The position numbers were made by a program, and so were the translations under genes. Positions 1 through 64,000 of a DNA stretch of 64,000 nucleotides are shown here, one piece after another. The stretch comes from Kaistella sp. (GTDB taxonomy: Bacteria > Bacteroidota > Bacteroidia > Flavobacteriales > Weeksellaceae), in assembly GCA_019459085.1 (NCBI GenBank), contig JAIBEW010000007.1, forward strand, positions 1-64,000. Reading direction: 5' to 3'. Position 1 is the first letter of the stretch. The number at the start of each line of letters is the position of its first letter. The notes beneath the pieces were generated by a model. It did not search any database and was not told the origin of the DNA. It saw only the letters and a program-made list of their open reading frames with translations.

Positions 1-42
<42 letters not shown>

Positions 43-153
43 TCCCCAGAAAAAAGGATGTCGCTTCAATCGCTCACGCACAGACGGGAATGTTTAACAA
101 TAAATTACGGCAATTAAAGTTTTCCTTTTTTTACGAAATGCTTACTTTTGGGA

Positions 154-438
154 ATGACCAAAGAAGAATCCATCAAAAACCTTATGCAGATTCCAGGAGT
201 CGGAAAATCCATTGCCAACGATTTATTCCAGATTGGAATTTTAAAGACCGATGATCTGAAAGGCAGAGATCCCGAAGAACTTTTTGCTGCTTCCAATGCT
301 AAAGTAGGAGCCGTGCAGGACCGGTGTCTGCTATATGTATTTCGCGGTGCGGTTTATTTTGCAGAAACTCCTAAAGAAAAACACATTGAAGAGAAACTGA
401 AATGGTGGAACTGGTCCGACAAAAACCTTAAAAAATGA
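154..438 (+). CDS. Small helix-hairpin-helix protein (Cdd1 / pathogenicity-locus type)
   Basis: This is a 94-aa soluble protein. The N-terminal part, LMQIPGVGKSIANDLFQIGI, is a helix-hairpin-helix with the IPGVGKS turn that binds DNA backbone non-specifically. It is followed by a second predicted hairpin and a short basic tail. Length and layout fit the Cdd1-like family of single HhH proteins, whose function is undefined. The ORF track starts at a TTG at 148, but the ATG at 154 is preferred. The stop overlaps the start of the next gene (ATGA), so the two are probably co-translated. There is no direct evidence for a DNA repair role, and the biological role is unknown. Confidence 0.7.
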   Translation: MTKEESIKNLMQIPGVGKSIANDLFQIGILKTDDLKGRDPEELFAASNAKVGAVQDRCLLYVFRGAVYFAETPKEKHIEEKLKWWNWSDKNLKK

Positions 439-1277
439 AAATTAACATCGATAAAAATATCAAAATCCAACAACCGGGCGCGCGCGGTTTTCTTGCCGAT
501 GCTTTTTATCCGGAAAATTCGGGCAAACTGCCGCTCATTGTTTTTGCCCATGGATACAAAGGGTACAAGGACTGGGGCGCCTGGAATTTAATGGCGGAAA
601 AATTTGCGGAAGCCGGTTTTTTCTTTGTGAAATTCAATTTTTCTCACAACGGAACGACTTTCGAAAATCCTTCTGATTTTGATGACCTTGAAGCTTTCGG
701 AAACAATAATTACACAAAAGAAATGTCGGATTATGATGCAGTTCTGAATCATTTTTATGAAGATCAAAGAATTGATCAGGAGAAAATTGCGATTATCGGT
801 CACAGCCGCGGCGGCGGAATTTCGATCATCAAAGCCTGTGAAGATGACCGCGTAAAACTTCTCGTGACTTTGGCCGGCGTGAGCAACTTCAAAAACAGGT
901 TTCCACGGGATGAAAGACTGGAAAAATGGAAAAATTCGGGTGTCATGTTTTCAGAAAACGGCAGAACCAAACAGCAGATGCCGCACTTCTATCAGTTTTA
1001 TGAGGATTATAAAAAAAACGAAGACCGTTTTAATATTCAGTACTGTGCACAGCATCTGGATAAGCCTGTGCTGATTATTCAGGGAACCGCTGACGAGGCT
1101 ATAAAAGAAAAAGAAGCCTTGCTGATTCACGAATGGTGTAAAAAATCAGAACTCTTCATAATGGACCATGCCAATCATACCTTTAGTGCCAAGGAACCGT
1201 GGTCTGAAGAAAATCTTCCGCCGGATTTGCAGATTGCCGTTGAAAAGATTATTTATTTTATGCATAAAAACTTGTAA
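435..1277 (+). CDS. Alpha/beta hydrolase (dienelactone hydrolase/prolyl oligopeptidase-like)
   Basis: This 280-aa protein has no signal peptide, so it is probably cytoplasmic. An early HGYKG loop near residue 38 could supply the oxyanion hole. The nucleophile elbow GHSRGG lies near residue 121. A GTADEAI segment near residue 217 fits the catalytic Asp, and DHANHTF near residue 247 fits the catalytic His. The triad therefore appears complete. The family includes esterases, dienelactone hydrolases and peptidases, and the substrate cannot be told from sequence. It is translationally coupled to the HhH gene by a 4-base overlap and precedes a separate promoter for terC. Confidence 0.8.
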   Translation: MKINIDKNIKIQQPGARGFLADAFYPENSGKLPLIVFAHGYKGYKDWGAWNLMAEKFAEAGFFFVKFNFSHNGTTFENPSDFDDLEAFGNNNYTKEMSDYDAVLNHFYEDQRIDQEKIAIIGHSRGGGISIIKACEDDRVKLLVTLAGVSNFKNRFPRDERLEKWKNSGVMFSENGRTKQQMPHFYQFYEDYKKNEDRFNIQYCAQHLDKPVLIIQGTADEAIKEKEALLIHEWCKKSELFIMDHANHTFSAKEPWSEENLPPDLQIAVEKIIYFMHKNL

Positions 1278-1303
1278 ATAATTCATTTCATTGGTTACTT
1301 TTG
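1272..1303 (+). promoter_or_regulatory. Bacteroidota-type promoter for terC
   Basis: A TTG at 1272-1274 is followed after 21 nt by TACTTTTG at 1296-1303, matching the Bacteroidota -33/-7 pattern (TTG, about 19-21 nt, TAnnTTTG). The ATG of the TerC gene is 19 nt further on. Confidence 0.55.
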
Positions 1304-1322
1304 CACCAAACATAAAAATACC

Positions 1323-2144
1323 ATGGATTTATTTTCAGTACTGGAATGGCCGAATTTTGCGGATTATCAGATTTGGGTGAGTCTTCTGACTCTTACCTTC
1401 CTCGAAATCGTTCTGGGGGTTGACAATATCATCTTCATCTCCATTATTTCTAACAAACTGCCAGAAAAACAACAGAAATTTGCCCGCAATTTAGGGTTGG
1501 TTTTAGCCATGTTATTCCGGGTGATGCTTTTGCTTATGATCAACTGGATCATCAGTTTAAAGGAACCGGTCTTGACTCTAGGGTTTATCACCGAACCGGG
1601 CTCCGAAATTCCGCTGGCGCTGAGTTGGAAAGACATCATTCTTCTGGCGGGAGGTATCTTCCTGATTCTGAAAAGTACTTTTGAAATTCATTCTAAAATG
1701 CAGATCGATGAAGAAATACACACGCCTAAAAAAGTTACATCGGGTTTGATTACTACAGTAATCATCCAGATTATTTTGGTAGACATGGTGTTCTCACTCG
1801 ATTCCATTTTAACCGCGGTTGGTTTGGTTGATAATGTAGTACTCATGATTATTGCGGTGGTCATCTCCATCGGAATGATGCTGGCTTTTGCCGGACCGAT
1901 TTCCAGAATCATCAACAAGCACCCAAGTCTGCAGATGCTGGCTTTATCGTTCCTGGTGGTAATTGGAGTAATGCTTGTAGCCGAAGGAATCCATCAGCAT
2001 ATCAGTAAAAATATTATTTACTCGTGTCTGGCGTTCAGTTTAGCGGTGGAGATGCTCAATATCGGTTTGCGGAATAAAGAGAAAAAAGCGTTTAAAATCA
2101 GTCCTGATTTAAAAGACAATCTGGATATTGACGAGACAAAATAA
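1323..2144 (+). CDS. TerC family integral membrane protein
   Basis: This 273-aa polytopic membrane protein has about seven hydrophobic segments. Two family signatures are visible. FLEIVLGVDNIIFI near residue 26 and DMVFSLDSILTAVG near residue 154 each place acidic residues within a membrane helix, the hallmark of the TerC/LysE-like metal exporter group. Relatives are linked to tellurite resistance and manganese efflux (for example Alx/MeeF types), but the tellurite annotation is historical. Manganese export here is an inference, of interest because a Mn/Fe-type uptake module lies 30 kb away. The gene has its own promoter, ends in a strong bidirectional terminator, and appears monocistronic. 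Confidence 0.85.
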   Translation: MDLFSVLEWPNFADYQIWVSLLTLTFLEIVLGVDNIIFISIISNKLPEKQQKFARNLGLVLAMLFRVMLLLMINWIISLKEPVLTLGFITEPGSEIPLALSWKDIILLAGGIFLILKSTFEIHSKMQIDEEIHTPKKVTSGLITTVIIQIILVDMVFSLDSILTAVGLVDNVVLMIIAVVISIGMMLAFAGPISRIINKHPSLQMLALSFLVVIGVMLVAEGIHQHISKNIIYSCLAFSLAVEMLNIGLRNKEKKAFKISPDLKDNLDIDETK

Positions 2145-2177
2145 AAAAAAGGAGTGAAAATTTTCACTCCTTTTTTT
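2144..2177. terminator. Bidirectional terminator between terC and flavin reductase
   Basis: A perfect palindrome (A-run, GGAGTGAAAATTTTCACTCC, T-run) lies between two convergent genes. The A-run and T-run flanks let it act on both strands. It begins at the stop codon of terC. Confidence 0.85.
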
Positions 2178-2183
2178 ATTCTT

Positions 2184-3005
2184 TTATGAGGCTAATATTT
2201 TCCAGGCCTCTTCAATCTTATTTTGCAGAAGTAATTTCTGCGCTTCGGAATGAATTTTTTCATCACCGGAATAAATTCCCACCGGTAATTCTTCGGTATT
2301 GGCGAGCATTCCCAAATCGTTGCCCGTAAAAACTTTGCTGTATTTGATTTCATCCGGCAATCTGTCGAAACCGATGCCTTTCGTTACCAAAGGTTTCGGT
2401 ACTTCGAAAAGATTGTCTTCATTATTCCGGGAGTACCAGTTTCCGCCGAGTCGTGCGACCAGATCCAGTTTTTTCTGATCCAGATTTCCTTCTGCGTTCA
2501 GGTATTCTTCTCTGACGTGGATTTTAACGATCTCGCAAATGACCAGATTTCCGGCGCCGCCTTCCGTTCCCAGATGTTTGACTTCCAAGACCCTGCATTC
2601 CAAATTTACCGGGCATTCTTCGATGAGTTTTGGGTGTACAAGATCCGCATCTTTCATCGTTAATCCGGATTTCACAAATTCATTCACACCTTTTTCATAT
2701 TCGGTAGATGCGAGCGAAATCTGCTGAACGATTTTGTAATTCACGATACCGATCACGACTTCCGGAACTTCCAGAACATTTTGGAGCGTATGTTTCGTTG
2801 TATTGTCGCGAACCCTTCTCGCAGGCGAAAAAATCACGACGGGAGGGTTGGAGCTGAAGAGATTGAAAAAACTGAAAGGGCTTAAATTTACCTTTCCGTC
2901 TTTATCAACCGTTGAAGCCAAAGCAATCGGGCGCGGAGCGATAGCGGTCTGCAGAATCGTCTGCAACTGCAGATTATTTAAATCTTTTGGAGAGATTGTT
3001 TTCAT
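2184..3005 (-). CDS. Flavin reductase-like (FMN-binding split-barrel) protein
   Basis: This 273-aa cytoplasmic protein has the flavin-reductase-like split-barrel fold. The segment IAPRPIALASTVDKDGKVN near residue 20 and LSPFSFFNLFSSNPPVVIFSP form the FMN-binding core of this family. It also has a C-terminal extension of about 100 residues that is common in the Bacteroidota subgroup. It lies just downstream of fahA on the same strand (54 nt gap), so it is probably the last gene of the tyrosine-degradation run. Whether it supplies reduced flavin to an aromatic-ring enzyme or is an unrelated oxidoreductase cannot be decided. The ATG start directly follows an upstream repeat. Confidence 0.8.
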   Translation of the reverse strand: MKTISPKDLNNLQLQTILQTAIAPRPIALASTVDKDGKVNLSPFSFFNLFSSNPPVVIFSPARRVRDNTTKHTLQNVLEVPEVVIGIVNYKIVQQISLASTEYEKGVNEFVKSGLTMKDADLVHPKLIEECPVNLECRVLEVKHLGTEGGAGNLVICEIVKIHVREEYLNAEGNLDQKKLDLVARLGGNWYSRNNEDNLFEVPKPLVTKGIGFDRLPDEIKYSKVFTGNDLGMLANTEELPVGIYSGDEKIHSEAQKLLLQNKIEEAWKILAS

Positions 3006-3036
3006 TATTTTTTGTTTTTGACCACGGCGACAAAAC

Positions 3037-3055
3037 TCTTTGTGACTTTGTGGTT
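3037..3055 (-). repeat. Dispersed repeat copy AACCACAAAGTCACAAAGA
   Basis: The 19-nt string AACCACAAAGTCACAAAGA (minus strand) occurs again exactly at 43137-43155 on the plus strand. Here it forms the right part of an imperfect hairpin with ACCAC and ACAAA at 3021-3035. It looks like a small intergenic repeat family member between fahA and the flavin reductase gene. Confidence 0.6.
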
Positions 3056-3059
3056 CAAA

Positions 3060-4307
3060 TTAATTAGCCGGTAAAATTTTACCTGAAACTTCTCCAAACC
3101 CAACTCTGATTCCGTCTTTTTCCGCAAAACCACGCATGATGACGGTATCGTTGTCATCAATAAATTTCCTTTCTTGGCCGTTGCTCAGTTTTAGTGGATT
3201 CTGTCCGCGCCACGTCAGTTCCAGCATGGAACCGTAAGAGTGTGAGTTTTCGCCGGAAATGGTTCCCGATGCATAAAGGTCGCCAACTTCCACATTACAG
3301 CCGTTTACGGTGTGGTGCGCAAGCTGCTGGGTCATATTCCAGTACATGAATTTATAATTGCTTTCAGAAATGAGCGTTTCAGCACCGTTTTCCGGCTGAA
3401 GATACACTTCAAGCTGAATATCATAGTTTTTTTCGCCGGTAAATTTCAGATAATCCAAAACTTCAGGTTCCTGTTTTGGGGATAGAGTGCGAAATGGTTC
3501 CAATGCTTCGAGTGTAACGACCCATGGTGAAACTGAACTTCCGAAATTTTTAGCTAAAAACGGTCCTAGCGGCACATATTCCCAGCTCTGGATATCTCTC
3601 GCCGACCAGTCGTTGAAGATCACCATTCCGAATATGGCATCTTCTGCTTCCGCAGTGGAAATGCTGTCGCCCATTTCGGTGTTTTTATTCACGATGAACG
3701 CCATTTCGAGTTCGAAATCAAGCTGTTTCGACGGTCCGAAAATCGGCGAGTCTGCATCTGCGGGTTTTGTCTGACCTTTCGGACGGATAATATCAGTTCC
3801 CGAAACAACGATGGAGGAAGCACGTCCGTGATAGCCTACCGGAAGATGTTTCCAGTTCGGCAAAAGAGCGTTTGCAGGATCGCGGAACATTTTTCCCACA
3901 TTGGTAGCATGTTCGATGCTGCTGTAAAAATCAGTGTAATTGGGGATGTGAACCGGCATCATCATTTTTACCAGATCCAGATCGAAAAAACACTCATTAA
4001 TGGTCTTTTCGTCATTTGCAAGTTTGGAATCTTCACGTAAAAGTTCCTGAATTTTCAGGCGGACTGCATTCGTAACCGGTTTTCCGAGTTCAATGAACTC
4101 ATTCAAAGTATACGCTTCAAAAACATTTTCGTTAAGCCCTTCAATTTCATCAAAAAATCCGTAATCGTACAAAGTTGCAAGATCCAGGACAAGATCACCG
4201 ATCCTTGTACAGCAGGCAATGTATTCCTGGTTGAAAACAGCTACACCAAACGGTATGTTATGAATAGAAAAATCTGAATTTTCAGGATAGTTTACAAATG
4301 ATTTCAT
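3060..4307 (-). CDS. fahA: Fumarylacetoacetase
   Basis: This enzyme hydrolyses 4-fumarylacetoacetate to fumarate and acetoacetate, the last step of tyrosine/homogentisate catabolism. The 415-aa length is normal. The N-terminal SH3-like domain runs to about residue 120. The catalytic region has IPNYTDFYSS (metal-ligand Asp), the PVGYHGRASS loop with the catalytic His, and FNDWSARDIQSWEYVPLGPF. The C-terminal HHTVNGCNVEVGDLYASGTISG is also diagnostic. It lies in the same-strand block as hppD and hmgA, upstream of the flavin reductase. No close -7 box was seen upstream, so it may be read from the hppD side or from a weak promoter in the 79-nt gap. Confidence 0.95.
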   Translation of the reverse strand: MKSFVNYPENSDFSIHNIPFGVAVFNQEYIACCTRIGDLVLDLATLYDYGFFDEIEGLNENVFEAYTLNEFIELGKPVTNAVRLKIQELLREDSKLANDEKTINECFFDLDLVKMMMPVHIPNYTDFYSSIEHATNVGKMFRDPANALLPNWKHLPVGYHGRASSIVVSGTDIIRPKGQTKPADADSPIFGPSKQLDFELEMAFIVNKNTEMGDSISTAEAEDAIFGMVIFNDWSARDIQSWEYVPLGPFLAKNFGSSVSPWVVTLEALEPFRTLSPKQEPEVLDYLKFTGEKNYDIQLEVYLQPENGAETLISESNYKFMYWNMTQQLAHHTVNGCNVEVGDLYASGTISGENSHSYGSMLELTWRGQNPLKLSNGQERKFIDDNDTVIMRGFAEKDGIRVGFGEVSGKILPAN

Positions 4308-4386
4308 AGAATTTTTATTTTAAAGTGAAGGTCCAGAGCCTAAAGTTTTTTGTCTTTAATCCCTGAACCTCTTTATGTTGTACTTT

Positions 4387-4848
4387 TTATTTTTTATTGA
4401 CTGCGGATTCTTCGATCCACCTTTCTCTTGTGTTGATATCTACCAGATAGAGAATTTTCTTCTGTTTGGTCATCAGCAGGTTTTTGGTCAACGGCAGTGG
4501 AATTTTTTTACCTTCGAGTTTATCGGCTCTCAGAGAAATGATGTTGTGCTGCGGTCTTAGAATGTCTCCCGTGAAAATATTGGAAGAGCTTTTTCCGGTC
4601 GCTTTATCATCGAACATTTCCACATACGTCGCCTGGTTTCCTTTAATGATGATGAAACTTCTCTCGGTATGATCCTCAAAATCTTTGATCATGACGAATT
4701 TGGTGTCATCAATATTGACATCTTTCAGATTCTGATTCACACCACGTCGCTCTTCCAAACGGTCGAGAATGGCATTCATGGTTCCGTACTGTGCTTGAAG
4801 ACCTACTGCAGCTCCCAACAGTAATGCGGTCAGAAATATTTTTTTCAT
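4387..4848 (-). CDS. Secreted protein of unknown function inside the tyrosine cluster
   Basis: I do not recognise the family. The ORF track starts at 4884, but MKKIFLTALLLGAAVGLQAQ from 4848 is a clean type I signal peptide (cleavage after AQA/LQAQ), so the later ATG is preferred and gives 153 aa. The mature part is polar, with no cysteines or membrane segments. It has a KDFEDHTERSFIIIKGNQATYVEMF stretch and a C-terminal DINTRERWIEES. It sits between hppD (35 nt upstream) and fahA on the same strand. Its position suggests co-transcription with aromatic catabolism, but a periplasmic protein is an odd partner for cytoplasmic enzymes. Confidence 0.7.
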   Translation of the reverse strand: MKKIFLTALLLGAAVGLQAQYGTMNAILDRLEERRGVNQNLKDVNIDDTKFVMIKDFEDHTERSFIIIKGNQATYVEMFDDKATGKSSSNIFTGDILRPQHNIISLRADKLEGKKIPLPLTKNLLMTKQKKILYLVDINTRERWIEESAVNKK

Positions 4849-4883
4849 CGCTTTTTTAATATTTTTTAACCGCCGATTAGGCA

Positions 4884-6014
4884 TTAAAGGTTTCCTCTTC
4901 TTTCCTGTTCTTTTTCCAGCGCTTCAAAAAGAGCTTTGAAATTTCCAGCACCGAAACTTTGCGCGCCGTGTCTTTCAATGATTTCAAAGAAAAGAGTAGG
5001 GCGGTCTTCTACCGGTTTGGTGAAAATCTGCAAAAGATATCCTTCTTCATCACAGTCGATCAAAATTCCAAGATCTGAGAGTTTTTTGATGTCTTCATCA
5101 ATTGTTCCCACACGTTCAGGAACCATATCGTAATAGGCATCTGGCGGTGCCGGTAAAAATTCGATACCTCTGGCTTTCAGTTCCGTAACAGTTTTTATGA
5201 TGTCTTTGGTCGCAACAGCGATGTGCTGAACGCCTTCGCCTTCATAAAAATCAAGGTATTCTTCCACCTGCGATTTTCTCTTTCCTTCTGCCGGTTCGTT
5301 GATTGGGAATTTGGCAAAACCGTTGCCGTTGCTCATCACTTTCGACATCAGTGCAGAATACTCGGTGTTGATCTGTTTGTCATCGAAACTCAGGATATTC
5401 ACAAATCCCATTACTTTTTCGTACCACTCAACGGTCGGAATCATACGGTTCCAGCCTACATTCCCAACACAGTGATCCACGTACAATAGGCCCACATCTG
5501 ATGGATTATAGTCGCTTTCCCATTTCTGGAAACCGGGCATGAACTCGCCGGAATAATTTTTCCTTTCCACGAACATGTGAACCGTTTCACCGTAAGTATA
5601 AACTCCCGACATCCGGACTTCTCCGTGCTGATCGGTCATCGTTTGTGGCTCCAGATAAGGTTTCGCGCCGCGTTTTGTGGTTTCTTCGTATGCAGAATAG
5701 GCATCATCTACCCAAAGAGCCAGAACTTTTACGCCGTCTCCGTGTTTTTTCTGATGTTCACAGATCGGAGAGTCGGAATTTAAACCGGAAGTTAAAACGA
5801 TCCGGATTTTTCCCTGCTGAACGACATAGGAAGCCCTGTCGCGAAGTCCCGTTTCAGGTCCTGCATAAGCTAAAGACTGAAAACCGAAAGCAGTTTTATA
5901 AAAATGAGCAGCCTGTTTGGCGTTTCCAACGTAAAATTCAATATAATCTGTTCCGTTAATCGGTAAGAAGTTCTCGGCCTGTGCTATTTTTTCAGCGAAT
6001 GTGAGTGTAGACAT
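4884..6014 (-). CDS. hppD: 4-hydroxyphenylpyruvate dioxygenase
   Basis: This enzyme converts 4-hydroxyphenylpyruvate plus O2 to homogentisate and CO2 in tyrosine degradation. The 376-aa protein has two glyoxalase/VOC modules. The N-terminal FYVGNAKQAAHFYKTAFGF is typical. The three Fe(II) ligands are visible as His in YVDHCVGNV (about residue 181), His in GVQHIAVAT (about 263), and Glu in LFFEIIERHG (about 342). The C-terminal GAGNFKALFEALEKEQERRG matches the family tail that closes the active site. The gene heads a minus-strand run towards fahA, with hmgA encoded upstream on the same strand. Confidence 0.95.
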   Translation of the reverse strand: MSTLTFAEKIAQAENFLPINGTDYIEFYVGNAKQAAHFYKTAFGFQSLAYAGPETGLRDRASYVVQQGKIRIVLTSGLNSDSPICEHQKKHGDGVKVLALWVDDAYSAYEETTKRGAKPYLEPQTMTDQHGEVRMSGVYTYGETVHMFVERKNYSGEFMPGFQKWESDYNPSDVGLLYVDHCVGNVGWNRMIPTVEWYEKVMGFVNILSFDDKQINTEYSALMSKVMSNGNGFAKFPINEPAEGKRKSQVEEYLDFYEGEGVQHIAVATKDIIKTVTELKARGIEFLPAPPDAYYDMVPERVGTIDEDIKKLSDLGILIDCDEEGYLLQIFTKPVEDRPTLFFEIIERHGAQSFGAGNFKALFEALEKEQERRGNL

Positions 6015-6120
6015 CTGTTTGTTTTTATTAGAATTGATGCGCTAATTTACAAAATTTCTGAGACTTTTCTAATGATTCCTGAAAACAGAAAGTGCAGATC
6101 CCATGGTGAAATTATAAAAG

Positions 6121-6145
6121 AAATCCCGGAACACATCCGGGATTT
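6121..6145 (-). terminator. Terminator after the acetyl-CoA hydrolase gene
   Basis: AAATCCCGGA and TCCGGGATTT form a 10-bp stem with a 5-nt loop, 10 nt past the gene end. On the minus strand it is followed by a T-rich stretch. The same stem core recurs at 23044 and 36144. Confidence 0.75.
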
Positions 6146-6154
6146 TAATTTTCG

Positions 6155-7432
6155 TTAAAGACATTTAAATCTTTCGAACGTTGCTTTTTCGAGCATTTCA
6201 CGATCGTCGGGATGAGAAATATCGATGAGCGCTTTCGCCCGCTGTTTTAAACTTTTTCCGTAAAGATAGGCTGTCCCGAACTCGGTCACTACATAATGAA
6301 TATGGCCTCTGGTCGTTACCACTCCGGCTCCCTGTTTCAGAAAAGGAACGATTCTCGGCACTCCTTTTTTTGTGCGCGAAGAAATGGCGATAATCGGTTT
6401 TCCGCCTTCCGAAAGTGCTGCACCACGCATGAAATCCATCTGTCCGCCAATTCCGCTGAACTGAAAAGTTCCGATGGAATCTGCGCAAACCTGTCCTGTA
6501 AGATCAATTTCGATGGCAGAATTGATGGCGACCATTTTTTTATTTTTCATGATATTGATGGGATAATTCACATGCTCCACATCCATGAACGAAAAGGCCG
6601 GATTGTCATCAATATAATCATATAATTTGCGGGTTCCGAAGGCAAAACTGGTGATCGTTCTGTTCGAATGGGTTCCTTTGAATTTATTGTTGATGACATC
6701 ACTCGCGACCAAATCTACGATTCCGTCGCTGATCATTTCGGTATGAACGCCCAAATCCTTATGGTTGTGCAGACATTTCAAAACCGCATCGGGAATGGTT
6801 CCAATGCCCATCTGCAATGTAGATCTGTCATCGATGAGTTCAGCCACATTTTTTCCGATCAGAAGTTCATCGTCGCCCACTTTTGCACCGTAATCTACGG
6901 TTAAAAGTTCTTCATCATGCCACACCATTTTGTCGATTCTTGAAAAATGAATCATCCCATCACCGTGGGTTCGCGGCATTCTCGGGTTCACCTGCGCAAT
7001 GATGATTTTTGCATGGTCTACAGCACTTCGGGCGACATCCACTGAAGTTCCCAATGTGCAGTATCCGTGAATATCGGGCGGAGACACCGTTATCATCGCG
7101 ACATCGAGCGGTAAAATCCCGTTTTTGAAAAGGAGCGGGATTTCACTTAAAAAAACCGGCACAAAATCGCCGCGTTCAGAATTCACCGCGTCACGCACCG
7201 GAGTGGAAACAAATAATGAATTGATAAAAAAACTGTCTTTGTATTGCGGTTTTGCGACTTCAACATTTCCCTGCTGCGTGATGGAAACGAATTCAACGCC
7301 GGTCAGTCGGTCAGACTGTCTTGCGAGTTCATCGATGAGCAGATTGGGTGTACAGGCACTTCCGTGTGAAAAAATACGGTCGCCGCTTTTAACGAGCGCT
7401 ACCGCTTCTTCAGGACTTACATTTAGACTCAT
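6155..7432 (-). CDS. Acetyl-CoA hydrolase/CoA-transferase family protein
   Basis: This 425-aa cytoplasmic protein of the Cat1/ACH family consists of two related CoA-transferase domains. Recognisable blocks are FSHGSACTPNLLIDEL near the N terminus, QMGIGTIPDAVLKCL near residue 215, HTEMISDGIVDL near residue 240, and SIGTFQFSGIGGQMDFMRGA near residue 330. The Glu in HTEMISDG fits the residue that forms the CoA thioester intermediate. Members hydrolyse acetyl-CoA or move CoA between acetate, succinate or 4-hydroxybutyrate. Its place between hppD and hmgA suggests, as inference only, a role in handling acetoacetate or acetate from the pathway. It has its own -7 box and terminator. Confidence 0.85.
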   Translation of the reverse strand: MSLNVSPEEAVALVKSGDRIFSHGSACTPNLLIDELARQSDRLTGVEFVSITQQGNVEVAKPQYKDSFFINSLFVSTPVRDAVNSERGDFVPVFLSEIPLLFKNGILPLDVAMITVSPPDIHGYCTLGTSVDVARSAVDHAKIIIAQVNPRMPRTHGDGMIHFSRIDKMVWHDEELLTVDYGAKVGDDELLIGKNVAELIDDRSTLQMGIGTIPDAVLKCLHNHKDLGVHTEMISDGIVDLVASDVINNKFKGTHSNRTITSFAFGTRKLYDYIDDNPAFSFMDVEHVNYPINIMKNKKMVAINSAIEIDLTGQVCADSIGTFQFSGIGGQMDFMRGAALSEGGKPIIAISSRTKKGVPRIVPFLKQGAGVVTTRGHIHYVVTEFGTAYLYGKSLKQRAKALIDISHPDDREMLEKATFERFKCL

Positions 7433-7469
7433 ATTAGATTTTTAGTTTACTTATGGTTAGAATCGAACT

Positions 7470-7477
7470 CAAATTTA
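7470..7477 (-). promoter_or_regulatory. -7 box upstream of the acetyl-CoA hydrolase gene
   Basis: On the minus strand the sequence reads TAAATTTG, a perfect TAnnTTTG, 37 nt before the ATG. No convincing -33 TTG was found at the expected distance. Confidence 0.4.
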
Positions 7478-7573
7478 CTTCATTTTAACCGGAACGATAA
7501 TGAGCAAAATCAGTTTCCTGTAATTATCTTTTAAATTCTATAAAATAATAGAACCGGACAAATTTTTTATGAA

Positions 7574-7599
7574 AAAAGCCAACTTTAAAGTTAGCTTTT
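7574..7599 (-). terminator. Terminator after hmgA
   Basis: A near-perfect palindrome (AAAAGC, one mismatch, AACTTTAAAGTT, mismatch, GCTTTT) lies 10 nt beyond the hmgA stop. A T-run follows on the minus strand. Confidence 0.7.
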
Positions 7600-7608
7600 C
7601 TTTATAAA

Positions 7609-8796
7609 TTACTCCTGAGAACGGTCTTCCAGATGATTTTCATCGGTTTCGAGCCAGGAAGTTTTGTAAGTAGGATCTTCCACTTTCATGGCTTCTTCGG
7701 TTAATTTCAAAGGTCTGAATGGATCGACCATCACCGCATATTCTTCCGTGAATTTTTTGCCGATGCTTCTTTCCATGGCTCCGGGATGAGGTCCGTGAAC
7801 CACACCGCCCGGATGAAGCGTGAAATCCATCAGATCGATATGATTTCTGCTCATGAAATCGCCTTCCGTGTAAAATAAAACCTCGTCGGAATCGATATTT
7901 GAATGGTTATAAGGCGCCGGAATTGCGAGCGGATGATAATCGTACATTCTCGCCACAAAAGAACAGATGACAAAATTGTGCGCCTCAAACGTCTGATGAA
8001 TGGGCGGCGGAAGATGAACGCGGCCTGTAATCGGTTCAAAATTCTTGATATTGAACTTAAACGGATAGAAAAATCCGTCCCAACCCACGACATCAAAAGG
8101 ATGGGTGGCATATACGAAATCCCAGATCTGGTCTTCTTTTTTTACTTTAATGAGAAATTCTCCTTTTTCATCTTTTGGTTCCACGAAAACAGGCATTACA
8201 ATGTCCCTTTCGCAGAACGGCGAATGTTCAAGCAGCTGTCCGAATTCGTTTCGATAGCGTTTCGGCGTGTAAATCGGGGAGTGGCTTTCAACAACCAGAA
8301 AAACATTGTTCTCCGTATGGAATTCCATCTGATAAATCGTTCCCCGCGGAATGATGAGGTAATCGCCGCCCGAAAATTCAAGATTTCCGACAAAAGTTTT
8401 TAGAATTCCGGTGCCTTCATGAACGAAAAGCATTTCGTCGCATTCGGCATTTTTATAGAAATATTCGGTGGATTTTCGCGGTTTCGCGAGTCCCATTTTA
8501 AGGTCATTATTCAGCAGGAGGATTTTCCGGCTGTCTAAAAAATCGTCTTCAGCAGTAACATTCATTCCTTTGAACATTCTGGGCGTTACATTTTTGCCCA
8601 CCGCGATTTTCGGTGTTACATCTTTGGGTTCGCTGATGGATTTAATCTGAGTCGGCCGGTGAATATGATATAACAGTGAGGAAATTCCGTGGAAGCCTTC
8701 GGTCCCGAAAAGCTGTTCGTAGTAGAATTTATCGTCTTCGGATTTGAAAATGGTGTGCCTTTTCTGCGGAATCTTTCCGGATTGGTGGTATCTCAT
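7609..8796 (-). CDS. hmgA: Homogentisate 1,2-dioxygenase
   Basis: This enzyme opens the homogentisate ring to maleylacetoacetate using Fe(II) and O2. The 395-aa cupin protein is within the usual bacterial range. The N-terminal MRYHQSGKIPQKRHTIF and the C-terminal block DFTLHPGGVVHGPHPGAMER are family signatures. The latter region, with EGDFMSRNH, carries His and Glu ligands. GGDYLIIPRGTIYQMEF is the cupin core strand. It belongs with hppD and fahA, but its own terminator suggests it is a separate transcription unit. No maleylacetoacetate isomerase, the next enzyme, is encoded in the window. Confidence 0.93.
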   Translation of the reverse strand: MRYHQSGKIPQKRHTIFKSEDDKFYYEQLFGTEGFHGISSLLYHIHRPTQIKSISEPKDVTPKIAVGKNVTPRMFKGMNVTAEDDFLDSRKILLLNNDLKMGLAKPRKSTEYFYKNAECDEMLFVHEGTGILKTFVGNLEFSGGDYLIIPRGTIYQMEFHTENNVFLVVESHSPIYTPKRYRNEFGQLLEHSPFCERDIVMPVFVEPKDEKGEFLIKVKKEDQIWDFVYATHPFDVVGWDGFFYPFKFNIKNFEPITGRVHLPPPIHQTFEAHNFVICSFVARMYDYHPLAIPAPYNHSNIDSDEVLFYTEGDFMSRNHIDLMDFTLHPGGVVHGPHPGAMERSIGKKFTEEYAVMVDPFRPLKLTEEAMKVEDPTYKTSWLETDENHLEDRSQE

Positions 8797-8882
8797 TTTT
8801 TACTTTTTGTTGTACGTAAATTTAATGAAATTTTCAGACTTGGGAAAAGGCTGAGAAATGGTTTCGAAAAGTTTATTTGAAT

Positions 8883-9428
8883 CTACACAAAATTCATCAC
8901 CGGTTCATAAAATTCTTCCTCCATCACTCCGAACTGCTGACAGAGAAGTTTGATGCCGTTGATGTTCTCAATTAAATTTTCGTTGGCTGAAAGGAGTGGA
9001 AGATCTCCCAACTCTGTATTCAGAACAAAAGTCTGGCTGTTTTTTTGAAATCCGGCTCTGGAAAAGGGAAGTTTTCGGAAGAAATTTTCTGAATTTTCAA
9101 TCTGAGTTTCAAAAATTTCAGGATAAATCAGGACGCCGCCTGCAATAATGTTTTTTAAAAGCGGGGAGAAATCCTGATCAGCGAAATCTTCCGTCATTAA
9201 AACAATATTGGGCCGGAATTCCGCTGCTTTTTGAACTTCGGAAGTCTCAAGAAGTACAAAATCGTTTCCCAAGGTTTCGTTTTGTCCATTCTGAAGAAAA
9301 AAATCCGTGTTTTTTCCATGAAAATCCAGCACCTGAAGCACGAGTTGGGCTATTGCAGGATTGGAAGCGTAGATCAGGACGCGGGTTTTGTTTTGGGAAT
9401 AGTCAGAAATTTCCGAAATCGAATTCAT
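8883..9428 (-). CDS. Small protein resembling a Mur-ligase without its ATPase core
   Basis: This 181-aa soluble protein has no confident family assignment. Two stretches look like Mur ligase landmarks. RPNIVLMTEDFADQDFS, followed by LLKNIIAGGVLIYPE, resembles the substrate-recognition loop of the central domain. LPLLSANENLIENINGIKLL, followed by CQQFGVMEEEFYEPV, resembles the conserved segment that joins the central and C-terminal domains (usually G-x-H-N-x-x-N). The P-loop GTxGKT and the C-terminal domain are absent, so it cannot be an active ligase. The N-terminal VLIYASNPAIAQLVLQVL resembles a Rossmann strand-helix. It is encoded between hmgA and a lipoprotein gene on the same strand. The homology is my reading by eye. 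Confidence 0.5.
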   Translation of the reverse strand: MNSISEISDYSQNKTRVLIYASNPAIAQLVLQVLDFHGKNTDFFLQNGQNETLGNDFVLLETSEVQKAAEFRPNIVLMTEDFADQDFSPLLKNIIAGGVLIYPEIFETQIENSENFFRKLPFSRAGFQKNSQTFVLNTELGDLPLLSANENLIENINGIKLLCQQFGVMEEEFYEPVMNFV

Positions 9429-9449
9429 GTTTAATATTTATTTTTCGGA

Positions 9450-9881
9450 TTAATTATTTATCCTGGTGTCTATAAGAGGGCTAACCACGGCCGTGATATT
9501 TTCCCACTTTTTCCGGTCTTTTTCAAGGATAAAAGAGGCGTCGGTTTTAATTCCCGAATTTTCGCCATTCTTTACATTGATGGTCGTGGAAATATAATCG
9601 TATACTTTTTTGTAATCTTCTTCGATTTTCCTGAAACTGTTTGCTGAAAGCACGTCCCTGATTTCCTTCAGTTCCTCAGCCGACATTTTAAAATCTTTTT
9701 TGATTTTTTTGTTCTGGCCTTCAAAGGAATAATGGGCGCTGTTGCCTTTGATCAGAAGATTTTCATAAATAGGAGCAAAACCGCCGCTTCGGGAATAACT
9801 GATGTCGAAATCGGTGTATTTTTTCTGGGAACTGCAACTTGTTAAGATGATGGCTGCAATAACAAAAAACAAATTCTTCAC
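9450..9881 (-). CDS. Putative lipoprotein of unknown function
   Basis: This is a 143-aa protein. MKNLFFVIAAIILTSCSSQ is a lipoprotein signal peptide with lipobox LTSC, so Cys16 should be lipidated. The mature part has no membrane segment and is rich in Lys, Asp and Ser. Its central AEELKEIRDVLSANSFRKIEED looks helical. I recognise no catalytic motif. It is followed after 21 nt by the Mur-like gene and preceded 12 nt upstream by an acyltransferase gene. These four minus-strand genes could form one operon. Confidence 0.65.
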   Translation of the reverse strand: MKNLFFVIAAIILTSCSSQKKYTDFDISYSRSGGFAPIYENLLIKGNSAHYSFEGQNKKIKKDFKMSAEELKEIRDVLSANSFRKIEEDYKKVYDYISTTINVKNGENSGIKTDASFILEKDRKKWENITAVVSPLIDTRINN

Positions 9882-9893
9882 TTTTTATCTTTT

Positions 9894-10691
9894 TTAAATT
9901 TTCACTTCGTTTTTCTGGGCTTTTCTTTCCTCATCGTACTCATGTAGAACGTTAAAATCCTCAGTTTGTTCTATGGCGACCATGATTTTTGTTAAAATAG
10001 TCTGCGAATCGTCGTGATCGTAATCAATATCAAGCGGTTCTTTGAATTCCATGGTTGGTTTTACGCCTGTTACTTTTACTCTCAATCCTTTTTTGTCGAA
10101 AGCCCTTCGGAAACCGTTAATCTTAATAGGAATTACGATGGGTCTCTGGTTTTTGATGAGTTTCGCGGTTCCTTTTCTGCCCTGCGCAAAAGCTGAGGTG
10201 GTGCCCTGCGGAAAAGTAATGACCCAGCCGTTGTCGAGTGCTTTCATAATGTTTTCCACTTCCGTAAGATCCACCATTCTGTTCACATTTGCACCTTCTG
10301 TACGCCAGGTTCTTTTTACCGTAACTGCTCCTGCAAGCTTAAAGATCTTGGTCATAAAACCTTTATTCATGGTTTCTTCCGCCGCAACATAATAAAAATC
10401 AACTTTAGGATTCAACAAATACACCGGATTTTTGATGGAATTCAGGTAGCCGTTGTTCACCGCACAAAATGCGTGATACATTGCCGCAACATCCGCAAAA
10501 TAGGTTTGGTGGTTGGACACAAACAGAACGTTGGAATCGGGCAGGTCAACAAGATTTTCCGTTCCCGAAATTTTCAGTTTGTTGAAACCGTTGAATCTGC
10601 GGTACGAGATCATTCCAAGAATAAAAATAATCAGCCTTTTCAGGAAATAAAGATTGCCGAATGCGTCGGTAAAAATGTTTTTCTTCGCCAT
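9894..10691 (-). CDS. PlsC-type 1-acyl-glycerol-phosphate/lysophospholipid acyltransferase
   Basis: This 265-aa membrane-associated acyltransferase has a hydrophobic N-terminal segment (RLIIFILGMISY). Block I is VSNHQTYFADVAAMYH. Block III is WVITFPQGTTSAFAQGRKG, corresponding to FPEGTRS of PlsC. PIVIPIKINGFRRAF fits block IV. It probably transfers a fatty acyl group to a lyso-lipid at the inner membrane. Block I reads H-x5-D rather than the usual H-x4-D, and block III has Q in place of E. The acceptor is therefore uncertain; it could be a lyso-ornithine or other non-phosphatidate lipid. It is encoded 26 nt from the NUDIX gene on the same strand. Confidence 0.8.
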   Translation of the reverse strand: MAKKNIFTDAFGNLYFLKRLIIFILGMISYRRFNGFNKLKISGTENLVDLPDSNVLFVSNHQTYFADVAAMYHAFCAVNNGYLNSIKNPVYLLNPKVDFYYVAAEETMNKGFMTKIFKLAGAVTVKRTWRTEGANVNRMVDLTEVENIMKALDNGWVITFPQGTTSAFAQGRKGTAKLIKNQRPIVIPIKINGFRRAFDKKGLRVKVTGVKPTMEFKEPLDIDYDHDDSQTILTKIMVAIEQTEDFNVLHEYDEERKAQKNEVKI

Positions 10692-10717
10692 TTTTCAATT
10701 AAACATAATCTGCAAAT

Positions 10718-11347
10718 TTACAAATTTTTAAGCAACTGGCTGAACTCGCTTAAAATCATCGAAGTGGCGCCCCAGATCAGGTATCCGTTGAAGTTGATGA
10801 CCGGAACTTCCACACCGCGGGAACTCGGCAAAACCATCATTTCCGGCTGTTCCGTGAGTTTCAGCATTGAGGAAACGGGAAATTCAATAAGTTCTACGGC
10901 TTCGGTTTCCTGAAGGAAGAAATCTGGATTTTTTTTGGTGTAAGAGATGAAAGGCCTCACATAAAAATTGCTCGGTGGTATATAAATCGGCGACATTTCG
11001 CGGATCATTCTGATATAAGGTTCCTCGATTCCCATTTCCTCAGAAGTTTCGCGTTTTGCGGTATCTTCGAAAGTTCTGTCGGATTCTTCTTTTTTTCCGC
11101 CGGGAAGCGAAATCTGTCCGCTGTGGCGGTCGCGTTCGTTCGTGCTTCTCACAATAAGCGGAAAATACCATTCGCTGTCCTTTAGATACAACACAATATT
11201 TACGGCAGCAAATTTTGGATCTCTTGTTAAAATCTCTTCGTAGGAATAAAGCGGACGGTAAGGTGGAGAAAAAATGCAGTGCGCATCTTCGCCCTGAAGT
11301 TCGGCTTCCTGTATTTTTTTAAGTAAATCTTTTCCGAAAATTCCCAT
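10718..11347 (-). CDS. NUDIX hydrolase, CoA pyrophosphatase-like
   Basis: This 209-aa soluble protein carries a complete Nudix box, GGKKEESDRTFEDTAKRETS then EEMGI, which binds the metal and hydrolyses a diphosphate linkage. The segment preceding the box, RHSGQISLPGG, matches the CoA pyrophosphatase/NudL group (S-x-PGG), so CoA or a related nucleoside diphosphate-linked compound is the likely substrate. The C-terminal PVINFNGYLIWGATSMILSE is also typical of that group. The acyltransferase follows within 26 nt, so a shared transcript is likely. Confidence 0.82.
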   Translation of the reverse strand: MGIFGKDLLKKIQEAELQGEDAHCIFSPPYRPLYSYEEILTRDPKFAAVNIVLYLKDSEWYFPLIVRSTNERDRHSGQISLPGGKKEESDRTFEDTAKRETSEEMGIEEPYIRMIREMSPIYIPPSNFYVRPFISYTKKNPDFFLQETEAVELIEFPVSSMLKLTEQPEMMVLPSSRGVEVPVINFNGYLIWGATSMILSEFSQLLKNL

Positions 11348-11452
11348 AGCACAAAATTAGGAAAATGATCGTGGAAAGTGTTTTAAAAGAAAGTTAAAAT
11401 TTGGATAGATGTGCAGCCGGGAAGACTACATTGACTTTCCGGAACTAAAAAA

Positions 11453-11474
11453 AACTCCCAAATATTAGAGAGTT
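11453..11474 (-). terminator. Weak terminator after the DUF4258-like gene
   Basis: On the minus strand AACTCTC and GGGAGTT form a 7-bp stem with one G-T wobble and an 8-nt loop. A run of eight T follows. Confidence 0.5.
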
Positions 11475-11507
11475 AGATTTTATGGTCTCATCTTCAAAAT
11501 TAAAAAA

Positions 11508-11879
11508 TTATCTAATCTTCTTAATGGTTTTGAAAACCGACTGTTCTGCGCATTTTTCGAAATTGACTTCCCATTTCGGCTGATCTTTCGGATAGTGCAA
11601 AATATAGTCGGGACAGGGTTTATTTTGTGCATGGCTCTTTTCAAAATTAATTTTGCCGTGAGTCATAATGCTGTCTTTTAAAAACTTTTCATTAATCCTG
11701 TAAGTCGACATATCCTTCTGAAAACTTTCAGAATACTGAAAATCTTGCGACAAAGTCTCCGCAATAACCCTCGAATTCGGCAAATATCCGCTGCAACTGG
11801 CGCCTTTTTTATTAAGAATGAAAAAAACAAGCAGCAAACCGGGAACAAGCCCGATGAGAAAAAACTTTAACTTTCTCAT
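11508..11879 (-). CDS. Membrane-anchored small protein (DUF4258-like)
   Basis: This 123-aa protein has an N-terminal hydrophobic helix, KFFLIGLVPGLLLVFFILN, that is either a signal anchor or an uncleaved signal. A short soluble domain with three further Cys follows. The pattern INEKFLKDSIMTHGKINFEK, then HYPKDQPKWEVNFEKC, resembles DUF4258 proteins of Weeksellaceae, an assignment from memory with no motif of known function. The start codon directly abuts the ald stop (TAAATG), so translation is very likely coupled to alanine dehydrogenase. Function is unknown. Confidence 0.65.
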   Translation of the reverse strand: MRKLKFFLIGLVPGLLLVFFILNKKGASCSGYLPNSRVIAETLSQDFQYSESFQKDMSTYRINEKFLKDSIMTHGKINFEKSHAQNKPCPDYILHYPKDQPKWEVNFEKCAEQSVFKTIKKIR

Positions 11880-13073
11880 TTAAAATATTAAAAGGTTGAT
11901 GTCGTGATAAGTAAGGTTGAAGCGGTCACAGATAAGTTTTTTGGTGTGGCGGCCTTTGTACATGTACAGCGTCTGTTTCATTTCGTTTTTGCGGACAAGC
12001 ATATTGTCGAAACCGCCCTCTTCATCATAATTTAGAAGGTAACTTAGGAAGAAATTGGAAATCGCTTTGGTAGTCGTGCGCGGCATTTTTGAGGTTAAAT
12101 TCGGCAGACCACAATGAATAACACCGTGTTTAATCACATAAGGATTTTCCATATCGGTGAGTTCGGAAGTCTCGATAACTTTTCCGTTATCGATAGTCAC
12201 GTCAATAATTACGCTGCCTTTTTTCATTTTCGAAACCATTTCTTCCGTAACAATAGGAGTCAGGCTTATTTTTGAAAGCGCACCAATCACGACATCGGCT
12301 CTTTTTAGACTTTTTGAAAGTTCTTTCGGATCAATAATAGAGGTGGGTACTCTGCCGTCCACCATCATATGCAGCCTGCGCAATTTAGATAGCGAGTTGT
12401 CGAAAACTTTTACGCTCGCACCTAAACCCAATGCTGCTTTTGTGGCAAATTCACCCACAATTCCGGCTCCGAGAACTACTACTTCCGTAGGTCTTACACC
12501 GGTAATTCCACCTAACATCAGTCCGTTCGATAGGGCCAGAAGTTCTGCCGCATAAAGGATGGAAATATTTCCCGCAATTTCGCCGATAAGTCTAACGAGG
12601 GAAAGCTGTTTGTACTCATCAACAATAAATTCAAAGGCAATAGCATTGATCTTTTTTTCGGAAAGTTTTTTGAAATATTCCTGATCGCGTAAATTGATCT
12701 GTAAGGCTGAAATCAGATACGTGCAGGGTTTAAGAAAATCTATTTCGTCGGTCGTTGGCGGATTTACTTTTAAGACCAAATCCTGCTGAAATGCTTCTTT
12801 CGGGTCCTCGGTAATCTTCGCTCCCGATTCCGAATACTGCAAATCAGTAAAAAATGAACCTTCTCCGGCGCCGGATTCCACAATAATCTGATGTCCGTTG
12901 GCGACCAAAACCTGTACCGCGTCGGGCGTAAGGCAGGTTCTTCTTTCGTTCAGGCAGGTTTCCTTTGGAACACCAATGCTGAACTGTTTTCCTTTTCTGA
13001 TCACTTCCAGTTTTTCTTCCTGCGGCATTAATTCCTGTTCCGAAAACGGTGTAAAAATATTTGTACTACTCAT
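11880..13073 (-). CDS. ald: Alanine dehydrogenase
   Basis: This enzyme interconverts L-alanine and pyruvate plus ammonia with NAD. The 397-aa protein has IGVPKETCLNERRTCLTPDA near residue 33 as the catalytic N-terminal signature, including substrate-binding Arg and Lys positions. It also has the NAD-binding Rossmann motif VVLGAGIVGEFATKAALGLG near residue 198 and the C-terminal YVIKHGVIHCGLPNLTSKMP. It is related to the N-terminal part of transhydrogenase, but the PNLTSKMPRTTT tail and single-subunit size favour Ald. A TATCTTTG -7 box lies about 60 nt upstream. It is co-directional with tsaE, a neighbour order common in Flavobacteriia. Confidence 0.9.
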   Translation of the reverse strand: MSSTNIFTPFSEQELMPQEEKLEVIRKGKQFSIGVPKETCLNERRTCLTPDAVQVLVANGHQIIVESGAGEGSFFTDLQYSESGAKITEDPKEAFQQDLVLKVNPPTTDEIDFLKPCTYLISALQINLRDQEYFKKLSEKKINAIAFEFIVDEYKQLSLVRLIGEIAGNISILYAAELLALSNGLMLGGITGVRPTEVVVLGAGIVGEFATKAALGLGASVKVFDNSLSKLRRLHMMVDGRVPTSIIDPKELSKSLKRADVVIGALSKISLTPIVTEEMVSKMKKGSVIIDVTIDNGKVIETSELTDMENPYVIKHGVIHCGLPNLTSKMPRTTTKAISNFFLSYLLNYDEEGGFDNMLVRKNEMKQTLYMYKGRHTKKLICDRFNLTYHDINLLIF

Positions 13074-13132
13074 TATTCATAATGGATATCCCGATATTTA
13101 CCGGTGGATAATTGTAAATTGATTTAAGGCAA

Positions 13133-13140
13133 CAAAGATA
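13133..13140 (-). promoter_or_regulatory. -7 box for ald
   Basis: The minus strand reads TATCTTTG, an exact TAnnTTTG, leaving a leader of about 55 nt before the ald ATG. No -33 TTG was found at standard spacing. Confidence 0.45.
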
Positions 13141-13167
13141 CAATCATTAAATTTAAAAATTAAAAAT

Positions 13168-13575
13168 TTACCTGAAATTAACCAGTCTCGTCTCGCCGTC
13201 GTTTTCGATGCTGATTTCGTGATGCGCCACCTCTTCCAGCTCGTCTTCATAAATTTCCGGCCATTCGATGATGCAGAGAAAAGCATTGTCGAGGTATTCG
13301 TCCATTCCGATGTCATACACTTCAGCAACGTTCTTCATCCGGTAAAGATCAAAGTGAAAAATATTTCCTTTCGGCGTGTGGTATTCGTTGACAATGGCAT
13401 AAGTAGGCGACGAAACTTCATCTGTACTTCCTAAAGTTTTAAGAAAAAACTGTGTAAAAGTGGTTTTTCCGGCTCCCAGGTTGCCTTTCAGCAGAAGAAT
13501 CGGGTGCTCAAGTTTTGGCAGGATTTCATCAACTACTTTCTGCCAGTCTTCGATTTTATTGAGGGTAAATTGCAT
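13168..13575 (-). CDS. tsaE: tRNA threonylcarbamoyladenosine biosynthesis ATPase TsaE
   Basis: TsaE is the ATPase that works with TsaB and TsaD to make t6A37 in ANN-decoding tRNAs. The P-loop LLKGNLGAGKTTFTQFFLK lies near residue 35. EVSSPTYAIVNEYHTPKGNI and FHFDLYRM carry the family-specific switch and His/Asp segments. IEWPEIYEDELEE is the C-terminal signature. The ATG at 13575 is preferred over the upstream TTG used by the ORF track, giving 135 aa. A TATTTTTG -7 box is 17 nt upstream. No TsaB or TsaD is in this window. Confidence 0.9.
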   Translation of the reverse strand: MQFTLNKIEDWQKVVDEILPKLEHPILLLKGNLGAGKTTFTQFFLKTLGSTDEVSSPTYAIVNEYHTPKGNIFHFDLYRMKNVAEVYDIGMDEYLDNAFLCIIEWPEIYEDELEEVAHHEISIENDGETRLVNFR

Positions 13576-13592
13576 CGTGTTCAATTATCCGC

Positions 13593-13600
13593 CAAAAATA
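13593..13600 (-). promoter_or_regulatory. -7 box for tsaE
   Basis: The minus strand reads TATTTTTG, matching TAnnTTTG, 17 nt before the chosen ATG. It lies in the divergent region shared with dnaG. Confidence 0.45.
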
Positions 13601-13616
13601 AAGAAATTTTTTGGGT

Positions 13617-13637
13617 GGCGCGAGCGAAGCGAGCGTC
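13617..13637. repeat. GC-rich iterated motif GAGCGAAGCGAGCG
   Basis: The string CGCGAGCGAAGCGAGCGTC repeats GCGAGCG around GAA. It stands out as a GC-only island in an AT-rich intergenic region between divergent tsaE and dnaG. It is not part of a visible hairpin. No function can be assigned. Confidence 0.35.
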
Positions 13638-13693
13638 GAAAAGTAATTTTGGAAATCTGAATTTTAAAAAAAACTTATTCTTATTTTTACGCC

Positions 13694-15625
13694 ATGATTT
13701 CTAAAGCCTCCATCGATAAAATATTTTCCACCATCCGTGTTGAGGAAATCATCGGTGAATATGTGCAGCTGAAAAGAGCAGGTTCCAATTTTAAAGGTTT
13801 GAGTCCTTTCCACGAAGAAAAAACGCCAAGTTTCGTGGTTTCGCCGAGTAAACAGATCTGGAAGGATTTTTCTTCCGGAAAGGGTGGTACCGCCATTTCT
13901 TTCCTCATGGAAATCGAGAATTTTACGTATCCAGAAGCGCTTCGACATGCAGCAAAAAAGTACGGAATAGAGATCGAAGAAGACAAGCGTGACTTGAATG
14001 AGGAAGAAAAACAGGCCCAGACTGACCGCGAAATTCTCTTCAAAATCCATGAAATTGCCAACGATTTTTTCCAGCAACAGCTTTTTGAAACTGAGGAAGG
14101 ACAGGTCATCGGCTATTCTTATTTTAAGGAAAGGGAACTTCGCGACGATATCATCAAAAAATTCCAGCTTGGTTATTCTCCCGAGCATCGGAATGCCTTT
14201 ACCGAATTTGCTTTGGAAAAAGGCTATTCAAAAGAAATTCTTGAAAAATCCGGACTCTCCATCTTTCCGGAAAATGCCCCAAATGGAATCGACCGTTTCC
14301 GCGAAAGGGTAGTTTTTCCCATTCACAGTTTTTCGGGACGCGTTTTGGGCTTTGGTGCCAGAATCCTCAATAACAACATCAAAACCGCGAAATATCTCAA
14401 CTCCCCGGAAACCGAGATCTATCACAAATCCAATGTTCTTTACGGATTAAACCAAAGCAAACAGGCGATTTCGAGAAATAATCTCTGCCTTTTGGTGGAA
14501 GGGTATATGGATGTGATCGCGCTTCACCAGAACGGTATTGAAAATGTGGTTTCAAGTTCAGGAACGGCTTTAACGGTGGAGCAGATCAAGCTCATCAAAA
14601 GGCTGACGGAAAATGTGACGATCCTTTTTGACGGTGATGCTGCAGGAATCAAAGCGAGTTTCAGAAGTATCGATATGCTGCTTTCGGATGCGATGAATAT
14701 TCGCGTTCTCCTTTTCCCTGATGGTGAGGATCCAGACTCATTCTCGAGAAAGCATCCGCAGGAATATGTGGAGAATTTCATCAAGAACGAGGCGAAGGAT
14801 TTTATCGATTTCAAGTCTGAAATTTTACTGAAGGAAGCTGGAACCGATCCGATCAAAAAGGCTGAAGCCATCCGCGATATTGTGAAATCGGTGGCTTTTG
14901 TGCAGAACGCACTGAAGCAGGAAGTGTATCTGAAGGAAGTTTCCAACAAATTCGGGCTTTCGGAGCAATCGCTTTTTAATGAACTGAATGTTCAGAAACA
15001 AATAGATGATTTCAAATATTCTCCAAAAAATAAAGAAAAAATTTATTCACAACCCGAACTAAAGATTGATAAAGTCATCTCAATTAGTCGGGTTGATTCG
15101 GATTTACTTCTTCATGAAGAAAATTTGTTCAGTCTAATGTTAAGGTATGGAAGCTTTATTCTAAAGGAGAAAGATGAAAATAACGAAGAAACAGAAATTT
15201 CAATTACAGAAAAAATAATCTTCGAAATAAACAATGACAACTGTAAAATTTTGTCTCTCATAAACGAAAAACTTTATATTGATATTATTGGAGGAATTGA
15301 TGATGGGATATTAAAAGATAGTAATCATTTTTTTGGTATGCAGGACAGCGAAATTGATTCAAAAATTGCTACTGCAAACTTAGAAAGATACACTACGAGC
15401 AATTGGTCGAAACATAATATTTATTTTGGAAGTGAAATGGATTTCATTGATAGAATAGTCAACGAAAATATTATGAAATATAAAGTTGCATATATTGGGA
15501 AAATCATCGAAGATTTAAAATTAGAATATGCCGGAATTGAAGATAAATATGAAATGTATTCTAAAGTTAAAGATTTAGTTATTTTCAAAAATTTTTTAAA
15601 TCAAAAGCTAAATAGGATTTTGTGA
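13694..15625 (+). CDS. dnaG: DNA primase DnaG with non-canonical zinc-finger domain
   Basis: DnaG synthesises RNA primers at the replication fork and is loaded by DnaB helicase. The N-terminal domain aligns with the CHC2 zinc finger (residues 34-65), but the metal ligands are mostly gone. It reads GLSPFH and KDFSSGKGG where CPFH and CFGCGKGG are expected, leaving only His40. The TOPRIM core is intact: LLVEGYMDVIAL near residue 264, then SSGTALT and ILFDGDAAG, with the acidic metal-binding residues. The last 210 residues, the helicase-interaction region, are far more AT-rich than the rest. The total of 643 aa is normal. An ATG start follows a TATTTTTA -7-like box. Confidence 0.93.
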   Translation: MISKASIDKIFSTIRVEEIIGEYVQLKRAGSNFKGLSPFHEEKTPSFVVSPSKQIWKDFSSGKGGTAISFLMEIENFTYPEALRHAAKKYGIEIEEDKRDLNEEEKQAQTDREILFKIHEIANDFFQQQLFETEEGQVIGYSYFKERELRDDIIKKFQLGYSPEHRNAFTEFALEKGYSKEILEKSGLSIFPENAPNGIDRFRERVVFPIHSFSGRVLGFGARILNNNIKTAKYLNSPETEIYHKSNVLYGLNQSKQAISRNNLCLLVEGYMDVIALHQNGIENVVSSSGTALTVEQIKLIKRLTENVTILFDGDAAGIKASFRSIDMLLSDAMNIRVLLFPDGEDPDSFSRKHPQEYVENFIKNEAKDFIDFKSEILLKEAGTDPIKKAEAIRDIVKSVAFVQNALKQEVYLKEVSNKFGLSEQSLFNELNVQKQIDDFKYSPKNKEKIYSQPELKIDKVISISRVDSDLLLHEENLFSLMLRYGSFILKEKDENNEETEISITEKIIFEINNDNCKILSLINEKLYIDIIGGIDDGILKDSNHFFGMQDSEIDSKIATANLERYTTSNWSKHNIYFGSEMDFIDRIVNENIMKYKVAYIGKIIEDLKLEYAGIEDKYEMYSKVKDLVIFKNFLNQKLNRIL

Positions 15626-15634
15626 CAATTTGTC

Positions 15635-15642
15635 TAAATTTG
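15635..15642 (+). promoter_or_regulatory. -7 box for clpP
   Basis: TAAATTTG is an exact TAnnTTTG located just after the dnaG stop, leaving a leader of about 50 nt before the clpP ATG. Confidence 0.45.
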
Positions 15643-15695
15643 AATTGGGAATGAATTTTGACTTTCCCTGAACATAAAAATAAAAATACCACATA

Positions 15696-16379
15696 ATGGA
15701 TATTAAAAAAGATTTCAGAGATTTCTCTGTAAAACACTTAGGAAACAGCGGATTGGCAACAGATCAGTACATGGGAATGTACGGTCCAACCAATTTAACT
15801 CCTTATATCATGGAAGAACGCCGCTTAAATGTGGCTCAAATGGACGTTTTTTCGCGTCTGATGATGGACCGGATCATCTTCCTCGGAACAGGAATCGACG
15901 ATCAGGTGGCGAATATTGTAACGGCACAGTTGCTGTTCCTCGAAAGCTCAGATGCATCCAAAGACATTCAGATCTATATCAATTCTCCGGGCGGAAGCGT
16001 TTACGCAGGTTTGGGAATTTATGATACGATGCAGATCATCAAACCCGATGTAGCAACGATTTGTACAGGAATGGCGGCTTCAATGGGAGCAGTGCTTCTC
16101 GTAGCCGGTGAAAAAGGAAAACGTTCCGCACTTAAACATTCAAGAGTGATGATTCATCAGCCTTCTGGCGGAGCACAGGGTGTAGCTTCCGATATGGAAA
16201 TCAACCTGAGAGAAATGCTGAAGCTGAAAAAAGAACTTTACGATATTATTGCAAACCACTCCGGCCAGACTTATGAATGGGTGGAAAAAGCATCAGACCG
16301 CGATTACTGGATGACTTCAACTGAAGCAAAAGAATTCGGGATGGTAGATGAGGTTTTGGAGAGAAAAACCGATAAATAA
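15696..16379 (+). CDS. clpP: ATP-dependent Clp protease proteolytic subunit
   Basis: ClpP is the serine peptidase barrel that degrades substrates unfolded by ClpX/ClpA. The 227-aa protein shows YINSPGGSVYAGLGIYDTMQ (substrate groove), TGMAASMGAVLLVAGEKGKR with the catalytic Ser near residue 126, and SRVMIHQPSGG with the catalytic His near residue 151. The catalytic Asp lies in the following helical segment, near SDRDYWMTSTEAKEFGMVDEV. The N-terminal extension before LNVAQMDVFSRLMMDRIIFL is somewhat long and probably processed. No clpX follows; a terminator separates it from convergent tpiA. Confidence 0.95.
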   Translation: MDIKKDFRDFSVKHLGNSGLATDQYMGMYGPTNLTPYIMEERRLNVAQMDVFSRLMMDRIIFLGTGIDDQVANIVTAQLLFLESSDASKDIQIYINSPGGSVYAGLGIYDTMQIIKPDVATICTGMAASMGAVLLVAGEKGKRSALKHSRVMIHQPSGGAQGVASDMEINLREMLKLKKELYDIIANHSGQTYEWVEKASDRDYWMTSTEAKEFGMVDEVLERKTDK

Positions 16380-16397
16380 TTTTTTGGGTTAAAGGAA

Positions 16398-16428
16398 GAA
16401 CGCGCCAATTTTGGCGCGTTCTTTTTTT
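16398..16428. terminator. Bidirectional terminator between clpP and tpiA
   Basis: GAACGCGCCAATTTTGGCGCGTTC is a 24-bp perfect palindrome followed by a T-run. It sits between convergent genes and should stop clpP transcripts strongly. Confidence 0.9.
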
Positions 16429-16443
16429 ATAAACATACTGAAT

Positions 16444-17208
16444 TTAATTCTGATCAAAACCTTCAATAATTTTTGCAAAATCCTCGATTTTCAAGGCAGC
16501 ACCGCCAATCAACCCGCCGTCGATATCAGGTTGTGAAAAAATTTCTTTTGCGTTGTCGGGTTTTACAGAACCGCCGTATAAAATTGAAATTTCGTCGGCC
16601 ACTTCTTTTCCGTATTTATCGGCAATTAAACTTCTGATGTGTGCGTGAATTTCCTGAGCCTGTTCCGGAGAGGCCGTTTCACCGGTTCCAATCGCCCAAA
16701 CGGGTTCGTAAGCGATCACCACTTTTTTAATTTCCTCTGCTGAAAGCGTGAAAAGTGCCACTTCAGTCTGATTTTTCACCACTTCCAGATGCTGTCCGGA
16801 TTTTCTCTGTTCCAGCGTCTCGCCGTTGCAATAGATTGGAATTAAACCTTTGTCCAAAGCCAGTTTTACTTTTATATTACAGTGAGAATCAGTTTCGCCA
16901 TGATACTGTCTTCGTTCAGAATGTCCGATAATCGCGCCGGTTGCGTCAATGGATTCGAGCATGTCTGCAGAAATTTCGCCCGTGTAAGCACCGCTTTCAT
17001 ATTCGCTCATGTCCTGCGCAAAAACACCGATTTCATCGTGTTCATATAAATCTTTAGCCATCATCAGATAAAGTGAAGGCGGCGCGATCCATACTTCGCA
17101 GTTTGAAGTGTGACTTTTTTTATATTCAAGTAACTGAAACATCAGCTGCTGCGCTTCAATCACATTTTTGTTCATTTTCCAGTTTCCGGCGACAATATTT
17201 TTTCTCAT
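16444..17208 (-). CDS. tpiA: Triosephosphate isomerase
   Basis: Cytoplasmic glycolytic enzyme interconverting dihydroxyacetone phosphate and glyceraldehyde 3-phosphate. The 254-aa TIM barrel has all active-site landmarks: AGNWKMNK (Lys near residue 12), IIGHSERRQYHGE (His near 97), and VIAYEPVWAIGTGETAS (catalytic Glu near 171, then the flexible loop). The C-terminal ILYGGSVKPDNAKEIFSQPD and GGLIGGAALK bind the phosphate. It is the terminal member of a same-strand run with the TerB-like, DoxX-like and DUF1599 genes. Confidence 0.97.
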   Translation of the reverse strand: MRKNIVAGNWKMNKNVIEAQQLMFQLLEYKKSHTSNCEVWIAPPSLYLMMAKDLYEHDEIGVFAQDMSEYESGAYTGEISADMLESIDATGAIIGHSERRQYHGETDSHCNIKVKLALDKGLIPIYCNGETLEQRKSGQHLEVVKNQTEVALFTLSAEEIKKVVIAYEPVWAIGTGETASPEQAQEIHAHIRSLIADKYGKEVADEISILYGGSVKPDNAKEIFSQPDIDGGLIGGAALKIEDFAKIIEGFDQN

Positions 17209-17228
17209 GTTTACTAAATTAATTCAGA

Positions 17229-17603
17229 TTAAAGATTGCTTTGATTCACAGCTTGATCGTGGTTCCAAAGGTTTTTCAAAAGTTCATAAAAATGATGTTC
17301 TCTGTCGGATACTTCATTGTCCGCTTTAATCAATGATTTTGCAAACTGGATGAAATCGGTTCTTTCCTGCTCTACTGAATCATCAAAGAAACATCTTGCA
17401 TGAAACTCAAAATGGTCTTTCCACTGTTCCGGCTGTAAGGTCGCAATCACGTCGAGCTCATTGTCCAGGTTGATTTTAAAAGGAAACTCTTCCGCCAGAT
17501 ATTCCTGAACTTTCAACCCTTCTGCAGGAGAAAATTCGCCGTCAACAGACGATAGAATCATTAAAAGATGATACCCTGCGATTGATTTATTTGATTTTTG
17601 CAT
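17229..17603 (-). CDS. TerB-like small helical protein
   Basis: This is a 124-aa all-helical protein without signal peptide or membrane segment. The N-terminal GYHLLMILSSVDGEFSPAEG and the central FIQFAKSLIKADNEVSDREH show the TerB pattern, in which acidic D-G-E and D-x-E-V turns bind a divalent metal between helices. TerB-like proteins are linked to tellurite-resistance or stress systems, but small stand-alone copies have no known role. It lies 20 nt before tpiA and downstream of the DoxX-like gene. The assignment is by motif resemblance. Confidence 0.6.
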   Translation of the reverse strand: MQKSNKSIAGYHLLMILSSVDGEFSPAEGLKVQEYLAEEFPFKINLDNELDVIATLQPEQWKDHFEFHARCFFDDSVEQERTDFIQFAKSLIKADNEVSDREHHFYELLKNLWNHDQAVNQSNL

Positions 17604-17623
17604 ATGTATTTTTTGTAAATGTT

Positions 17624-18712
17624 TTATTGTTTTAGATAATCTTCAGCTGACATTTTATCGGTAATTTTCCCGTTTTCCAGCATCAGTACAAATGGGTTGC
17701 TTCGGGCGATGGTTTTAATTGCAGTGCCATCCATCGTTGCATTTCTGATGGTTTTGAATGTTTCCGGATTGGTGGAAATCCCCAAAACAAGTGCATCTTC
17801 CTGTGTTTTCAGTTTGACTTCTGTTCGGGTAATCAGCTCTTTATCAGTGTTCGCCGGATCATAACTAAAAATTAATGCTGCTTTTGGTGCTTTCAGGATT
17901 TCTTCCGTCAGATCTATGCCTTCCGCGCTCTCCGGTCTGAATTTGACTATTTCTGATGCATAGCCCTGCTTAACGATTTTCGATTCATTTTTATCGCTCT
18001 CAATCTTCCACGGCGAACCTTCTTCCCAGTATTTTTTTTCGTTGACGTAATCGTCCTGATTTACCACCAGAATTTCACCGGTTTTTTCATTTTTTAAAGA
18101 ATAATAAGTCTTGTATTCGGAAGGATTTTGATCGATTTTAACTTTTTCTGCATTCAGATCGGTGCCGATTTTGTAATCCCGGAAATCAATTAAAGGTTCA
18201 TGAAGAATTCCGTGCAGAATTACCAGTCCCATTATCACAACAAAAACCGTAAGCCCAATATACTTTGACTGTTTTTTTTGCTGCAGCAACTGGAACTTAT
18301 TGCGGTACAGAAACCACAGAACCAACAATCCGACAAGAAGAATCATATCTTTAATAAAACTTTGCCATGGCGTGAATTTTAGGGCATCACCAAAGCAGCC
18401 ACAGTCGGTAACCACATTAAAGTAAGCCGAGTAAAAGGTGAGAAAACCGAAGAAAACGCATAAAGCGATGAGTGCTGAAAGTGCAAATTTTAAACGGATT
18501 TTGAGCAAAAGCATAAAACCCAGGAGCAGTTCCAGCGAAACCACGAAAATGGCAACAGGAAGTGCTGTTTTTTCCAGAAACGGCATATTGAAAACCGCGG
18601 GAGAAAAATATTCTTCGAGTTTAAATGAAAATCCGACTGCATCTACCGCTTTCACAAAACCTGAAGCGATAAAAATAAACGCGATGATGATCCGTAAGAT
18701 AGATTTTAGCAT
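17624..18712 (-). CDS. DoxX/MauE-like membrane protein (BT_3928 family)
   Basis: This 362-aa protein begins at MLKSILRIIIAFIFIASGFV. The ORF track extends to 18778, but that overlaps the upstream DUF1599 gene, whereas the ATG at 18712 falls just after its stop. The first 140 residues hold four transmembrane helices, with TDCGCFGDALKF in a loop, the Cys pair typical of MauE/DoxX redox-associated proteins. A fifth helix (YIGLTVFVVIMGLVILHGIL) follows, then a soluble periplasmic domain of about 180 residues that looks thioredoxin-like at its end (NPFVLMLENGKI) but lacks a CxxC. It is probably involved in periplasmic redox or quinone chemistry; the partner is unknown. Confidence 0.75.
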   Translation of the reverse strand: MLKSILRIIIAFIFIASGFVKAVDAVGFSFKLEEYFSPAVFNMPFLEKTALPVAIFVVSLELLLGFMLLLKIRLKFALSALIALCVFFGFLTFYSAYFNVVTDCGCFGDALKFTPWQSFIKDMILLVGLLVLWFLYRNKFQLLQQKKQSKYIGLTVFVVIMGLVILHGILHEPLIDFRDYKIGTDLNAEKVKIDQNPSEYKTYYSLKNEKTGEILVVNQDDYVNEKKYWEEGSPWKIESDKNESKIVKQGYASEIVKFRPESAEGIDLTEEILKAPKAALIFSYDPANTDKELITRTEVKLKTQEDALVLGISTNPETFKTIRNATMDGTAIKTIARSNPFVLMLENGKITDKMSAEDYLKQ

Positions 18713-18716
18713 AATT

Positions 18717-19280
18717 TTAAATAAATTGAGGTTTAAAATCGGTATTTTCCGAAAATTTGATGAGACAGAATACCGCATAATTCAGCATATCGAAATAATT
18801 GGCATCAATGCCTTCCGAAACCAAAGTTTCTCCGGAATTGTCTTCAATCTGTTTTGTTCGCAGCACTTTCTGATAAATCATATCGGTGATGGAAGAAATT
18901 CTCATCTCGCGCCATGCTTCACCGTAATCATGGTTTTTCCGTTCCATCAGCTCCTTAGCCTCAGCTACAAACCGGTCGTAAAGCGAAAGGATATCATCAT
19001 TGTCCTGTTTAAAATCATCTGCAAAACCCTTCTCCAACTGAATCAGTCCGATAATGGAGTAGTTCACGATGGCCATGAAGTTTTCCTCTTCCGATTCTCC
19101 GACTTTTGAAATTCCGGTCGTCTGAAAATTCCTGAGGCTTTTCACTTTAATAAAGATCTGATCGGTTAAAGAAGGCGTTCTCAGCACGCGGAATGAAGCT
19201 CCGTAATCACTCAGTTTTTTACTGAACAAATCCCGGCATTTCCGGATAATTTCGTCGAACTGGTCTTCTGTTTTCTGCAT
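18717..19280 (-). CDS. DUF1599 protein (nucleotide-modification-associated domain)
   Basis: This 187-aa soluble protein is made of two copies of a short helical unit. KLSDYGASFRVLRTPSLTDQIFIK in the first half and KNHDYGEAWREMRISSITDMIYQ in the second are clearly duplicates, each with a D-Y-G signature and acidic residues. DUF1599 is described as associated with nucleotide modification, but no reaction is established. The gene is divergent from folP across a 78-nt promoter region and overlaps no gene. The DoxX-like gene starts 4 nt after its stop, so the pair is likely translationally linked. Confidence 0.8.
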   Translation of the reverse strand: MQKTEDQFDEIIRKCRDLFSKKLSDYGASFRVLRTPSLTDQIFIKVKSLRNFQTTGISKVGESEEENFMAIVNYSIIGLIQLEKGFADDFKQDNDDILSLYDRFVAEAKELMERKNHDYGEAWREMRISSITDMIYQKVLRTKQIEDNSGETLVSEGIDANYFDMLNYAVFCLIKFSENTDFKPQFI

Positions 19281-19296
19281 AAATTTTTAAACTTTT

Positions 19297-19304
19297 CAAA
19301 GATA
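19297..19304 (-). promoter_or_regulatory. -7 box for DUF1599 gene
   Basis: The minus strand reads TATCTTTG, exact TAnnTTTG, 16 nt before the ATG. It lies in the divergent intergenic region shared with folP. Confidence 0.45.
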
Positions 19305-19346
19305 CAAAATTAGGTTCTAGGTTGCAGAACTTGGGATTTAGTTTTT

Positions 19347-19354
19347 TAATTTTG
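19347..19354 (+). promoter_or_regulatory. -7 box for folP, almost at the start codon
   Basis: TAATTTTG is an exact TAnnTTTG. Its last base is only 4 nt before the folP ATG at 19359, which predicts a leaderless or near-leaderless message. A TTG at 19322-19324 gives a 22-nt spacer, slightly long for a -33 element. Confidence 0.5.
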
Positions 19355-19358
19355 CATC

Positions 19359-20195
19359 ATGAGTTATTTCACCTTGCAATCTCAACCAACCATAAACTGT
19401 CGCGGAAAACTGGTCGATTTATCGGGTCCCAAAATCATGGCAATCCTGAATCTGACGCCGGATTCATTTTCGGACGGTGGAAAATTCAATGATGAAAAAA
19501 AAGCGCTTCTTCACGCAGAAAAAATGCTGAAAGACGGCGCAGAAATTATTGACATTGGCGCCCAGTCAACGCGTCCGGGTGCGGAACTGCTGTCAGCAAA
19601 AGGAGAAATGGAAAGGATAGGCAGTGTGATTTCCTCTATCAAAAGAGAGTTCCCCGAAAGTCTGGTTTCCCTGGATACTTTTTATGCGGAGACGGTAAGA
19701 TTCGGATTTAATGAAGGGATTGACATTGTGAATGACATTTCGGGCGGAATGTTTGATGCAACAATGTTTGAAACCGTTGGCGAAACCGGACTTCCGTATA
19801 TTCTGATGCAAGTAAATCCGACTTATGATTCCATGCACGAAAAACAGATTCAGGAGGATATTATTTTAAATATCAACCGGTATTTTTCAGAAAAAGTGCA
19901 GCAATTGAGGAGTTTCGGCGTTAAAGATATTATTCTGGATCCGGGTTTTGGTTTCGGGAAAACAGTGGAGCAGCAGCACCGGATGATTGAAGAGTTTGAA
20001 TTCATTGGATTAGGAAGATTTCCGGTTTTGGCCGGCATTTCACGGAAATCATTTATCTACAAACCGCTCGGAAAATCGCCTTTCGACATCAGTGAAGAAA
20101 CGCAGAAACTTCACCGCAAACTTTTGCAAAAAGGCGCAAAAATCCTCCGGGTTCATGATGTTTTGGAAACACAGAAATTAATGGACGGTCTTTAA
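19359..20195 (+). CDS. folP: Dihydropteroate synthase
   Basis: Condenses p-aminobenzoate with dihydropterin pyrophosphate in folate synthesis; target of sulfonamides. The 278-aa TIM barrel shows IMAILNLTPDSFSDGGKF near residue 27, IIDIGAQSTRPGAELLS near residue 66, the pterin-binding DIVNDISGGMFD, and DIILDPGFGFGKTVEQQH near residue 190 with the catalytic loop. GISRKSFIYKPLGK near the C terminus is also conserved. The start is fixed by a -7 box 4 nt upstream. It is divergent to DUF1599 and followed by a convergent small gene with no clear terminator. Confidence 0.95.
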   Translation: MSYFTLQSQPTINCRGKLVDLSGPKIMAILNLTPDSFSDGGKFNDEKKALLHAEKMLKDGAEIIDIGAQSTRPGAELLSAKGEMERIGSVISSIKREFPESLVSLDTFYAETVRFGFNEGIDIVNDISGGMFDATMFETVGETGLPYILMQVNPTYDSMHEKQIQEDIILNINRYFSEKVQQLRSFGVKDIILDPGFGFGKTVEQQHRMIEEFEFIGLGRFPVLAGISRKSFIYKPLGKSPFDISEETQKLHRKLLQKGAKILRVHDVLETQKLMDGL

Positions 20196-20221
20196 ATGAA
20201 AGCGAGGTAAAGGATGTCTAA

Positions 20222-20458
20222 CTAATTTGCTCCCGCCAGTTTCTCCGCATATTCTTTGGAGAATTTTTCCTGGTCTTCCTTCAGTTTTTCGAGATTTTTC
20301 GGCAGGATGTAATTGAAAAGGACTTTATCCTCATCATTCAGGAAAATAATTTCCTTCTCTTCGCCGTCAATCATTTGGGCGAATATTTCCCACATTGGCG
20401 TGTCTTTCAGTTTCAGCAGTTCGAAAAATTGGGAGGCATTGATCTGTATCGTTTTCAT
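20222..20458 (-). CDS. Short protein of unknown function coupled to DUF5686 gene
   Basis: I do not recognise this 78-aa acidic, helical protein. MKTIQINASQFFELLKLKDT at the start and YAEKLAGAN at the end show no catalytic motif, signal or membrane segment. The start codon follows the TAG stop of the DUF5686 gene without a gap (TAGATG), strong evidence for co-translation and that the frame is real. Its role relative to the outer-membrane protein upstream is unknown. Confidence 0.55.
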   Translation of the reverse strand: MKTIQINASQFFELLKLKDTPMWEIFAQMIDGEEKEIIFLNDEDKVLFNYILPKNLEKLKEDQEKFSKEYAEKLAGAN

Positions 20459-22888
20459 CTAAAATCCTAAAGCTTTTAATTTTAACTGAATGGCAAAATT
20501 CTGTTTGAATTGCGGAGTCGAATAATGTCCAACTCTGTAAAAGAGTCCCAAATTGAACTGCGAGCTCAGGAAATTGTTCCATTCCAGACCTACTTCCTGA
20601 TACAGGTGATCGAGTTTCTCGAATTCCAATTTATGGGCTGCCATATTCTTCATGTCACCTGTAATTCCACGATAAATCAGATCAAAACTGGAGGTATTTT
20701 TACCAAAACTTTTAAAATACCAGGGGATCCGGTGCGTGAAATAATATCCGAAAAATTTGTCGTTGTAATATTTTCCGCCTTCCATTGTTGCAAATCCGAT
20801 GTAAGAAGCAAGATTGAAGTTCAGTCCGTCTTTACCGGAACCCAAACCGTTCATCGAGAATTTATGCCAGATCGGCGCATCACCAACTGAAATTCCACCG
20901 TACAATCGAACGCCTGTAACACCGAGTTTTGTGCGGAAATTATGCAGAAATAATGCATCGATTCTCGAAAAACTGAAATCTCCGCCCAAAGCTTTTACGC
21001 TTTGCTCATAATTCAGGTACACTTCAGGATAGTTCTGATCGTACGTGTATTTTCCGGAAGGCGTCATGATGTTTTTGGAATTCGGGGAATATTTAAACGT
21101 GAGCAACGCGCTGGAATTCTTGAAATCATTGCCCAGATTCATATAATTGTAATCGAAAACGGAACTTTCTTTCTGATGTTTTGCCGAAATATTCATCGTG
21201 AGCGCATTGGTAAGGTCATTTTCGTACGAGAATTTAAACCCTTCGAAACTGTAGAACCGGTCGTTCTGCAGATCAATTCCGGAGTTCATGATTTTCATTC
21301 GGAAATTCCACAGATTTTCGCTGAATCTTCCGGCTGCTTTTACATCATGGAAAAACTCGGCACGGAAAAATGAAGTTTTCTCGAGCGTTGTTTTGATATC
21401 CAGACCTGCGCCATATTTCCAGTCACCATCTTTGAAGCCGTAAGCAACGTAAGCATCCGGAGAAATATATCTGTTGAATTTTTCGTTCAGTTTTGCGGCT
21501 ACACCGAGTCTGATACCTTCATACTGATTGTAACCAAGGATTCTTGAAGCATCGAAATCCACCATTCCATAGCGTATTTTTCCTTTGATGAGATTGGTGA
21601 AGACTCCGACGCGCTGATCGATGTTGTATTTTTTTCCTAAACTGTCGATCTGGGTATAGGTGTTTTTTTCCCTTACACTTAAAGTATCGGTTCTGTATTG
21701 GTCCAGTAAAGTTCCGTCGGAGTTCTGAACACTCATGGTGTATCCCGTAAAATCTTTTGCTTTGACTTCAATAGGGGTTTTAAAATCGAAATAATCTGTA
21801 CTCATGTACACATAGTTTCCGAATTTCTGTTTTTTGGATTTTTCCTTTTTTTCATCGGTCTTCTTTGCGTCAAAAACCGTACTTCCCATTCTGAGTTTCA
21901 AATCTTCGCGCAGAAGGAACCATTTGTTGTCGATAGGTTTCCAGATACTGGTAATGGTGCCTTCGCTTTTTATTTTGCTGTTGCTTTCGAGTTTTTTCAA
22001 AGCAAAAGTTTCGGCATCAATATAAAGGTAACCGTTGAATCTTCGGCGCTGAACAGGCTGCTTATAATCTACCTGACGGAACCGGATCACGAAGTTCTGT
22101 CGGCCTTCAATTTCAATCGTATCGGTCAGGAAAAACCGGTAAAGATCACGGTTTTCTACCTGAATTTCGCGCGGCATCTTGGTACGGTTCGATCTTACCG
22201 TCATTAATTCGTAGATCGGTTCCTGAAGTCCCGAAACACGGTTGTCCAGAACATTGATCTTTTCACCGAATTTTTGCGAATACATGTACTCCTGTGCACG
22301 TTCCCAAAGAAAAAGTTTGCTCTGTTTCATGAGTTTGAGCATATTCACTTCTTCAAGTGAGTCCTTTTTTTCTTCTTTTTTCATCGCCTGTTCCGGCAGT
22401 CCTTTTAAAGAATCGATGCGGTTGTTGATGTAACGGTTGTAGGATTTTATGCTGTCTTCGTCAAAATCATAGGAGAATTTTTCATAAGATTTAAAGGCGT
22501 AGGAGTCGAGACTTTTCGGCGAATTGTCTTTATAATTGTCGTTTACCTTCTGAAGGATGGCCAACGCGCGCGGATCACTTTTGTCCTGCAGTACCACCGC
22601 ATCGATGGATTTTACATCAGGATCGATTTTGGAGAGGTTGATTTCCATGACCTTGTCTACAAGCGCTTCATCTTCAAGATAACCGGGCGCTTTCACTTCC
22701 ACTTTATTGCAGTTGGAGCGGAAAACGAGTACACCGGCCGCATTCGTACGGCCCAGAATTTTTTTATTGCAGGAAACCACTGCATTTGCGAGAGGCACAT
22801 TGTCGCCACTGCTTTTCACCGTGATTTTTGACTGCGCAAAGAACAGGGAAGCAGAGCAGATCAGTATAAAAGTGTAGAAATTTTTCAT
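20459..22888 (-). CDS. DUF5686 outer-membrane protein with carboxypeptidase-like regulatory domain
   Basis: This 809-aa exported protein is Bacteroidota-specific. MKNFYTFILICSASLFFAQ is the signal peptide; the ORF track start at 22918 lies upstream of the -7 box and is rejected. Residues about 20-95 form a CarboxypepD_reg-like beta domain (VPLANAVVSCNKKILGRTNA). The DUF5686 region follows, with alternating hydrophobic strands and a C terminus (FAIQLKLKALGF) ending in an aromatic residue like outer-membrane barrels. The middle contains a KKDSLEEVNMLKLMKQSKLF charged helix. Function is unknown; the regulatory domain resembles that of SusC-like receptors. A 78-aa gene is coupled downstream. Confidence 0.85.
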   Translation of the reverse strand: MKNFYTFILICSASLFFAQSKITVKSSGDNVPLANAVVSCNKKILGRTNAAGVLVFRSNCNKVEVKAPGYLEDEALVDKVMEINLSKIDPDVKSIDAVVLQDKSDPRALAILQKVNDNYKDNSPKSLDSYAFKSYEKFSYDFDEDSIKSYNRYINNRIDSLKGLPEQAMKKEEKKDSLEEVNMLKLMKQSKLFLWERAQEYMYSQKFGEKINVLDNRVSGLQEPIYELMTVRSNRTKMPREIQVENRDLYRFFLTDTIEIEGRQNFVIRFRQVDYKQPVQRRRFNGYLYIDAETFALKKLESNSKIKSEGTITSIWKPIDNKWFLLREDLKLRMGSTVFDAKKTDEKKEKSKKQKFGNYVYMSTDYFDFKTPIEVKAKDFTGYTMSVQNSDGTLLDQYRTDTLSVREKNTYTQIDSLGKKYNIDQRVGVFTNLIKGKIRYGMVDFDASRILGYNQYEGIRLGVAAKLNEKFNRYISPDAYVAYGFKDGDWKYGAGLDIKTTLEKTSFFRAEFFHDVKAAGRFSENLWNFRMKIMNSGIDLQNDRFYSFEGFKFSYENDLTNALTMNISAKHQKESSVFDYNYMNLGNDFKNSSALLTFKYSPNSKNIMTPSGKYTYDQNYPEVYLNYEQSVKALGGDFSFSRIDALFLHNFRTKLGVTGVRLYGGISVGDAPIWHKFSMNGLGSGKDGLNFNLASYIGFATMEGGKYYNDKFFGYYFTHRIPWYFKSFGKNTSSFDLIYRGITGDMKNMAAHKLEFEKLDHLYQEVGLEWNNFLSSQFNLGLFYRVGHYSTPQFKQNFAIQLKLKALGF

Positions 22889-22893
22889 TCCTG

Positions 22894-22901
22894 CAAATTT
22901 A
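22894..22901 (-). promoter_or_regulatory. -7 box for the DUF5686 gene
   Basis: The minus strand reads TAAATTTG, exact TAnnTTTG, ending 5 nt before the ATG at 22888. A TTG lies upstream with a short 14-nt spacer. Its location decides the start in favour of MKNFYTF. Confidence 0.5.
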
Positions 22902-23043
22902 GTAGTTTTTTTGTTCAACTCTGCAAGAAAAATTGAGGTAACTGCTTTATATTAAGAAAGAAAAGACTTTATGAAAGTTCAAATTATAACTTTTCTCTAA
23001 AACAGAAAGTTCCGTTTAGCGATGTTTAGTCTCTATAAACTAA

Positions 23044-23067
23044 AAATCCCGGAAGAGCCCGGGATTT
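23044..23067 (-). terminator. Terminator after alaS
   Basis: AAATCCCGG and CCGGGATTT form a 9-bp stem with a 6-nt loop, about 30 nt beyond the alaS stop. It is the second copy of this stem type in the window. Confidence 0.75.
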
Positions 23068-23097
23068 ATATGGATAAAGGATAAATATTTTTGAAAA

Positions 23098-25755
23098 TTA
23101 CAGCGCCAATGCTTTTTGGTACGCGTTATCCAATCCTTCGGGGTTTTTTCCGCCTGCGGTGGCAAAGCCGGGATTTCCGCCACCGCCGCCCTGGATTTCT
23201 TTGGCCAAATCTTTTACAATGTTTCCGGCGTGATAGGTTCCTTCCAGATTTTGGGAAACGCCTACTGTAATCATCGGTTTGCCGTCGGCATCCGAAAGAA
23301 TGATGATGAGGGCATTTTCAATCTCTTTTTTAAGCTGAAAAACGATGTCTTTCACACTGCCGGCATCCATAGAAACTTTTTTTACGAGGAGTTTTTTGTC
23401 GCCACTGTTGGTGAAATCATTGATCCAGTTTGCTGTTTCTCCTTTGGATTTCTCTTTTTTAAAGGCTTCTATTTCGGATTTCAAGGAGGTGTTTTCTTCA
23501 AGCAATTTCTCTACAGATTTTGCCACATCTTTTGATTTCAGCAAAGCAGAAATTTCTTTGATCTGGCTCTCAAGATTGCGGAAATATTCAGCGGATTTAT
23601 CCCCAGAAATCGCTTCGATTCTTCGGATTCCTGCGGCCGTTGAGCTTTCACTCTGAATTTTAAAATGGCCGATTTCGCCCGTACTTTTAACGTGGGTTCC
23701 GCCACAAAGCTCTCTGGACGTGCCGAACTGGATCATCCGCACTTTATCGCCGTATTTTTCGCCAAAAAGCGCCATTGCACCTTTCTCCATTGCTTCTGCA
23801 ATCGGGATTTCACGGAATTCCTGAAGCGCGATATTTTCTTTTATTTTCGAGTTTACCTTTTCTTCCACCAGTTTCAGTTCCTCTTCGCTCATTTTTGAAA
23901 AATGCGAAAAGTCAAAACGTAGATATTCCGGTCCTACAAACGATCCTTTCTGCTCAACATGGGTTCCGAGAACTTCCCGAAGTGCTTCGTGCAAAAGATG
24001 CGTCACGGAGTGGTTGGCCTGAGTGTTTTTTCTTTCCGAAGTATTCACTTTCGCATAGAAGACCGCGCCTGCGTCTTTCGGTAATTCTTTAATTAAGGAA
24101 ACAATCAGATTGTTTTCTTTTCTAGTTTCAAGGACTTCAATTAGGTCGCTGCAGTTTTTTACTTCAGAAAGGCTCGGGTTCGAAATGTCGAAACCTTCGG
24201 TATAACTTGGAATCAGGATTCCTTTGTCTCCGATCTGTCCGCCGCCTTCAGGATAAAAAGGAGATTTCGACAGAACGATTTGGTAAAACTCGCCGTCTTT
24301 GTTTTCGATTTTCCGGTAACGTGTGATATAGGTTTCGGTTTCGGTCTGGTCATACCCGACAAACATTTCCTGTTTTTCTTCAAGGATCACCCAGTCGTGA
24401 ACTTTTTGTGCCGATGATTTTTTAGAACGCTGTTTCTGCTTTTCCATTTCTTCATCAAAACCTTTTTCATCTACCGTCAGCTGTTTTTCTTCAGCAATAA
24501 TTCTGGATAAATCTGCCGGAAAACCATAAGTGTCATACAGTTCAAAAACTTCAGCGCCCGGGAGCGTTCTTTCATTTTTGGCAATGGTTTCATTGATGAT
24601 TAAGTCAATTCTTTTCAAGCCGTGTTCGATGGTTTTCAGGAAAGAGTTTTCTTCTTCTCTGATGACTTCGGTCACGAGTTTCTGCTGCTTTGTAAGTTCA
24701 GGGAAAAATTCACCCATTTCGTTTTTCAGTACGGCTACGAGTTCAAAAAGGAAAGGTTCCTTCATGCCTAAGAAACGGTAAGAATAGGAAATCGCTCTTC
24801 TCAAAATTCTTCGGATTACGTAACCTGCGCCACCGTTGGAAGGGAGTTGTCCGTCGGCAATCGCAAATGCTACTGCACGGATGTGATCCACAACCACGCG
24901 GATCGCGATGTCTTTTTCGTCCTCTAAGATTCCTGTATATTTTTTACGGGAAATTTCTTCCACTTTAGCGATTAGCGGCGTGAAAACATCGGTGTCGTAA
25001 TTTGATTTTTTGCCCTGCAAAGCCATACAAAGGCGTTCGAAACCCATTCCGGTGTCAACGTGCTGTGCTGGTAATTTCTCCAAAGATCCGTCCGCTTTTC
25101 TGTTGAACTCCATGAACACGTTGTTCCAGATTTCAACTACCTGCGGATGGTCATTATTCACCAGATCCAAACCTGAAACTGCTGCTTTTTCCTCATCAGT
25201 TCGCAGATCGACATGAATTTCGGAGCAGGGTCCGCAAGGTCCGCTTTCACCCATTTCCCAGAAATTGTCTTTTTTGTTTCCGTTGATGATTCTGCTTTCG
25301 TCGATATGGGTTTTCCAAAAATCATAGGCATCCTGGTCGCGCTCCAGATTTTCGGAAGCATCGCCTTCGAATATTGTTACGTAAAGATTTTCTTTCGGGA
25401 TTTTATATACTTCGGTCAAAAGTTCCCACGCAAAACCAATGGCTTCTTTTTTAAAATAATCACCGAAAGACCAGTTTCCCAACATTTCAAACATCGTGTG
25501 ATGGTAAGTATCGCGGCCAACATCATCCAGATCGTTGTGCTTTCCCGAAACCCTTAAACATTTCTGTGTATCAGCAATTCTCGGTGCTTTGGGTTCCTTG
25601 TAACCGAGGAAATAATCCTTGAACTGAGTCATTCCAGAGTTTGAAAACATCAAAGTCGGATCATCTTTCAGGACAATAGGTGCAGACGGAACGATTAAAT
25701 GTCCTTTTTCTTTAAAATAATCTAAAAACTGCTGGCGTATCTGTTGTGAAGTCAT
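23098..25755 (-). CDS. alaS: Alanyl-tRNA synthetase
   Basis: Charges tRNA-Ala and edits mis-attached Ser/Gly. The 885-aa protein has the class II catalytic core at residues 1-250 ([20 protein letters not shown] and [20 protein letters not shown]) and [16 protein letters not shown]. The editing domain has its zinc-site [11 protein letters not shown] and [17 protein letters not shown], so unlike DnaG and DnaJ here it keeps its metal ligands. The C-Ala domain ends [17 protein letters not shown]. Full length, ATG start. A -7 box lies about 50 nt upstream. It is divergent from the AAA ATPase gene. Confidence 0.97.
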
Positions 25756-25808
25756 GTTTTTTTTGGCTTTATGCGGAAAGCAAGGGCTCTGCGCATTTTG
25801 TGAGACCG

Positions 25809-25816
25809 CAAATTTA
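25809..25816 (-). promoter_or_regulatory. -7 box for alaS
   Basis: The minus strand reads TAAATTTG, exact TAnnTTTG, giving a leader of about 45-50 nt. No -33 TTG at the standard distance. Confidence 0.4.
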
Positions 25817-25990
25817 AGGAAATTTAATCATTTTTGGGAATGGTTTTTTCATTTAAGGAACCATAAATTCCGGCCTTTAAATGAATAAGATGATGTGTTT
25901 TCTCGTTTAGTGATGTCGCTTGCACAATTTTTGGTGGCGATAGAACGGAAGATAATTCCTATATTTAAATTTCAACAATATACCAACGCA

Positions 25991-27346
25991 ATGAAACTCG
26001 CCGAACTCGCCAAAACGCTCAACATATCCACCGAAAGTTTTATCAGATTTATTCAGGATTTTGATCTTGAACTTTCAGAATGTATTTCCACCAACTTCGA
26101 GGTGAAGCCTGACTTCGAAAAATTTGCCAAAGAAAATGTGGGTTTTCTGAAACGCTATCAGGAAGATCTCGAACATAAAAAATCGGCGAAAGATATTGCG
26201 GAAACCATTAACCAGCCTCAGGAAAAGGTGGAGGAAATCATAAAGAAAGAAAAACCGAGGGTTTTTGATAACGGATTTTTCAAATCCTCCGTTTCCAGTT
26301 TCGGAATTGATCATCAGCTCGGTGGAAACTATGAGTTCGTATATAATTATTTCGGAAAGAGAACCGGACTGAAAGAAGGGGATTTTATAGGCTACCGTGA
26401 TCTGTTTTTCTATATTTCTGTGACTTTGGAACCATTTCTGGACATGGATCAGACGAAAAACTGGGGCATTCGCAAACCGGCGGGAATCATTCTTTACGGA
26501 CCACCCGGAAGCGGGAAGATTTTCTGGGCTAATAAAATTGCCGAAATCATTGGCTATCACTTTAAAGAAGTGAAAAAGCATTATTTAGGAACTTCATTTG
26601 TTGATGGACAGAAAACGGATTTCAATGATTTTCTCGTGAAGATGATGAAAGAGGATTCAGTGCTGCTTTTTATGGAGGATTTTGATAAGATCATGAGCCA
26701 CCGCAGCGAAGAAAAATCGGTGGATTCATGCGACGAAGAAACAAAGGAGATCATCCTTCATTATGTAAGCCGTTTCGAAAAAGAGGACCTTTTAATGGTG
26801 GGTTCAGCAAATTCTCTGGTGGATATTGATGAAGATCTTCTGGCGCCGGGAAGGTTTGATGTAATGATTCCTGTTTTTCCGCCCAATTCCAGGGAACGTT
26901 CGGAATTGATAGTGTTTCATATGACGGATGACCTGTCGGAGGATGCACTCCTGATGAAAATTTTGGTTGAGAATGATGCTGATCACCAACCTTTTTGGCA
27001 GGAAATTTCGGCACGGATGAAAGCTTTCTCGAACACCATGATGATTGATTTTACCCAGAGCCTGAAAAAACGGATCCGCAATAGCTATCTGAAAGACAAT
27101 AACGAAAATATCAAAATCGATAAAAAACTTCTGGATGCAGCCTTCAGAGATGCTTCTGTAAAACTGACCGAGGAGTACCTCACTCAGGTTGCGCAGTTTA
27201 TCCGGGAGGTTATCCAAAACAATCACGATGATTTTATCCAAAGAACCAAGGAACTGCAGCAGGAATTAAACAGCTACAAAGTCGTTGAAAAACCCACAAA
27301 AAGCATCGGTTTTAAAAACAATGAGCAGAAAAAAGATAAAAAATAG
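25991..27346 (+). CDS. AAA-family ATPase with altered Walker A and B and IF2N-like N terminus
   Basis: This is a 451-aa cytoplasmic protein. The ATG at 25991 (MKLAELAKTLNISTESFIRF) is preferred over the track start at 25895, because this N terminus resembles the helical IF-2 N-terminal (IF2N) domain and the preceding 32 residues look unstructured. Residues about 115-330 form an AAA module with GPPGSGKIF (Walker A with Ile for Thr/Ser), VLLFMEDFDKI (Walker B with ED for DE), MVGSANSLVDIDEDL (sensor 1) and LAPGRFDVMIPVFPP (arginine-finger region). The C-terminal third is helical with SLKKRIRNSYLKDN. The nearest classes are FtsH/Cdc48-like AAAs; function is unknown. Divergent from alaS. Confidence 0.75.
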   Translation: MKLAELAKTLNISTESFIRFIQDFDLELSECISTNFEVKPDFEKFAKENVGFLKRYQEDLEHKKSAKDIAETINQPQEKVEEIIKKEKPRVFDNGFFKSSVSSFGIDHQLGGNYEFVYNYFGKRTGLKEGDFIGYRDLFFYISVTLEPFLDMDQTKNWGIRKPAGIILYGPPGSGKIFWANKIAEIIGYHFKEVKKHYLGTSFVDGQKTDFNDFLVKMMKEDSVLLFMEDFDKIMSHRSEEKSVDSCDEETKEIILHYVSRFEKEDLLMVGSANSLVDIDEDLLAPGRFDVMIPVFPPNSRERSELIVFHMTDDLSEDALLMKILVENDADHQPFWQEISARMKAFSNTMMIDFTQSLKKRIRNSYLKDNNENIKIDKKLLDAAFRDASVKLTEEYLTQVAQFIREVIQNNHDDFIQRTKELQQELNSYKVVEKPTKSIGFKNNEQKKDKK

Positions 27347-27423
27347 AAAATTTGCTTATTACTTCAGCTTTTAAAGTCCATTAAAACTCTTTACAAATTT
27401 TTACAGTGTAAATTTCAAATTCT

Positions 27424-27431
27424 TATTTTTG
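27424..27431 (+). promoter_or_regulatory. -7 box for prfB
   Basis: TATTTTTG is an exact TAnnTTTG ending 4 nt before the prfB ATG. A 13-bp inverted repeat TTTACAGTGTAAA lies at 27400-27412, inside the promoter spacer region. Confidence 0.45.
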
Positions 27432-27435
27432 CGGA

Positions 27436-28548
27436 ATGATTAACAGCGACCAAATAAAAGACCTTCAGCAAAGGATTGAGGATCTCTATAAATACCTTCA
27501 GATCGAAAAAAAGAAAATTGAAATCACCAACGACGAAGAAAAAACCGTTTCCCCGGAGTTTTGGGACAGTCCGAAGGAAGCTGAAATTTTCATGAAGCAG
27601 CTGCGTTCCCGAAAAAAATGGGTGAACGATTACGAAGAAATTTTCTCGAGGTTTGAAGATCTGCAGGTCCTTCTGGATTTTGCAAAGGAAGATCCTGATT
27701 CCGAAAAGGAACTCGATGCATCTTATCCTGTACTTTTGGAGAAAATTGAAGATCTGGAATTCAAAAATATGCTGTCGAATGAAGGCGATGAACTTTCAGC
27801 GGTGCTTCAGATTACCGCAGGAGCCGGCGGCACCGAAAGTTGCGACTGGGCTGCGATGCTGATGAGAATGTACACGATGTGGGCAGAAAAACAGGGGTAT
27901 AAACTCCGTGAACTGAATTATCAGGAAGGTGATGTGGCCGGAATAAAAACCGTGACTCTGGAAATCGACGGCGAATTTGCGTTTGGATATTTACGTGGCG
28001 AAAACGGAGTTCACCGACTCGTGAGAATTTCTCCGTTCGATTCGAATGCGAAACGCCACACGAGTTTTGTGTCGGTTTATGTGTATCCTTTGGTGGACGA
28101 TACGATTGAAATCAACATTAATCCCGCAGATATTTCTTTTGAAACCATGCGTTCCAGTGGTGCAGGTGGACAAAATGTAAATAAGGTGGAAACGGCGGTC
28201 CGTCTGCGTCACGCTCCTTCAGGGATCATCATCGAGAATTCCGAAAGCCGTTCTCAGCTGCAGAATAAAGAAAAAGCAATGCAGTTGCTGCGCTCCCGAC
28301 TTTATGAAATGGAACTTGAGGAAAGAATGAAAGCCAGAACGGAAATTGAAGCCGGAAAAATGAAAATAGAGTGGGGCAGCCAGATCCGTAATTATGTGAT
28401 GCACCCGTATAAATTGGTGAAAGATGTGCGGTCGGGTCATGAAACCTCGGATGTGGACGGTGTGATGAACGGCAACATTACCCCTTTTCTGAAAGCATTC
28501 CTGATGGCCGACGGAACCGCGGCTACTGCAGATGACTTCGACCTGTAA
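27436..28548 (+). CDS. prfB: Peptide chain release factor 2
   Basis: RF2 terminates translation at UGA and UAA codons. The 370-aa protein has the RF2-specific stop-codon tripeptide in [17 protein letters not shown] (SPF) near residue 197, and the catalytic [18 protein letters not shown] near residue 240, whose Gln is normally N5-methylated. The N-terminal helical domain, with [20 protein letters not shown], is intact. The gene reads in one frame throughout; the place where many prfB genes have CTT-TGA for autoregulatory +1 frameshifting reads CTT-CAG here. ATG is fixed by a -7 box 4 nt away. Confidence 0.95.
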
Positions 28549-28599
28549 AAATTAAAGAAAATTAACAGATTTGGAAATGCACCGTTAGGTTGCTTTTCA

Positions 28600-28607
28600 T
28601 ATCTTTG
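28600..28607 (+). promoter_or_regulatory. -7 box for dedA-family gene
   Basis: TATCTTTG matches TAnnTTTG and ends 5 nt before the ATG at 28613. A TTGG at 28571 is 25 nt away, rather far for a -33 element. Confidence 0.45.
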
Positions 28608-28612
28608 TGAAT

Positions 28613-29290
28613 ATGGAAAATTTCGAAAGCTGGAAGGATTTGCTTAATCCTGAATTTTATATAAAAATGGGCGGTTTCTGGCTCATTCTGTTTATTATTT
28701 TTGCAGAAACCGGTCTGTTTATCGGTTTTTTTCTACCCGGTGACAGTTTGCTCTTTGTGTCCGGAATTTACGCGGTTGATATCATACGTGAAACATTCGG
28801 ATCAACAGGAAGTGAATTTCTGGATACCACTATTTTGGCTACTGCGATTGCATTCGCGGCCATTATCGGAAATGAAGTCGGGTATTGGTTCGGTTATAAA
28901 GCCGGTCCTGCACTGTATAACAGAAAAGATTCTTTCCTTTTCAAAAAGAAATATCTGCAGCAGGCTCATGATTTTTTTGAAGATCATGGTGCACTTGCCG
29001 TGATCATGGCGCGTTTTTTACCGATTGTAAGAACGTTTACCCCTATTGTTGCGGGAATTGTGCGCATGGATAAAAGAAAATTCCTTTTTGACAATATTAT
29101 AGGAGCTTTTTTGTGGTCTTATCTGCTGATATTTGCCGGTCACTATCTGGATAAATTATTCGTTGACCAGTTCGGAATTGATCTGAAAACGCATCTTGAG
29201 ATCATTATTCTTGTTATTGTGCTCATTACCACTCTTCCATTAATCCTGAAAATTGTTTTCGGAAAAAAGAAAGAAGAAATATCTGAATAA
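28613..29290 (+). CDS. DedA family membrane protein
   Basis: This 225-aa polytopic inner-membrane protein is of the DedA/VTT superfamily. FAETGLFIGFFLPGDSLLFV near residue 28 and ARFLPIVRTFTPIVAGIVRM near residue 130 are the re-entrant, Arg-containing signatures. EVGYWFGYKAGPALY lies between them. DedA proteins act in lipid flipping (undecaprenyl phosphate or phospholipid) and membrane homeostasis; the substrate here is unknown. The ORF track includes an upstream GTG at 28607 that belongs to the -7 box, so ATG at 28613 is used. It ends in a lysine-rich tail, with a convergent esterase 8 nt away. Confidence 0.87.
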   Translation: MENFESWKDLLNPEFYIKMGGFWLILFIIFAETGLFIGFFLPGDSLLFVSGIYAVDIIRETFGSTGSEFLDTTILATAIAFAAIIGNEVGYWFGYKAGPALYNRKDSFLFKKKYLQQAHDFFEDHGALAVIMARFLPIVRTFTPIVAGIVRMDKRKFLFDNIIGAFLWSYLLIFAGHYLDKLFVDQFGIDLKTHLEIIILVIVLITTLPLILKIVFGKKKEEISE

Positions 29291-29298
29291 TCGGATAG

Positions 29299-30162
29299 TT
29301 ACTCTCTGATAAAATCCAGAATTGCGGGATAAATAATGCTGTCTCTTTTCGTGTGGTTGAAAAATCTTGGCGCGTGCCCGGTTTTTTTCATGTAGATGAA
29401 CCGGTGCGGAATCTTTTCGGCACTCAATACTGAATCCAAAGCCATTCCCTGTCTTTTATTGACGAGGAAATCCCGGTCGCCCTGGAAATGAAGGGTCGGA
29501 ACATTCGATACGTTTGCAACCGGACTTGCAGCCTTAAACGCTGCGGAAATGTTTTCTCTGTTGAATTTTTCTCCTACCATTTTCTGTACCGTAGAAACGG
29601 AATATATCGAGTAAAAGGAATCAGCATAATTTTTTGAAAAGAAATCGGTGGGTCCGCTCAGAGAAATTATTTTTCGGATCTGTCCGGGATTTCTGTATCC
29701 GTAAAGCAGCGCGATGTGCCCGCCGGAACTTTCGCCCAGTAAAATGTAGTGATCAGGCTTTAATTTTGCTTTTTTTGACAGACTGTTGAATTTATCGATC
29801 GCCATTTTGATATCCTCTAGCTGCTCATGATAGGTGACATTTCTGTTGACGAGGCGGTAATTGATATTTACAGTGGGAATTCGGTTCTGAAACAGCAGTT
29901 TCTGTATTTTTATCATTTTTTCTTTCCTGCCGTACACCCACGCTCCTCCATGAATAATCATCACCACCGGTTTTTGTTCATCATATTCCTCCGGAAGAAA
30001 AATGTCCATCACCTGTCTTTTATCTTTGCCATAGCTGAGGTTGAAAATCTTCTGTTCGCCTTTTTCGCCCATCCAGATGCGGTGTTTTGTGTTGCACGAA
30101 TTCAGGAGGAAACCCAATAATACAAACGCCCAGAAATGATATTTTAAAACCGGTTTTTTCAT
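29299..30162 (-). CDS. Exported alpha/beta-hydrolase (carboxylesterase-like lipoprotein)
   Basis: This 287-aa protein has a lipoprotein signal, YHFWAFVLLGFLLNSCN (lipobox LNSC). The mature enzyme has the oxyanion-hole motif IIHGGAWVYGRKEK near residue 69, the nucleophile elbow ILLGESSGGHIALLYG near residue 142 (GxSxG), FQGDRDFLVNKRQG for the Asp, and KKTGHAPRFF for the His near residue 264. The triad is complete. The HGGAW pattern matches the hormone-sensitive lipase/BD-FAE branch acting on small esters or acetylated sugars. The substrate is not determined. Convergent with dedA, it follows the dnaJ terminator. Confidence 0.8.
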   Translation of the reverse strand: MKKPVLKYHFWAFVLLGFLLNSCNTKHRIWMGEKGEQKIFNLSYGKDKRQVMDIFLPEEYDEQKPVVMIIHGGAWVYGRKEKMIKIQKLLFQNRIPTVNINYRLVNRNVTYHEQLEDIKMAIDKFNSLSKKAKLKPDHYILLGESSGGHIALLYGYRNPGQIRKIISLSGPTDFFSKNYADSFYSIYSVSTVQKMVGEKFNRENISAAFKAASPVANVSNVPTLHFQGDRDFLVNKRQGMALDSVLSAEKIPHRFIYMKKTGHAPRFFNHTKRDSIIYPAILDFIRE

Positions 30163-30222
30163 ATTTCAAAGCTGTGGAAAGTAATATCAAATATACTGAA
30201 ACCGAGAAATCTGCCAAGAAAA

Positions 30223-30245
30223 AAGGAGATTTAAAAAATCTCCTT
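30223..30245 (-). terminator. Terminator after dnaJ
   Basis: AAGGAGATTT and AATCTCCTT form a stem of up to 10 bp with a short A-rich loop, 9 nt beyond the dnaJ stop. A T-run follows on the minus strand. Confidence 0.75.
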
Positions 30246-30253
30246 ATATTTTT

Positions 30254-31369
30254 TCAGTTGAATAAGTCTCTTACTTTATCAAAAAAAGTTTTTTCGTTTC
30301 CGGAAGGTTCTGCTACCATTTCGCCGTTGTTCAGCTGTTTTTCGAAGAATTCTCTCTGGTCTTTCGAAAGTTTTTGTGGAGTCCATACATTAATGTGGAC
30401 AAACATATCACCTTTTCCGTAACTGTCGATGCTCGGCAAACCTTTACCTGAAAGTCTCAGGATTTTACCGGACTGCGTTCCGGCATCCACTTTAATTTTT
30501 ACTTTTCCGCCAACAGTTGGAATTTCTTTTTGCGCTCCCAAAGCCGCTTCAGCAAAAGAAACGTAGAGTTCCTGATGAAGATTGTCGCCTTCACGTTTAA
30601 TAGCTGCATCAATTTCCTCTTCAACAACCACCAGTAAATCTCCGGCATTTCCGCCGAAAGGGGCATCGTTTCCTTTTCCGCGCACGTTCAATTGAATTCC
30701 TTCTCGTGCTCCTGCAGGAATATTGATCGTAACTTCTTCATCTTCTTTGATTAAACCCTGTGCATTGGCGCCGGCCGGAATTTTGTCTCCGACTTTTCCG
30801 ATTCCCTGACAGTTCGAGCAATGGGTCTGGCTCTGCATTTGTCCGAACATGGTATTCATCACTTTTACCTGAACGCCGCTTCCGTTACACGCAGGACATG
30901 TTTTAGAAGTGGTTCCAGCCGCCAGTTTCATTTTCTTGACTTTGATGGTTTTTTGAGTTCCATTCACCATTTCTTCAAGATTCAGTTTAATTCTGACACG
31001 GAGATTGGTGCCGCGAAACTGCTGTCTCTGCGCTCCGCCGCCACCGCCGCCGAAATGTCCGCCAAAAATATCACCAAACTGGCTGAAGATATCCTCCATA
31101 TTCATTCCGCCACCGAAACCGCCGCCGCCAAAGCCGCCCGCTCCACCCATTCCGGCGTGGCCGTACTGGTCGTAACGTGCTTTTTTATTGTCGTCGCTCA
31201 ACACTTCGTAGGCCTCTGCAGCTTCCTTGAAATTCTCTTCAGCAACTTTATCGCCCGGATTTTTATCCGGATGATATTTGATCGCCATTTTTCGGTACGC
31301 TTTTTTTATTTCTTCTGCCGTGGCATTTTTTGAAATACCCAGAATCTCGTAATAATCTCGTTTTGACAT
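30254..31369 (-). CDS. dnaJ: Chaperone DnaJ with half zinc-finger
   Basis: Hsp40 cochaperone that stimulates DnaK ATPase and delivers unfolded substrates. The J domain (residues 1-70) has [10 protein letters not shown] with the essential HPD. A Gly-rich region [20 protein letters not shown] follows. The cysteine-rich domain has only two CxxCxGxG motifs, CPACNGSG near residue 155 and CSNCQGIG near residue 183, versus four in E. coli; the first and last repeats are replaced. The C-terminal peptide-binding domains and GKGLPS motif are complete. It is 78 nt downstream of grpE, so transcribed in the same direction. Confidence 0.95.
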
Positions 31370-31447
31370 CTTTTTTTAGTATAGATAGTGAGTAATAAGC
31401 ATGGTCAGCGTAAAATCTGAACTCGTTATTACCGGCTTCCCGTATTT

Positions 31448-31987
31448 TTAGTTTCCTGTAACCACTTTGGTAAAACGGATTACTTTATCGTTTAACTGAT
31501 AACCTGTCTCCACAACATCCACAATTTTACCTTTTAAATCTTCAGATGGTGCTGGAATCTGCGTGATGGCTTCATGCAAATCCACACTGAACGCATCACC
31601 GACCTTAACTTCTATCGGTTTCAGGCCTTTCTCTGTGAGTCTGTTTTTCAGTTTATGATAAATCAGTTCAACCCCTTCGAAATCAGCTTCATTGCCGCTT
31701 TTGGCAATTTCTTTCATAGCACGTTCAAAATCATCCAGAATTCCAAGCATAGCGATCATCATATCCTGATTGGCATACTGAAAGAAATCCATTTTTTCTT
31801 TAGCAGTTCTTTTTTTATAGTTTTCGAATTCTGCAAAAAGACGGATGTAACGGTCTTTTTCTTCTGCCAAAAGTTCTTCGGGCGATTTTTCCGGTGTCAT
31901 ATTTTCCGGATTTGGATTCTCTGTGTTGGCGTTTGCCTCCTCGGGAGTTTGGAGGTTATCTCTTTCTGTATCTTGATTTTCTGACAT
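31448..31987 (-). CDS. grpE: Nucleotide exchange factor GrpE
   Basis: GrpE releases ADP from DnaK as its exchange factor. The 179-aa protein begins with an acidic disordered tail rich in Glu/Asn/Pro. A long helix (residues 45-90, LLAEEKDRYIRLFAEFENYKKRTAKE) matches the dimerising GrpE helix. The C-terminal beta-wing includes GLKPIEVKVGDAFSVDLHEA and VVETGYQLNDKVIRFTKVVT, which is diagnostic. dnaJ follows on the same strand; dnaK itself is elsewhere. Confidence 0.94.
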   Translation of the reverse strand: MSENQDTERDNLQTPEEANANTENPNPENMTPEKSPEELLAEEKDRYIRLFAEFENYKKRTAKEKMDFFQYANQDMMIAMLGILDDFERAMKEIAKSGNEADFEGVELIYHKLKNRLTEKGLKPIEVKVGDAFSVDLHEAITQIPAPSEDLKGKIVDVVETGYQLNDKVIRFTKVVTGN

Positions 31988-32084
31988 AATATTAGATTTT
32001 ACCAGTCACTGTTCACAAAGATTTTGCCAAACCGTGTTTTAGGACATTTAGGCATATCAGCTGAAGTAACGATTCTCTAATAAA

Positions 32085-32116
32085 TTTGTTAGATTAGTCT
32101 AACAATTGTATATTCG
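32085..32116 (+). promoter_or_regulatory. Promoter of TonB receptor gene, overlapped by operator
   Basis: TTTG at 32085-32088 and TATATTCG at 32109-32116 are separated by 20 nt, close to the Bacteroidota -33/-7 layout with one mismatch in the -7 box. The operator palindrome covers the -33 element and spacer, so a bound repressor would block sigma access. The ATG lies 19 nt downstream. Confidence 0.6.
32086..32105 (+). promoter_or_regulatory. 20-bp operator-like palindrome (DtxR/MntR-type)
   Basis: TTGTTAGA-TTAG-TCTAACAA has perfect 8-bp arms. Its core TTAGATTAGTCTAA matches the DtxR consensus core TTAGGTTAGCCTAA at 12 of 14 positions. The partner upstream of mntH differs only in two central bases, which supports one regulator for both. 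Confidence 0.7.
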
Positions 32117-32135
32117 CAAAGAAATTTAACGGCTG

Positions 32136-34259
32136 ATGAAATATATTCACTTTTTAACGGGACTTTTATTCTTTCTTGCAGGAACAGAATTAATTCATGC
32201 GCAGAATTTGTCTGACAGTGCTTTTATAGACAAGCTTCCGCTGACCGGTACTTTAGGACTGAAGACAGATTCAACAACGCTTTCGGGAATTGATGAAGTG
32301 GTCATTTCCGGAACGATGAAGGCGGTAAGCCGGCTCGACAGCCCCGTTCCTGTTGAAGTTTATTCGCCGTTATATTTCAGAAAAAATCCAACACCCAATA
32401 TTTTTGAAGCCCTGCAGAACATTAACGGTGTCCGTCCGCAACTCAATTGTAACATCTGTAATACAGGAGATATTCATATCAACGGTCTGGAAGGACCTTA
32501 TACGATGGTTTTGATAGACGGAATGCCCATTGTAAGCTCTTTGGGAACGGTTTATGGTCTTTCGGGAATTCCTAATTCTCTGGTGGAGAGAATTGAGATT
32601 GTGAAAGGCCCTGCCTCATCACTTTACGGAAGTGAGGCTGTTGGCGGACTCATTAATATTATTACAAAAAAGCCCATTAATGCACCTCTGTTCAGTGCAG
32701 ATATTTTTTCCACAACCTGGGGAGAGCACAACTTGGATTTTGCATTTAAAGTTAATGCTAGCAAAAAAGCAACAGTTTTAACCGGGATCAATTATTTTAA
32801 TTTTCAAAACAGAGTGGACAATAATGCTGATCATTTCACAGATGTTACTTTACAGAACAGAATATCGGTTTTTCAGAAGTGGAATTTTAACCGGCATAAC
32901 AACAGGATCTTCAGTATGGCAGCCCGATACATGTATGAAGACCGTTGGGGCGGCGATATTGACTGGAATAAATCTTACCGTGGCGGCAACACCGTTTATG
33001 GAGAAAGTATTTACACGAACAGGGCAGAACTTTTTGGCACTTATCAGCTGCCGACAAAAGAAAAATTATTCCTGGGATTTTCCTTCGTTAATCATGATCA
33101 GGACAGCCGTTATGGTACAACATCTTATATTGCCAACCAAAAAATTGCTTTCGGACAGCTGACGTGGGATAAAACGCTTAACCGACATGATCTGTTGGCA
33201 GGATTGGCAGTGAGATATACGTATTATGATGACAACACCGTCACCACCGCAGCACCGGAGGGCGGTAATGCGCCCGATAAATCGTGGCTTCCGGGTGTTT
33301 TTATTCAGGACGAAATCAAACTTTCAGAAAAGCATAAACTTCTATTAGGGGTAAGATATGACCACAATACTGTTCACGGGGGAATTTTCACACCGAGATT
33401 TGCATATAAATGGAATCTGAGTGAAAACAGTATTCTGAGGTTAAACGCCGGAACCGGATTTCGAGTGGTGAACCTCTTTACTGAAGATCATGCAGCATTA
33501 ACCGGCGCGCGCGAGATTGTGATCCTGAATGATCTGAAGCCGGAAAAATCCTATAACGTAAATCTGAACTTTCTGAAAAAGGTCTATTTCAGTTCCGGCG
33601 GTTTTGTAGGTTTTGATGCGACTGCATTTTTCACGTATTTCACGAACCGCATCGTACCAGACTATGAAGCGGACCCCAACGAAATCGTTTATGATAATTT
33701 ATCCGGGTATGCGGTGAGCAAGGGAATCAGTTTTAATGTAGATTTTACTTTTATCAATAGTTTAAAATTAATTGTAGGAGGCACACTGATGGAAAATTCC
33801 ATTTCGGAGAACGGAATTAAAACTCAGCAGATGCTCACCGAAAAATTTTCGGGAACCTGGGCCATTTCCTATAAAATTAAACCTTTGGATATTGCGGTAG
33901 ATTACACCGGAAATGTTTACAGTCCAATGCGTTTGCCGTTACTCGGACATTTAGATCCCCGAAGATCCGAATCGCCTTGGTGGAGCATTCAGAATATTCA
34001 GTTTACGTACAGCGGTTTCAAAAACATTGAAATATATGGAGGGGTAAAAAACCTTCTGAACTGGACTCCCAACAGAGGAAATCCTTTTCTCATCGCGAGA
34101 GCACATGATCCTTTCGACAAGAATGTAATTTTCGACGCACAGGGTGGGGTAGTTCAGACTCAGGAAAATCCTTACGCGCTAACTTTCGATCCTACTTACA
34201 TTTACGGGCCCAATCAGGGGATCCGCGGATTTTTTGGCATCAGATTTACATTGAATTAA
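32136..34259 (+). CDS. TonB-dependent outer-membrane receptor, probable metal uptake
   Basis: This is a 707-aa receptor. After the signal peptide (MKYIHFLTGLLFFLAGTELIHA) comes a short linker with IDEVVISGTM, which may act as the TonB box region. The plug domain follows: NPTPNIFEALQNINGVRP, CNICNTGDIHINGLEGPYTM, then IEIVKGPASSLYGSEAVGGL near residue 140-180. The C-terminal 500 residues form the 22-strand barrel, ending in QGIRGFFGIRFTLN. The plug contains a C-x-x-C pair (CNIC). It lacks a SusC-type N-terminal domain, so metal or a metal complex is likelier than glycans. The operator and the thioredoxin and NRAMP neighbours support Mn/Fe uptake, but the ligand is inferred. Confidence 0.85.
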   Translation: MKYIHFLTGLLFFLAGTELIHAQNLSDSAFIDKLPLTGTLGLKTDSTTLSGIDEVVISGTMKAVSRLDSPVPVEVYSPLYFRKNPTPNIFEALQNINGVRPQLNCNICNTGDIHINGLEGPYTMVLIDGMPIVSSLGTVYGLSGIPNSLVERIEIVKGPASSLYGSEAVGGLINIITKKPINAPLFSADIFSTTWGEHNLDFAFKVNASKKATVLTGINYFNFQNRVDNNADHFTDVTLQNRISVFQKWNFNRHNNRIFSMAARYMYEDRWGGDIDWNKSYRGGNTVYGESIYTNRAELFGTYQLPTKEKLFLGFSFVNHDQDSRYGTTSYIANQKIAFGQLTWDKTLNRHDLLAGLAVRYTYYDDNTVTTAAPEGGNAPDKSWLPGVFIQDEIKLSEKHKLLLGVRYDHNTVHGGIFTPRFAYKWNLSENSILRLNAGTGFRVVNLFTEDHAALTGAREIVILNDLKPEKSYNVNLNFLKKVYFSSGGFVGFDATAFFTYFTNRIVPDYEADPNEIVYDNLSGYAVSKGISFNVDFTFINSLKLIVGGTLMENSISENGIKTQQMLTEKFSGTWAISYKIKPLDIAVDYTGNVYSPMRLPLLGHLDPRRSESPWWSIQNIQFTYSGFKNIEIYGGVKNLLNWTPNRGNPFLIARAHDPFDKNVIFDAQGGVVQTQENPYALTFDPTYIYGPNQGIRGFFGIRFTLN

Positions 34260-34269
34260 TATAAAACGT

Positions 34270-34746
34270 ATGCAACTTCATCTTCGCAAAACTGTTATCA
34301 CGCTGAGTATTTTATTTTTCAGCTTCTTCAGTTCACAACTGCGGACTTTAAAGTTTGAAGATCTGAGGAATGCTCAGATTCAAAGCAATAAAAATGTAGT
34401 GGTTTTGTTGTATACTGACTGGTGCATTTACTGCAAAGCAATGAAAAACACGACTTTTAAAAAGGAAAAAGTGGTGAGTTTACTCAACAGCAATTTCTAC
34501 TTTATCGAAATGAATGCCGAAGAAAAAAATGATGTTATTTTTGCTGACCGCGTTTTTAAATATAAACCAACAGGCGTCAATACAGGAATCCACCAACTTG
34601 CAGAAATACTCGGCTCGATTGACGGGAAAATTTCTTACCCCGCTGTGGTCTTTTTAAATCCAGAAAATGAAATTATCTTTCAGTACAGCGGATACATCAG
34701 TGCCGCAGATCTTCAGATGCTGCTGAACCGACTTCCTAAGCCATGA
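34270..34746 (+). CDS. Exported thioredoxin-fold protein
   Basis: This 158-aa protein has an N-terminal signal peptide (KTVITLSILFFSFFSSQ), so it acts in the periplasm. The thioredoxin fold shows VVLLYTDWCIYCKAMKNTTF near residue 50, with active site WCIYC, and the cis-Pro loop SYPAVVFLNPE near residue 119. Its C-x-x-C could reduce or isomerise a disulfide. It lies 10 nt after the receptor gene, surely in one transcript, and the receptor plug has a CxxC, so the receptor may be its substrate (inference). Its 3' end overlaps the convergent mntH by 11 nt. No TlpA-type extra domains. Confidence 0.82.
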   Translation: MQLHLRKTVITLSILFFSFFSSQLRTLKFEDLRNAQIQSNKNVVVLLYTDWCIYCKAMKNTTFKKEKVVSLLNSNFYFIEMNAEEKNDVIFADRVFKYKPTGVNTGIHQLAEILGSIDGKISYPAVVFLNPENEIIFQYSGYISAADLQMLLNRLPKP

Positions 34747-36073
34747 AAAAAGTCTGATATAACAGATAGGCATTTAAGATGATAATAATGGCCGAGATGA
34801 TCCAGACGGTAATCTTTAGCCACGGTCTGTTTACAAATTCGCCCATTTTCAGTTTGGAACCGGTAAACATCACAAGAGGTACCACCGCAAAACTCAGCTG
34901 CATTGAAAGGATGACCTGGCTTAATACCAGCAGATCTGTTGTTCCCTGTTCGCCGTAAATAATGGTGACAATCAGGGCGGGAATTACGGCGATCAGCCGA
35001 GTAATCAGTCTTCGCAGCCACGGCTTTAAGCGGATATTCAGAAATCCTTCCATCACAATCTGTCCGGCGAGTGTTCCTGTTAAAGTAGAATTCTGGCCGG
35101 ATGCAAGAAGGGCTACCGCAAAGAAAATACTGGCAAAAGTGGTTCCCAGAAGCGGAGTAAGCATTTCGTGGGCATCGTGTATGTCAGCAACGTCTGTATT
35201 TCCCGACGTGTGGAAAGTTGCGGCGGCAACAATCAAGATTGCTGCGTTGATGAAGAATGCTAGTAATAGAGCGACCGTACTGTCGATCGTAGCGAATTTG
35301 ATGGCTTCTTTTTTACCTTCGCGGTTGCGTTCATAATTCCTGGTCTGTACAATGCTGCTGTGAAGATAGAGGTTGTGCGGCATCACCGTAGCCCCCAATA
35401 TCCCAATTGCGATGTAAAGCATGGATGGATTCGTAATCACTTCTTTCTGCGGAACCAGTCCGCTTAATATCGGGAAAATATCGGGTCTGCTCAGAATGAT
35501 TTCATAAGCAAAACATCCTAAAATAATAAAGATCAGGCCTGCAACAATGCTTTCAATTATCCTGAATCCTTTTGCCTGAAGGAATAAAATAAGAAAAACA
35601 TCAACAACGGTAATTACCACGCCCCAGGTAAGCGGAATTCCGAACAGTAAATTAAGGGCAATCGCCGAACCGAGAACTTCGGCCAGGTCACAGGCTGCAA
35701 TCGCAATTTCACAAAAAACCCATAAAATAAAGTTGGTAGTAGGGTTAAAATGATCGCGGCATGCCTGCGCCAGATCTCTTTCTGCCACAATGCCCAGTTT
35801 GAGCGATAAATGCTGCAGAATCATGGCAAAAAGATTGGAGATTAAAATCACCGATAGCAGCGTATAACCAAACTGCGCACCTCCAGCAATGTCCGTTGCC
35901 CAGTTTCCCGGATCCATGTAGCCAACGGCAATCATAAGACCCGGACCTGCAAAAGCCATTAATTTTTTCCAGAAACCGGCATCTTTCGGAATGTTTATAC
36001 TTGAAAAAACTTCGGGTAACGATTTTGAAGTCCGTTCTTTTTTCCAGGCTTGTGAAGGTAATTTTTCTGCCAA
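34736..36073 (-). CDS. mntH: NRAMP family divalent metal transporter (MntH-like)
   Basis: This 445-aa proton-coupled importer of Mn(II)/Fe(II) at the inner membrane has eleven predicted transmembrane helices. The TM1 metal-binding motif is VGYMDPGNWATDIAGGAQFG near residue 51 (D-P-G-N). TM6 shows GATVMPHNLYLHSSIVQTRN near residue 225, with the M-P-H motif; both sites are intact. The start is TTG: an in-frame TAA lies just upstream and the next Met is deep in TM1. The operator palindrome ends 9 nt before the start. Its 3' end overlaps the thioredoxin-fold gene on the other strand by 11 nt. Confidence 0.92.
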   Translation of the reverse strand: MAEKLPSQAWKKERTSKSLPEVFSSINIPKDAGFWKKLMAFAGPGLMIAVGYMDPGNWATDIAGGAQFGYTLLSVILISNLFAMILQHLSLKLGIVAERDLAQACRDHFNPTTNFILWVFCEIAIAACDLAEVLGSAIALNLLFGIPLTWGVVITVVDVFLILFLQAKGFRIIESIVAGLIFIILGCFAYEIILSRPDIFPILSGLVPQKEVITNPSMLYIAIGILGATVMPHNLYLHSSIVQTRNYERNREGKKEAIKFATIDSTVALLLAFFINAAILIVAAATFHTSGNTDVADIHDAHEMLTPLLGTTFASIFFAVALLASGQNSTLTGTLAGQIVMEGFLNIRLKPWLRRLITRLIAVIPALIVTIIYGEQGTTDLLVLSQVILSMQLSFAVVPLVMFTGSKLKMGEFVNRPWLKITVWIISAIIIILNAYLLYQTFFMA

Positions 36074-36081
36074 AATTTAGA

Positions 36082-36101
36082 TTGTTAGATTAATCTAACA
36101 A
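36082..36101 (-). promoter_or_regulatory. 20-bp perfect operator palindrome upstream of mntH
   Basis: TTGTTAGATTAATCTAACAA is fully self-complementary and ends 9 nt before the mntH start codon. It differs from the palindrome at 32086-32105 at two central bases. Location at the promoter/start suggests repression by a DtxR/MntR-family metalloregulator, which is not encoded in this window. Confidence 0.7.
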
Positions 36102-36143
36102 ATGTAGATAAATATCTCTAATGCGCAAATAATAAACAAAAAA

Positions 36144-36165
36144 AAATCCCGGAATTCCGGGATTT
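36144..36165 (-). terminator. Terminator after the OmpA/DUF937 gene
   Basis: AAATCCCGGAATTCCGGGATTT is a 22-bp perfect palindrome 20 nt beyond the gene stop, followed by T-rich sequence on the minus strand. It is the third copy of the AAATCCCGG-type stem. Confidence 0.8.
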
Positions 36166-36184
36166 AGATTATTTAAAAGGAGGA

Positions 36185-37465
36185 TTATTTTGCAAATCTC
36201 ACTGCCATTTTTCTGTCGGCAGCTCTCTCAGCATCAGAAGCATCGGCTGCAACGGTTGCGAATTCGCTTCCGTAACCTTCAGCGCCCATAATCTGAGCCC
36301 CTACTCCTAATTCAGAAAGTTTAGCTTTGAGGAAATTAGCTCTTTCCTGAGACAGTTTTTTGTTCGCAGCTGCATCGCCTGTTTTATCAGTATAGCCACC
36401 GATCTTAATTTTTGTGTCCGGATAAGCCTTTAAAATCGCCGCCAGATTTTGAAGCTGACCTTCAGAACCCGCTTCCAATTCAGATGCAGAATTCATTTTG
36501 AAGTTTACATTGTCGAAACTGTACCAATTCTCCTTAAGGGCAGCATCATCGTCAGCATTTTTGTATCCGTCATTTTTGAGGAAAGCAATCATGCCGGCTT
36601 CCATACCGTTAGCATAACCTCTAACAGCAGTGCCGTTTAGATCAATATCCGTCATTTCTCTCTCAGTGATATTGGCTGAATCACCCATCACTGTGGATGA
36701 ATCTGATACTACTGCAGTTGAATCGGTGATTGAAGTGGTTGTTTGTGTGTTTTTTTTATCACACTGTTTCCATAAAAACCATGCAGCCAATATCAGCAAA
36801 AGTACAGGAAGAAGCCATTTCCAGATCGACCCGCTGTTTTCTTCTGGTTTGTCAACGTTTACGTGTGTATTTCCGCCTCTGCTTACTTCAACTTTAGGTT
36901 CATCATAAGAAGTTACGGTCACTTTTTCTTTTTCGAAAGGTTGATCAGCATCCGTCATGCTTCCTAATCCAAGAGAAGTTAAAGAAAGACCTGCCGGTAA
37001 AAGCGCAGATACAACGCCTTTCTGTTCTTCCAGTAAATTTGAAAGAGATGATCTGTCTAAATTATTATCAGCAGCATATTTTCCCAATGATCCTAGAGCA
37101 GCGCCTGTAACCATGTTCAACAATGAACCTGCGGTTGAATTGCTTACTCCGGCAAAACCGGAAACTTCGTTGACGAGTCCGTTTGTTTTATCTCCGAAAA
37201 TTGCGGAAACAACAGACGAAATCAGAGAATCTCCTGATGAATTGCCGAGTAAATTTCCCAACATTCCGCTGGACTTTGCACTCATCACAGAGTCAACAAC
37301 TACGGGGTTGTTGGAATTATTTGCCATTCCGCCTACAACAGCAGGAAGCAAAGCGCTGATCGCTTTTGATATTCCGGATTCACTTTCTCCATATTGCGCT
37401 GCAGCCTGTGATACTAAAGCCGGACCCAATTGTCCCTTAATAAGATCGATAACATTTAATGACAT
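36185..37465 (-). CDS. DUF937 and OmpA-domain membrane protein
   Basis: This is a 426-aa protein. Residues about 1-150 form a DUF937 helical domain (LIKGQLGPALVSQAAAQYGE and ISALLPAVVGGMANNSNNP). A transmembrane helix WKWLLPVLLLILAAWFLWKQ near residue 210 follows, then a Thr/Ser-rich linker and a C-terminal OmpA-like domain with IKIGGYTDKTGDAAANKKLS and the peptidoglycan-binding Asp/Arg signature near residue 350-390. There is no classical signal peptide; the DUF937 part is probably cytoplasmic. It could bridge the cytoplasm and cell wall. The function of DUF937 is unknown. Separate from proS by 113 nt. Confidence 0.82.
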   Translation of the reverse strand: MSLNVIDLIKGQLGPALVSQAAAQYGESESGISKAISALLPAVVGGMANNSNNPVVVDSVMSAKSSGMLGNLLGNSSGDSLISSVVSAIFGDKTNGLVNEVSGFAGVSNSTAGSLLNMVTGAALGSLGKYAADNNLDRSSLSNLLEEQKGVVSALLPAGLSLTSLGLGSMTDADQPFEKEKVTVTSYDEPKVEVSRGGNTHVNVDKPEENSGSIWKWLLPVLLLILAAWFLWKQCDKKNTQTTTSITDSTAVVSDSSTVMGDSANITEREMTDIDLNGTAVRGYANGMEAGMIAFLKNDGYKNADDDAALKENWYSFDNVNFKMNSASELEAGSEGQLQNLAAILKAYPDTKIKIGGYTDKTGDAAANKKLSQERANFLKAKLSELGVGAQIMGAEGYGSEFATVAADASDAERAADRKMAVRFAK

Positions 37466-37578
37466 AATAGTTTAGTTTTAGAATTAATGTAGTTTCGGAT
37501 ATACAAAATTTAATCCAAAACCATAATTTAATGCTAATATTATTGAAAATTAACTTAAATTAAGAATATGTTATATTA

Positions 37579-39054
37579 TTAATAAGCTTTTGCGAAGATT
37601 ACACGCTGTTTTGAAATTTTACCTGAAATTAAAGACACCCCTTCTTCCATTTCATTATCGAGCGGAATGCAACGGATTGTTGCTTTTGTTTCGTTTTTAA
37701 TCTGCTCCTCTTCTTCCGCAGTTCCGTCCCAATGGGCAGAAATAAACCCGCCTTTCTCTTCAAGAATTTTTTTGAACTCCTCATAAGAATCCACTTTGGT
37801 AATATGGGATTCCCTAAAATCCAGAGCTTTTTGATAAATATCTTTCTGAATCGTTTTCAGCAATTCCTCAATATGATTTTCAATATTTTCAAGTGAATGG
37901 GTTTCTTTTGTCAGATTATCTCTTCGGGCAATTTCCACGGTTTTGTTTTCAAGATCTCTTGCACCCATCGCGATTCGGATCGGCACCCCTTTCAGTTCAT
38001 ATTCTGCAAATTTCCAACCAGGTTTGTATTCCGAACGGTTATCATATTTCACCGATATGCCTTTTTCCTTCAGTTTTTTCTGTATTTCCAAGGCCACTTC
38101 ATCAATCTGCTGCAACTGTTCTTCGCCTTTAAAAATCGGAACGATCACGACCTGAATTGGAGCCAGTGTTGGTGGCAGAACCAGCCCGAAATCATCAGAA
38201 TGCGTCATAATCAATGCGCCCATCAATCGGGTAGATGTTCCCCACGAGGTTCCCCATGCATGTTCAATTTTACCTTCGCGATTCGTGAATTTCACATCGA
38301 ATGCTTTTCCGAAATTCTGTCCTAAAAAGTGTGAAGTTCCGGCCTGAAGTGCTTTTCCGTCCTGCATAAGTGCTTCAATACAATATGTTTCATCAGCACC
38401 GGCAAATCTTTCAGATTCTGTTTTGATCCCGCGGATGACCGGCATCGCCATGAAATTTTCTGCAAAGTCCGCATACACGTCAAGCATTTTTTCGGTTTCT
38501 TCCACCGCTTCCACTTTGGTTGCATGTGCGGTATGTCCTTCCTGCCACAAAAATTCCGCAGTTCGTAAAAACAGACGCGTTCTCATTTCCCAACGGACAA
38601 CGTTGGCCCACTGATTGATAAGAATTGGCAAATCGCGATAAGACTGAATCCAGTTTTTATAGGTATTCCAAATGATGGCTTCTGAAGTTGGGCGGACAAT
38701 AAGTTCTTCTTCGAGTTTCGCTTCAGGGTCAACAATCAGTTTTTTAGGATTATCGGGGTCAGTTTTTAAACGGTAATGCGTTACAACAGCACATTCTTTA
38801 GCAAAACCTTCGGCATTTTTTTCTTCTGCTTCAAATAAACTTTTTGGAATAAAGATGGGAAAATAGGCGTTTTCATGACCTGTTTCCTTGAATTTTTTAT
38901 CCATTTCATCACGCATCTTTTCCCAGATTGCATAACCGTAAGGTTTGATCACCATGCAACCGCGAACGCCGGAATTTTCCGCCAGATCAGCTTTAGTCAC
39001 CAGTTCATTGTACCATTTACTGTAGTCTTCGGCTCTTGAAGTAAGTTTTGCCAT
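37579..39054 (-). CDS. proS: Prolyl-tRNA synthetase (short archaeal/eukaryotic type)
   Basis: Charges tRNA-Pro. The 491-aa length, without the bacterial editing insertion, and the C-terminal [20 protein letters not shown] zinc-binding-like domain place it in the archaeal/eukaryotic-type group. Motif 2 is [20 protein letters not shown] near residue 150. Motif 3 is [20 protein letters not shown] near residue 283. The anticodon-binding domain follows near residue 300. The C-terminal tail ends in a tyrosine ([10 protein letters not shown]), another mark of this type. It is divergent from the Gly/Tyr-rich lipoprotein gene. Confidence 0.95.
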
Positions 39055-39144
39055 TTATTTTTATCTTTGATTTAACTTTTTATTGATACTTTTATCTAAT
39101 GTAAAAGTGTATTTTTACCCAAATCATTACCTTGTAAAATGGTA

Positions 39145-39152
39145 TAATTTTG
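39145..39152 (+). promoter_or_regulatory. -7 box for Gly/Tyr-rich lipoprotein gene
   Basis: TAATTTTG is an exact TAnnTTTG, 44 nt before the ATG, in the divergent region shared with proS. The -33 element is unclear. Confidence 0.4.
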
Positions 39153-39196
39153 GTACGGAGTGCAAATATAAATCAAATTAAACTTTTCACCTTATC

Positions 39197-40135
39197 ATGA
39201 AAAAATTTACATATAAAAATTTAGTTGATATCCTTAAAACCAAGAGTGTTTTAATGGTCGCAGGTTCTTTACTGTTAGTGTCCTGCGGAACGCAGATGGG
39301 CGGTTATACAGAAACCGATGGTGTCTATTATGATCCCAATAAAGATACAATTCCTGAAGGCGTCATTACAAATGAAATGAACCGGGTGGGAAATGACTAT
39401 GTTTATGAAGACTATCAAACACAAAATGATTATAATGATGTTGTAAATTCAGATTGGGGCTTATATTCCGGTACTGATTATAATTATTATAACGACAGCT
39501 GGAACTATCCTTTTGGATTTGGTTATTCACCATGGGGCTGGAATGCAGGTTTCGGAATGGGATTTGGATGGGGTTCGCCGTGGGGCGGATTCGGATACAA
39601 CCCTTACTGGGATTTTGGATTCAATCCTTATTATGGGTTCGGATATGGTTCTTATTGGGGATATTACGGATATAACCCATATTTTGGGTACAACCCGTAC
39701 TACGGATACGGTTACACTTCCCCTTTCAGATATAAAAGAAGCGGTGCAGACGGCAGAATCGGTAACAGTTTCGGACCTAGCGGCTTGAACAGACAGGGTT
39801 CTAATTCAGGATTCAGAAGTCAGGGAACTTTGAGAAATTCTAACAGCGTAACGCCAGGGTTCAGAAGTCCGCAAACTTCAGGATTCAGAAATCAACAGAA
39901 CTCTACTTCATCGCCACGTTTTAACAACCCAAGACCAGTTAACCCAAATACTGTTCCGAGACAAAGTACACCAAGATACAGAGCGCCACAAAGAACGCCA
40001 AGTTATGATACCACACCGAGATCAAACGACAGTGGTGGTTTCAGATCGGGCGGTGACCGTTCTGGTAGTTTTAACAATTCATCTTCAGGCGGAAGATCAA
40101 GTTCTTCCGGCACACGATCAGGCGGATTCAGATAA
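39197..40135 (+). CDS. Gly/Tyr/Trp-rich low-complexity lipoprotein
   Basis: This is a 312-aa protein. SVLMVAGSLLLVSCGTQ ends in lipobox LVSC, so Cys30 should be lipidated and the protein attached to the outer membrane. Residues about 95-180 are a run of aromatic-glycine repeats (GWNAGFGMGFGWGSPWGGFG, then NPYY/GYG units). Residues 185-312 are rich in Ser, Arg, Gly and Pro (SGFR repeats, RSGGFR end). Neither part should fold as a globular domain. Sticky, phase-separating or surface-coating behaviour is inferred from composition. Followed after 19 nt by a FadL-like barrel gene, with which it may be co-transcribed. Confidence 0.7.
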   Translation: MKKFTYKNLVDILKTKSVLMVAGSLLLVSCGTQMGGYTETDGVYYDPNKDTIPEGVITNEMNRVGNDYVYEDYQTQNDYNDVVNSDWGLYSGTDYNYYNDSWNYPFGFGYSPWGWNAGFGMGFGWGSPWGGFGYNPYWDFGFNPYYGFGYGSYWGYYGYNPYFGYNPYYGYGYTSPFRYKRSGADGRIGNSFGPSGLNRQGSNSGFRSQGTLRNSNSVTPGFRSPQTSGFRNQQNSTSSPRFNNPRPVNPNTVPRQSTPRYRAPQRTPSYDTTPRSNDSGGFRSGGDRSGSFNNSSSGGRSSSSGTRSGGFR

Positions 40136-40154
40136 CTAATTACCCATATATCAT

Positions 40155-41582
40155 ATGTTAAAAAAATCATTTACCGTAATGAGCGTTGCTGCTGTTTTTT
40201 TTGCCAGCGCTCAAAATGTGTCAACAGTTAAAAATTCAGTTGATATTTATTCGAACGCAGCATTTTTCGGTTCTGCAAAATATAATGCAATGGCAGGTTC
40301 AACAGGAGCTTTGGGCGGGGATGGAAACTCTCTTCTTAATAATCCGGCCGGTTTGGGTGTTGCCATTTCTAGCGATATTTCCGGAACTCTTTCGGTTCAG
40401 AATAATAAAAATGTGAGTTCCCTTAATGGATCATCAATAGATTACACCATCAACACAGCCGATATCGGTAATGTAAACGGCGTTGCTGCGTTTCAGTTGA
40501 TGACGGAAAGTCCATGGAAATTTGTGAATATCGGAATGAGTTATTCCAATCAGACCATTGAAGATTATGTGGAAACTCCCGGAAACTCAAATATCATCAT
40601 TCAAAAAGCGCTTGTAGATGCAGGTGGGAATGATGTTACCGGAAACCTTTCCTATTTGGGACACGCCTACAACCGTTTCGGAAATCAATCTAAAATGAGC
40701 GTTGGAGTAGGTGCGAATTATGCCAATTTCCTTTACTTAGGAGCCGGTCTTAATTTTCATTATGCGCAGATCGAACAGTATGATACGGCAAGATTCGGAC
40801 TTGATCTGGACAACACCGTAAGTACCTACGACAAACAATACACTCCGTTTACGGAAGAATCAGGTGGTTTTTCAGCAACATTTGGGGTCATCGGAAAAGT
40901 CAACAACCAGTTCCGACTGGGTGCGGCTTTGGAAACACCAACCTGGTGGAGTATTCAAAGGTTTTATAATGAGAATTATGTTGATAATTCTGGATTCATT
41001 TCTTATGAAACTTTAGAAGAATCCAGAAATTTCAGTTCACCTTTAAAGGCCAACCTTAGTGCTTCTTTCGTACCGAACAAGAATTTTTCACTGAATGTGG
41101 ATTACAGTCTGGGTTTAACAAAACCACGATACCGAGTGGAAGGTGCTGCTGAAAGCGAACTGAACGATTTTTTCGACGACAATTATAAAAATTTATCAGA
41201 AGTTAAGTTCGGAGCAGAGTACCGGGTGAAAGCCCTTAGATTCAGAGGCGGATATTCATTCGCGACCAATCCGTTTGATGCCGTTTCAATAAGTTCTTAT
41301 TCGAACACCGGTGTTGAAGGAAACACTTCTTACGACCAGCTTTTCACAGGAAAAAGAAATACTCTTGGACTGGGAATCGGATATGCATTTACCTCTCTGT
41401 TTATTGATGCAGCTTTCCAGAATACCGTTTCGGAATACAGCAATCCTTTTTTAAGAGGGTCAGAAGAGTTCGGGACAGGATATTATTCGGCGGATTTTGA
41501 TGTGAATTCAAATTCATCGGTTGTCTCTCAGGTAAAGAATACAAGAAACAATTTCTTTCTTACTGTAGGCTGGAAATTTTAA
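40155..41582 (+). CDS. FadL/OmpP1-type outer-membrane barrel protein
   Basis: This 475-aa exported protein has a signal peptide FTVMSVAAVFFASA. FGSAKYNAMAGSTGALGGDG and LLNNPAGLGVA near residues 40-70 match the Bacteroidota branch of the FadL/TodX porin family, whose N-terminal hatch carries the NPAG motif. The rest alternates short aromatic strands (for example FGAEYRVKALRFRGGYSF) and ends in LTVGWKF, a typical barrel terminus. Relatives import hydrophobic molecules such as fatty acids or aromatics; the cargo is not known. 19 nt downstream of the low-complexity lipoprotein gene and likely in its operon. Confidence 0.8.
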   Translation: MLKKSFTVMSVAAVFFASAQNVSTVKNSVDIYSNAAFFGSAKYNAMAGSTGALGGDGNSLLNNPAGLGVAISSDISGTLSVQNNKNVSSLNGSSIDYTINTADIGNVNGVAAFQLMTESPWKFVNIGMSYSNQTIEDYVETPGNSNIIIQKALVDAGGNDVTGNLSYLGHAYNRFGNQSKMSVGVGANYANFLYLGAGLNFHYAQIEQYDTARFGLDLDNTVSTYDKQYTPFTEESGGFSATFGVIGKVNNQFRLGAALETPTWWSIQRFYNENYVDNSGFISYETLEESRNFSSPLKANLSASFVPNKNFSLNVDYSLGLTKPRYRVEGAAESELNDFFDDNYKNLSEVKFGAEYRVKALRFRGGYSFATNPFDAVSISSYSNTGVEGNTSYDQLFTGKRNTLGLGIGYAFTSLFIDAAFQNTVSEYSNPFLRGSEEFGTGYYSADFDVNSNSSVVSQVKNTRNNFFLTVGWKF

Positions 41583-41603
41583 GTTTTTAGATCACTACAA
41601 ATC

Positions 41604-41631
41604 AAAGACTCCGGAGAAATCCGGAGTCTTT
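41604..41631. terminator. Bidirectional terminator with GAAA tetraloop
   Basis: AAAGACTCCGGA-GAAA-TCCGGAGTCTTT is a 12-bp perfect stem closed by a GNRA tetraloop, followed by T-rich sequence. It lies between the convergent FadL-like and ZIP genes. Confidence 0.9.
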
Positions 41632-41636
41632 TTATT

Positions 41637-42332
41637 TTAATGTTGATGGAAAACATGACCCAGCATAGCCAGCAAAACACCTGCTACAACCAGCGCAATT
41701 TTTTTCCAGTCGATGTTGTGGTTTTTGTTGCTTTCGAAAATAATGACGGAGGAAATATGCAGAAAAATTCCGCCCACGATGGCGAGGAAATAAATCTTCA
41801 GATCAGGATTGAAATACCTGCCCAAAAGCAAACCAAGTGGCGAAGCCAGCGCGAAAATCGATATAATCAGCCACGAAGACGCTGAAAATTTTGAATCTTT
41901 AATCAAAAAAGCACCCAGAACAAAGGAAATCGGCAGGTTGTGAAACAGAATTCCCATTAAATAAGGGCTCAGAATTTCAGTTTCGTTGGCGAGCGGAATG
42001 CCTTCAAGAAAAGCATGAATGAACATTCCGAGCATCAATGCCACAGGAAGGATGTTTTTTTTATCCTGATGATGGTGGAAATGCCCGTGTTCGAAACCTT
42101 TTGTCAGGTTTTCAAGCAACATCTGAAGCAGCACCCCGCCAATAACCCAAAGTCCGATATTGCTGTGTTCTCCGCTGTTATAAACTTCCGGAAAAACTTC
42201 GTTCAGACAGATGGTGATGAGGAAACCCGCACTTAAAACAAGGAGATTTTTAGCGAATTTTTCTTTGTTACCAAACAGTTTGCCGAGATAAACTCCTGTT
42301 AAAACGCTTAATATAAGTAAAATGATAATCAT
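41637..42332 (-). CDS. ZIP family metal transporter
   Basis: This 231-aa importer of Zn(II) (possibly Fe/Mn) has eight predicted helices. The histidine-rich cytoplasmic loop EHGHFHHHQDKK lies near residue 82. The TM4 motif MFIHAFLEGIPLA near residue 107 and TM5 HNLPISFVLGAFL near residue 131 carry the binuclear metal-site residues (H-x-x-x-E-G and H-N-x-P). This is a full-length family member. It overlaps the downstream end of the methyltransferase gene by 4 nt (ATGA), so they are translationally coupled on the minus strand. No Zur-like operator was spotted upstream. Confidence 0.85.
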   Translation of the reverse strand: MIIILLILSVLTGVYLGKLFGNKEKFAKNLLVLSAGFLITICLNEVFPEVYNSGEHSNIGLWVIGGVLLQMLLENLTKGFEHGHFHHHQDKKNILPVALMLGMFIHAFLEGIPLANETEILSPYLMGILFHNLPISFVLGAFLIKDSKFSASSWLIISIFALASPLGLLLGRYFNPDLKIYFLAIVGGIFLHISSVIIFESNKNHNIDWKKIALVVAGVLLAMLGHVFHQH

Positions 42333-43105
42333 GATTCCGTGGTTTGTTTTTCTTCTTTTTTCCTGAAAACATTAATGCATCTTGGCGAAGTTTCCAGATC
42401 AAATTCAGCAAGATGATAATCACCGTATATTTTTACCCTTTCGAAGCCGAATTCTTCTGCATACTGCGCGATTTCCTCCAGGGTGTGCAGTTTTACTTTC
42501 TCAAAAAAATGATAATCCTTTCCCTGATCCTCAAAATTGATGTCTTTGATCACATACTGATCCTCAATTCTTTTTTTAAGATGGAAGTCGATGCCTCCTT
42601 TCGTATTCATGAATTCTGATTTCAGCGTATTTTTCACCCATTTTTCATTTAAAAAATCAAGGACGAAATAACCGTTATCTTTCAAAGCGTGATTTACGGA
42701 GTTAAAGACTTTAGCATCATCGCTTTTCTTTTCAAAATATCCGAAACTCGTGAAGAGATTGAAAACAGCATCCACTTTTTCACTGGAAATTTGAGGGAAA
42801 ATTTCATTCCTCATGTCGTGGACTTCGAATTTAAGAGAGTTCTCGTCATCACCGGAAGTTTCAAACTGCTTATTATGACTGATGCTTTCCCGGGAAAGAT
42901 CCAGACCCAAAACTTCGAAACCCATTTGATGAAGAAACACCGAATGCCTTCCTTTTCCACAGCCGAGATCAATAATTTTTGATTTTGCAGGGAGCTGTAA
43001 ATCTTTAATAAGCAGCGAAATAAAATTTTCTGCTTCAGCAAAATCCCGGTCTTTGTAAAGAATATGATAATAAGGGGTATCAAACCACGTTTCAAACCAT
43101 GCCAT
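42329..43105 (-). CDS. Class I SAM-dependent methyltransferase
   Basis: This 258-aa cytoplasmic protein starts at MAWFETWFDTPYYHILYKDR. The track start at 43150 is upstream of a -7 box and is rejected. Motif I, SKIIDLGCGKGRHSVFLHQM near residue 57, binds SAM, and motif II VLGLDLS follows. VDAVFNLFTSFGYFEKKSDD is motif IV, so it is a canonical Rossmann methyltransferase. The substrate is unknown; the general family acts on small molecules or proteins. It precedes the ZIP gene (ATGA overlap), a curious pairing. Nothing shows a metal-related role. Confidence 0.8.
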   Translation of the reverse strand: MAWFETWFDTPYYHILYKDRDFAEAENFISLLIKDLQLPAKSKIIDLGCGKGRHSVFLHQMGFEVLGLDLSRESISHNKQFETSGDDENSLKFEVHDMRNEIFPQISSEKVDAVFNLFTSFGYFEKKSDDAKVFNSVNHALKDNGYFVLDFLNEKWVKNTLKSEFMNTKGGIDFHLKKRIEDQYVIKDINFEDQGKDYHFFEKVKLHTLEEIAQYAEEFGFERVKIYGDYHLAEFDLETSPRCINVFRKKEEKQTTES

Positions 43106-43109
43106 TGTG

Positions 43110-43117
43110 CAAAAATA
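43110..43117 (-). promoter_or_regulatory. -7 box for the methyltransferase-ZIP operon
   Basis: The minus strand reads TATTTTTG, exact TAnnTTTG, ending 4 nt before the ATG at 43105. It supports the shorter start. Confidence 0.5.
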
Positions 43118-43136
43118 ACTAAATTTGCATTTGCTA

Positions 43137-43155
43137 AACCACAAAGTCACAAAGA
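43137..43155 (+). repeat. Dispersed repeat copy AACCACAAAGTCACAAAGA
   Basis: An exact 19-nt match to the minus strand of 3037-3055. The region continues to a CTTTGCGGTTT string at 43239-43250, so a longer element of about 115 nt may lie here between the divergent genes. It contains no ORF of interest. Confidence 0.6.
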
Positions 43156-43259
43156 TTTCCTCATCAACACGGTTCAGAAGGCTGAAAAGTTATGTTTTAC
43201 CTGTTGTTTTCCTTTAATATTAATCAGTGTCTTGGTCTTCTTTGCGGTTTAAAAATATT

Positions 43260-44432
43260 ATGGATACAGAAAATTTACAGATACAGATCAAGACTTTTTT
43301 CGGTCTGGAAGAAGTGTTAGCCGAAGAAATCAGGAAACTGGGCGGGAAAAATGTGGAAATCAAAAACCGCGCGGTAAACTGCGAAGGCGACCTCGGATTT
43401 CTTTATAAAATCAATTACTCGACGAGGACGGCACTGAAAATCATGATTCCTTTGCTCACTTTTAAAGCCTGGGACGAAAACCGTTTCTACGATAAACTTT
43501 TTGCCTTTCCGTGGGACGATTATATGCGCGTGGACCAGACCTTTGCCATCGACGCTACGGTGTATTCCGACAGGTTTACGCATTCGCAGTTTATGTCCCA
43601 GAAAATGAAGGATGCGATTGTTGATTACTTCAAATTTAAATACAGAACACGCCCCGATGTTGACGCGCGCGATCCCGATATTAAATTCCACCTTCATATT
43701 GACCGCGAATTGGTGACGATTTCTCTTGATTCCTGCGGAGATCCTCTGTTTAAAAGAGGTTACCGGAGAGAACAGGGAGATGCGCCCATCAATGAAGTTC
43801 TGGCTGCAGGAATGCTTCAGCTCGCAGGTTGGGATGGCAAAGGTAATTTTCTGGATCCGATGTGCGGTTCCGGAACGCTGCTGATTGAAGCTGCGATGGT
43901 GGCTTTGGACTTGCCGGCGCAGATCTTCAGAAAGAAATTCGCTTTCCAGAACTGGAAGAATTACGATGAAGATCTTTTCCAAAAAATAAAAGAAACCCGC
44001 ATTGAACGCGTTAAAGAATTTACCGGAAAAATCGTGGGTTATGATCTGGATTCAGATATGCTGAATGCGGCCCGACTCAATATTGAAGCCGCGGAAATGG
44101 AAGATGTGATTGAAGTAAGACAACAGGACTTTTTCGAATCGAAAAAAGAACTTTTCCCGCTCATGATGGTTTTCAATCCGCCATATGACGAAAGGCTGGA
44201 GATAACCGACGATGACTTTTACAAGAAAATAGGGGATACCTTCAAGAAAAATTATCCGAATACATTGGCCTGGCTCATTTCTTCCGATCTTGATGCCTCC
44301 AAAAAAGTAGGATTAAGACCTTCGCGAAGAATAAAACTCTTCAACGGAAAACTGGAATGCAGATTCCTGCAGTTCGAAATGTATGAAGGAACGAAGAAAA
44401 TTCATAAACTGGAGAACAGGGATCCTGAATAA
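43260..44432 (+). CDS. THUMP-domain RNA methyltransferase (RlmL/RlmK-type)
   Basis: This is a 390-aa cytoplasmic protein. Residues 1-155 form a THUMP domain (FFGLEEVLAEEIRKLGG and FPWDDYMRVDQTFAIDATVY) for RNA binding. The catalytic domain has LDPMCGSGTLLIEAAMVALD near residue 200 (motif I) and MVFNPPYDERL near residue 305 (NPPY, N-methylation of a base amino group). This matches the N-terminal part of RlmKL, which makes m2G2445 in 23S rRNA, or a Trm14/TrmN-like tRNA enzyme; the C-terminal RlmK half is absent. ATG at 43260 is used, as the track start at 43227 (GTG) has no support. Confidence 0.85.
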   Translation: MDTENLQIQIKTFFGLEEVLAEEIRKLGGKNVEIKNRAVNCEGDLGFLYKINYSTRTALKIMIPLLTFKAWDENRFYDKLFAFPWDDYMRVDQTFAIDATVYSDRFTHSQFMSQKMKDAIVDYFKFKYRTRPDVDARDPDIKFHLHIDRELVTISLDSCGDPLFKRGYRREQGDAPINEVLAAGMLQLAGWDGKGNFLDPMCGSGTLLIEAAMVALDLPAQIFRKKFAFQNWKNYDEDLFQKIKETRIERVKEFTGKIVGYDLDSDMLNAARLNIEAAEMEDVIEVRQQDFFESKKELFPLMMVFNPPYDERLEITDDDFYKKIGDTFKKNYPNTLAWLISSDLDASKKVGLRPSRRIKLFNGKLECRFLQFEMYEGTKKIHKLENRDPE

Positions 44433-44475
44433 GCCGCTTACTCCTCTCAAATTATCCCATTAACCCATCATCTCA

Positions 44476-45477
44476 TTGAATTCCATTTCCATCATCATCG
44501 CCATCTACAACCGCAGAGACGAACTTTTCGAGCTGCTGAATTCACTGTCCCGTCAAACTGATAAGGATTTTGAAGTGATCATTGTTGATGACGGTTCTTT
44601 GATCGATTTAAGACCGACGGTTGATCTTTTTTCTGAAAGTCTGACAATTGAGTTTTTCAGAAAAGACAATTCGGGTCCCGGATTATCCAGAAATTACGGC
44701 GCCCGAAGAGCGAAAAATGACTGGTTGGTTTTTGTGGATTCTGACGTGATTGTGGAGAACGATTATATTCATAATATCAAAAAAAATCTTGAAAGTTCCA
44801 ACTGTGATGCGTTTGGTGGAGCCGACAAGGCGCATAAAGGATTTAACCTTATGCAGAAGGCGATTTCCTATTCCATGACCTCTGTTTTTACAACCGGCGG
44901 AGTACGCGGCAGCAAAAAATCGGTGACCAAATTCCAGCCGCGCAGTTTCAATATGGGCGTCCGCAAATCAGCATTCGAAAAAGTGGGTGGATTCTCAGAA
45001 ATGCGCATCGGCGAAGATCCTGATCTTTCCATGACGCTCTGGGAAAACGGTTTTACGACGGAATTTTTCGATAATATCGGAGTGTACCATAAACGCAGGG
45101 TCGATTTCGGTAAGTTCTCGAAACAGGTATATCAGTTTGGCTGTGCAAGACCAATCCTGAATCAGCGGCATCCGAATTACGTGAAGATTTCATTCGCTTT
45201 TCCTTCGCTTTTTATGATTGGGTATATTTTAGGTTTTATCGAATATTTCGTGCTTGGCAAAGGTTTCATTCTTGCCGTTTATGGTCTTTATACCTTTTTG
45301 GTATTTTTCCATGCACTGTATCAAACCAAAAACATCAGCATCGCTTCGATGGCGATTATTTCCACTTACATTCAGATGTTTTCATACGGCTACGGCTTTC
45401 TTAAATCATGGTTTCTGCTGAATATTCTGAGGATGAAACCTGAAGAAGCTTTTCCGAGACACTTCCATAAAAATTAA
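44476..45477 (+). CDS. Glycosyltransferase family 2
   Basis: This 333-aa inner-membrane-associated enzyme transfers a sugar from an NDP-sugar. The N-terminal GT-A domain shows ISIIIAIYNRRDELFELLNS and FEVIIVDDGSLIDL near residue 33, then WLVFVDSDVIVEN near residue 90 (DxD metal site). The acceptor-side ED motif is in MRIGEDPDLSMTLWENGF near residue 182. Two hydrophobic segments at the C terminus (SLFMIGYILGFIEYFVLGKG and ILAVYGLYTFLVFFHALYQ) anchor it. The start is TTG at 44476; a TAA is in frame 15 nt upstream and no ATG is available. The product polymer is unknown. Confidence 0.82.
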   Translation: MNSISIIIAIYNRRDELFELLNSLSRQTDKDFEVIIVDDGSLIDLRPTVDLFSESLTIEFFRKDNSGPGLSRNYGARRAKNDWLVFVDSDVIVENDYIHNIKKNLESSNCDAFGGADKAHKGFNLMQKAISYSMTSVFTTGGVRGSKKSVTKFQPRSFNMGVRKSAFEKVGGFSEMRIGEDPDLSMTLWENGFTTEFFDNIGVYHKRRVDFGKFSKQVYQFGCARPILNQRHPNYVKISFAFPSLFMIGYILGFIEYFVLGKGFILAVYGLYTFLVFFHALYQTKNISIASMAIISTYIQMFSYGYGFLKSWFLLNILRMKPEEAFPRHFHKN

Positions 45478-45503
45478 TCAAGCCATTTCAAAGGTTCGTT
45501 GTT

Positions 45504-45524
45504 AGCAATAGGCAATAGGCGATA
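45504..45524. repeat. Short GCAATAG tandem motif
   Basis: GCAATAGGCAATAGGCGATA repeats a GCAATAG heptamer twice, in a 136-nt intergenic region with no gene or terminator. A possible remnant of a larger intergenic repeat. Confidence 0.3.
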
Positions 45525-45613
45525 TGCCGTAAGCGATCCGCAAAGCAGGATTTCCTACCGGCGCCAACGCTTACAGCATAATGCATATAGCTCAGACATA
45601 AGCAATAAGCTCA

Positions 45614-47035
45614 CTAATAGTTTATTTTCTCAATTCTCATTTCCGGTGCACTGCCCTGCACTTCTTCATACAGCATCACATAGCCGGGTTTGGAAGGAAG
45701 CAGCCCCATTGGGTTTTTGCTCGTGAAATTGATTTTGTCGCGGCTCCATTCCCCGTTGATGTAGGCAATGGTTCCGTACGCATATTTTCCTTTGCTGAAC
45801 AAGCCGAACTCTTTTTCAACATCCAGGTAATAAATGACGGTTCCCTTATTGCGGTCGAGTTTATTGTAAAACTGATAGTCGAAATATCCTGACTCTTTTA
45901 GAAATTCGCCATATTTTCTTGAGGAACCGGTTTTGAAACTGTTCATCGAAAACGCAGTTAATTTTTTATCGAAAGTTTTTACATTCTGAAGATCAAAATC
46001 TTTATTGAAATCCAGGATCACCAAATCTGAAATGTTCACACCGTTGAGAGTGCCTTTGAAAAATTCGCCCGGCATCAAGATATGCCCGCTCGCATCGTCG
46101 ATGATGAATGTGTGGGTATAGATATAGCCGGTTTTTTCAACCCAGCCTTTTTCATCAATGTCGAGTTTGCCTTTAAGATCTGTCCACTGCAGGTTTTTTT
46201 TCACAATATTGTTTCCTGTTCGGTCGGTGGTCACCATAAACATTCCGGTATTCAGGCCGTTGAATTTCTTTCCTTCATTGTAAAGATCCCCGAAAACATA
46301 TACTTTATCGTTTTTCATGATCAGTTGGTTGCTTTGATAGCGGTTGTTGGCATCATCCAGCAACACGCGGCTCAGTTCCTTCCCGGTTTTAGAGTCGATA
46401 AACACGAGGCCGTACTTCGCTTTTTTGCCGTCAGCATTATCAACATAGGTTGCCACGGCAAGATCATTATCAACATCCAGTTCATCAAAAAGGATGTCTT
46501 TTTTCTTTCCGTCCACCGAATTGGTAAGCGTGGATGCCCAAAGCTGTTTGTTGTCCTGATTCACAGCCACAAGATCGATCTGGTCGCTTTTATTATTTGA
46601 AATCACAAAGAGAAATCCGGTATCATCAACTGGTTTTACGCGGTTTATATATTTAGTCTTGTCGAAGGCTTTGGGAATACCCATTCTTTCCGAAAGTTTA
46701 TTGGAGCTAAGATCGTAAATGTAATACTTTGCGTTTCCAGCTATCAGCCCACCCATATACGGCCATCCGAGGATAAGAACCGACTTTTTATTGTAAACAA
46801 CGCTGAAATTGTAAGTAGTCCGTGGGAATTTCAATACTACATCGTTGATTTTATTCAGATTGATGTCCTTCAGTTCCATCTGAACCGACATTTCTTTATT
46901 GGCTTCTTTACCTACCAAACTGAAACTGGAGTAACCGAAGGTGTCGCCACTGCTGTCGAGCACAGGATAAACACGCTGGCTGTAGGTCTGAATGCCGAAG
47001 AAAGCACACAGGAATAGAAGGAATAGTTTTTTCAT
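45614..47035 (-). CDS. Large secreted protein of unknown function
   Basis: I do not recognise this 473-aa protein. MKKLFLLFLCAFFGIQTYS is a signal peptide. The mature protein has recurring short blocks of beta character (SVVYNKKSVLILGWPYMGGL, KYGLVFIDSKTGKELSRVLL), suggesting a beta-propeller or all-beta fold, and no membrane segment. No catalytic motif is evident; there are no Cys beyond the signal region. It lies 17 nt downstream of the M48 protease gene on the same strand, so the two form a transcript. A role linked to the protease is an inference. Confidence 0.7.
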   Translation of the reverse strand: MKKLFLLFLCAFFGIQTYSQRVYPVLDSSGDTFGYSSFSLVGKEANKEMSVQMELKDINLNKINDVVLKFPRTTYNFSVVYNKKSVLILGWPYMGGLIAGNAKYYIYDLSSNKLSERMGIPKAFDKTKYINRVKPVDDTGFLFVISNNKSDQIDLVAVNQDNKQLWASTLTNSVDGKKKDILFDELDVDNDLAVATYVDNADGKKAKYGLVFIDSKTGKELSRVLLDDANNRYQSNQLIMKNDKVYVFGDLYNEGKKFNGLNTGMFMVTTDRTGNNIVKKNLQWTDLKGKLDIDEKGWVEKTGYIYTHTFIIDDASGHILMPGEFFKGTLNGVNISDLVILDFNKDFDLQNVKTFDKKLTAFSMNSFKTGSSRKYGEFLKESGYFDYQFYNKLDRNKGTVIYYLDVEKEFGLFSKGKYAYGTIAYINGEWSRDKINFTSKNPMGLLPSKPGYVMLYEEVQGSAPEMRIEKINY

Positions 47036-47052
47036 GGGAAGTATTAGTTTTT

Positions 47053-48357
47053 TTAGTTGTTTTTGTAGTATTGGGCAAGTTTTTCCAGCTCCGAAGTGGA
47101 AAGATTCTCGAGAATGGCCAGAAATCTCGTGTATGAATCTGACTGTTTCTGTACATTTACATCATCCACATAGCGTTTATAAGTGTGTTTTTTTCTGGCG
47201 TCCGCAAGATTTTCCAGAAAAAAACCGCGCATTTTTCTGGCAAATTCATTTTCAGGATCCTTTTTCTGCGTCTGAAGGGCAAAGTACAGTCCACGACCGT
47301 ATTCCTTCTGTACAAAATAGGAGAAAAGCGTTTCGTTCATCATTTTGTTTTTGAAAGCCTGAAATTCAGGAGTAATGATTGAGGTGGATTGGCTATTTCC
47401 GGACCCGCTTTTTTTACGGAGCAGCGCAATTCTTTCGGTGATTTCCGGATGTGTGGAAATAGAGTCGCTGTTGATTCCGAGGGAATTCACTTTCGATTTT
47501 GAATAGTTGTACGTGTTTTCCCCATAAATTTCCAGCCATTCTTCTTTGAATTTCTGCGACGGTGTATCAAAAAATCTTCGGTAATCGTCCTTCTGAAGAT
47601 TTGCTATTTCAATTGGGGAGACAGAATCCAGTTTTGAGAGTGCCACCGCTGCATTTCCGGGATCTTTGGCTACATTTTTAAAGAGGATAAATGCAAGAGA
47701 ATCGGCTTCTATTTCCTGTTTTCTTGAATTTTTCTTATCGAAATACTGGTAATCTTTCAGCAGCGAGAGTCCTTTCTGAATCCCCGAATTCCGGGTTTTT
47801 CTTACCTCTTTTACGCGCGCTTTGAAATCTGCAGAATTTTTTAGCTGATCATTTTTCACAAGTGAACGCTGAAGGTGCTTCAGAATATAGTGGCTTAGTT
47901 CGTGCGAGAGGATATAGGAAATTTCATCTTCACTGTCCATTTTATTAACAATGGAAGTATTGAAAATGTAAAGTCCGTCTCCGAGGCTTAATGCATTGGG
48001 ATTGGTTTCACGGCTCAGCAGCACTTTCTGAGGAGTAATTTTCAGGTTGTTTTTCTGAACAATTTGATCCATAAGTCCCTGAATGTATTTTTCGGTGGAT
48101 TCATCAAAGAAAAAAGTTTTTTCCTTAAGCATTTCCGCAAACATTTTCTTCCTGTTGGAAGTGATATCGGAAACGGTACGTTTGTTCTGCAGATTCAGAG
48201 CCTTCAGGTCGTTCCCTAAATTTTCATTGCTCGTCTCCAAAAAACCCTGAAAGGTTTTGAGTCTGACCGGGCTGTATGTGGTGTCCGCTGGTTTGTAATT
48301 CTGGGAAAATCCCACAGTGAAAAGGGAAACCGCCAAAACAAGAAAATATTTTTTCAT
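47053..48357 (-). CDS. M48-family metalloprotease, exported
   Basis: This is a 434-aa protein. The ATG at 48357 is used, since the ORF track begins with a TTG one codon earlier. KKYFLVLAVSLFTVGFSQ is a signal peptide. The zinc motif is ISYILSHELSHYILKHLQRS near residue 155 (HELSH), with the third ligand Glu in KQEIEADSLAFILFKN near residue 221. An N-terminal helical region (residues 25-90) precedes it. Relatives such as BepA/YfgC act in outer-membrane protein assembly. The C-terminal 150 residues are helical and repeat-like. It is upstream of the unknown secreted protein gene and downstream of the E1 gene. Confidence 0.82.
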   Translation of the reverse strand: MKKYFLVLAVSLFTVGFSQNYKPADTTYSPVRLKTFQGFLETSNENLGNDLKALNLQNKRTVSDITSNRKKMFAEMLKEKTFFFDESTEKYIQGLMDQIVQKNNLKITPQKVLLSRETNPNALSLGDGLYIFNTSIVNKMDSEDEISYILSHELSHYILKHLQRSLVKNDQLKNSADFKARVKEVRKTRNSGIQKGLSLLKDYQYFDKKNSRKQEIEADSLAFILFKNVAKDPGNAAVALSKLDSVSPIEIANLQKDDYRRFFDTPSQKFKEEWLEIYGENTYNYSKSKVNSLGINSDSISTHPEITERIALLRKKSGSGNSQSTSIITPEFQAFKNKMMNETLFSYFVQKEYGRGLYFALQTQKKDPENEFARKMRGFFLENLADARKKHTYKRYVDDVNVQKQSDSYTRFLAILENLSTSELEKLAQYYKNN

Positions 48358-48395
48358 CAAATGATTCTCTATTTATGTTGGACATAAATATAGAA

Positions 48396-50468
48396 TTAAT
48401 TTGAAAACAGCGCAGAAATTTTTTGGGAAAGTTTCTCGGCATTCGGAAGCATTTCTTTTTCTAGAACCAGATTAATCGGAACTGCCGGTAAATTCAGGGA
48501 ACCAACTGCCTCAACAGCTGCATCCAGATACGCGAAACAGTTTTTTGAAATCCGGTGTGCAAACGCTTCGGCAAAAGAGTTCTGCAGCTGCTCTTCAGTT
48601 AGAACGATGCATTTCCCGTGGAGTTTTACCCTTTCGTAAACGAGTTTTTCATCTAAAGGAATCAGCGTACGCAAATCGATGATTTCAATTCTTCCTTCAA
48701 AGTTTTTTGCCGCTTCTTTCGCCCAGAAAACGCCCATTCCGTAAGTAACGATGACCAAAGTCCGGCCTTTTTCCATTTCCGTTTCGCTGGCTTTCACGAT
48801 GATATTTCCTTTTCCGAAAGGCAGGATATAATCTTCGTCCGGTTCTATCGTTTTTGCGTCTTCAGTTCCGGGAACTTTGCTCCAGTATAAACCTTTGTGT
48901 TCCAACATGACCACAGGATTCGGGTCATAATAGGCCGCTTTCAGCAAACCTTTAAAATCGGCCGCATTGCTCGGATACGCAATCTTGATCCCCTTGATAT
49001 TGGCCAAAATACTTTCCACACTACCGCTGTGGTAAGGTCCGCCGCCGCCGTAAGCGCCGATCGGAACACGGATGATATTGCTCACGGGGAATTTTCCCTG
49101 AGAAAGATAACATGATTTTGAAATTTCGGTAATTAACTGGTTGATTCCTGGATAAATATAATCGGCAAACTGAACTTCCACAATAGGTTTGAGTCCTACA
49201 GCACTCATCCCAACGGTGGAACCAATAATATACGCTTCCTGAATCGGGGTGTTGAAGACTCTTTTCTTTCCGAACTTCTGTCCTAAAGTCACGGTCTCAC
49301 GGAACACGCCGCCAATTCTTTCGCCAACATCCTGGCCGTACAACAAGGCTTCCGGATGTTTCCACATGATTTCCTGAATTGCATGAATGGCCGCATCGAC
49401 CATCACAATTTTTTCGGCGCCTTCAGGTTCTCGTACGCCTTTTTCTTTAGTAACGTGAGTAGGAGCGAAGACGTGGTTTTCTACGGTTTCCGGTTTCGGA
49501 TCTTCAGCATTGATGGCTTTTTCGAAGGCTTCTTCTGCCTCAATCCGGGCTTTTTTGGTGATCTGTTTTAAAAGTTCTTCATCAACACCGTCTTCCAGTA
49601 AATAATTTCTTAGAATATTTCCGGGATCTTTCGCACGGTGTTTTACCAGATCATCTTCATCCCGGTAAAATTCTCTGCGCACGCCGGAAGTGTGATGACC
49701 AATCAGAACAGTTTTCGCGCACACCAAAAGCGGTTTTCTTTCGGTTCTTACAAATTCGACGGCTTTTTTCATCGCGTCGTAACTTTCTACAAAATCGGTT
49801 CCGTCTACGCGCATTCTGCTGAGTCCGACAAATCCGGCTGCAAAATCGTACGCGTCGGAGGTTCTTGCTTCTTCTTTCGTTACCGAAATTCCCCATTCAT
49901 TGTCCTGAATAAGGAAAATAATAGGCAGTTGGTGCAGCGCCGCAAACTGAAAAGCTTCTGAAACTTCACCTTCGGTCACCGAATTGTCACCGAAACTACA
50001 CACGACCACGGGATTTTTCTCGTAAGTCTTTAAGTTGAATTCCTGAATATATTTAATTCCCTGCGCGACACCCGTAGTCGGAATCGCCTGCATTCCTGTT
50101 GCGGAACTCTGATGAATGATTTTCGGAAGATTTTCTTCAAGACTCGAAGGATGGGAATAATACGAACGGCCGCCGGAAAAAGGATCATCGGCTTTTGCCA
50201 GAAGCTGCAGCATCAAACGGTACGGTTCAAAACCCATCCCCAGAAGCAGACTTTCGTCGCGGTAATACGGCGAAACCCAGTCTTCTTTTGTCAGCTGATA
50301 AGCGGTGGCCAGCTGAATGGCTTCGTGACCGCGCGAAGTGCTGTGCACATATTTGGTGATGCCTCTGTTTTCCTCATAAATATCAGCCATGGCTTTTGCC
50401 AGCATCATGTGATTGAAAGCTTTCAATAAAACGTCCTGCGAAACTTTTTCCTGTGTCGTGATTTCCAT
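48396..50468 (-). CDS. Fused alpha/beta E1 of a branched-chain 2-oxo acid (or pyruvate) dehydrogenase
   Basis: This thiamine-diphosphate enzyme decarboxylates a 2-oxo acid and passes the acyl group to an E2 lipoyl domain. At 690 aa it contains the alpha subunit (residues 1-350) joined to the beta subunit. The alpha part has VVVCSFGDNSVTEGEVSEAF, the TPP motif, near residue 160, with IFLIQDNEWGISVTKEEART following. The beta part has KIVMVDAAIHAIQEIMWKHP, LYGQDVGERIGGVFRETV and PYHSGSVESILANIKGIKIA. Fused E1 is common in Bacteroidota. Branched-chain acids are inferred from family; E2/E3 are elsewhere. The ATG at 50468 is next to a -7 box; the track start includes it and is rejected. Confidence 0.87.
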   Translation of the reverse strand: MEITTQEKVSQDVLLKAFNHMMLAKAMADIYEENRGITKYVHSTSRGHEAIQLATAYQLTKEDWVSPYYRDESLLLGMGFEPYRLMLQLLAKADDPFSGGRSYYSHPSSLEENLPKIIHQSSATGMQAIPTTGVAQGIKYIQEFNLKTYEKNPVVVCSFGDNSVTEGEVSEAFQFAALHQLPIIFLIQDNEWGISVTKEEARTSDAYDFAAGFVGLSRMRVDGTDFVESYDAMKKAVEFVRTERKPLLVCAKTVLIGHHTSGVRREFYRDEDDLVKHRAKDPGNILRNYLLEDGVDEELLKQITKKARIEAEEAFEKAINAEDPKPETVENHVFAPTHVTKEKGVREPEGAEKIVMVDAAIHAIQEIMWKHPEALLYGQDVGERIGGVFRETVTLGQKFGKKRVFNTPIQEAYIIGSTVGMSAVGLKPIVEVQFADYIYPGINQLITEISKSCYLSQGKFPVSNIIRVPIGAYGGGGPYHSGSVESILANIKGIKIAYPSNAADFKGLLKAAYYDPNPVVMLEHKGLYWSKVPGTEDAKTIEPDEDYILPFGKGNIIVKASETEMEKGRTLVIVTYGMGVFWAKEAAKNFEGRIEIIDLRTLIPLDEKLVYERVKLHGKCIVLTEEQLQNSFAEAFAHRISKNCFAYLDAAVEAVGSLNLPAVPINLVLEKEMLPNAEKLSQKISALFSN

Positions 50469-50474
50469 AGAGAG

Positions 50475-50482
50475 CAAAGATA
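50475..50482 (-). promoter_or_regulatory. -7 box for the E1 gene
   Basis: The minus strand reads TATCTTTG, an exact TAnnTTTG, ending 6 nt before the ATG at 50468. It decides the start. Confidence 0.5.
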
Positions 50483-50573
50483 AAAATTTTAAAGGATTTT
50501 GGAAAATGGATGACGACAGAAAATCTTATATTTAGTGTTGAAGAGGGTCTGCTTTTAAGTGCTTGAAGCTGCG

Positions 50574-50787
50574 TTGTAATGAATGTAAAATGTATTTGAT
50601 TACAAAGCAACTTCCGGGACCTTACCTGCAGTTGTATTTTATTTAAAACGACCTGCTTTGTAATGAATGTAAAATGTATTTGATTGCAAAGCAACTTCCG
50701 GGACCTTACCTGCAATTGCATTTTATTTAAAACGGCTTGTTTTGTAATGAATGTAAAGTGTATTTGATTACAAAGCAACTTCCGGGG
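50574..50787. repeat. 84-bp tandem repeat, about 2.5 copies
   Basis: TTGTAATGAATGTAAAATGT starts copies at 50574 and 50658, and a third (AAAG for AAAA) at 50742, giving an exact 84-nt period. Copies share CAAAGCAACTTCCGGGAC and CTTACCTGCA blocks, with a few substitutions. Each copy has an inverted repeat (TTTGTAAT ... ATTACAAA, one mismatch in copy 2) spanning 34 nt. No protein is supported: the 145-aa ORF in the track only reads through the repeats. It occupies the gap between the E1 gene promoter and the split accessory gene. Confidence 0.85.
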
Positions 50788-50798
50788 ACTAAACGAAG

Positions 50799-51074
50799 TT
50801 ATTTTATATAAAATTCCCAATAAAAAAGCTGTTTGTAGGATTTGGTTGTAGTGATAAATCGTTCAAAGGTTATTTCAAACTCTGTCAATTTTGGATTTCT
50901 CTGCAAGATAGTACAGTTACTCTGAGTAAAGTTATCTTTTTCAGTATTGAATGCTACAGTGGATTTATGAACGAGTTGATTATCTACGTAGTAACAATCT
51001 GTCAGTCGAGAATTTGTCGAAGAATAGAATTTATAAAGACTTTCCATTTGCTCAGAACTGAGCTTCAAGTTCAT
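50799..51074 (-). CDS. C-terminal half of a frameshift-split secreted protein
   Basis: This 91-aa frame begins at MNLKLSSEQMESLYKFYSST and ends with YWEFYIK. It has no signal and no independent promoter. Its ATG overlaps the stop of the previous frame (ATGA) at an AAAA run; adding one A would fuse both frames into about 158 aa, reading ETLK-MNLKLSS. It contains conserved-looking polar strands (CYYVDNQLVHKSTVAFNTEK). I do not recognise the family. It could be a pseudogene, a sequencing error or a translationally coupled pair; the first two are favoured. Confidence 0.55.
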   Translation of the reverse strand: MNLKLSSEQMESLYKFYSSTNSRLTDCYYVDNQLVHKSTVAFNTEKDNFTQSNCTILQRNPKLTEFEITFERFITTTKSYKQLFYWEFYIK

Positions 51075-51274
51075 TTTAATGTTTCTGGTTTCTTCTCCAT
51101 CTGAAACTCTCTATATTGATATTCTCCTGAATAACTAGTATAAATACGTTCCTGATAAACTTTGCCTGAGTCATATTCGGCAGTATGATATATAAGCCCT
51201 TTATTTAATTTGTTTTGTGCATCACACGCTTGGAAAAGATAAAAAGCCATTATTATTGTTATGAAATTTTTCAT
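51071..51274 (-). CDS. N-terminal half of a frameshift-split secreted protein
   Basis: This 67-aa frame starts MKNFITIIMAFYLFQACDAQ, a signal peptide with a possible lipobox Cys at 17 (FQAC). It continues KLNKGLIYHTAEYDSGKVYQ and ends in METHYL-neutral residues ...KKPETLK before a TGA. The C-terminal half follows in the +1 frame at an AAAA run. Together the two parts look like one small exported protein of about 158 aa. Unknown family; low-GC accessory context beside a tandem repeat. Confidence 0.55.
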   Translation of the reverse strand: MKNFITIIMAFYLFQACDAQNKLNKGLIYHTAEYDSGKVYQERIYTSYSGEYQYREFQMEKKPETLK

Positions 51275-51475
51275 AATTAATTATTTGAAACCCCTGTTTT
51301 GTTTTCACGATCGTTAAATACCGTAACAGTGATTGTTATACATAACACTAAACCCCAATTCGACTCCCCTTAAAACCCATTTTAAAATTTAGTCCAATAA
51401 TAAGATCAGTAATCCTGCTACTTTGTGTTCCGGCAAAAGCGCCATGCAACTACTAAACAAATCCTATTGCAATAT

Positions 51476-52030
51476 TTATGGAATGGTAATTTCTTTAGGA
51501 ATAAACTCAAAATCTCCTGTAAAATATCTGTAATTACCACACGATTGATTTTTTATATCTATAACTAATTTCTTGCGGTCACCGTCCAGTAGTTTATATA
51601 CAAAGTTAAAATTATCATCTTTTAATAGGAGTGTTTTACCTCTTCGATATCTTGTGATTTTTAGATAGTACTTTTTAGTACTGTTTTTATTTATGAACTT
51701 GAGACCTGAATCATTGTGTATTTCCATTAAATCCTGAAAAGCTTTACACTTCAAATTTTTCTTGAGATTGTCATCCATGGTATCTCCCAATAAATTAAAT
51801 GATTGCTTGGTATAAATTATTTCAGATGTGCTTGCATCTAGTTCGTCTTTGTAGTAAAAGTTATTCAAGACAGGGAACTCTATCATTAGATCTGAGTTTG
51901 TATTATTCTTGACATTTAATATAAGTATAGAATCTTGTTTGTTTATAAAAGGATATATTGTTATATCACTTTTTGATGATACTTTACAAGAATACAAAAG
52001 AACAAGAAAAACAATGATTAGAATTCTCAT
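51476..52030 (-). CDS. Putative lipoprotein of unknown function
   Basis: This 184-aa protein begins MRILIIVFLVLLYSCKVSSK, a lipoprotein signal with lipobox LYSC (Cys15). The mature part is rich in Asn, Lys and Tyr with an AT-rich codon use, and no motif I can name (DLMIEFPVLNNFYYKDELDA, KYYLKITRYRRGKTLLLK). It is flanked by gene-poor stretches of about 150-200 nt on each side with no hairpin of note. It appears to be a lineage-specific accessory gene. The frame is supported by the signal peptide and clean length. Confidence 0.6.
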   Translation of the reverse strand: MRILIIVFLVLLYSCKVSSKSDITIYPFINKQDSILILNVKNNTNSDLMIEFPVLNNFYYKDELDASTSEIIYTKQSFNLLGDTMDDNLKKNLKCKAFQDLMEIHNDSGLKFINKNSTKKYYLKITRYRRGKTLLLKDDNFNFVYKLLDGDRKKLVIDIKNQSCGNYRYFTGDFEFIPKEITIP

Positions 52031-52182
52031 GGTATAAATAATTGGTATTAAAAATGGGTAAGAATTGTTTATGCAGAAAATTATATAGAAATAATTGTGC
52101 AGGTTGCAAAACTTTCCGGAATAATTATAAAGTTACACCATTTGTGGAATACTGTACATCAAATCTTGTTAAAAAATACATT

Positions 52183-52797
52183 TCATTTGTGGGAATTATT
52201 CTCACCGTTTTTCCATAATTGAGTTGCGGCAATGATGATCCAGAGAAAATAGAACAGAAAAATAAGGCGCTGGCCGACCGACGGAATATGAGGGAATATC
52301 ATGGGCCAAAATCCAAAAATAATCGTAGCCCAAACACAGATTCCGGCAGGACGTATGATTGCTTTCCATTTTCCGTTTTTTCTCCAGATTTTTGGATAGG
52401 TGAAGGCGGCAACAAGAAAACTCAGGAAACTCCCAAAACTTCCGGTCATGTGAAGCAGAGCCGTTGTCGACTGTCGGTTTTCCATATCAGCCGGAAAAAT
52501 CCCGGAAAAACTCATCAACAGTCCGCTTAAAATAAGACTGTACAGAGGAGTTTTTGAATCCGAGGCGTCGGACGAGTATTTATAGAGACCGAATGCAAAA
52601 CCAGCGATCAGTACACCCGGAATTACATATCCGAAAATATTCCAGTACCAGAGATGAGGTGCGTCTACCGAGCCCAGTTCACTAATGGCTTTGTACCTGA
52701 AGCTGTATTCGGGACGCATGTTGGCCATGATAAAATATGTGGTTGCAAGTAAAAATGCAGAAGCATACCCAGAAAGTGCAAATCCTTTATTGCTCAT
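52183..52797 (-). CDS. DUF998 membrane protein
   Basis: This 204-aa inner-membrane protein has about six hydrophobic helices. The N-terminal MSNKGFALSGYASAFLLATT, with SFRYKAISELGSVDAPHLWY near residue 33, matches DUF998, whose function is unknown. The loop GIFPADMENRQSTTALLHMT near residue 118 is another family feature. A -7 box precedes it, and a perfect TTGAT-N4-ATCAA palindrome lies about 40 nt further upstream, at the end of the adjacent Crp/Fnr regulator gene. The location suggests that regulator activates this gene. Confidence 0.8.
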   Translation of the reverse strand: MSNKGFALSGYASAFLLATTYFIMANMRPEYSFRYKAISELGSVDAPHLWYWNIFGYVIPGVLIAGFAFGLYKYSSDASDSKTPLYSLILSGLLMSFSGIFPADMENRQSTTALLHMTGSFGSFLSFLVAAFTYPKIWRKNGKWKAIIRPAGICVWATIIFGFWPMIFPHIPSVGQRLIFLFYFLWIIIAATQLWKNGENNSHK

Positions 52798-52814
52798 TTT
52801 TTAAAATTTAGGTC

Positions 52815-52822
52815 CAAAGATA
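52815..52822 (-). promoter_or_regulatory. -7 box for the DUF998 gene
   Basis: The minus strand reads TATCTTTG, an exact TAnnTTTG, 17 nt before the ATG at 52797. There is no -33 TTG at the usual spacing, which is the pattern expected of an activator-dependent promoter. Confidence 0.5.
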
Positions 52823-52844
52823 TCCTGTGCAGGTACAATTTAAA

Positions 52845-52860
52845 TTTGATGTACATCAAA
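52845..52860. promoter_or_regulatory. Perfect FNR/CRP-type box TTTGATGTACATCAAA
   Basis: This is a 16-bp perfect palindrome containing TTGAT-N4-ATCAA, the FNR-type consensus. It overlaps the 3' end of the Crp/Fnr gene. Its centre is about 41 nt upstream of the transcription start predicted from the -7 box of the DUF998 gene, an activator position. Confidence 0.65.
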
Positions 52861-53428
52861 AAGCGTTTTCCGCTCTCACCCGGCTCAGCGTTTCCTGGGT
52901 CATCCCGAGATGGGAGGCAAGCATTCCCAACGGAACCCGCAGCAGTTTGTTAGGCGCTTTATTCTGAAAAAACAGATACCTTTCTTTGGCGCTGTGAAAC
53001 TGCATGGAAATAATTCTTTCGCTCTGTTCCATAAAATAATGGGAAATGAGGATGCGGCCGAATCTTTCCATCTCCGGAAAATCGGTGAAGCACTGTTCAA
53101 GGTCATTGATGTTTATTGCGATGAGTTCGGAATCTTCCAGAGCCTGAATATAAAAATGATCCGGCACATTTTTCATAAAACTGTAAACCGAGGTGATCCA
53201 TTCGTTTTCTGCACAGAAATTATCGGTAATTTCTTTCTCTCCTTTTTCATAAAAAATCCGTATTAATCCTTTTCCGATAAAGAAAGTATGATCACAAACG
53301 TGATGCGGCTGATGAAGGAAATCACCTTTTTTTACCGTTTTTATTTCGGAAATAAGACCGATTCTGCTTCTTAAATCCTCAGAAACCGGGATGAATTTTT
53401 CGATGTGTTGTATTAACTGCTGAATCAT
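52856..53428 (-). CDS. Crp/Fnr family transcriptional regulator
   Basis: This is a 190-aa regulator. Residues about 10-115 form the cyclic-nucleotide-binding-like beta roll (VKKGDFLHQPHHVCDHTFFI and GKGLIRIFYEKGEKEI). A dimerisation helix follows, with ISHYFMEQSERIISMQFHSA. The winged helix ends in LGMLASHLGMTQETLSRVRA; its E-T-L-S-R matches the E-x-x-S-R recognition-helix pattern of FNR that reads TTGAT. There is no N-terminal Cys cluster, so it is not an Fe-S oxygen sensor. It is short for the class because the wing after the recognition helix is clipped. The ligand is unknown. Next gene is DUF998, with the box between. Confidence 0.85.
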   Translation of the reverse strand: MIQQLIQHIEKFIPVSEDLRSRIGLISEIKTVKKGDFLHQPHHVCDHTFFIGKGLIRIFYEKGEKEITDNFCAENEWITSVYSFMKNVPDHFYIQALEDSELIAININDLEQCFTDFPEMERFGRILISHYFMEQSERIISMQFHSAKERYLFFQNKAPNKLLRVPLGMLASHLGMTQETLSRVRAENAF

Positions 53429-53618
53429 GAAGTGAAATTCTGTGGATTCAAACCAAATATGCGAAATACATTCTGCATCACCAAATTATACGGAAATTCA
53501 ACCTGAAATTGGGCAGTTTCAATTCAATAATACGCAATTCTGCCACATCGGTTTTTCGCAATTTCCAACTTTTTTTTAAAGAAATTTTAAACTAATTTTA
53601 CCAAAATTCTTCCGCTCA

Positions 53619-56600
53619 ATGTATTTGATTTTCGATACCGAAACCACAGGTTTACCTAAAAATTTCAACGCACCACTCACCGATTCCGACAACTGGCCCC
53701 GGATGGTGCAGATTGCATGGCAGCTCCATGACCGCGACGGAAATCTGCTCGAAAATCAGGATTACATCATCAAGCCGGAAGGTTATGATATTCCGTTCAA
53801 CGCTACTAGAATTCACGGAATTTCCACAAAAATGGCGAGGGAAGAAGGCCGCGACCTTACAGAAGTTCTGGAAGAATTTCAGCAGGTTTTAAGGAAAGCC
53901 GAAGTCGTAGCCGGCCACAATATCGATTTCGACTACAAGATTGCCGGTGCCGAATTTCACCGCAAATCTGTTGACAACACACTGCAGGAAATTCCGTCTG
54001 CCGATACCATGGAACTCGGTACCGAATATTGCCAGTTAGGCGGCGGAAAAAACGGCAGATATAAATCCCCGAAACTCGAGGAACTCTACGAAAAACTTTA
54101 CGGACAGAAATTCGATGAAGCACACAACGCTGCAGCCGATGTGAATGCCACGGCGCAGGTCTTTTTCGAAATGATGCGGATCGGAATTATTCCTGCTGAA
54201 AAACTCAGGATTTCAGAGCCTGAGCTTCAGGAATTTATCAGCACTCACCCGCATCCTTTCCCGCCGTTCGGAATCATCATCCGCAGACAGGTTGCCGCTT
54301 CGAAAAAGAAGAAAAAGGTAGACTTTGGTGATTCTGATGAGATTGAGATCGGCGATTATTTCAATTTTCACAACCACAGCATTTATTCTTCGCTTCAGGC
54401 ATCCACCCACATCAACGAACTCATCAGCAAAGCACTGCAGAATAATTTTTCAGCAGTTGGACTTGTCGATCTGGGAAATATGATGGGCGCCTTCAAGTTT
54501 GTGTCTGAAGTAGAAAAAACCAATGGAAACATTATCAAGACTTATCAGGAATATTCAGAAAAAAAGAAAAAAGCCGAAGAAGAAGGAACGGCATTCAAGG
54601 AAACGGAGCCGCGCAAAGAACCGCTCATTCCGGTAATCGGCTGCGAATTCTATATTTCTGACCGTCCGGAACAGAAACAGTTTACGAAAGACGATCCCGA
54701 CCGACGGACCAACGTGGTTCTGCTTGCAAAAAATTTCAACGGCTATAAAAATCTTGCAAAACTGTCGAGTCTCGGGTATGTAAACGGATTTTATTTCGGC
54801 GTACCGCGGATTTCCAAAAAAATGATCGCGGAATATAAAGAAGATTTGATCGCTTTAACGGCGGGAACTTACGGCGATATTCCGAATACGGTTCTCGAAT
54901 TCGGGGAACAGAAAGGAGAGGAGGTCTTCAGATGGTGGAGTGAAACCTTTGCCGATGATTTTTATGTGCAGATCCAGAACCATGCGGTAGACGAGGAAGA
55001 ACATTTGAATCAGGTTTTGCTGGAATTTGCCGAAAAATACGACGTAAAAATTCTGGCTCAAAACGAGACGTTTTACACCGAAAAATCCGACGCCAATATT
55101 CAGGATATTCTTTACTGCATCAAAGACGGGGAAAAGCTTTCCTCGCCTGTAGGAAAAGGTTTTGGGAAAAGAAGAGGCCTTCCTTCGAGTGAATTTTACA
55201 TCAAAAATGCCGATGAACTGAAGCAGGCATTCATCCAGTTTCCGGATGCGTTTGAAGCGTACAGTGAATTTCTTCAGAAATTTGAACCTTATACCTTAAA
55301 GCGTGATGTCTTGCTACCCGAATTCGGTATTCCCGAAGAATTTTTAAGTGCAGAAGATAAGACTGATGGCGGAAAACGCGGTGAGAATGCCTATCTAAGA
55401 CATCTGACCTACGAAGGTGCAAGGAAAAAATATGCTAAAATTACCGATGAAATCAGAGACCGGCTGGATTTTGAACTCCAGGTCATCGCAAAAACCGGTT
55501 ATCCCGGCTACTTTCTGATTGTTCAGGATTTCTGTAATGAAGCCAGAAATATGGGCGTTTGGGTAGGACCGGGACGTGGCTCTGCCGCCGGTTCTGCTGT
55601 TGCTTACTGTATCGGAATCACAAATGTAGATCCGATAAAATACGATCTGCTTTTTGAGCGTTTCTTGAATCCGGAACGGATCTCGATGCCCGATATCGAT
55701 ATTGATTTTGATGATGAAGGACGCGACAGAATCATTAAATGGGTGGTGGATAAATACGGGAAAAACAATGTAGCGCAAATCATTACCTATTCAGTTTTAG
55801 GCGGAAAATCGGCGATCAAGGATGCAGGAAGAGTTCTGGATGTCTCAATTGCGGAGACCAATAATATCGCGAAACTGATTCCTTCGACGCCCGGAATGAA
55901 TATCGCGAAAGCGTTTTCGAAATTTGATAAGCTGAGTCCGGAAGACAAAGTTTTGGCTCAGGAAATGAAGGATATTTTACAGAATCCGAAAGATGCAAGA
56001 TATGAAGTGCTTTCCGCCGCCCAAAGGATGGAAGGCTGCATCAGAAATACAGGAATTCATGCGTGCGGAGTGATTATTACACCAGAAGATATCTCGAATC
56101 TGGTTCCGATTACGATTGCGTCGAAAGATGCCGATATTCTCGTGTCCCAGTTCGACAATTCGGTTGCTGAAAATGCCGGTCTGCTGAAAATGGATTTCTT
56201 GGGACTCAGAACTTTAACGATCATCAAACACGCCATTAAACTCATCAAAGAAAGACACGGAATTGAAATTAATCCGGATGATATTCCACTGGATGACGCA
56301 AAAACCTATCAGCTTTTTAAAGAAGGAAAAACTGTAGGGGTTTTCCAGTATGAAAGTGCAGGAATGCAGAAATACATGCGCGAACTGAAACCGACTGTTT
56401 TTGCCGATTTAATTGCGATGAACGCGCTGTACCGCCCGGGGCCGATCAAATACATCCCGAATTTCATCAACCGGAAACACGGGCTCGAAGAAATTGTATA
56501 TGACCTTCCTGAAACCGAAGAATACCTGAAGGAAACCTATGGAATTACCGTTTATCAGGAACAGGTAATGCTGCTGTCGCAGAAGCTGGCCAATTTCACG

Positions 56601-58262
56601 AAAGGTGAAGCCGACACGCTTCGAAAAGCGATGGGGAAAAAAGACCGCCCGACTTTGGATAAAATGTATCCGAAATTCCTCGCAGGCGGAGAAAAAAACC
56701 GTCTTGATGTCGATAAACTCAATAAAATCTGGAAAGACTGGGAAGCGTTTGCAGAATATGCCTTTAACAAATCCCACTCTACGTGTTACGCGCTGATCGC
56801 GTATCATACCGCTTATCTTAAAGCGAATTATCCGGCAGAATATATGTCGAGCGTCATGACGAACAACCTCAACAATACCAAGCAGATCACCATGTTTATG
56901 GAAGACTGCAAAAATATTGGAGTGGATGTGCTTGGACCCGATGTAAACGAGTCGCAGTACGAATTCGCGGTGAACAGCAAAGGACAGATCCGTTTCGGAC
57001 TGGGCGCTATTAAAGGAATCGGCGAAGGACCAAGTGAAGCCATTGTGAACGCCAGGAAAGCAGAACGGTACGCGAACATTTACGACTTTTTTGAAAAAAT
57101 ACCTTCGGGACAGATGAACAAAAGGGTAGCGGAAAGTCTTGTGATTGCCGGTGCTTTTGATGAGGTGGACCGTTATCACCGTGCGCAGTATTTTGAAACC
57201 GACAATGCCGGAAGAACGACTCTGGAAAGGCTTCTGCGTTACGGACAAAGCTTTCAGGACAGTAAAAATGAGATCGAAAACTCTCTTTTTGCCGATTTTG
57301 CCGATGAGGTGAAAATTGAACCGCCCAAAATCAATTCTGCGCCCGAATGGCCGAATATGTACAAACTCAACAAAGAAAAGGAAATCATTGGATTCTATCT
57401 TTCGGCGCATCCGCTGGATGAATTTAAGTATCAATATCAGTTTATTCAGGGGGCTTTGAGCCGCAAAAATATTCTGGAAAGCCGGAAAGAAGAGGAAATT
57501 CTGCCTCTGGAAAAAGTGGTCATTCCGGTAGAGGTGGATGTTGATGAAGATGCCGAAGAAGTCATTGATCTGATGGTGGATGAGGAAGGAGAAATTGTAG
57601 AAGAACCGTCGAGGAATGTTGAAGCAAAAGGCAATTTTAATTTCCTGAATCTGGATGAGATTGATGCCTTCCGGGATAAAAATTTCGGGCCCGAACAGGT
57701 CAGAATGTTTGAGGAAATCAAAGACTATAAAGACAAGCAGAAATTCAATGCCAATTCCAAAGAATATATGGTTGCGGGACTCGTTTCCGAATATACTGTG
57801 AAAGACGGGCGAAACAGCGGCGAAAAAATTGCGTTTATCAGCCTTGAGGATTATTCCGGGAGTTATTCCTTCCGTTTGGGCGACCGCGACTACCTACGTT
57901 TACGGGATAAGATTGACGTGCAGCGATTCCTGATCTTTAAACTTAAATTTTCCATCGCGAAAGACGGCCGCGTTTTCGTGAATATTACCGACGTTATCGA
58001 ACTTAAAGAAGCATTTGAACAGTTTGCCAAAAGCATGACGGTGGTCTTGGACCTGCAGGATCTGAGAAAAGAGGATCTGGATTTCTTCAGACAGAATCTA
58101 GTGGGCAACACCGGCAGTGGTCAAAAACTGAATTTCTTCGTCAAAAACAATGACGAGGAAAGCTTTGTAGAACTCATGAGCATCCAGACTTCCATTGATG
58201 TGAACGGAAATTTGCTCGAAGTTTTTAATGAGATGAATAAGTATGAGATTTTTCTGAATTAA
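53619..58262 (+). CDS. dnaE: DNA polymerase III alpha subunit DnaE with fused N-terminal proofreading exonuclease
   Basis: This is the 1547-aa replicative polymerase catalytic subunit. Residues 1-200 are a DEDDh exonuclease (MYLIFDTETTG, AEVVAGHNIDFDYKIAG, EAHNAAADVNATA), normally the separate DnaQ. The PHP domain starts near residue 246 (YFNFHNHSIYSSLQAS). The polymerase core has VWVGPGRGSAAGSAVAYCIG near residue 648 and the catalytic Asp triplet PDIDIDFDDEG near residue 691. GVFQYESAGMQKYMRE and NKSHSTCYALIAYHTAYLKA follow. The C terminus has an acidic insert (EVDVDEDAEEVIDLMVDEEG, near 1305), then the OB domain (MVAGLVSEYTVKDGRNSGEK). The exonuclease precedes PHP, unlike PolC. Terminator follows. 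Confidence 0.95.
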   Translation: MYLIFDTETTGLPKNFNAPLTDSDNWPRMVQIAWQLHDRDGNLLENQDYIIKPEGYDIPFNATRIHGISTKMAREEGRDLTEVLEEFQQVLRKAEVVAGHNIDFDYKIAGAEFHRKSVDNTLQEIPSADTMELGTEYCQLGGGKNGRYKSPKLEELYEKLYGQKFDEAHNAAADVNATAQVFFEMMRIGIIPAEKLRISEPELQEFISTHPHPFPPFGIIIRRQVAASKKKKKVDFGDSDEIEIGDYFNFHNHSIYSSLQASTHINELISKALQNNFSAVGLVDLGNMMGAFKFVSEVEKTNGNIIKTYQEYSEKKKKAEEEGTAFKETEPRKEPLIPVIGCEFYISDRPEQKQFTKDDPDRRTNVVLLAKNFNGYKNLAKLSSLGYVNGFYFGVPRISKKMIAEYKEDLIALTAGTYGDIPNTVLEFGEQKGEEVFRWWSETFADDFYVQIQNHAVDEEEHLNQVLLEFAEKYDVKILAQNETFYTEKSDANIQDILYCIKDGEKLSSPVGKGFGKRRGLPSSEFYIKNADELKQAFIQFPDAFEAYSEFLQKFEPYTLKRDVLLPEFGIPEEFLSAEDKTDGGKRGENAYLRHLTYEGARKKYAKITDEIRDRLDFELQVIAKTGYPGYFLIVQDFCNEARNMGVWVGPGRGSAAGSAVAYCIGITNVDPIKYDLLFERFLNPERISMPDIDIDFDDEGRDRIIKWVVDKYGKNNVAQIITYSVLGGKSAIKDAGRVLDVSIAETNNIAKLIPSTPGMNIAKAFSKFDKLSPEDKVLAQEMKDILQNPKDARYEVLSAAQRMEGCIRNTGIHACGVIITPEDISNLVPITIASKDADILVSQFDNSVAENAGLLKMDFLGLRTLTIIKHAIKLIKERHGIEINPDDIPLDDAKTYQLFKEGKTVGVFQYESAGMQKYMRELKPTVFADLIAMNALYRPGPIKYIPNFINRKHGLEEIVYDLPETEEYLKETYGITVYQEQVMLLSQKLANFTKGEADTLRKAMGKKDRPTLDKMYPKFLAGGEKNRLDVDKLNKIWKDWEAFAEYAFNKSHSTCYALIAYHTAYLKANYPAEYMSSVMTNNLNNTKQITMFMEDCKNIGVDVLGPDVNESQYEFAVNSKGQIRFGLGAIKGIGEGPSEAIVNARKAERYANIYDFFEKIPSGQMNKRVAESLVIAGAFDEVDRYHRAQYFETDNAGRTTLERLLRYGQSFQDSKNEIENSLFADFADEVKIEPPKINSAPEWPNMYKLNKEKEIIGFYLSAHPLDEFKYQYQFIQGALSRKNILESRKEEEILPLEKVVIPVEVDVDEDAEEVIDLMVDEEGEIVEEPSRNVEAKGNFNFLNLDEIDAFRDKNFGPEQVRMFEEIKDYKDKQKFNANSKEYMVAGLVSEYTVKDGRNSGEKIAFISLEDYSGSYSFRLGDRDYLRLRDKIDVQRFLIFKLKFSIAKDGRVFVNITDVIELKEAFEQFAKSMTVVLDLQDLRKEDLDFFRQNLVGNTGSGQKLNFFVKNNDEESFVELMSIQTSIDVNGNLLEVFNEMNKYEIFLN

Positions 58263-58284
58263 TGATTTAAAATTTCAAAATAAT

Positions 58285-58312
58285 AAACAGCGGCTTCGGT
58301 CGCTGTTTTTTT
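58285..58312 (+). terminator. Terminator after dnaE with UUCG tetraloop
   Basis: AAACAGCG and CGCTGTTT form an 8-bp stem extended by G-T and C-G pairs around TTCG, the exceptionally stable C(UUCG)G loop, with a T-run after it. Confidence 0.9.
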
Positions 58313-58397
58313 GAATGGTCAGAGGAATCGTGCATAATATTACATATTTAAAGAAATTATATATCTGACTAATATTTCGCATTTTTTTAAGAATATT

Positions 58398-58429
58398 TTT
58401 GTCTACTTCAATAATAATTTATTACTTTG
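58398..58429 (+). promoter_or_regulatory. Promoter of the T9SS protein gene
   Basis: TTTG at 58398-58401 and TTACTTTG at 58422-58429 (one mismatch to TAnnTTTG) are 20 nt apart, the standard Bacteroidota layout. The leader to the ATG is about 21 nt. Confidence 0.5.
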
Positions 58430-58450
58430 ACTTAACTAAAAAATGTTGAT

Positions 58451-61237
58451 ATGAAAAAAGTTTTACTAATGTGCCTTTTCTTTTTAATCGGCACGCTCTC
58501 TAATGCCCAAATAACCTTGGGAAGTGGTACCGCAACAGGTGTAGCACCAATCAGTACCTATTATGGATATTCCTACGTTCAGCAAATTTTTCCGAAAGCT
58601 GAAATTAATGCTAATGCGGCGGGTAACATTACCGGTCTTAGATTCTACCTGGATGCTACAGCTACCATAGCACTATCTGATGATTGGGTGGTTTATTTGG
58701 GGCATACTACCAAGTCTTCTTTTTCAAGCACAACAGATTGGGTGCCACTGGCAAATTTAACTCAGGTGTTTGCTGGTACCGTTACTAATAATGCAGGAGT
58801 TATTGAAATTACTTTTCCCACTCCGTTTGCTTATAATAATGTAGACAATCTCGTTATCGCTGCGGAGGAAAATAAACCAAATTATGATAGTAATGGATTT
58901 TCAGAAGCTATGTATGTATACCCTTCTGCATCCAACAGTTCTCTTTATTACAGAGATGATACTACTAACCCAAGTGCTGCAACGCCTCCAGCGGGTACAA
59001 GATCCTTAAACAAATCAATTGTTACTTTTTTAGGACTAACACCAAGTGCTACACCAACTCCTAGTTGCCCTGTAGTAAGTGCACCTGCACCTGGAGCTAT
59101 CGACCTTTCTGTGACCCCGACCATTACTTGGGGTGCTGCTACAAACGCAACAGGTTATAAATTATCTGTAGGAACAACTCCCGGAGGAACAAATGTTTTG
59201 AATGCTGTAGATTTAGGAAATGTAACTACGTATACTTTTACCACTCCTTTAGCAAATGGCACCAAATATTATTATACAGTAAATTCATATAATGGAGTGG
59301 TTCCTTCTGTAAATTGTACTGAAGGAAACTTTACAACAATATGTACGGCATTCGCTGCCCCATTTTATGAACCTTTTAGTAACGGTGCTTTACCTACATG
59401 CTGGGCAAATACGAATCCCGGGACTACCTTAACAGATCCATATGTGTTCTGGAGATTTGCAGGTACGCCGGATTACGGAACGACCAACAACGGAAGACCG
59501 GCAGGAACATTTGCTTGGGTAGATGCAAGTTTTCCTTATACAGGAATCAATACCGTACAACTTGTTACGCCCCCTATTAATCTAACGGGAATTACTAATC
59601 CTTATCTTCAGTTTGAATGGTTCAAAAATCACCTCGACGCGGCGACAGGAAATTTACCTGCATATGACAATAACAGGTTAACAGTTGAAGTAGGCAACGG
59701 CACTACATGGTCGACATTGTTTACAGATGAGACAAATGACCCAACATGGAGATTGGTAGGGATACCTTTGGGTGCTGCTTATTCCGGCACAACTGTTCAG
59801 ATCAGGTTCACAGTAAATAAAGATGTGGGTGGCAACGGTTATTTCTACGATAATGTTCTTCTGGATGAAGTGCGTTTAATGGAAACCCCAACCTGTAATC
59901 AGCCAACCGGCATGTTTATTTCAGGCTTGACTCCATTTTCTGCAGAAGTAAACTGGGCTGCGGGTACTCCAGCACCTGCGAGCGGGTATGATGTTTATTA
60001 CAGTACGACCAATACTGCTCCGACAGCAACAACTACACCGTCCGTTCCCGGCGTTACCGGTACTTTCACCGTTCTGAGCAACCTTACGCCAAGTACCACC
60101 TATTATGTATGGGTGCGTGCTAAATGTACGACTACGGACGCAAGTGTTTGGGCTGCGGCACCTTCATTTACTACAATATCTTTTTGTCCGGTTGTAACTG
60201 CACCGGCAAACGGTGCAACAGGCGTATCGCTGACCCCGACCATTACCTGGGATGCAATGCCGGGCGCTACCAGTTATATTATTACAATGGGTACAACTTC
60301 CGGAGGAACTGATATATTGAATGCAGTGAATGTAGGAAACGTTACTTCTTATACCCTCACTACACCACTGCTTAACAGTACTACCTATTATTACACCGTA
60401 AATGCTACTAACGGAACCGTAAATTCTCAGTCGTGTACTGTGAGAAACTTTTTGACAGTATGTGCTGCGGTTACCCCTGCCTATACTAACGATTTTACCT
60501 CCCATCCGGGTGGGTGCTGGTCTTTAGCAAGTGGAGGTTCCCCATCAACCGGGTCGACAGGAGCAACTCAGTATTGGTATGCAGATGGATTCTTAAACAG
60601 TGGATTTACCGGTTCATCAAAAATTAACCTTTACTTAACAGGTCACACAGGTTGGCTTATTACTCCTGCCTTTAATTTATCTGCGGGCGGACATGTACTG
60701 ACCTTTAACTATGGAATTACGGCATATGCTGCTACAACACCATCAGCGATGGGCAGTGATGACATCATTCAGTTGTTGATGTCAACTGATGGAGGAACTA
60801 CATGGACGGTTCTTCAGACATGGAATTCTACTACGCCAGTAACAAATACCTCTAACCAGTATACTTATAATATTCCGTCAACTGCAAATAATGTGAAATT
60901 TGCCTTTTATGGAACTGATGGGACTGCATCTGACCCCGAAGATTATGAATTCTTCGTTGATGATTTTGCGATTTCGGGTTCTTTAGGAACATCCGAGGCA
61001 GGGCAGGATTCAAAAACGGTACAGGTTTATCCAAATCCGTTTACCGATGTTCTGAATATCGCTGACATTAAGGATATTAAATCCATATACGTTATTGATG
61101 CATCAGGTAGAATGGTGAAAACAATCCATAATCCTGGTAAGCAGATCAATTTAGGAGATCTTAATGCTGCATTGTATATCTTGAAATTAGATTACAAAGA
61201 CGGTACTTCTAAATCGGTTAAAGTGATTAAAAAATAA
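58451..61237 (+). CDS. T9SS-exported multidomain surface protein with Fn3-like repeats
   Basis: This 928-aa protein has signal [20 protein letters not shown]. An N-terminal beta domain (residues 22-205) is followed by an Fn3-like module ([20 protein letters not shown], from about 210), a concanavalin/MAM-like region with FAAPFYEPF.. and [11 protein letters not shown], an Fn3 with [20 protein letters not shown], a second near-copy of the first module ([20 protein letters not shown], near 588), and another MAM-like domain. The C-terminal [20 protein letters not shown] and SVKVIKK form the type A T9SS sorting signal. Likely a cell-surface adhesin. Strong terminator follows. Confidence 0.85.
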
Positions 61238-61268
61238 TTCACAAAACCAAAAGTAATTTTATTACTTT

Positions 61269-61298
61269 AAGCGACAGTCTAACGGCTGTCGCTTTTTT
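61269..61298 (+). terminator. Terminator after the T9SS protein gene
   Basis: AAGCGACAG and CTGTCGCTT form a 9-bp stem with an 8-nt loop, then a T-run. Confidence 0.85.
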
Positions 61299-61444
61299 AT
61301 ATAGGCTTTCGCCGATAATTAGTGGAATTGCAGATCTGACAAGCATTATTGAGAATGGGCAGAATGATTGAAATAAACAGGGAATCTTCATTCCAGTATT
61401 AATGCGGTTTAAGCAAGGAATTTGCCTGTTTAGAAAAAATTCCC

Positions 61445-61472
61445 TATTTTTAGATTCTAATCCCTAAAAATA
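61445..61472 (+). promoter_or_regulatory. Inverted repeat just upstream of the second adhesin gene
   Basis: TATTTTTAG and CTAAAAATA are perfect 9-bp arms with a 10-nt loop. The repeat ends 6 nt before the ATG at 61479. It could be a leader hairpin or a protein-binding operator. It has no T-run, so a terminator is unlikely. Confidence 0.45.
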
Positions 61473-61478
61473 AAATGG

Positions 61479-64000
61479 ATGAAAGTACAAAACACACCCA
61501 ATTTTCGAAAAATGCAAAAAAATTCTTTCTTAGAAAGAATTTTTTTGTGCCTAATTCTTGTCGTCAGTGGATATAATCTGCAGGCTCAGGTAAGTTCCTA
61601 TTCGTTTTCCAGCTCTTTTGGAGCGTATTCCGAAATTAGCGGGGGAACAGTACTGGGAACCGCAACGGGGAGCACGAGCCCTGCAAATTTAAACAGCGCT
61701 GTTTATCCTGTAATACTCCCGTTTGCTTTTAATTTTAACGGCCAGAATTACACCAGTCTTAATGTTTCAACCAACGGTTACCTTACTTTCGGAGCCACTG
61801 CTCCCTCAACCACTCTGTCTGCACCAATATCAAGCACAACTGCTTATGATGGTGCAGTTTCGGTGTTTGGACGGGATATCAGCGCCATCTTCGATATCGC
61901 CGGCCAGACCGGTGAAATCCGTTGGGAAACTGTAGGAACCGCTCCGAATAGAGAGGTGGTAATACAGTGGAAAAACTTTAGGCCAACGAACGTAACCAGT
62001 ACAGCAAGTGTCTACGCTTTCTCTTTTCAGATAAGACTTTCTGAAACTTCTAATGCTGTTTCTGCGGTGTACGATTCGGGCTCTTATTTAGTTGGAAATG
62101 ACTCCTATAGTTCAACCGCTCAAATAGGGCTAAGAGGTTTTACCAATGCTGATTTTAACAACAGACTAAACCCGACAACGGTTAAATTTATGGATGCAGT
62201 AGCTGGAACTGCCAGAACCAGTACCCAGGCATTCAGTACCGTTAATATTCCTCCTGGAATGCCCGATGCTGGTTTTACAACTGTCTGGATTCCGCCAACA
62301 TGTTTCGCGCCATCAGGTATCACTGTTGGCAGCGCAACAACAACTTCCGCTTCGGTGACGTGGAATGCTGTTGTTCCTACGCCCGGGAACGGATACGATA
62401 TTTATTATAACACAACTGGTACTGCGCCCAATTCCTCAACAGTTCTGGATGCGACCAATTCTGCCACTTCAGGCACCAATTCTGCAACTTTAACAGGTTT
62501 GTCTGCTGGTACCACTTACTTTGTATGGGTACGGTCTAAATGTTCACCAACCGATATCAGTGCTTGGTCTGAGGATGAGCTATTCAATACAGTATGTGTA
62601 CCCATTAATGCTCCGTATACAGAAAATTTCGATACTACATCAGTAGGTTCGTCATCCAACAACAATGCTCCAAACTGTTGGTCTTATCTGGAAACTTCAG
62701 GCTTTACAGGGTATGGGTATGTTAGAACCACCAATTCCAATTCAGCTCCCAACGGTTATTATCTGTATAACTCGTCAGCAACTACGGGCAGTCAAATGCT
62801 GGTTTCTCCACAAACACTCAATTTATCTGATGGTACCAAATGGGTTAAATTTTCTGCGAGATCAGGTGCGAACAATTATCTGGTTGAGGTGGGAACCTTA
62901 TCTGATCCGGGAAATCCAGCTAGCTTCACCACGATTGGTTCGGCGATTCCGCTCACAACTAGTCATGTGCAATATACGGTAGTAATTCCTGCAGGCAGTG
63001 CCCAGCACATCGCTTTCAGACATGGATTAGGCGGAACTTATCGCGCTGTTTATCTGGATGATATCACGGTAGAAACTGCTCCAACCTGTTTCGAGCCTAC
63101 CGCATTAACAGTAACTCCTGCATCCATCACCACTAACGGAGGCTCTTTAACCTGGACTGCTCCTAGTACTTCTGCAGGATCTTACGAAGTTTATTACAGC
63201 ACAGACAGCACAGCTCCCACTGCAGCTACCGTACTTACTGGAGTTAATTCTGTTACGGTAAACGGAACCGCCGCAACCATTAACGGTCTAACTCCTGCAA
63301 TCACTTACTATGTATGGGTACGAAGTGTATGTTCACCCACTGAAAGAAGTATCTGGACGCCGTCATCGGTAACTTTAAGGACTTTATGTCAACCCCCGGC
63401 ACTTCTTACAAGTAATGGAGAAACAGTCTGCTCGGGAGGTTCGGCTACTCTGACTGCAACAGCAGACTCAGGTGCAACCATCAACTGGTATGCAAATTCA
63501 ACTGATGCAACTGCTCTTGCGACCGGTACGAGTTTTACCACGCCGCCGCTTACTTCAACTACTACTTATTACGCCGCTGCGTCAACGGGAAGCACTAATT
63601 ACGTAGGTCCTGTTAATCCAAATTCACTTACGGGTGGAGCTACAACTGGAGCAATCAATACCTACTATATTCAATTTGAAGTAACTAATATACCTGTCAA
63701 TTTAATGTCAGTGGATGTATTTCCGGAGGCTGCCGGTCAGAATACAACATTGGAGATCTTACAGGGCCCCACCTCCTTTACTGTGATCAATACGATTCCG
63801 TTTACTTCCACTATAGCCAGTGACGGAACGATTGCGCAAACAGTTCCGATTAACATCATGTTAAATCCAGGCTTGTACCGTATGAGAATGGCGGGCGGAG
63901 ATTACTACAGAAATTATCAGAGTAATGCAGATTTTCCGTACTCTACTGCTAACTTCAGTATTACAACAGGATCAAATGTATCCACTGATTCCTATTATTT
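61479..64000 (+). CDS. Fn3- and Ig-rich secreted adhesin-like protein, 3' truncated by the window
   Basis: The frame is open from the ATG at 61479 to the last base (over 840 codons) but is absent from the ORF track because it has no stop. MQKNSFLERIFLCLILVVSG then YNLQAQ is a signal peptide after 11 extra residues; ATG at 61512 is an alternative start. An N-terminal domain (FNFNGQNYTSLNVSTNGYLT) is followed by an Fn3 with TTYFVWVRSKCSPTDISAWS, a MAM/jelly-roll domain, a second Fn3 with ITYYVWVRSVCSPTERSIWT, and an Ig-like domain (CSGGSATLTATADSGATINW). The C-terminal sorting signal, if any, lies beyond the window. It is separated from the preceding adhesin by a terminator. Confidence 0.8.
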   Translation, partial: MKVQNTPNFRKMQKNSFLERIFLCLILVVSGYNLQAQVSSYSFSSSFGAYSEISGGTVLGTATGSTSPANLNSAVYPVILPFAFNFNGQNYTSLNVSTNGYLTFGATAPSTTLSAPISSTTAYDGAVSVFGRDISAIFDIAGQTGEIRWETVGTAPNREVVIQWKNFRPTNVTSTASVYAFSFQIRLSETSNAVSAVYDSGSYLVGNDSYSSTAQIGLRGFTNADFNNRLNPTTVKFMDAVAGTARTSTQAFSTVNIPPGMPDAGFTTVWIPPTCFAPSGITVGSATTTSASVTWNAVVPTPGNGYDIYYNTTGTAPNSSTVLDATNSATSGTNSATLTGLSAGTTYFVWVRSKCSPTDISAWSEDELFNTVCVPINAPYTENFDTTSVGSSSNNNAPNCWSYLETSGFTGYGYVRTTNSNSAPNGYYLYNSSATTGSQMLVSPQTLNLSDGTKWVKFSARSGANNYLVEVGTLSDPGNPASFTTIGSAIPLTTSHVQYTVVIPAGSAQHIAFRHGLGGTYRAVYLDDITVETAPTCFEPTALTVTPASITTNGGSLTWTAPSTSAGSYEVYYSTDSTAPTAATVLTGVNSVTVNGTAATINGLTPAITYYVWVRSVCSPTERSIWTPSSVTLRTLCQPPALLTSNGETVCSGGSATLTATADSGATINWYANSTDATALATGTSFTTPPLTSTTTYYAAASTGSTNYVGPVNPNSLTGGATTGAINTYYIQFEVTNIPVNLMSVDVFPEAAGQNTTLEILQGPTSFTVINTIPFTSTIASDGTIAQTVPINIMLNPGLYRMRMAGGDYYRNYQSNADFPYSTANFSITTGSNVSTDSYY

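Follow-up and report, generated by a model that had tools for sequence, protein, structure and literature searches.

We propose that a short Crp/Fnr regulator and the DUF998 membrane-protein gene behind it very probably constitute a dedicated two-gene switch, a local, single-target cassette of the class II activator type that is not autoregulated through its own box. The two genes lie on the minus strand of the 64,000-nucleotide stretch of DNA that we analysed (the window), separated by a gap of 58 bp in the ORF map, with the palindrome TTTGATGTACATCAAA situated between them. The features of the locus are as follows.

52856–53428, minus strand: Crp/Fnr regulator of 190 aa (ORF and PF00027 match)
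52845–52860, no strand assigned: proposed operator, the perfect 16-nt palindrome TTTGATGTACATCAAA (sequence, shuffles, conservation and paralogue survey)
52815–52822, minus strand: predicted -7 element TATCTTTG of the DUF998 promoter (fit to TAnnTTTG and spacing)
52183–52797, minus strand: DUF998 membrane protein of 204 aa, the proposed only target (PF06197 match)

The palindrome contains TTGAT-N4-ATCAA, as the original prediction had read it, and the TGA stop codon of the regulator (52856–52858, minus strand) is the TGA of its first half-site. Thirty nucleotides downstream of the centre of TTTGATGTACATCAAA begins TATCTTTG, a match to TAnnTTTG, the Bacteroidota -7 element; by the convention for that element, the box centre falls at about -41 relative to the predicted DUF998 start. 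The same prediction had put the centre about 41 nt from this start and had seen no -33 element. Both points held up, the 29–30-nt distance from box to TAnnTTTG being conserved (see below) and the place of the -33 element in the DUF998 promoter being taken by the downstream half-site of TTTGATGTACATCAAA. No second box was found upstream of the regulator gene, and autoregulation through this sequence is therefore not expected.

The regulator carries the N-terminal cNMP-binding fold, matching PF00027 at 9e-9 (35.6 bits, cut-off 27.5). Its HTH_Crp_2 score is sub-threshold (14.6 bits, cut-off 27), and the helix-turn-helix was recognized in the AlphaFold model (pLDDT 93.5), where the helices are modelled with confidence and align with those of the best solved relative, 3dn7 (3.7e-29); Foldseek matched the model to 3dn7, FNR and CRP. 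The modelled chain stops at the recognition helix, with a C-terminus of the Q-E-T-L-S-R type (...MTQETLSRVRAENAF*), so that the protein has no wing. Cysteines occur only at positions 45, 72 and 113, and the regulator has no group of them near its N-terminus to hold a 4Fe-4S centre, in agreement with the original prediction. At the expected phosphate-binding place our alignments have D-H-F and no Arg conserved among relatives, with the equivalence to CRP judged by eye; by our reading, the canonical cAMP phosphate-binding Arg-Ser/Thr is not apparent. With the FNR cysteine cluster absent and this Arg-Ser/Thr not apparent, the signal is probably a different small molecule or a stress. The description of the system as FNR-like fits its reading of DNA but not its ancestry or sensing, as the regulator belongs to a wingless Bacteroidota group of ~190-aa proteins.

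The downstream gene belongs to DUF998, with a PF06197 match of 78.6 bits (6e-22) that exceeds the Pfam gathering cut-off of 30. Because a fold search of the PDB returned no match at E ≤ 1e-3 despite a good model (pLDDT 85.8), we assign it no function. Relatives of DUF998 are rare, being found in 2 of 36 genomes of the genus, 2 of 323 of the family and 4 of 395 in a sample of the class, and the regulator was found in 2 of 366 genomes of the phylum. Three genomes hold orthologues of both genes: that of the window, G005 from the same genus (73% identity to the window for the regulator and 70% for DUF998) and G683 from another family (71% and 49%). In all three, both the box and TAnnTTTG are perfect, 30 nt apart in the window and 29 nt apart in both G005 (TTTGATAAACATCAAA and TAAATTTG) and G683 (TTTTGATCTGTATCAAAA and TACTTTTG), and the remaining sequence of the gap between the genes is poorly conserved. 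Small as a three-genome comparison is, we regard this conservation of box and spacing as decisive for the reality of the observation. In G683 (L049, 2387–3588) the pair is directly followed by a second Crp/Fnr gene, with a P-E-S helix, and then by a membrane-protein gene that we take to resemble DUF4386.

On either side of the pair, the neighbouring genes in G005 are not those of the window, and the pair therefore looks mobile or repeatedly lost. DUF998 had no match in plasmids, and neither gene had one in viral contigs. Recent arrival as foreign DNA was rejected on composition, although the pair is patchy in distribution, as the local GC of 0.40–0.44 is ordinary for the coding sequence around the locus. 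Elsewhere in the window, a tandem array with an 84-bp unit (2.6 copies, 93% matches, 50569–50786) lies between a dehydrogenase gene (48396–50477) and small hypothetical ORFs.

We surveyed 249 Bacteroidota Crp/Fnr genes, a first set of 166 and a test set of 83 fetched later, scoring TTGA[TC]N4[AG]TCAA from -12 to +60 of the regulator stop codon. In the first set the box lay 3' of 37 of the 79 genes with an x-E-T helix and 1 of the 87 others (p = 9e-14; 0.035 expected by shuffling), frequencies that come from a survey seeded with mostly box-bearing subfamily sequences and are not phylum-wide estimates. The test set gave the same picture, with the box at 19/34 x-E-T genes versus 1/49 others (p = 1e-8), as did clustering at 50% identity, which left a 3' box in 21 of 33 x-E-T-[L/F]-S-R clusters and in 1 of 48 clusters with other helices (p = 5e-10). 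In the window, an E-x-x-S-R helix of the FNR kind stands beside TTGAT-N4-ATCAA, and the proposal that the E-T-L-S-R helix matches TTGAT is borne out in the form of this association across paralogues. Among the x-E-T genes with a 3' box, the stop codon forms the core of a half-site in 13 of 56, and a box ahead of the regulator's own start was seen in 0 of the 56. Local control, though frequent, does not extend to every regulator of this type: 12 of the 33 x-E-T clusters have no local box. These include a group of Q-E-T orthologues with 30 members, which may act on distant targets; this box-free group (L020–L047, same genus) mostly adjoins a gene whose product begins MQDIFNAKEAQ....

Other helices are accompanied by other palindromes at the equivalent place: Q/P-V-S by TTATC-N4-GATAA, D-T-S by TTGYC-N4-GRCAA, P-N-A and x-Q-S by TACC-N4-GGTA, and H/A-E-F by TTGAAC-N2-GTTCAA; GTGAC accompanies R-E-T helices in 5 of 7 cases. 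We regard this putative helix-to-box code as a strong lead and not yet as a complete table, because the groups outside x-E-T are small and several are sets of orthologues. In the window's own genome we found two related paralogues, with P-E-S and D-T-S helices. A second cassette on another contig of that genome (L192; G000 C15, 68676–71030) has a D-T-S regulator, the palindrome CTTGTC-TTAT-GACAAG and, 29 nt away, TAACTTTG; the product of the gene that follows looks DinB-like. The original prediction was correct about the layout of regulator, box and target; it overlooked that the box includes the stop codon and that this layout, far from unique, recurs in many paralogues.

Wherever a perfect TAnnTTTG lay within 60 nt of the box centre, in either survey set, it lay at 29 or 30 nt, with 14 loci at 29 nt and 2 at 30 nt in the first set, for which shuffling predicts 0.15 loci, and 3 and 2, respectively, in the second. 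Position-wise frequencies revealed an A-N-N-T-T-T-G signal at the same place even where the match is imperfect. When palindromes of any sequence were counted, 41 of 79 loci had one 29 or 30 nt upstream of TAnnTTTG, compared with 0 to 4 at other distances, and copies of TAnnTTTG elsewhere in the same loci gave no such peak. The distance found in the window is thus that of class II geometry, the DUF998 start being a predicted one.

Together, these observations suggest a mechanism in which the dimer of this short Bacteroidota Crp/Fnr protein would read TTGAT half-sites through its Q-E-T-L-S-R recognition helix and bind TTTGATGTACATCAAA across its own stop codon. Centred there some 41 bp ahead of the predicted start of DUF998, it would fill the place of the missing -33 element, touch RNA polymerase and recruit it to the -7 element TATCTTTG, thereby activating, in class II fashion, what is predicted to be its one target promoter in the genome. 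The rigid spacing of 29 or 30 nt would follow from contact between a class II dimer and polymerase and is not explained by repression. Since no terminator was found in a scan between the two genes, read-through of regulator transcription into DUF998 is also possible.

Binding of DNA alone would leave the sign of the effect undecided, and Crp/Fnr proteins can repress. We nevertheless think it unlikely that the regulator represses DUF998 from TTTGATGTACATCAAA until released by a ligand: the palindrome sits at the position of a class II activator, upstream of the -7 element rather than over it, it takes the place of the -33 element, and the rigid distance suits contact with polymerase rather than blocking. 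Even less probable is a reading of TTTGATGTACATCAAA in which a different, global FNR-type regulator uses it and the Crp/Fnr gene next to it is there by coincidence. The classical FNR sequence is indeed TTGATN4ATCAA, and the genome does contain Crp/Fnr paralogues, but the two related ones have P-E-S and D-T-S helices, and across the survey the sequence of the box changes with the recognition helix encoded beside it (GTGAC for RET, TTATC for xVS, TTGYC for DTS, TACC for xQS or NA). DUF998 genes that lack an adjacent x-E-T regulator also lack the box, which likewise led us to reject the idea that the box is tied to DUF998 and not to the regulator. A case from Belliella kenyensis (L017, 2341–3618) makes the same point: there DUF998 stands behind a P-Q-S Crp/Fnr protein that is unrelated to the window regulator (23% identity), and because the palindrome, TTACCATATGGTAA, is a different one, the box is not a property of DUF998. 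In that genome another regulator, built on a like design, is paired with the same target.

A global regulator would further be expected to have other sites, and the pattern TTGA-N6-TCAA-N20-25-TAnnTTTG occurs in the genome once, at this locus. The circuit thus appears self-contained, as originally predicted, and a wide regulon is unsupported, the sole site with box and -7 element being the DUF998 promoter. The search for further boxes that had been suggested alongside that prediction did return bare copies of TTGATN4ATCAA, 11 in 2.57 Mb, and a TAnnTTTG at promoter distance only here. Eleven is about the number predicted by scaled shuffles; nine of the other ten sites are inside coding sequence and one is 3' of a gene, and the window itself has 1 against a shuffled mean of 0.24. 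We rejected the bare count as evidence, as it equals chance. This chance-level count, and the position of a palindrome at the 3' end of a gene, are what one would see if TTTGATGTACATCAAA terminated transcription of the regulator, or were a repeat that arose by chance and regulates nothing, yet we find that explanation scarcely credible. Shuffled sequences fold as well as RNA from the TTTGATGTACATCAAA region (z 0.11), and the palindrome is not followed by a T-run, which, with the negative terminator scan, led us to reject TTTGATGTACATCAAA as a terminator; conservation, the fixed distance to TAnnTTTG and the dependence on the helix would all be left unexplained.

The dedicated activator cassette that we favour has clear parallels in E. 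coli, where FNR, with an E-x-x-S-R helix, uses TTGAT-N4-ATCAA sites at class II (-41.5) promoters, and CRP, with an R-E-x-x-x-R helix, recognizes a GTGA half-site. Like FNR, the window system combines an E-x-x-S-R helix with TTGAT, a box centre near -41 and activator geometry, and the modelled fold is similar, with a Foldseek match to A. fischeri FNR. It differs in lacking Fe-S cysteines and a wing after the recognition helix, in its predicted single local target instead of a regulon, in using a Bacteroidota -7 element and in the place of its box, where the regulator gene itself ends. GTGAC goes with the R-E-T paralogues much as GTGA goes with the R-E of CRP, so the contrast between R-E-T/GTGAC and x-E-T/TTGAT parallels the known one between CRP and FNR; the window protein departs from CRP in its Q-E-T helix and TTGAT box, and in showing no evident counterpart of the canonical Arg that binds the cAMP phosphate. 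The nearest solved relative, 3dn7 from Cytophaga hutchinsonii, is a Crp/Fnr protein of the same short architecture with a different helix, T-P-E-Y-L-S-E-I-R, for which we know of no target or ligand.

Regulators with adjacent targets have been used to read a helix-to-box code in the LacI family (Camas et al. 2010, PMC2978694). Our approach also derives a code from regulators with local targets; it concerns another family, and here the proteins are predicted activators with a 3' box at a fixed distance from a -7 element. The study of Matsui et al. 2013 (doi 10.1093/gbe/evt004), as cited in PMC8510549, likewise appears to be a computational survey of target motifs in the CRP/FNR superfamily. In the open-licence literature, where the slash spelling may be missed, we found no paper linking DUF998 to a Crp/Fnr protein and none describing the layout of regulator, 3' box and target; the searchable literature yielded almost nothing on the targets or signals of Bacteroidota Crp/Fnr proteins.

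Judged from sequence comparison, the window circuit exemplifies a cassette design that is widespread. Candidate Crp/Fnr genes number from several to a few dozen per genome in the phylum, and we think it likely that single-target Crp/Fnr cassettes form a large class in Bacteroidota, in which only the downstream neighbour is activated, through a 3' palindrome 29–30 nt upstream of TAnnTTTG, and the box sequence varies with the helix residues. The candidate code for this class, a strong lead, would pair xETLSR with TTGAY, RETLSR with GTGAC, x-V-S with TTATC, DTS with TTGYC, x-Q-S or N-A with TACC, and x-E-F with TTGAAC or TTAAAC. Among the genes following x-E-T regulators are those for DUF998, YiaAB, a small multidrug resistance (SMR) pump, SRPBCC/polyketide-cyclase proteins, glyoxalase and a metallo-beta-lactamase fold, all of which recur as partners, as well as an alpha/beta hydrolase, an amidase and a fatty-acid hydroxylase; the set may point to inducible responses to small molecules or membrane stress. 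The layout tells where to look, around the stop codon of the regulator for the box and in the gene that follows for the target, so that each cassette is a ready-made one-promoter test and the helix-to-box pairs are a natural dataset for the recognition rules of the CRP/FNR family. If the design is as we propose, a readable code would lead to signals for many orphan paralogues and to functions for orphan targets such as DUF998.
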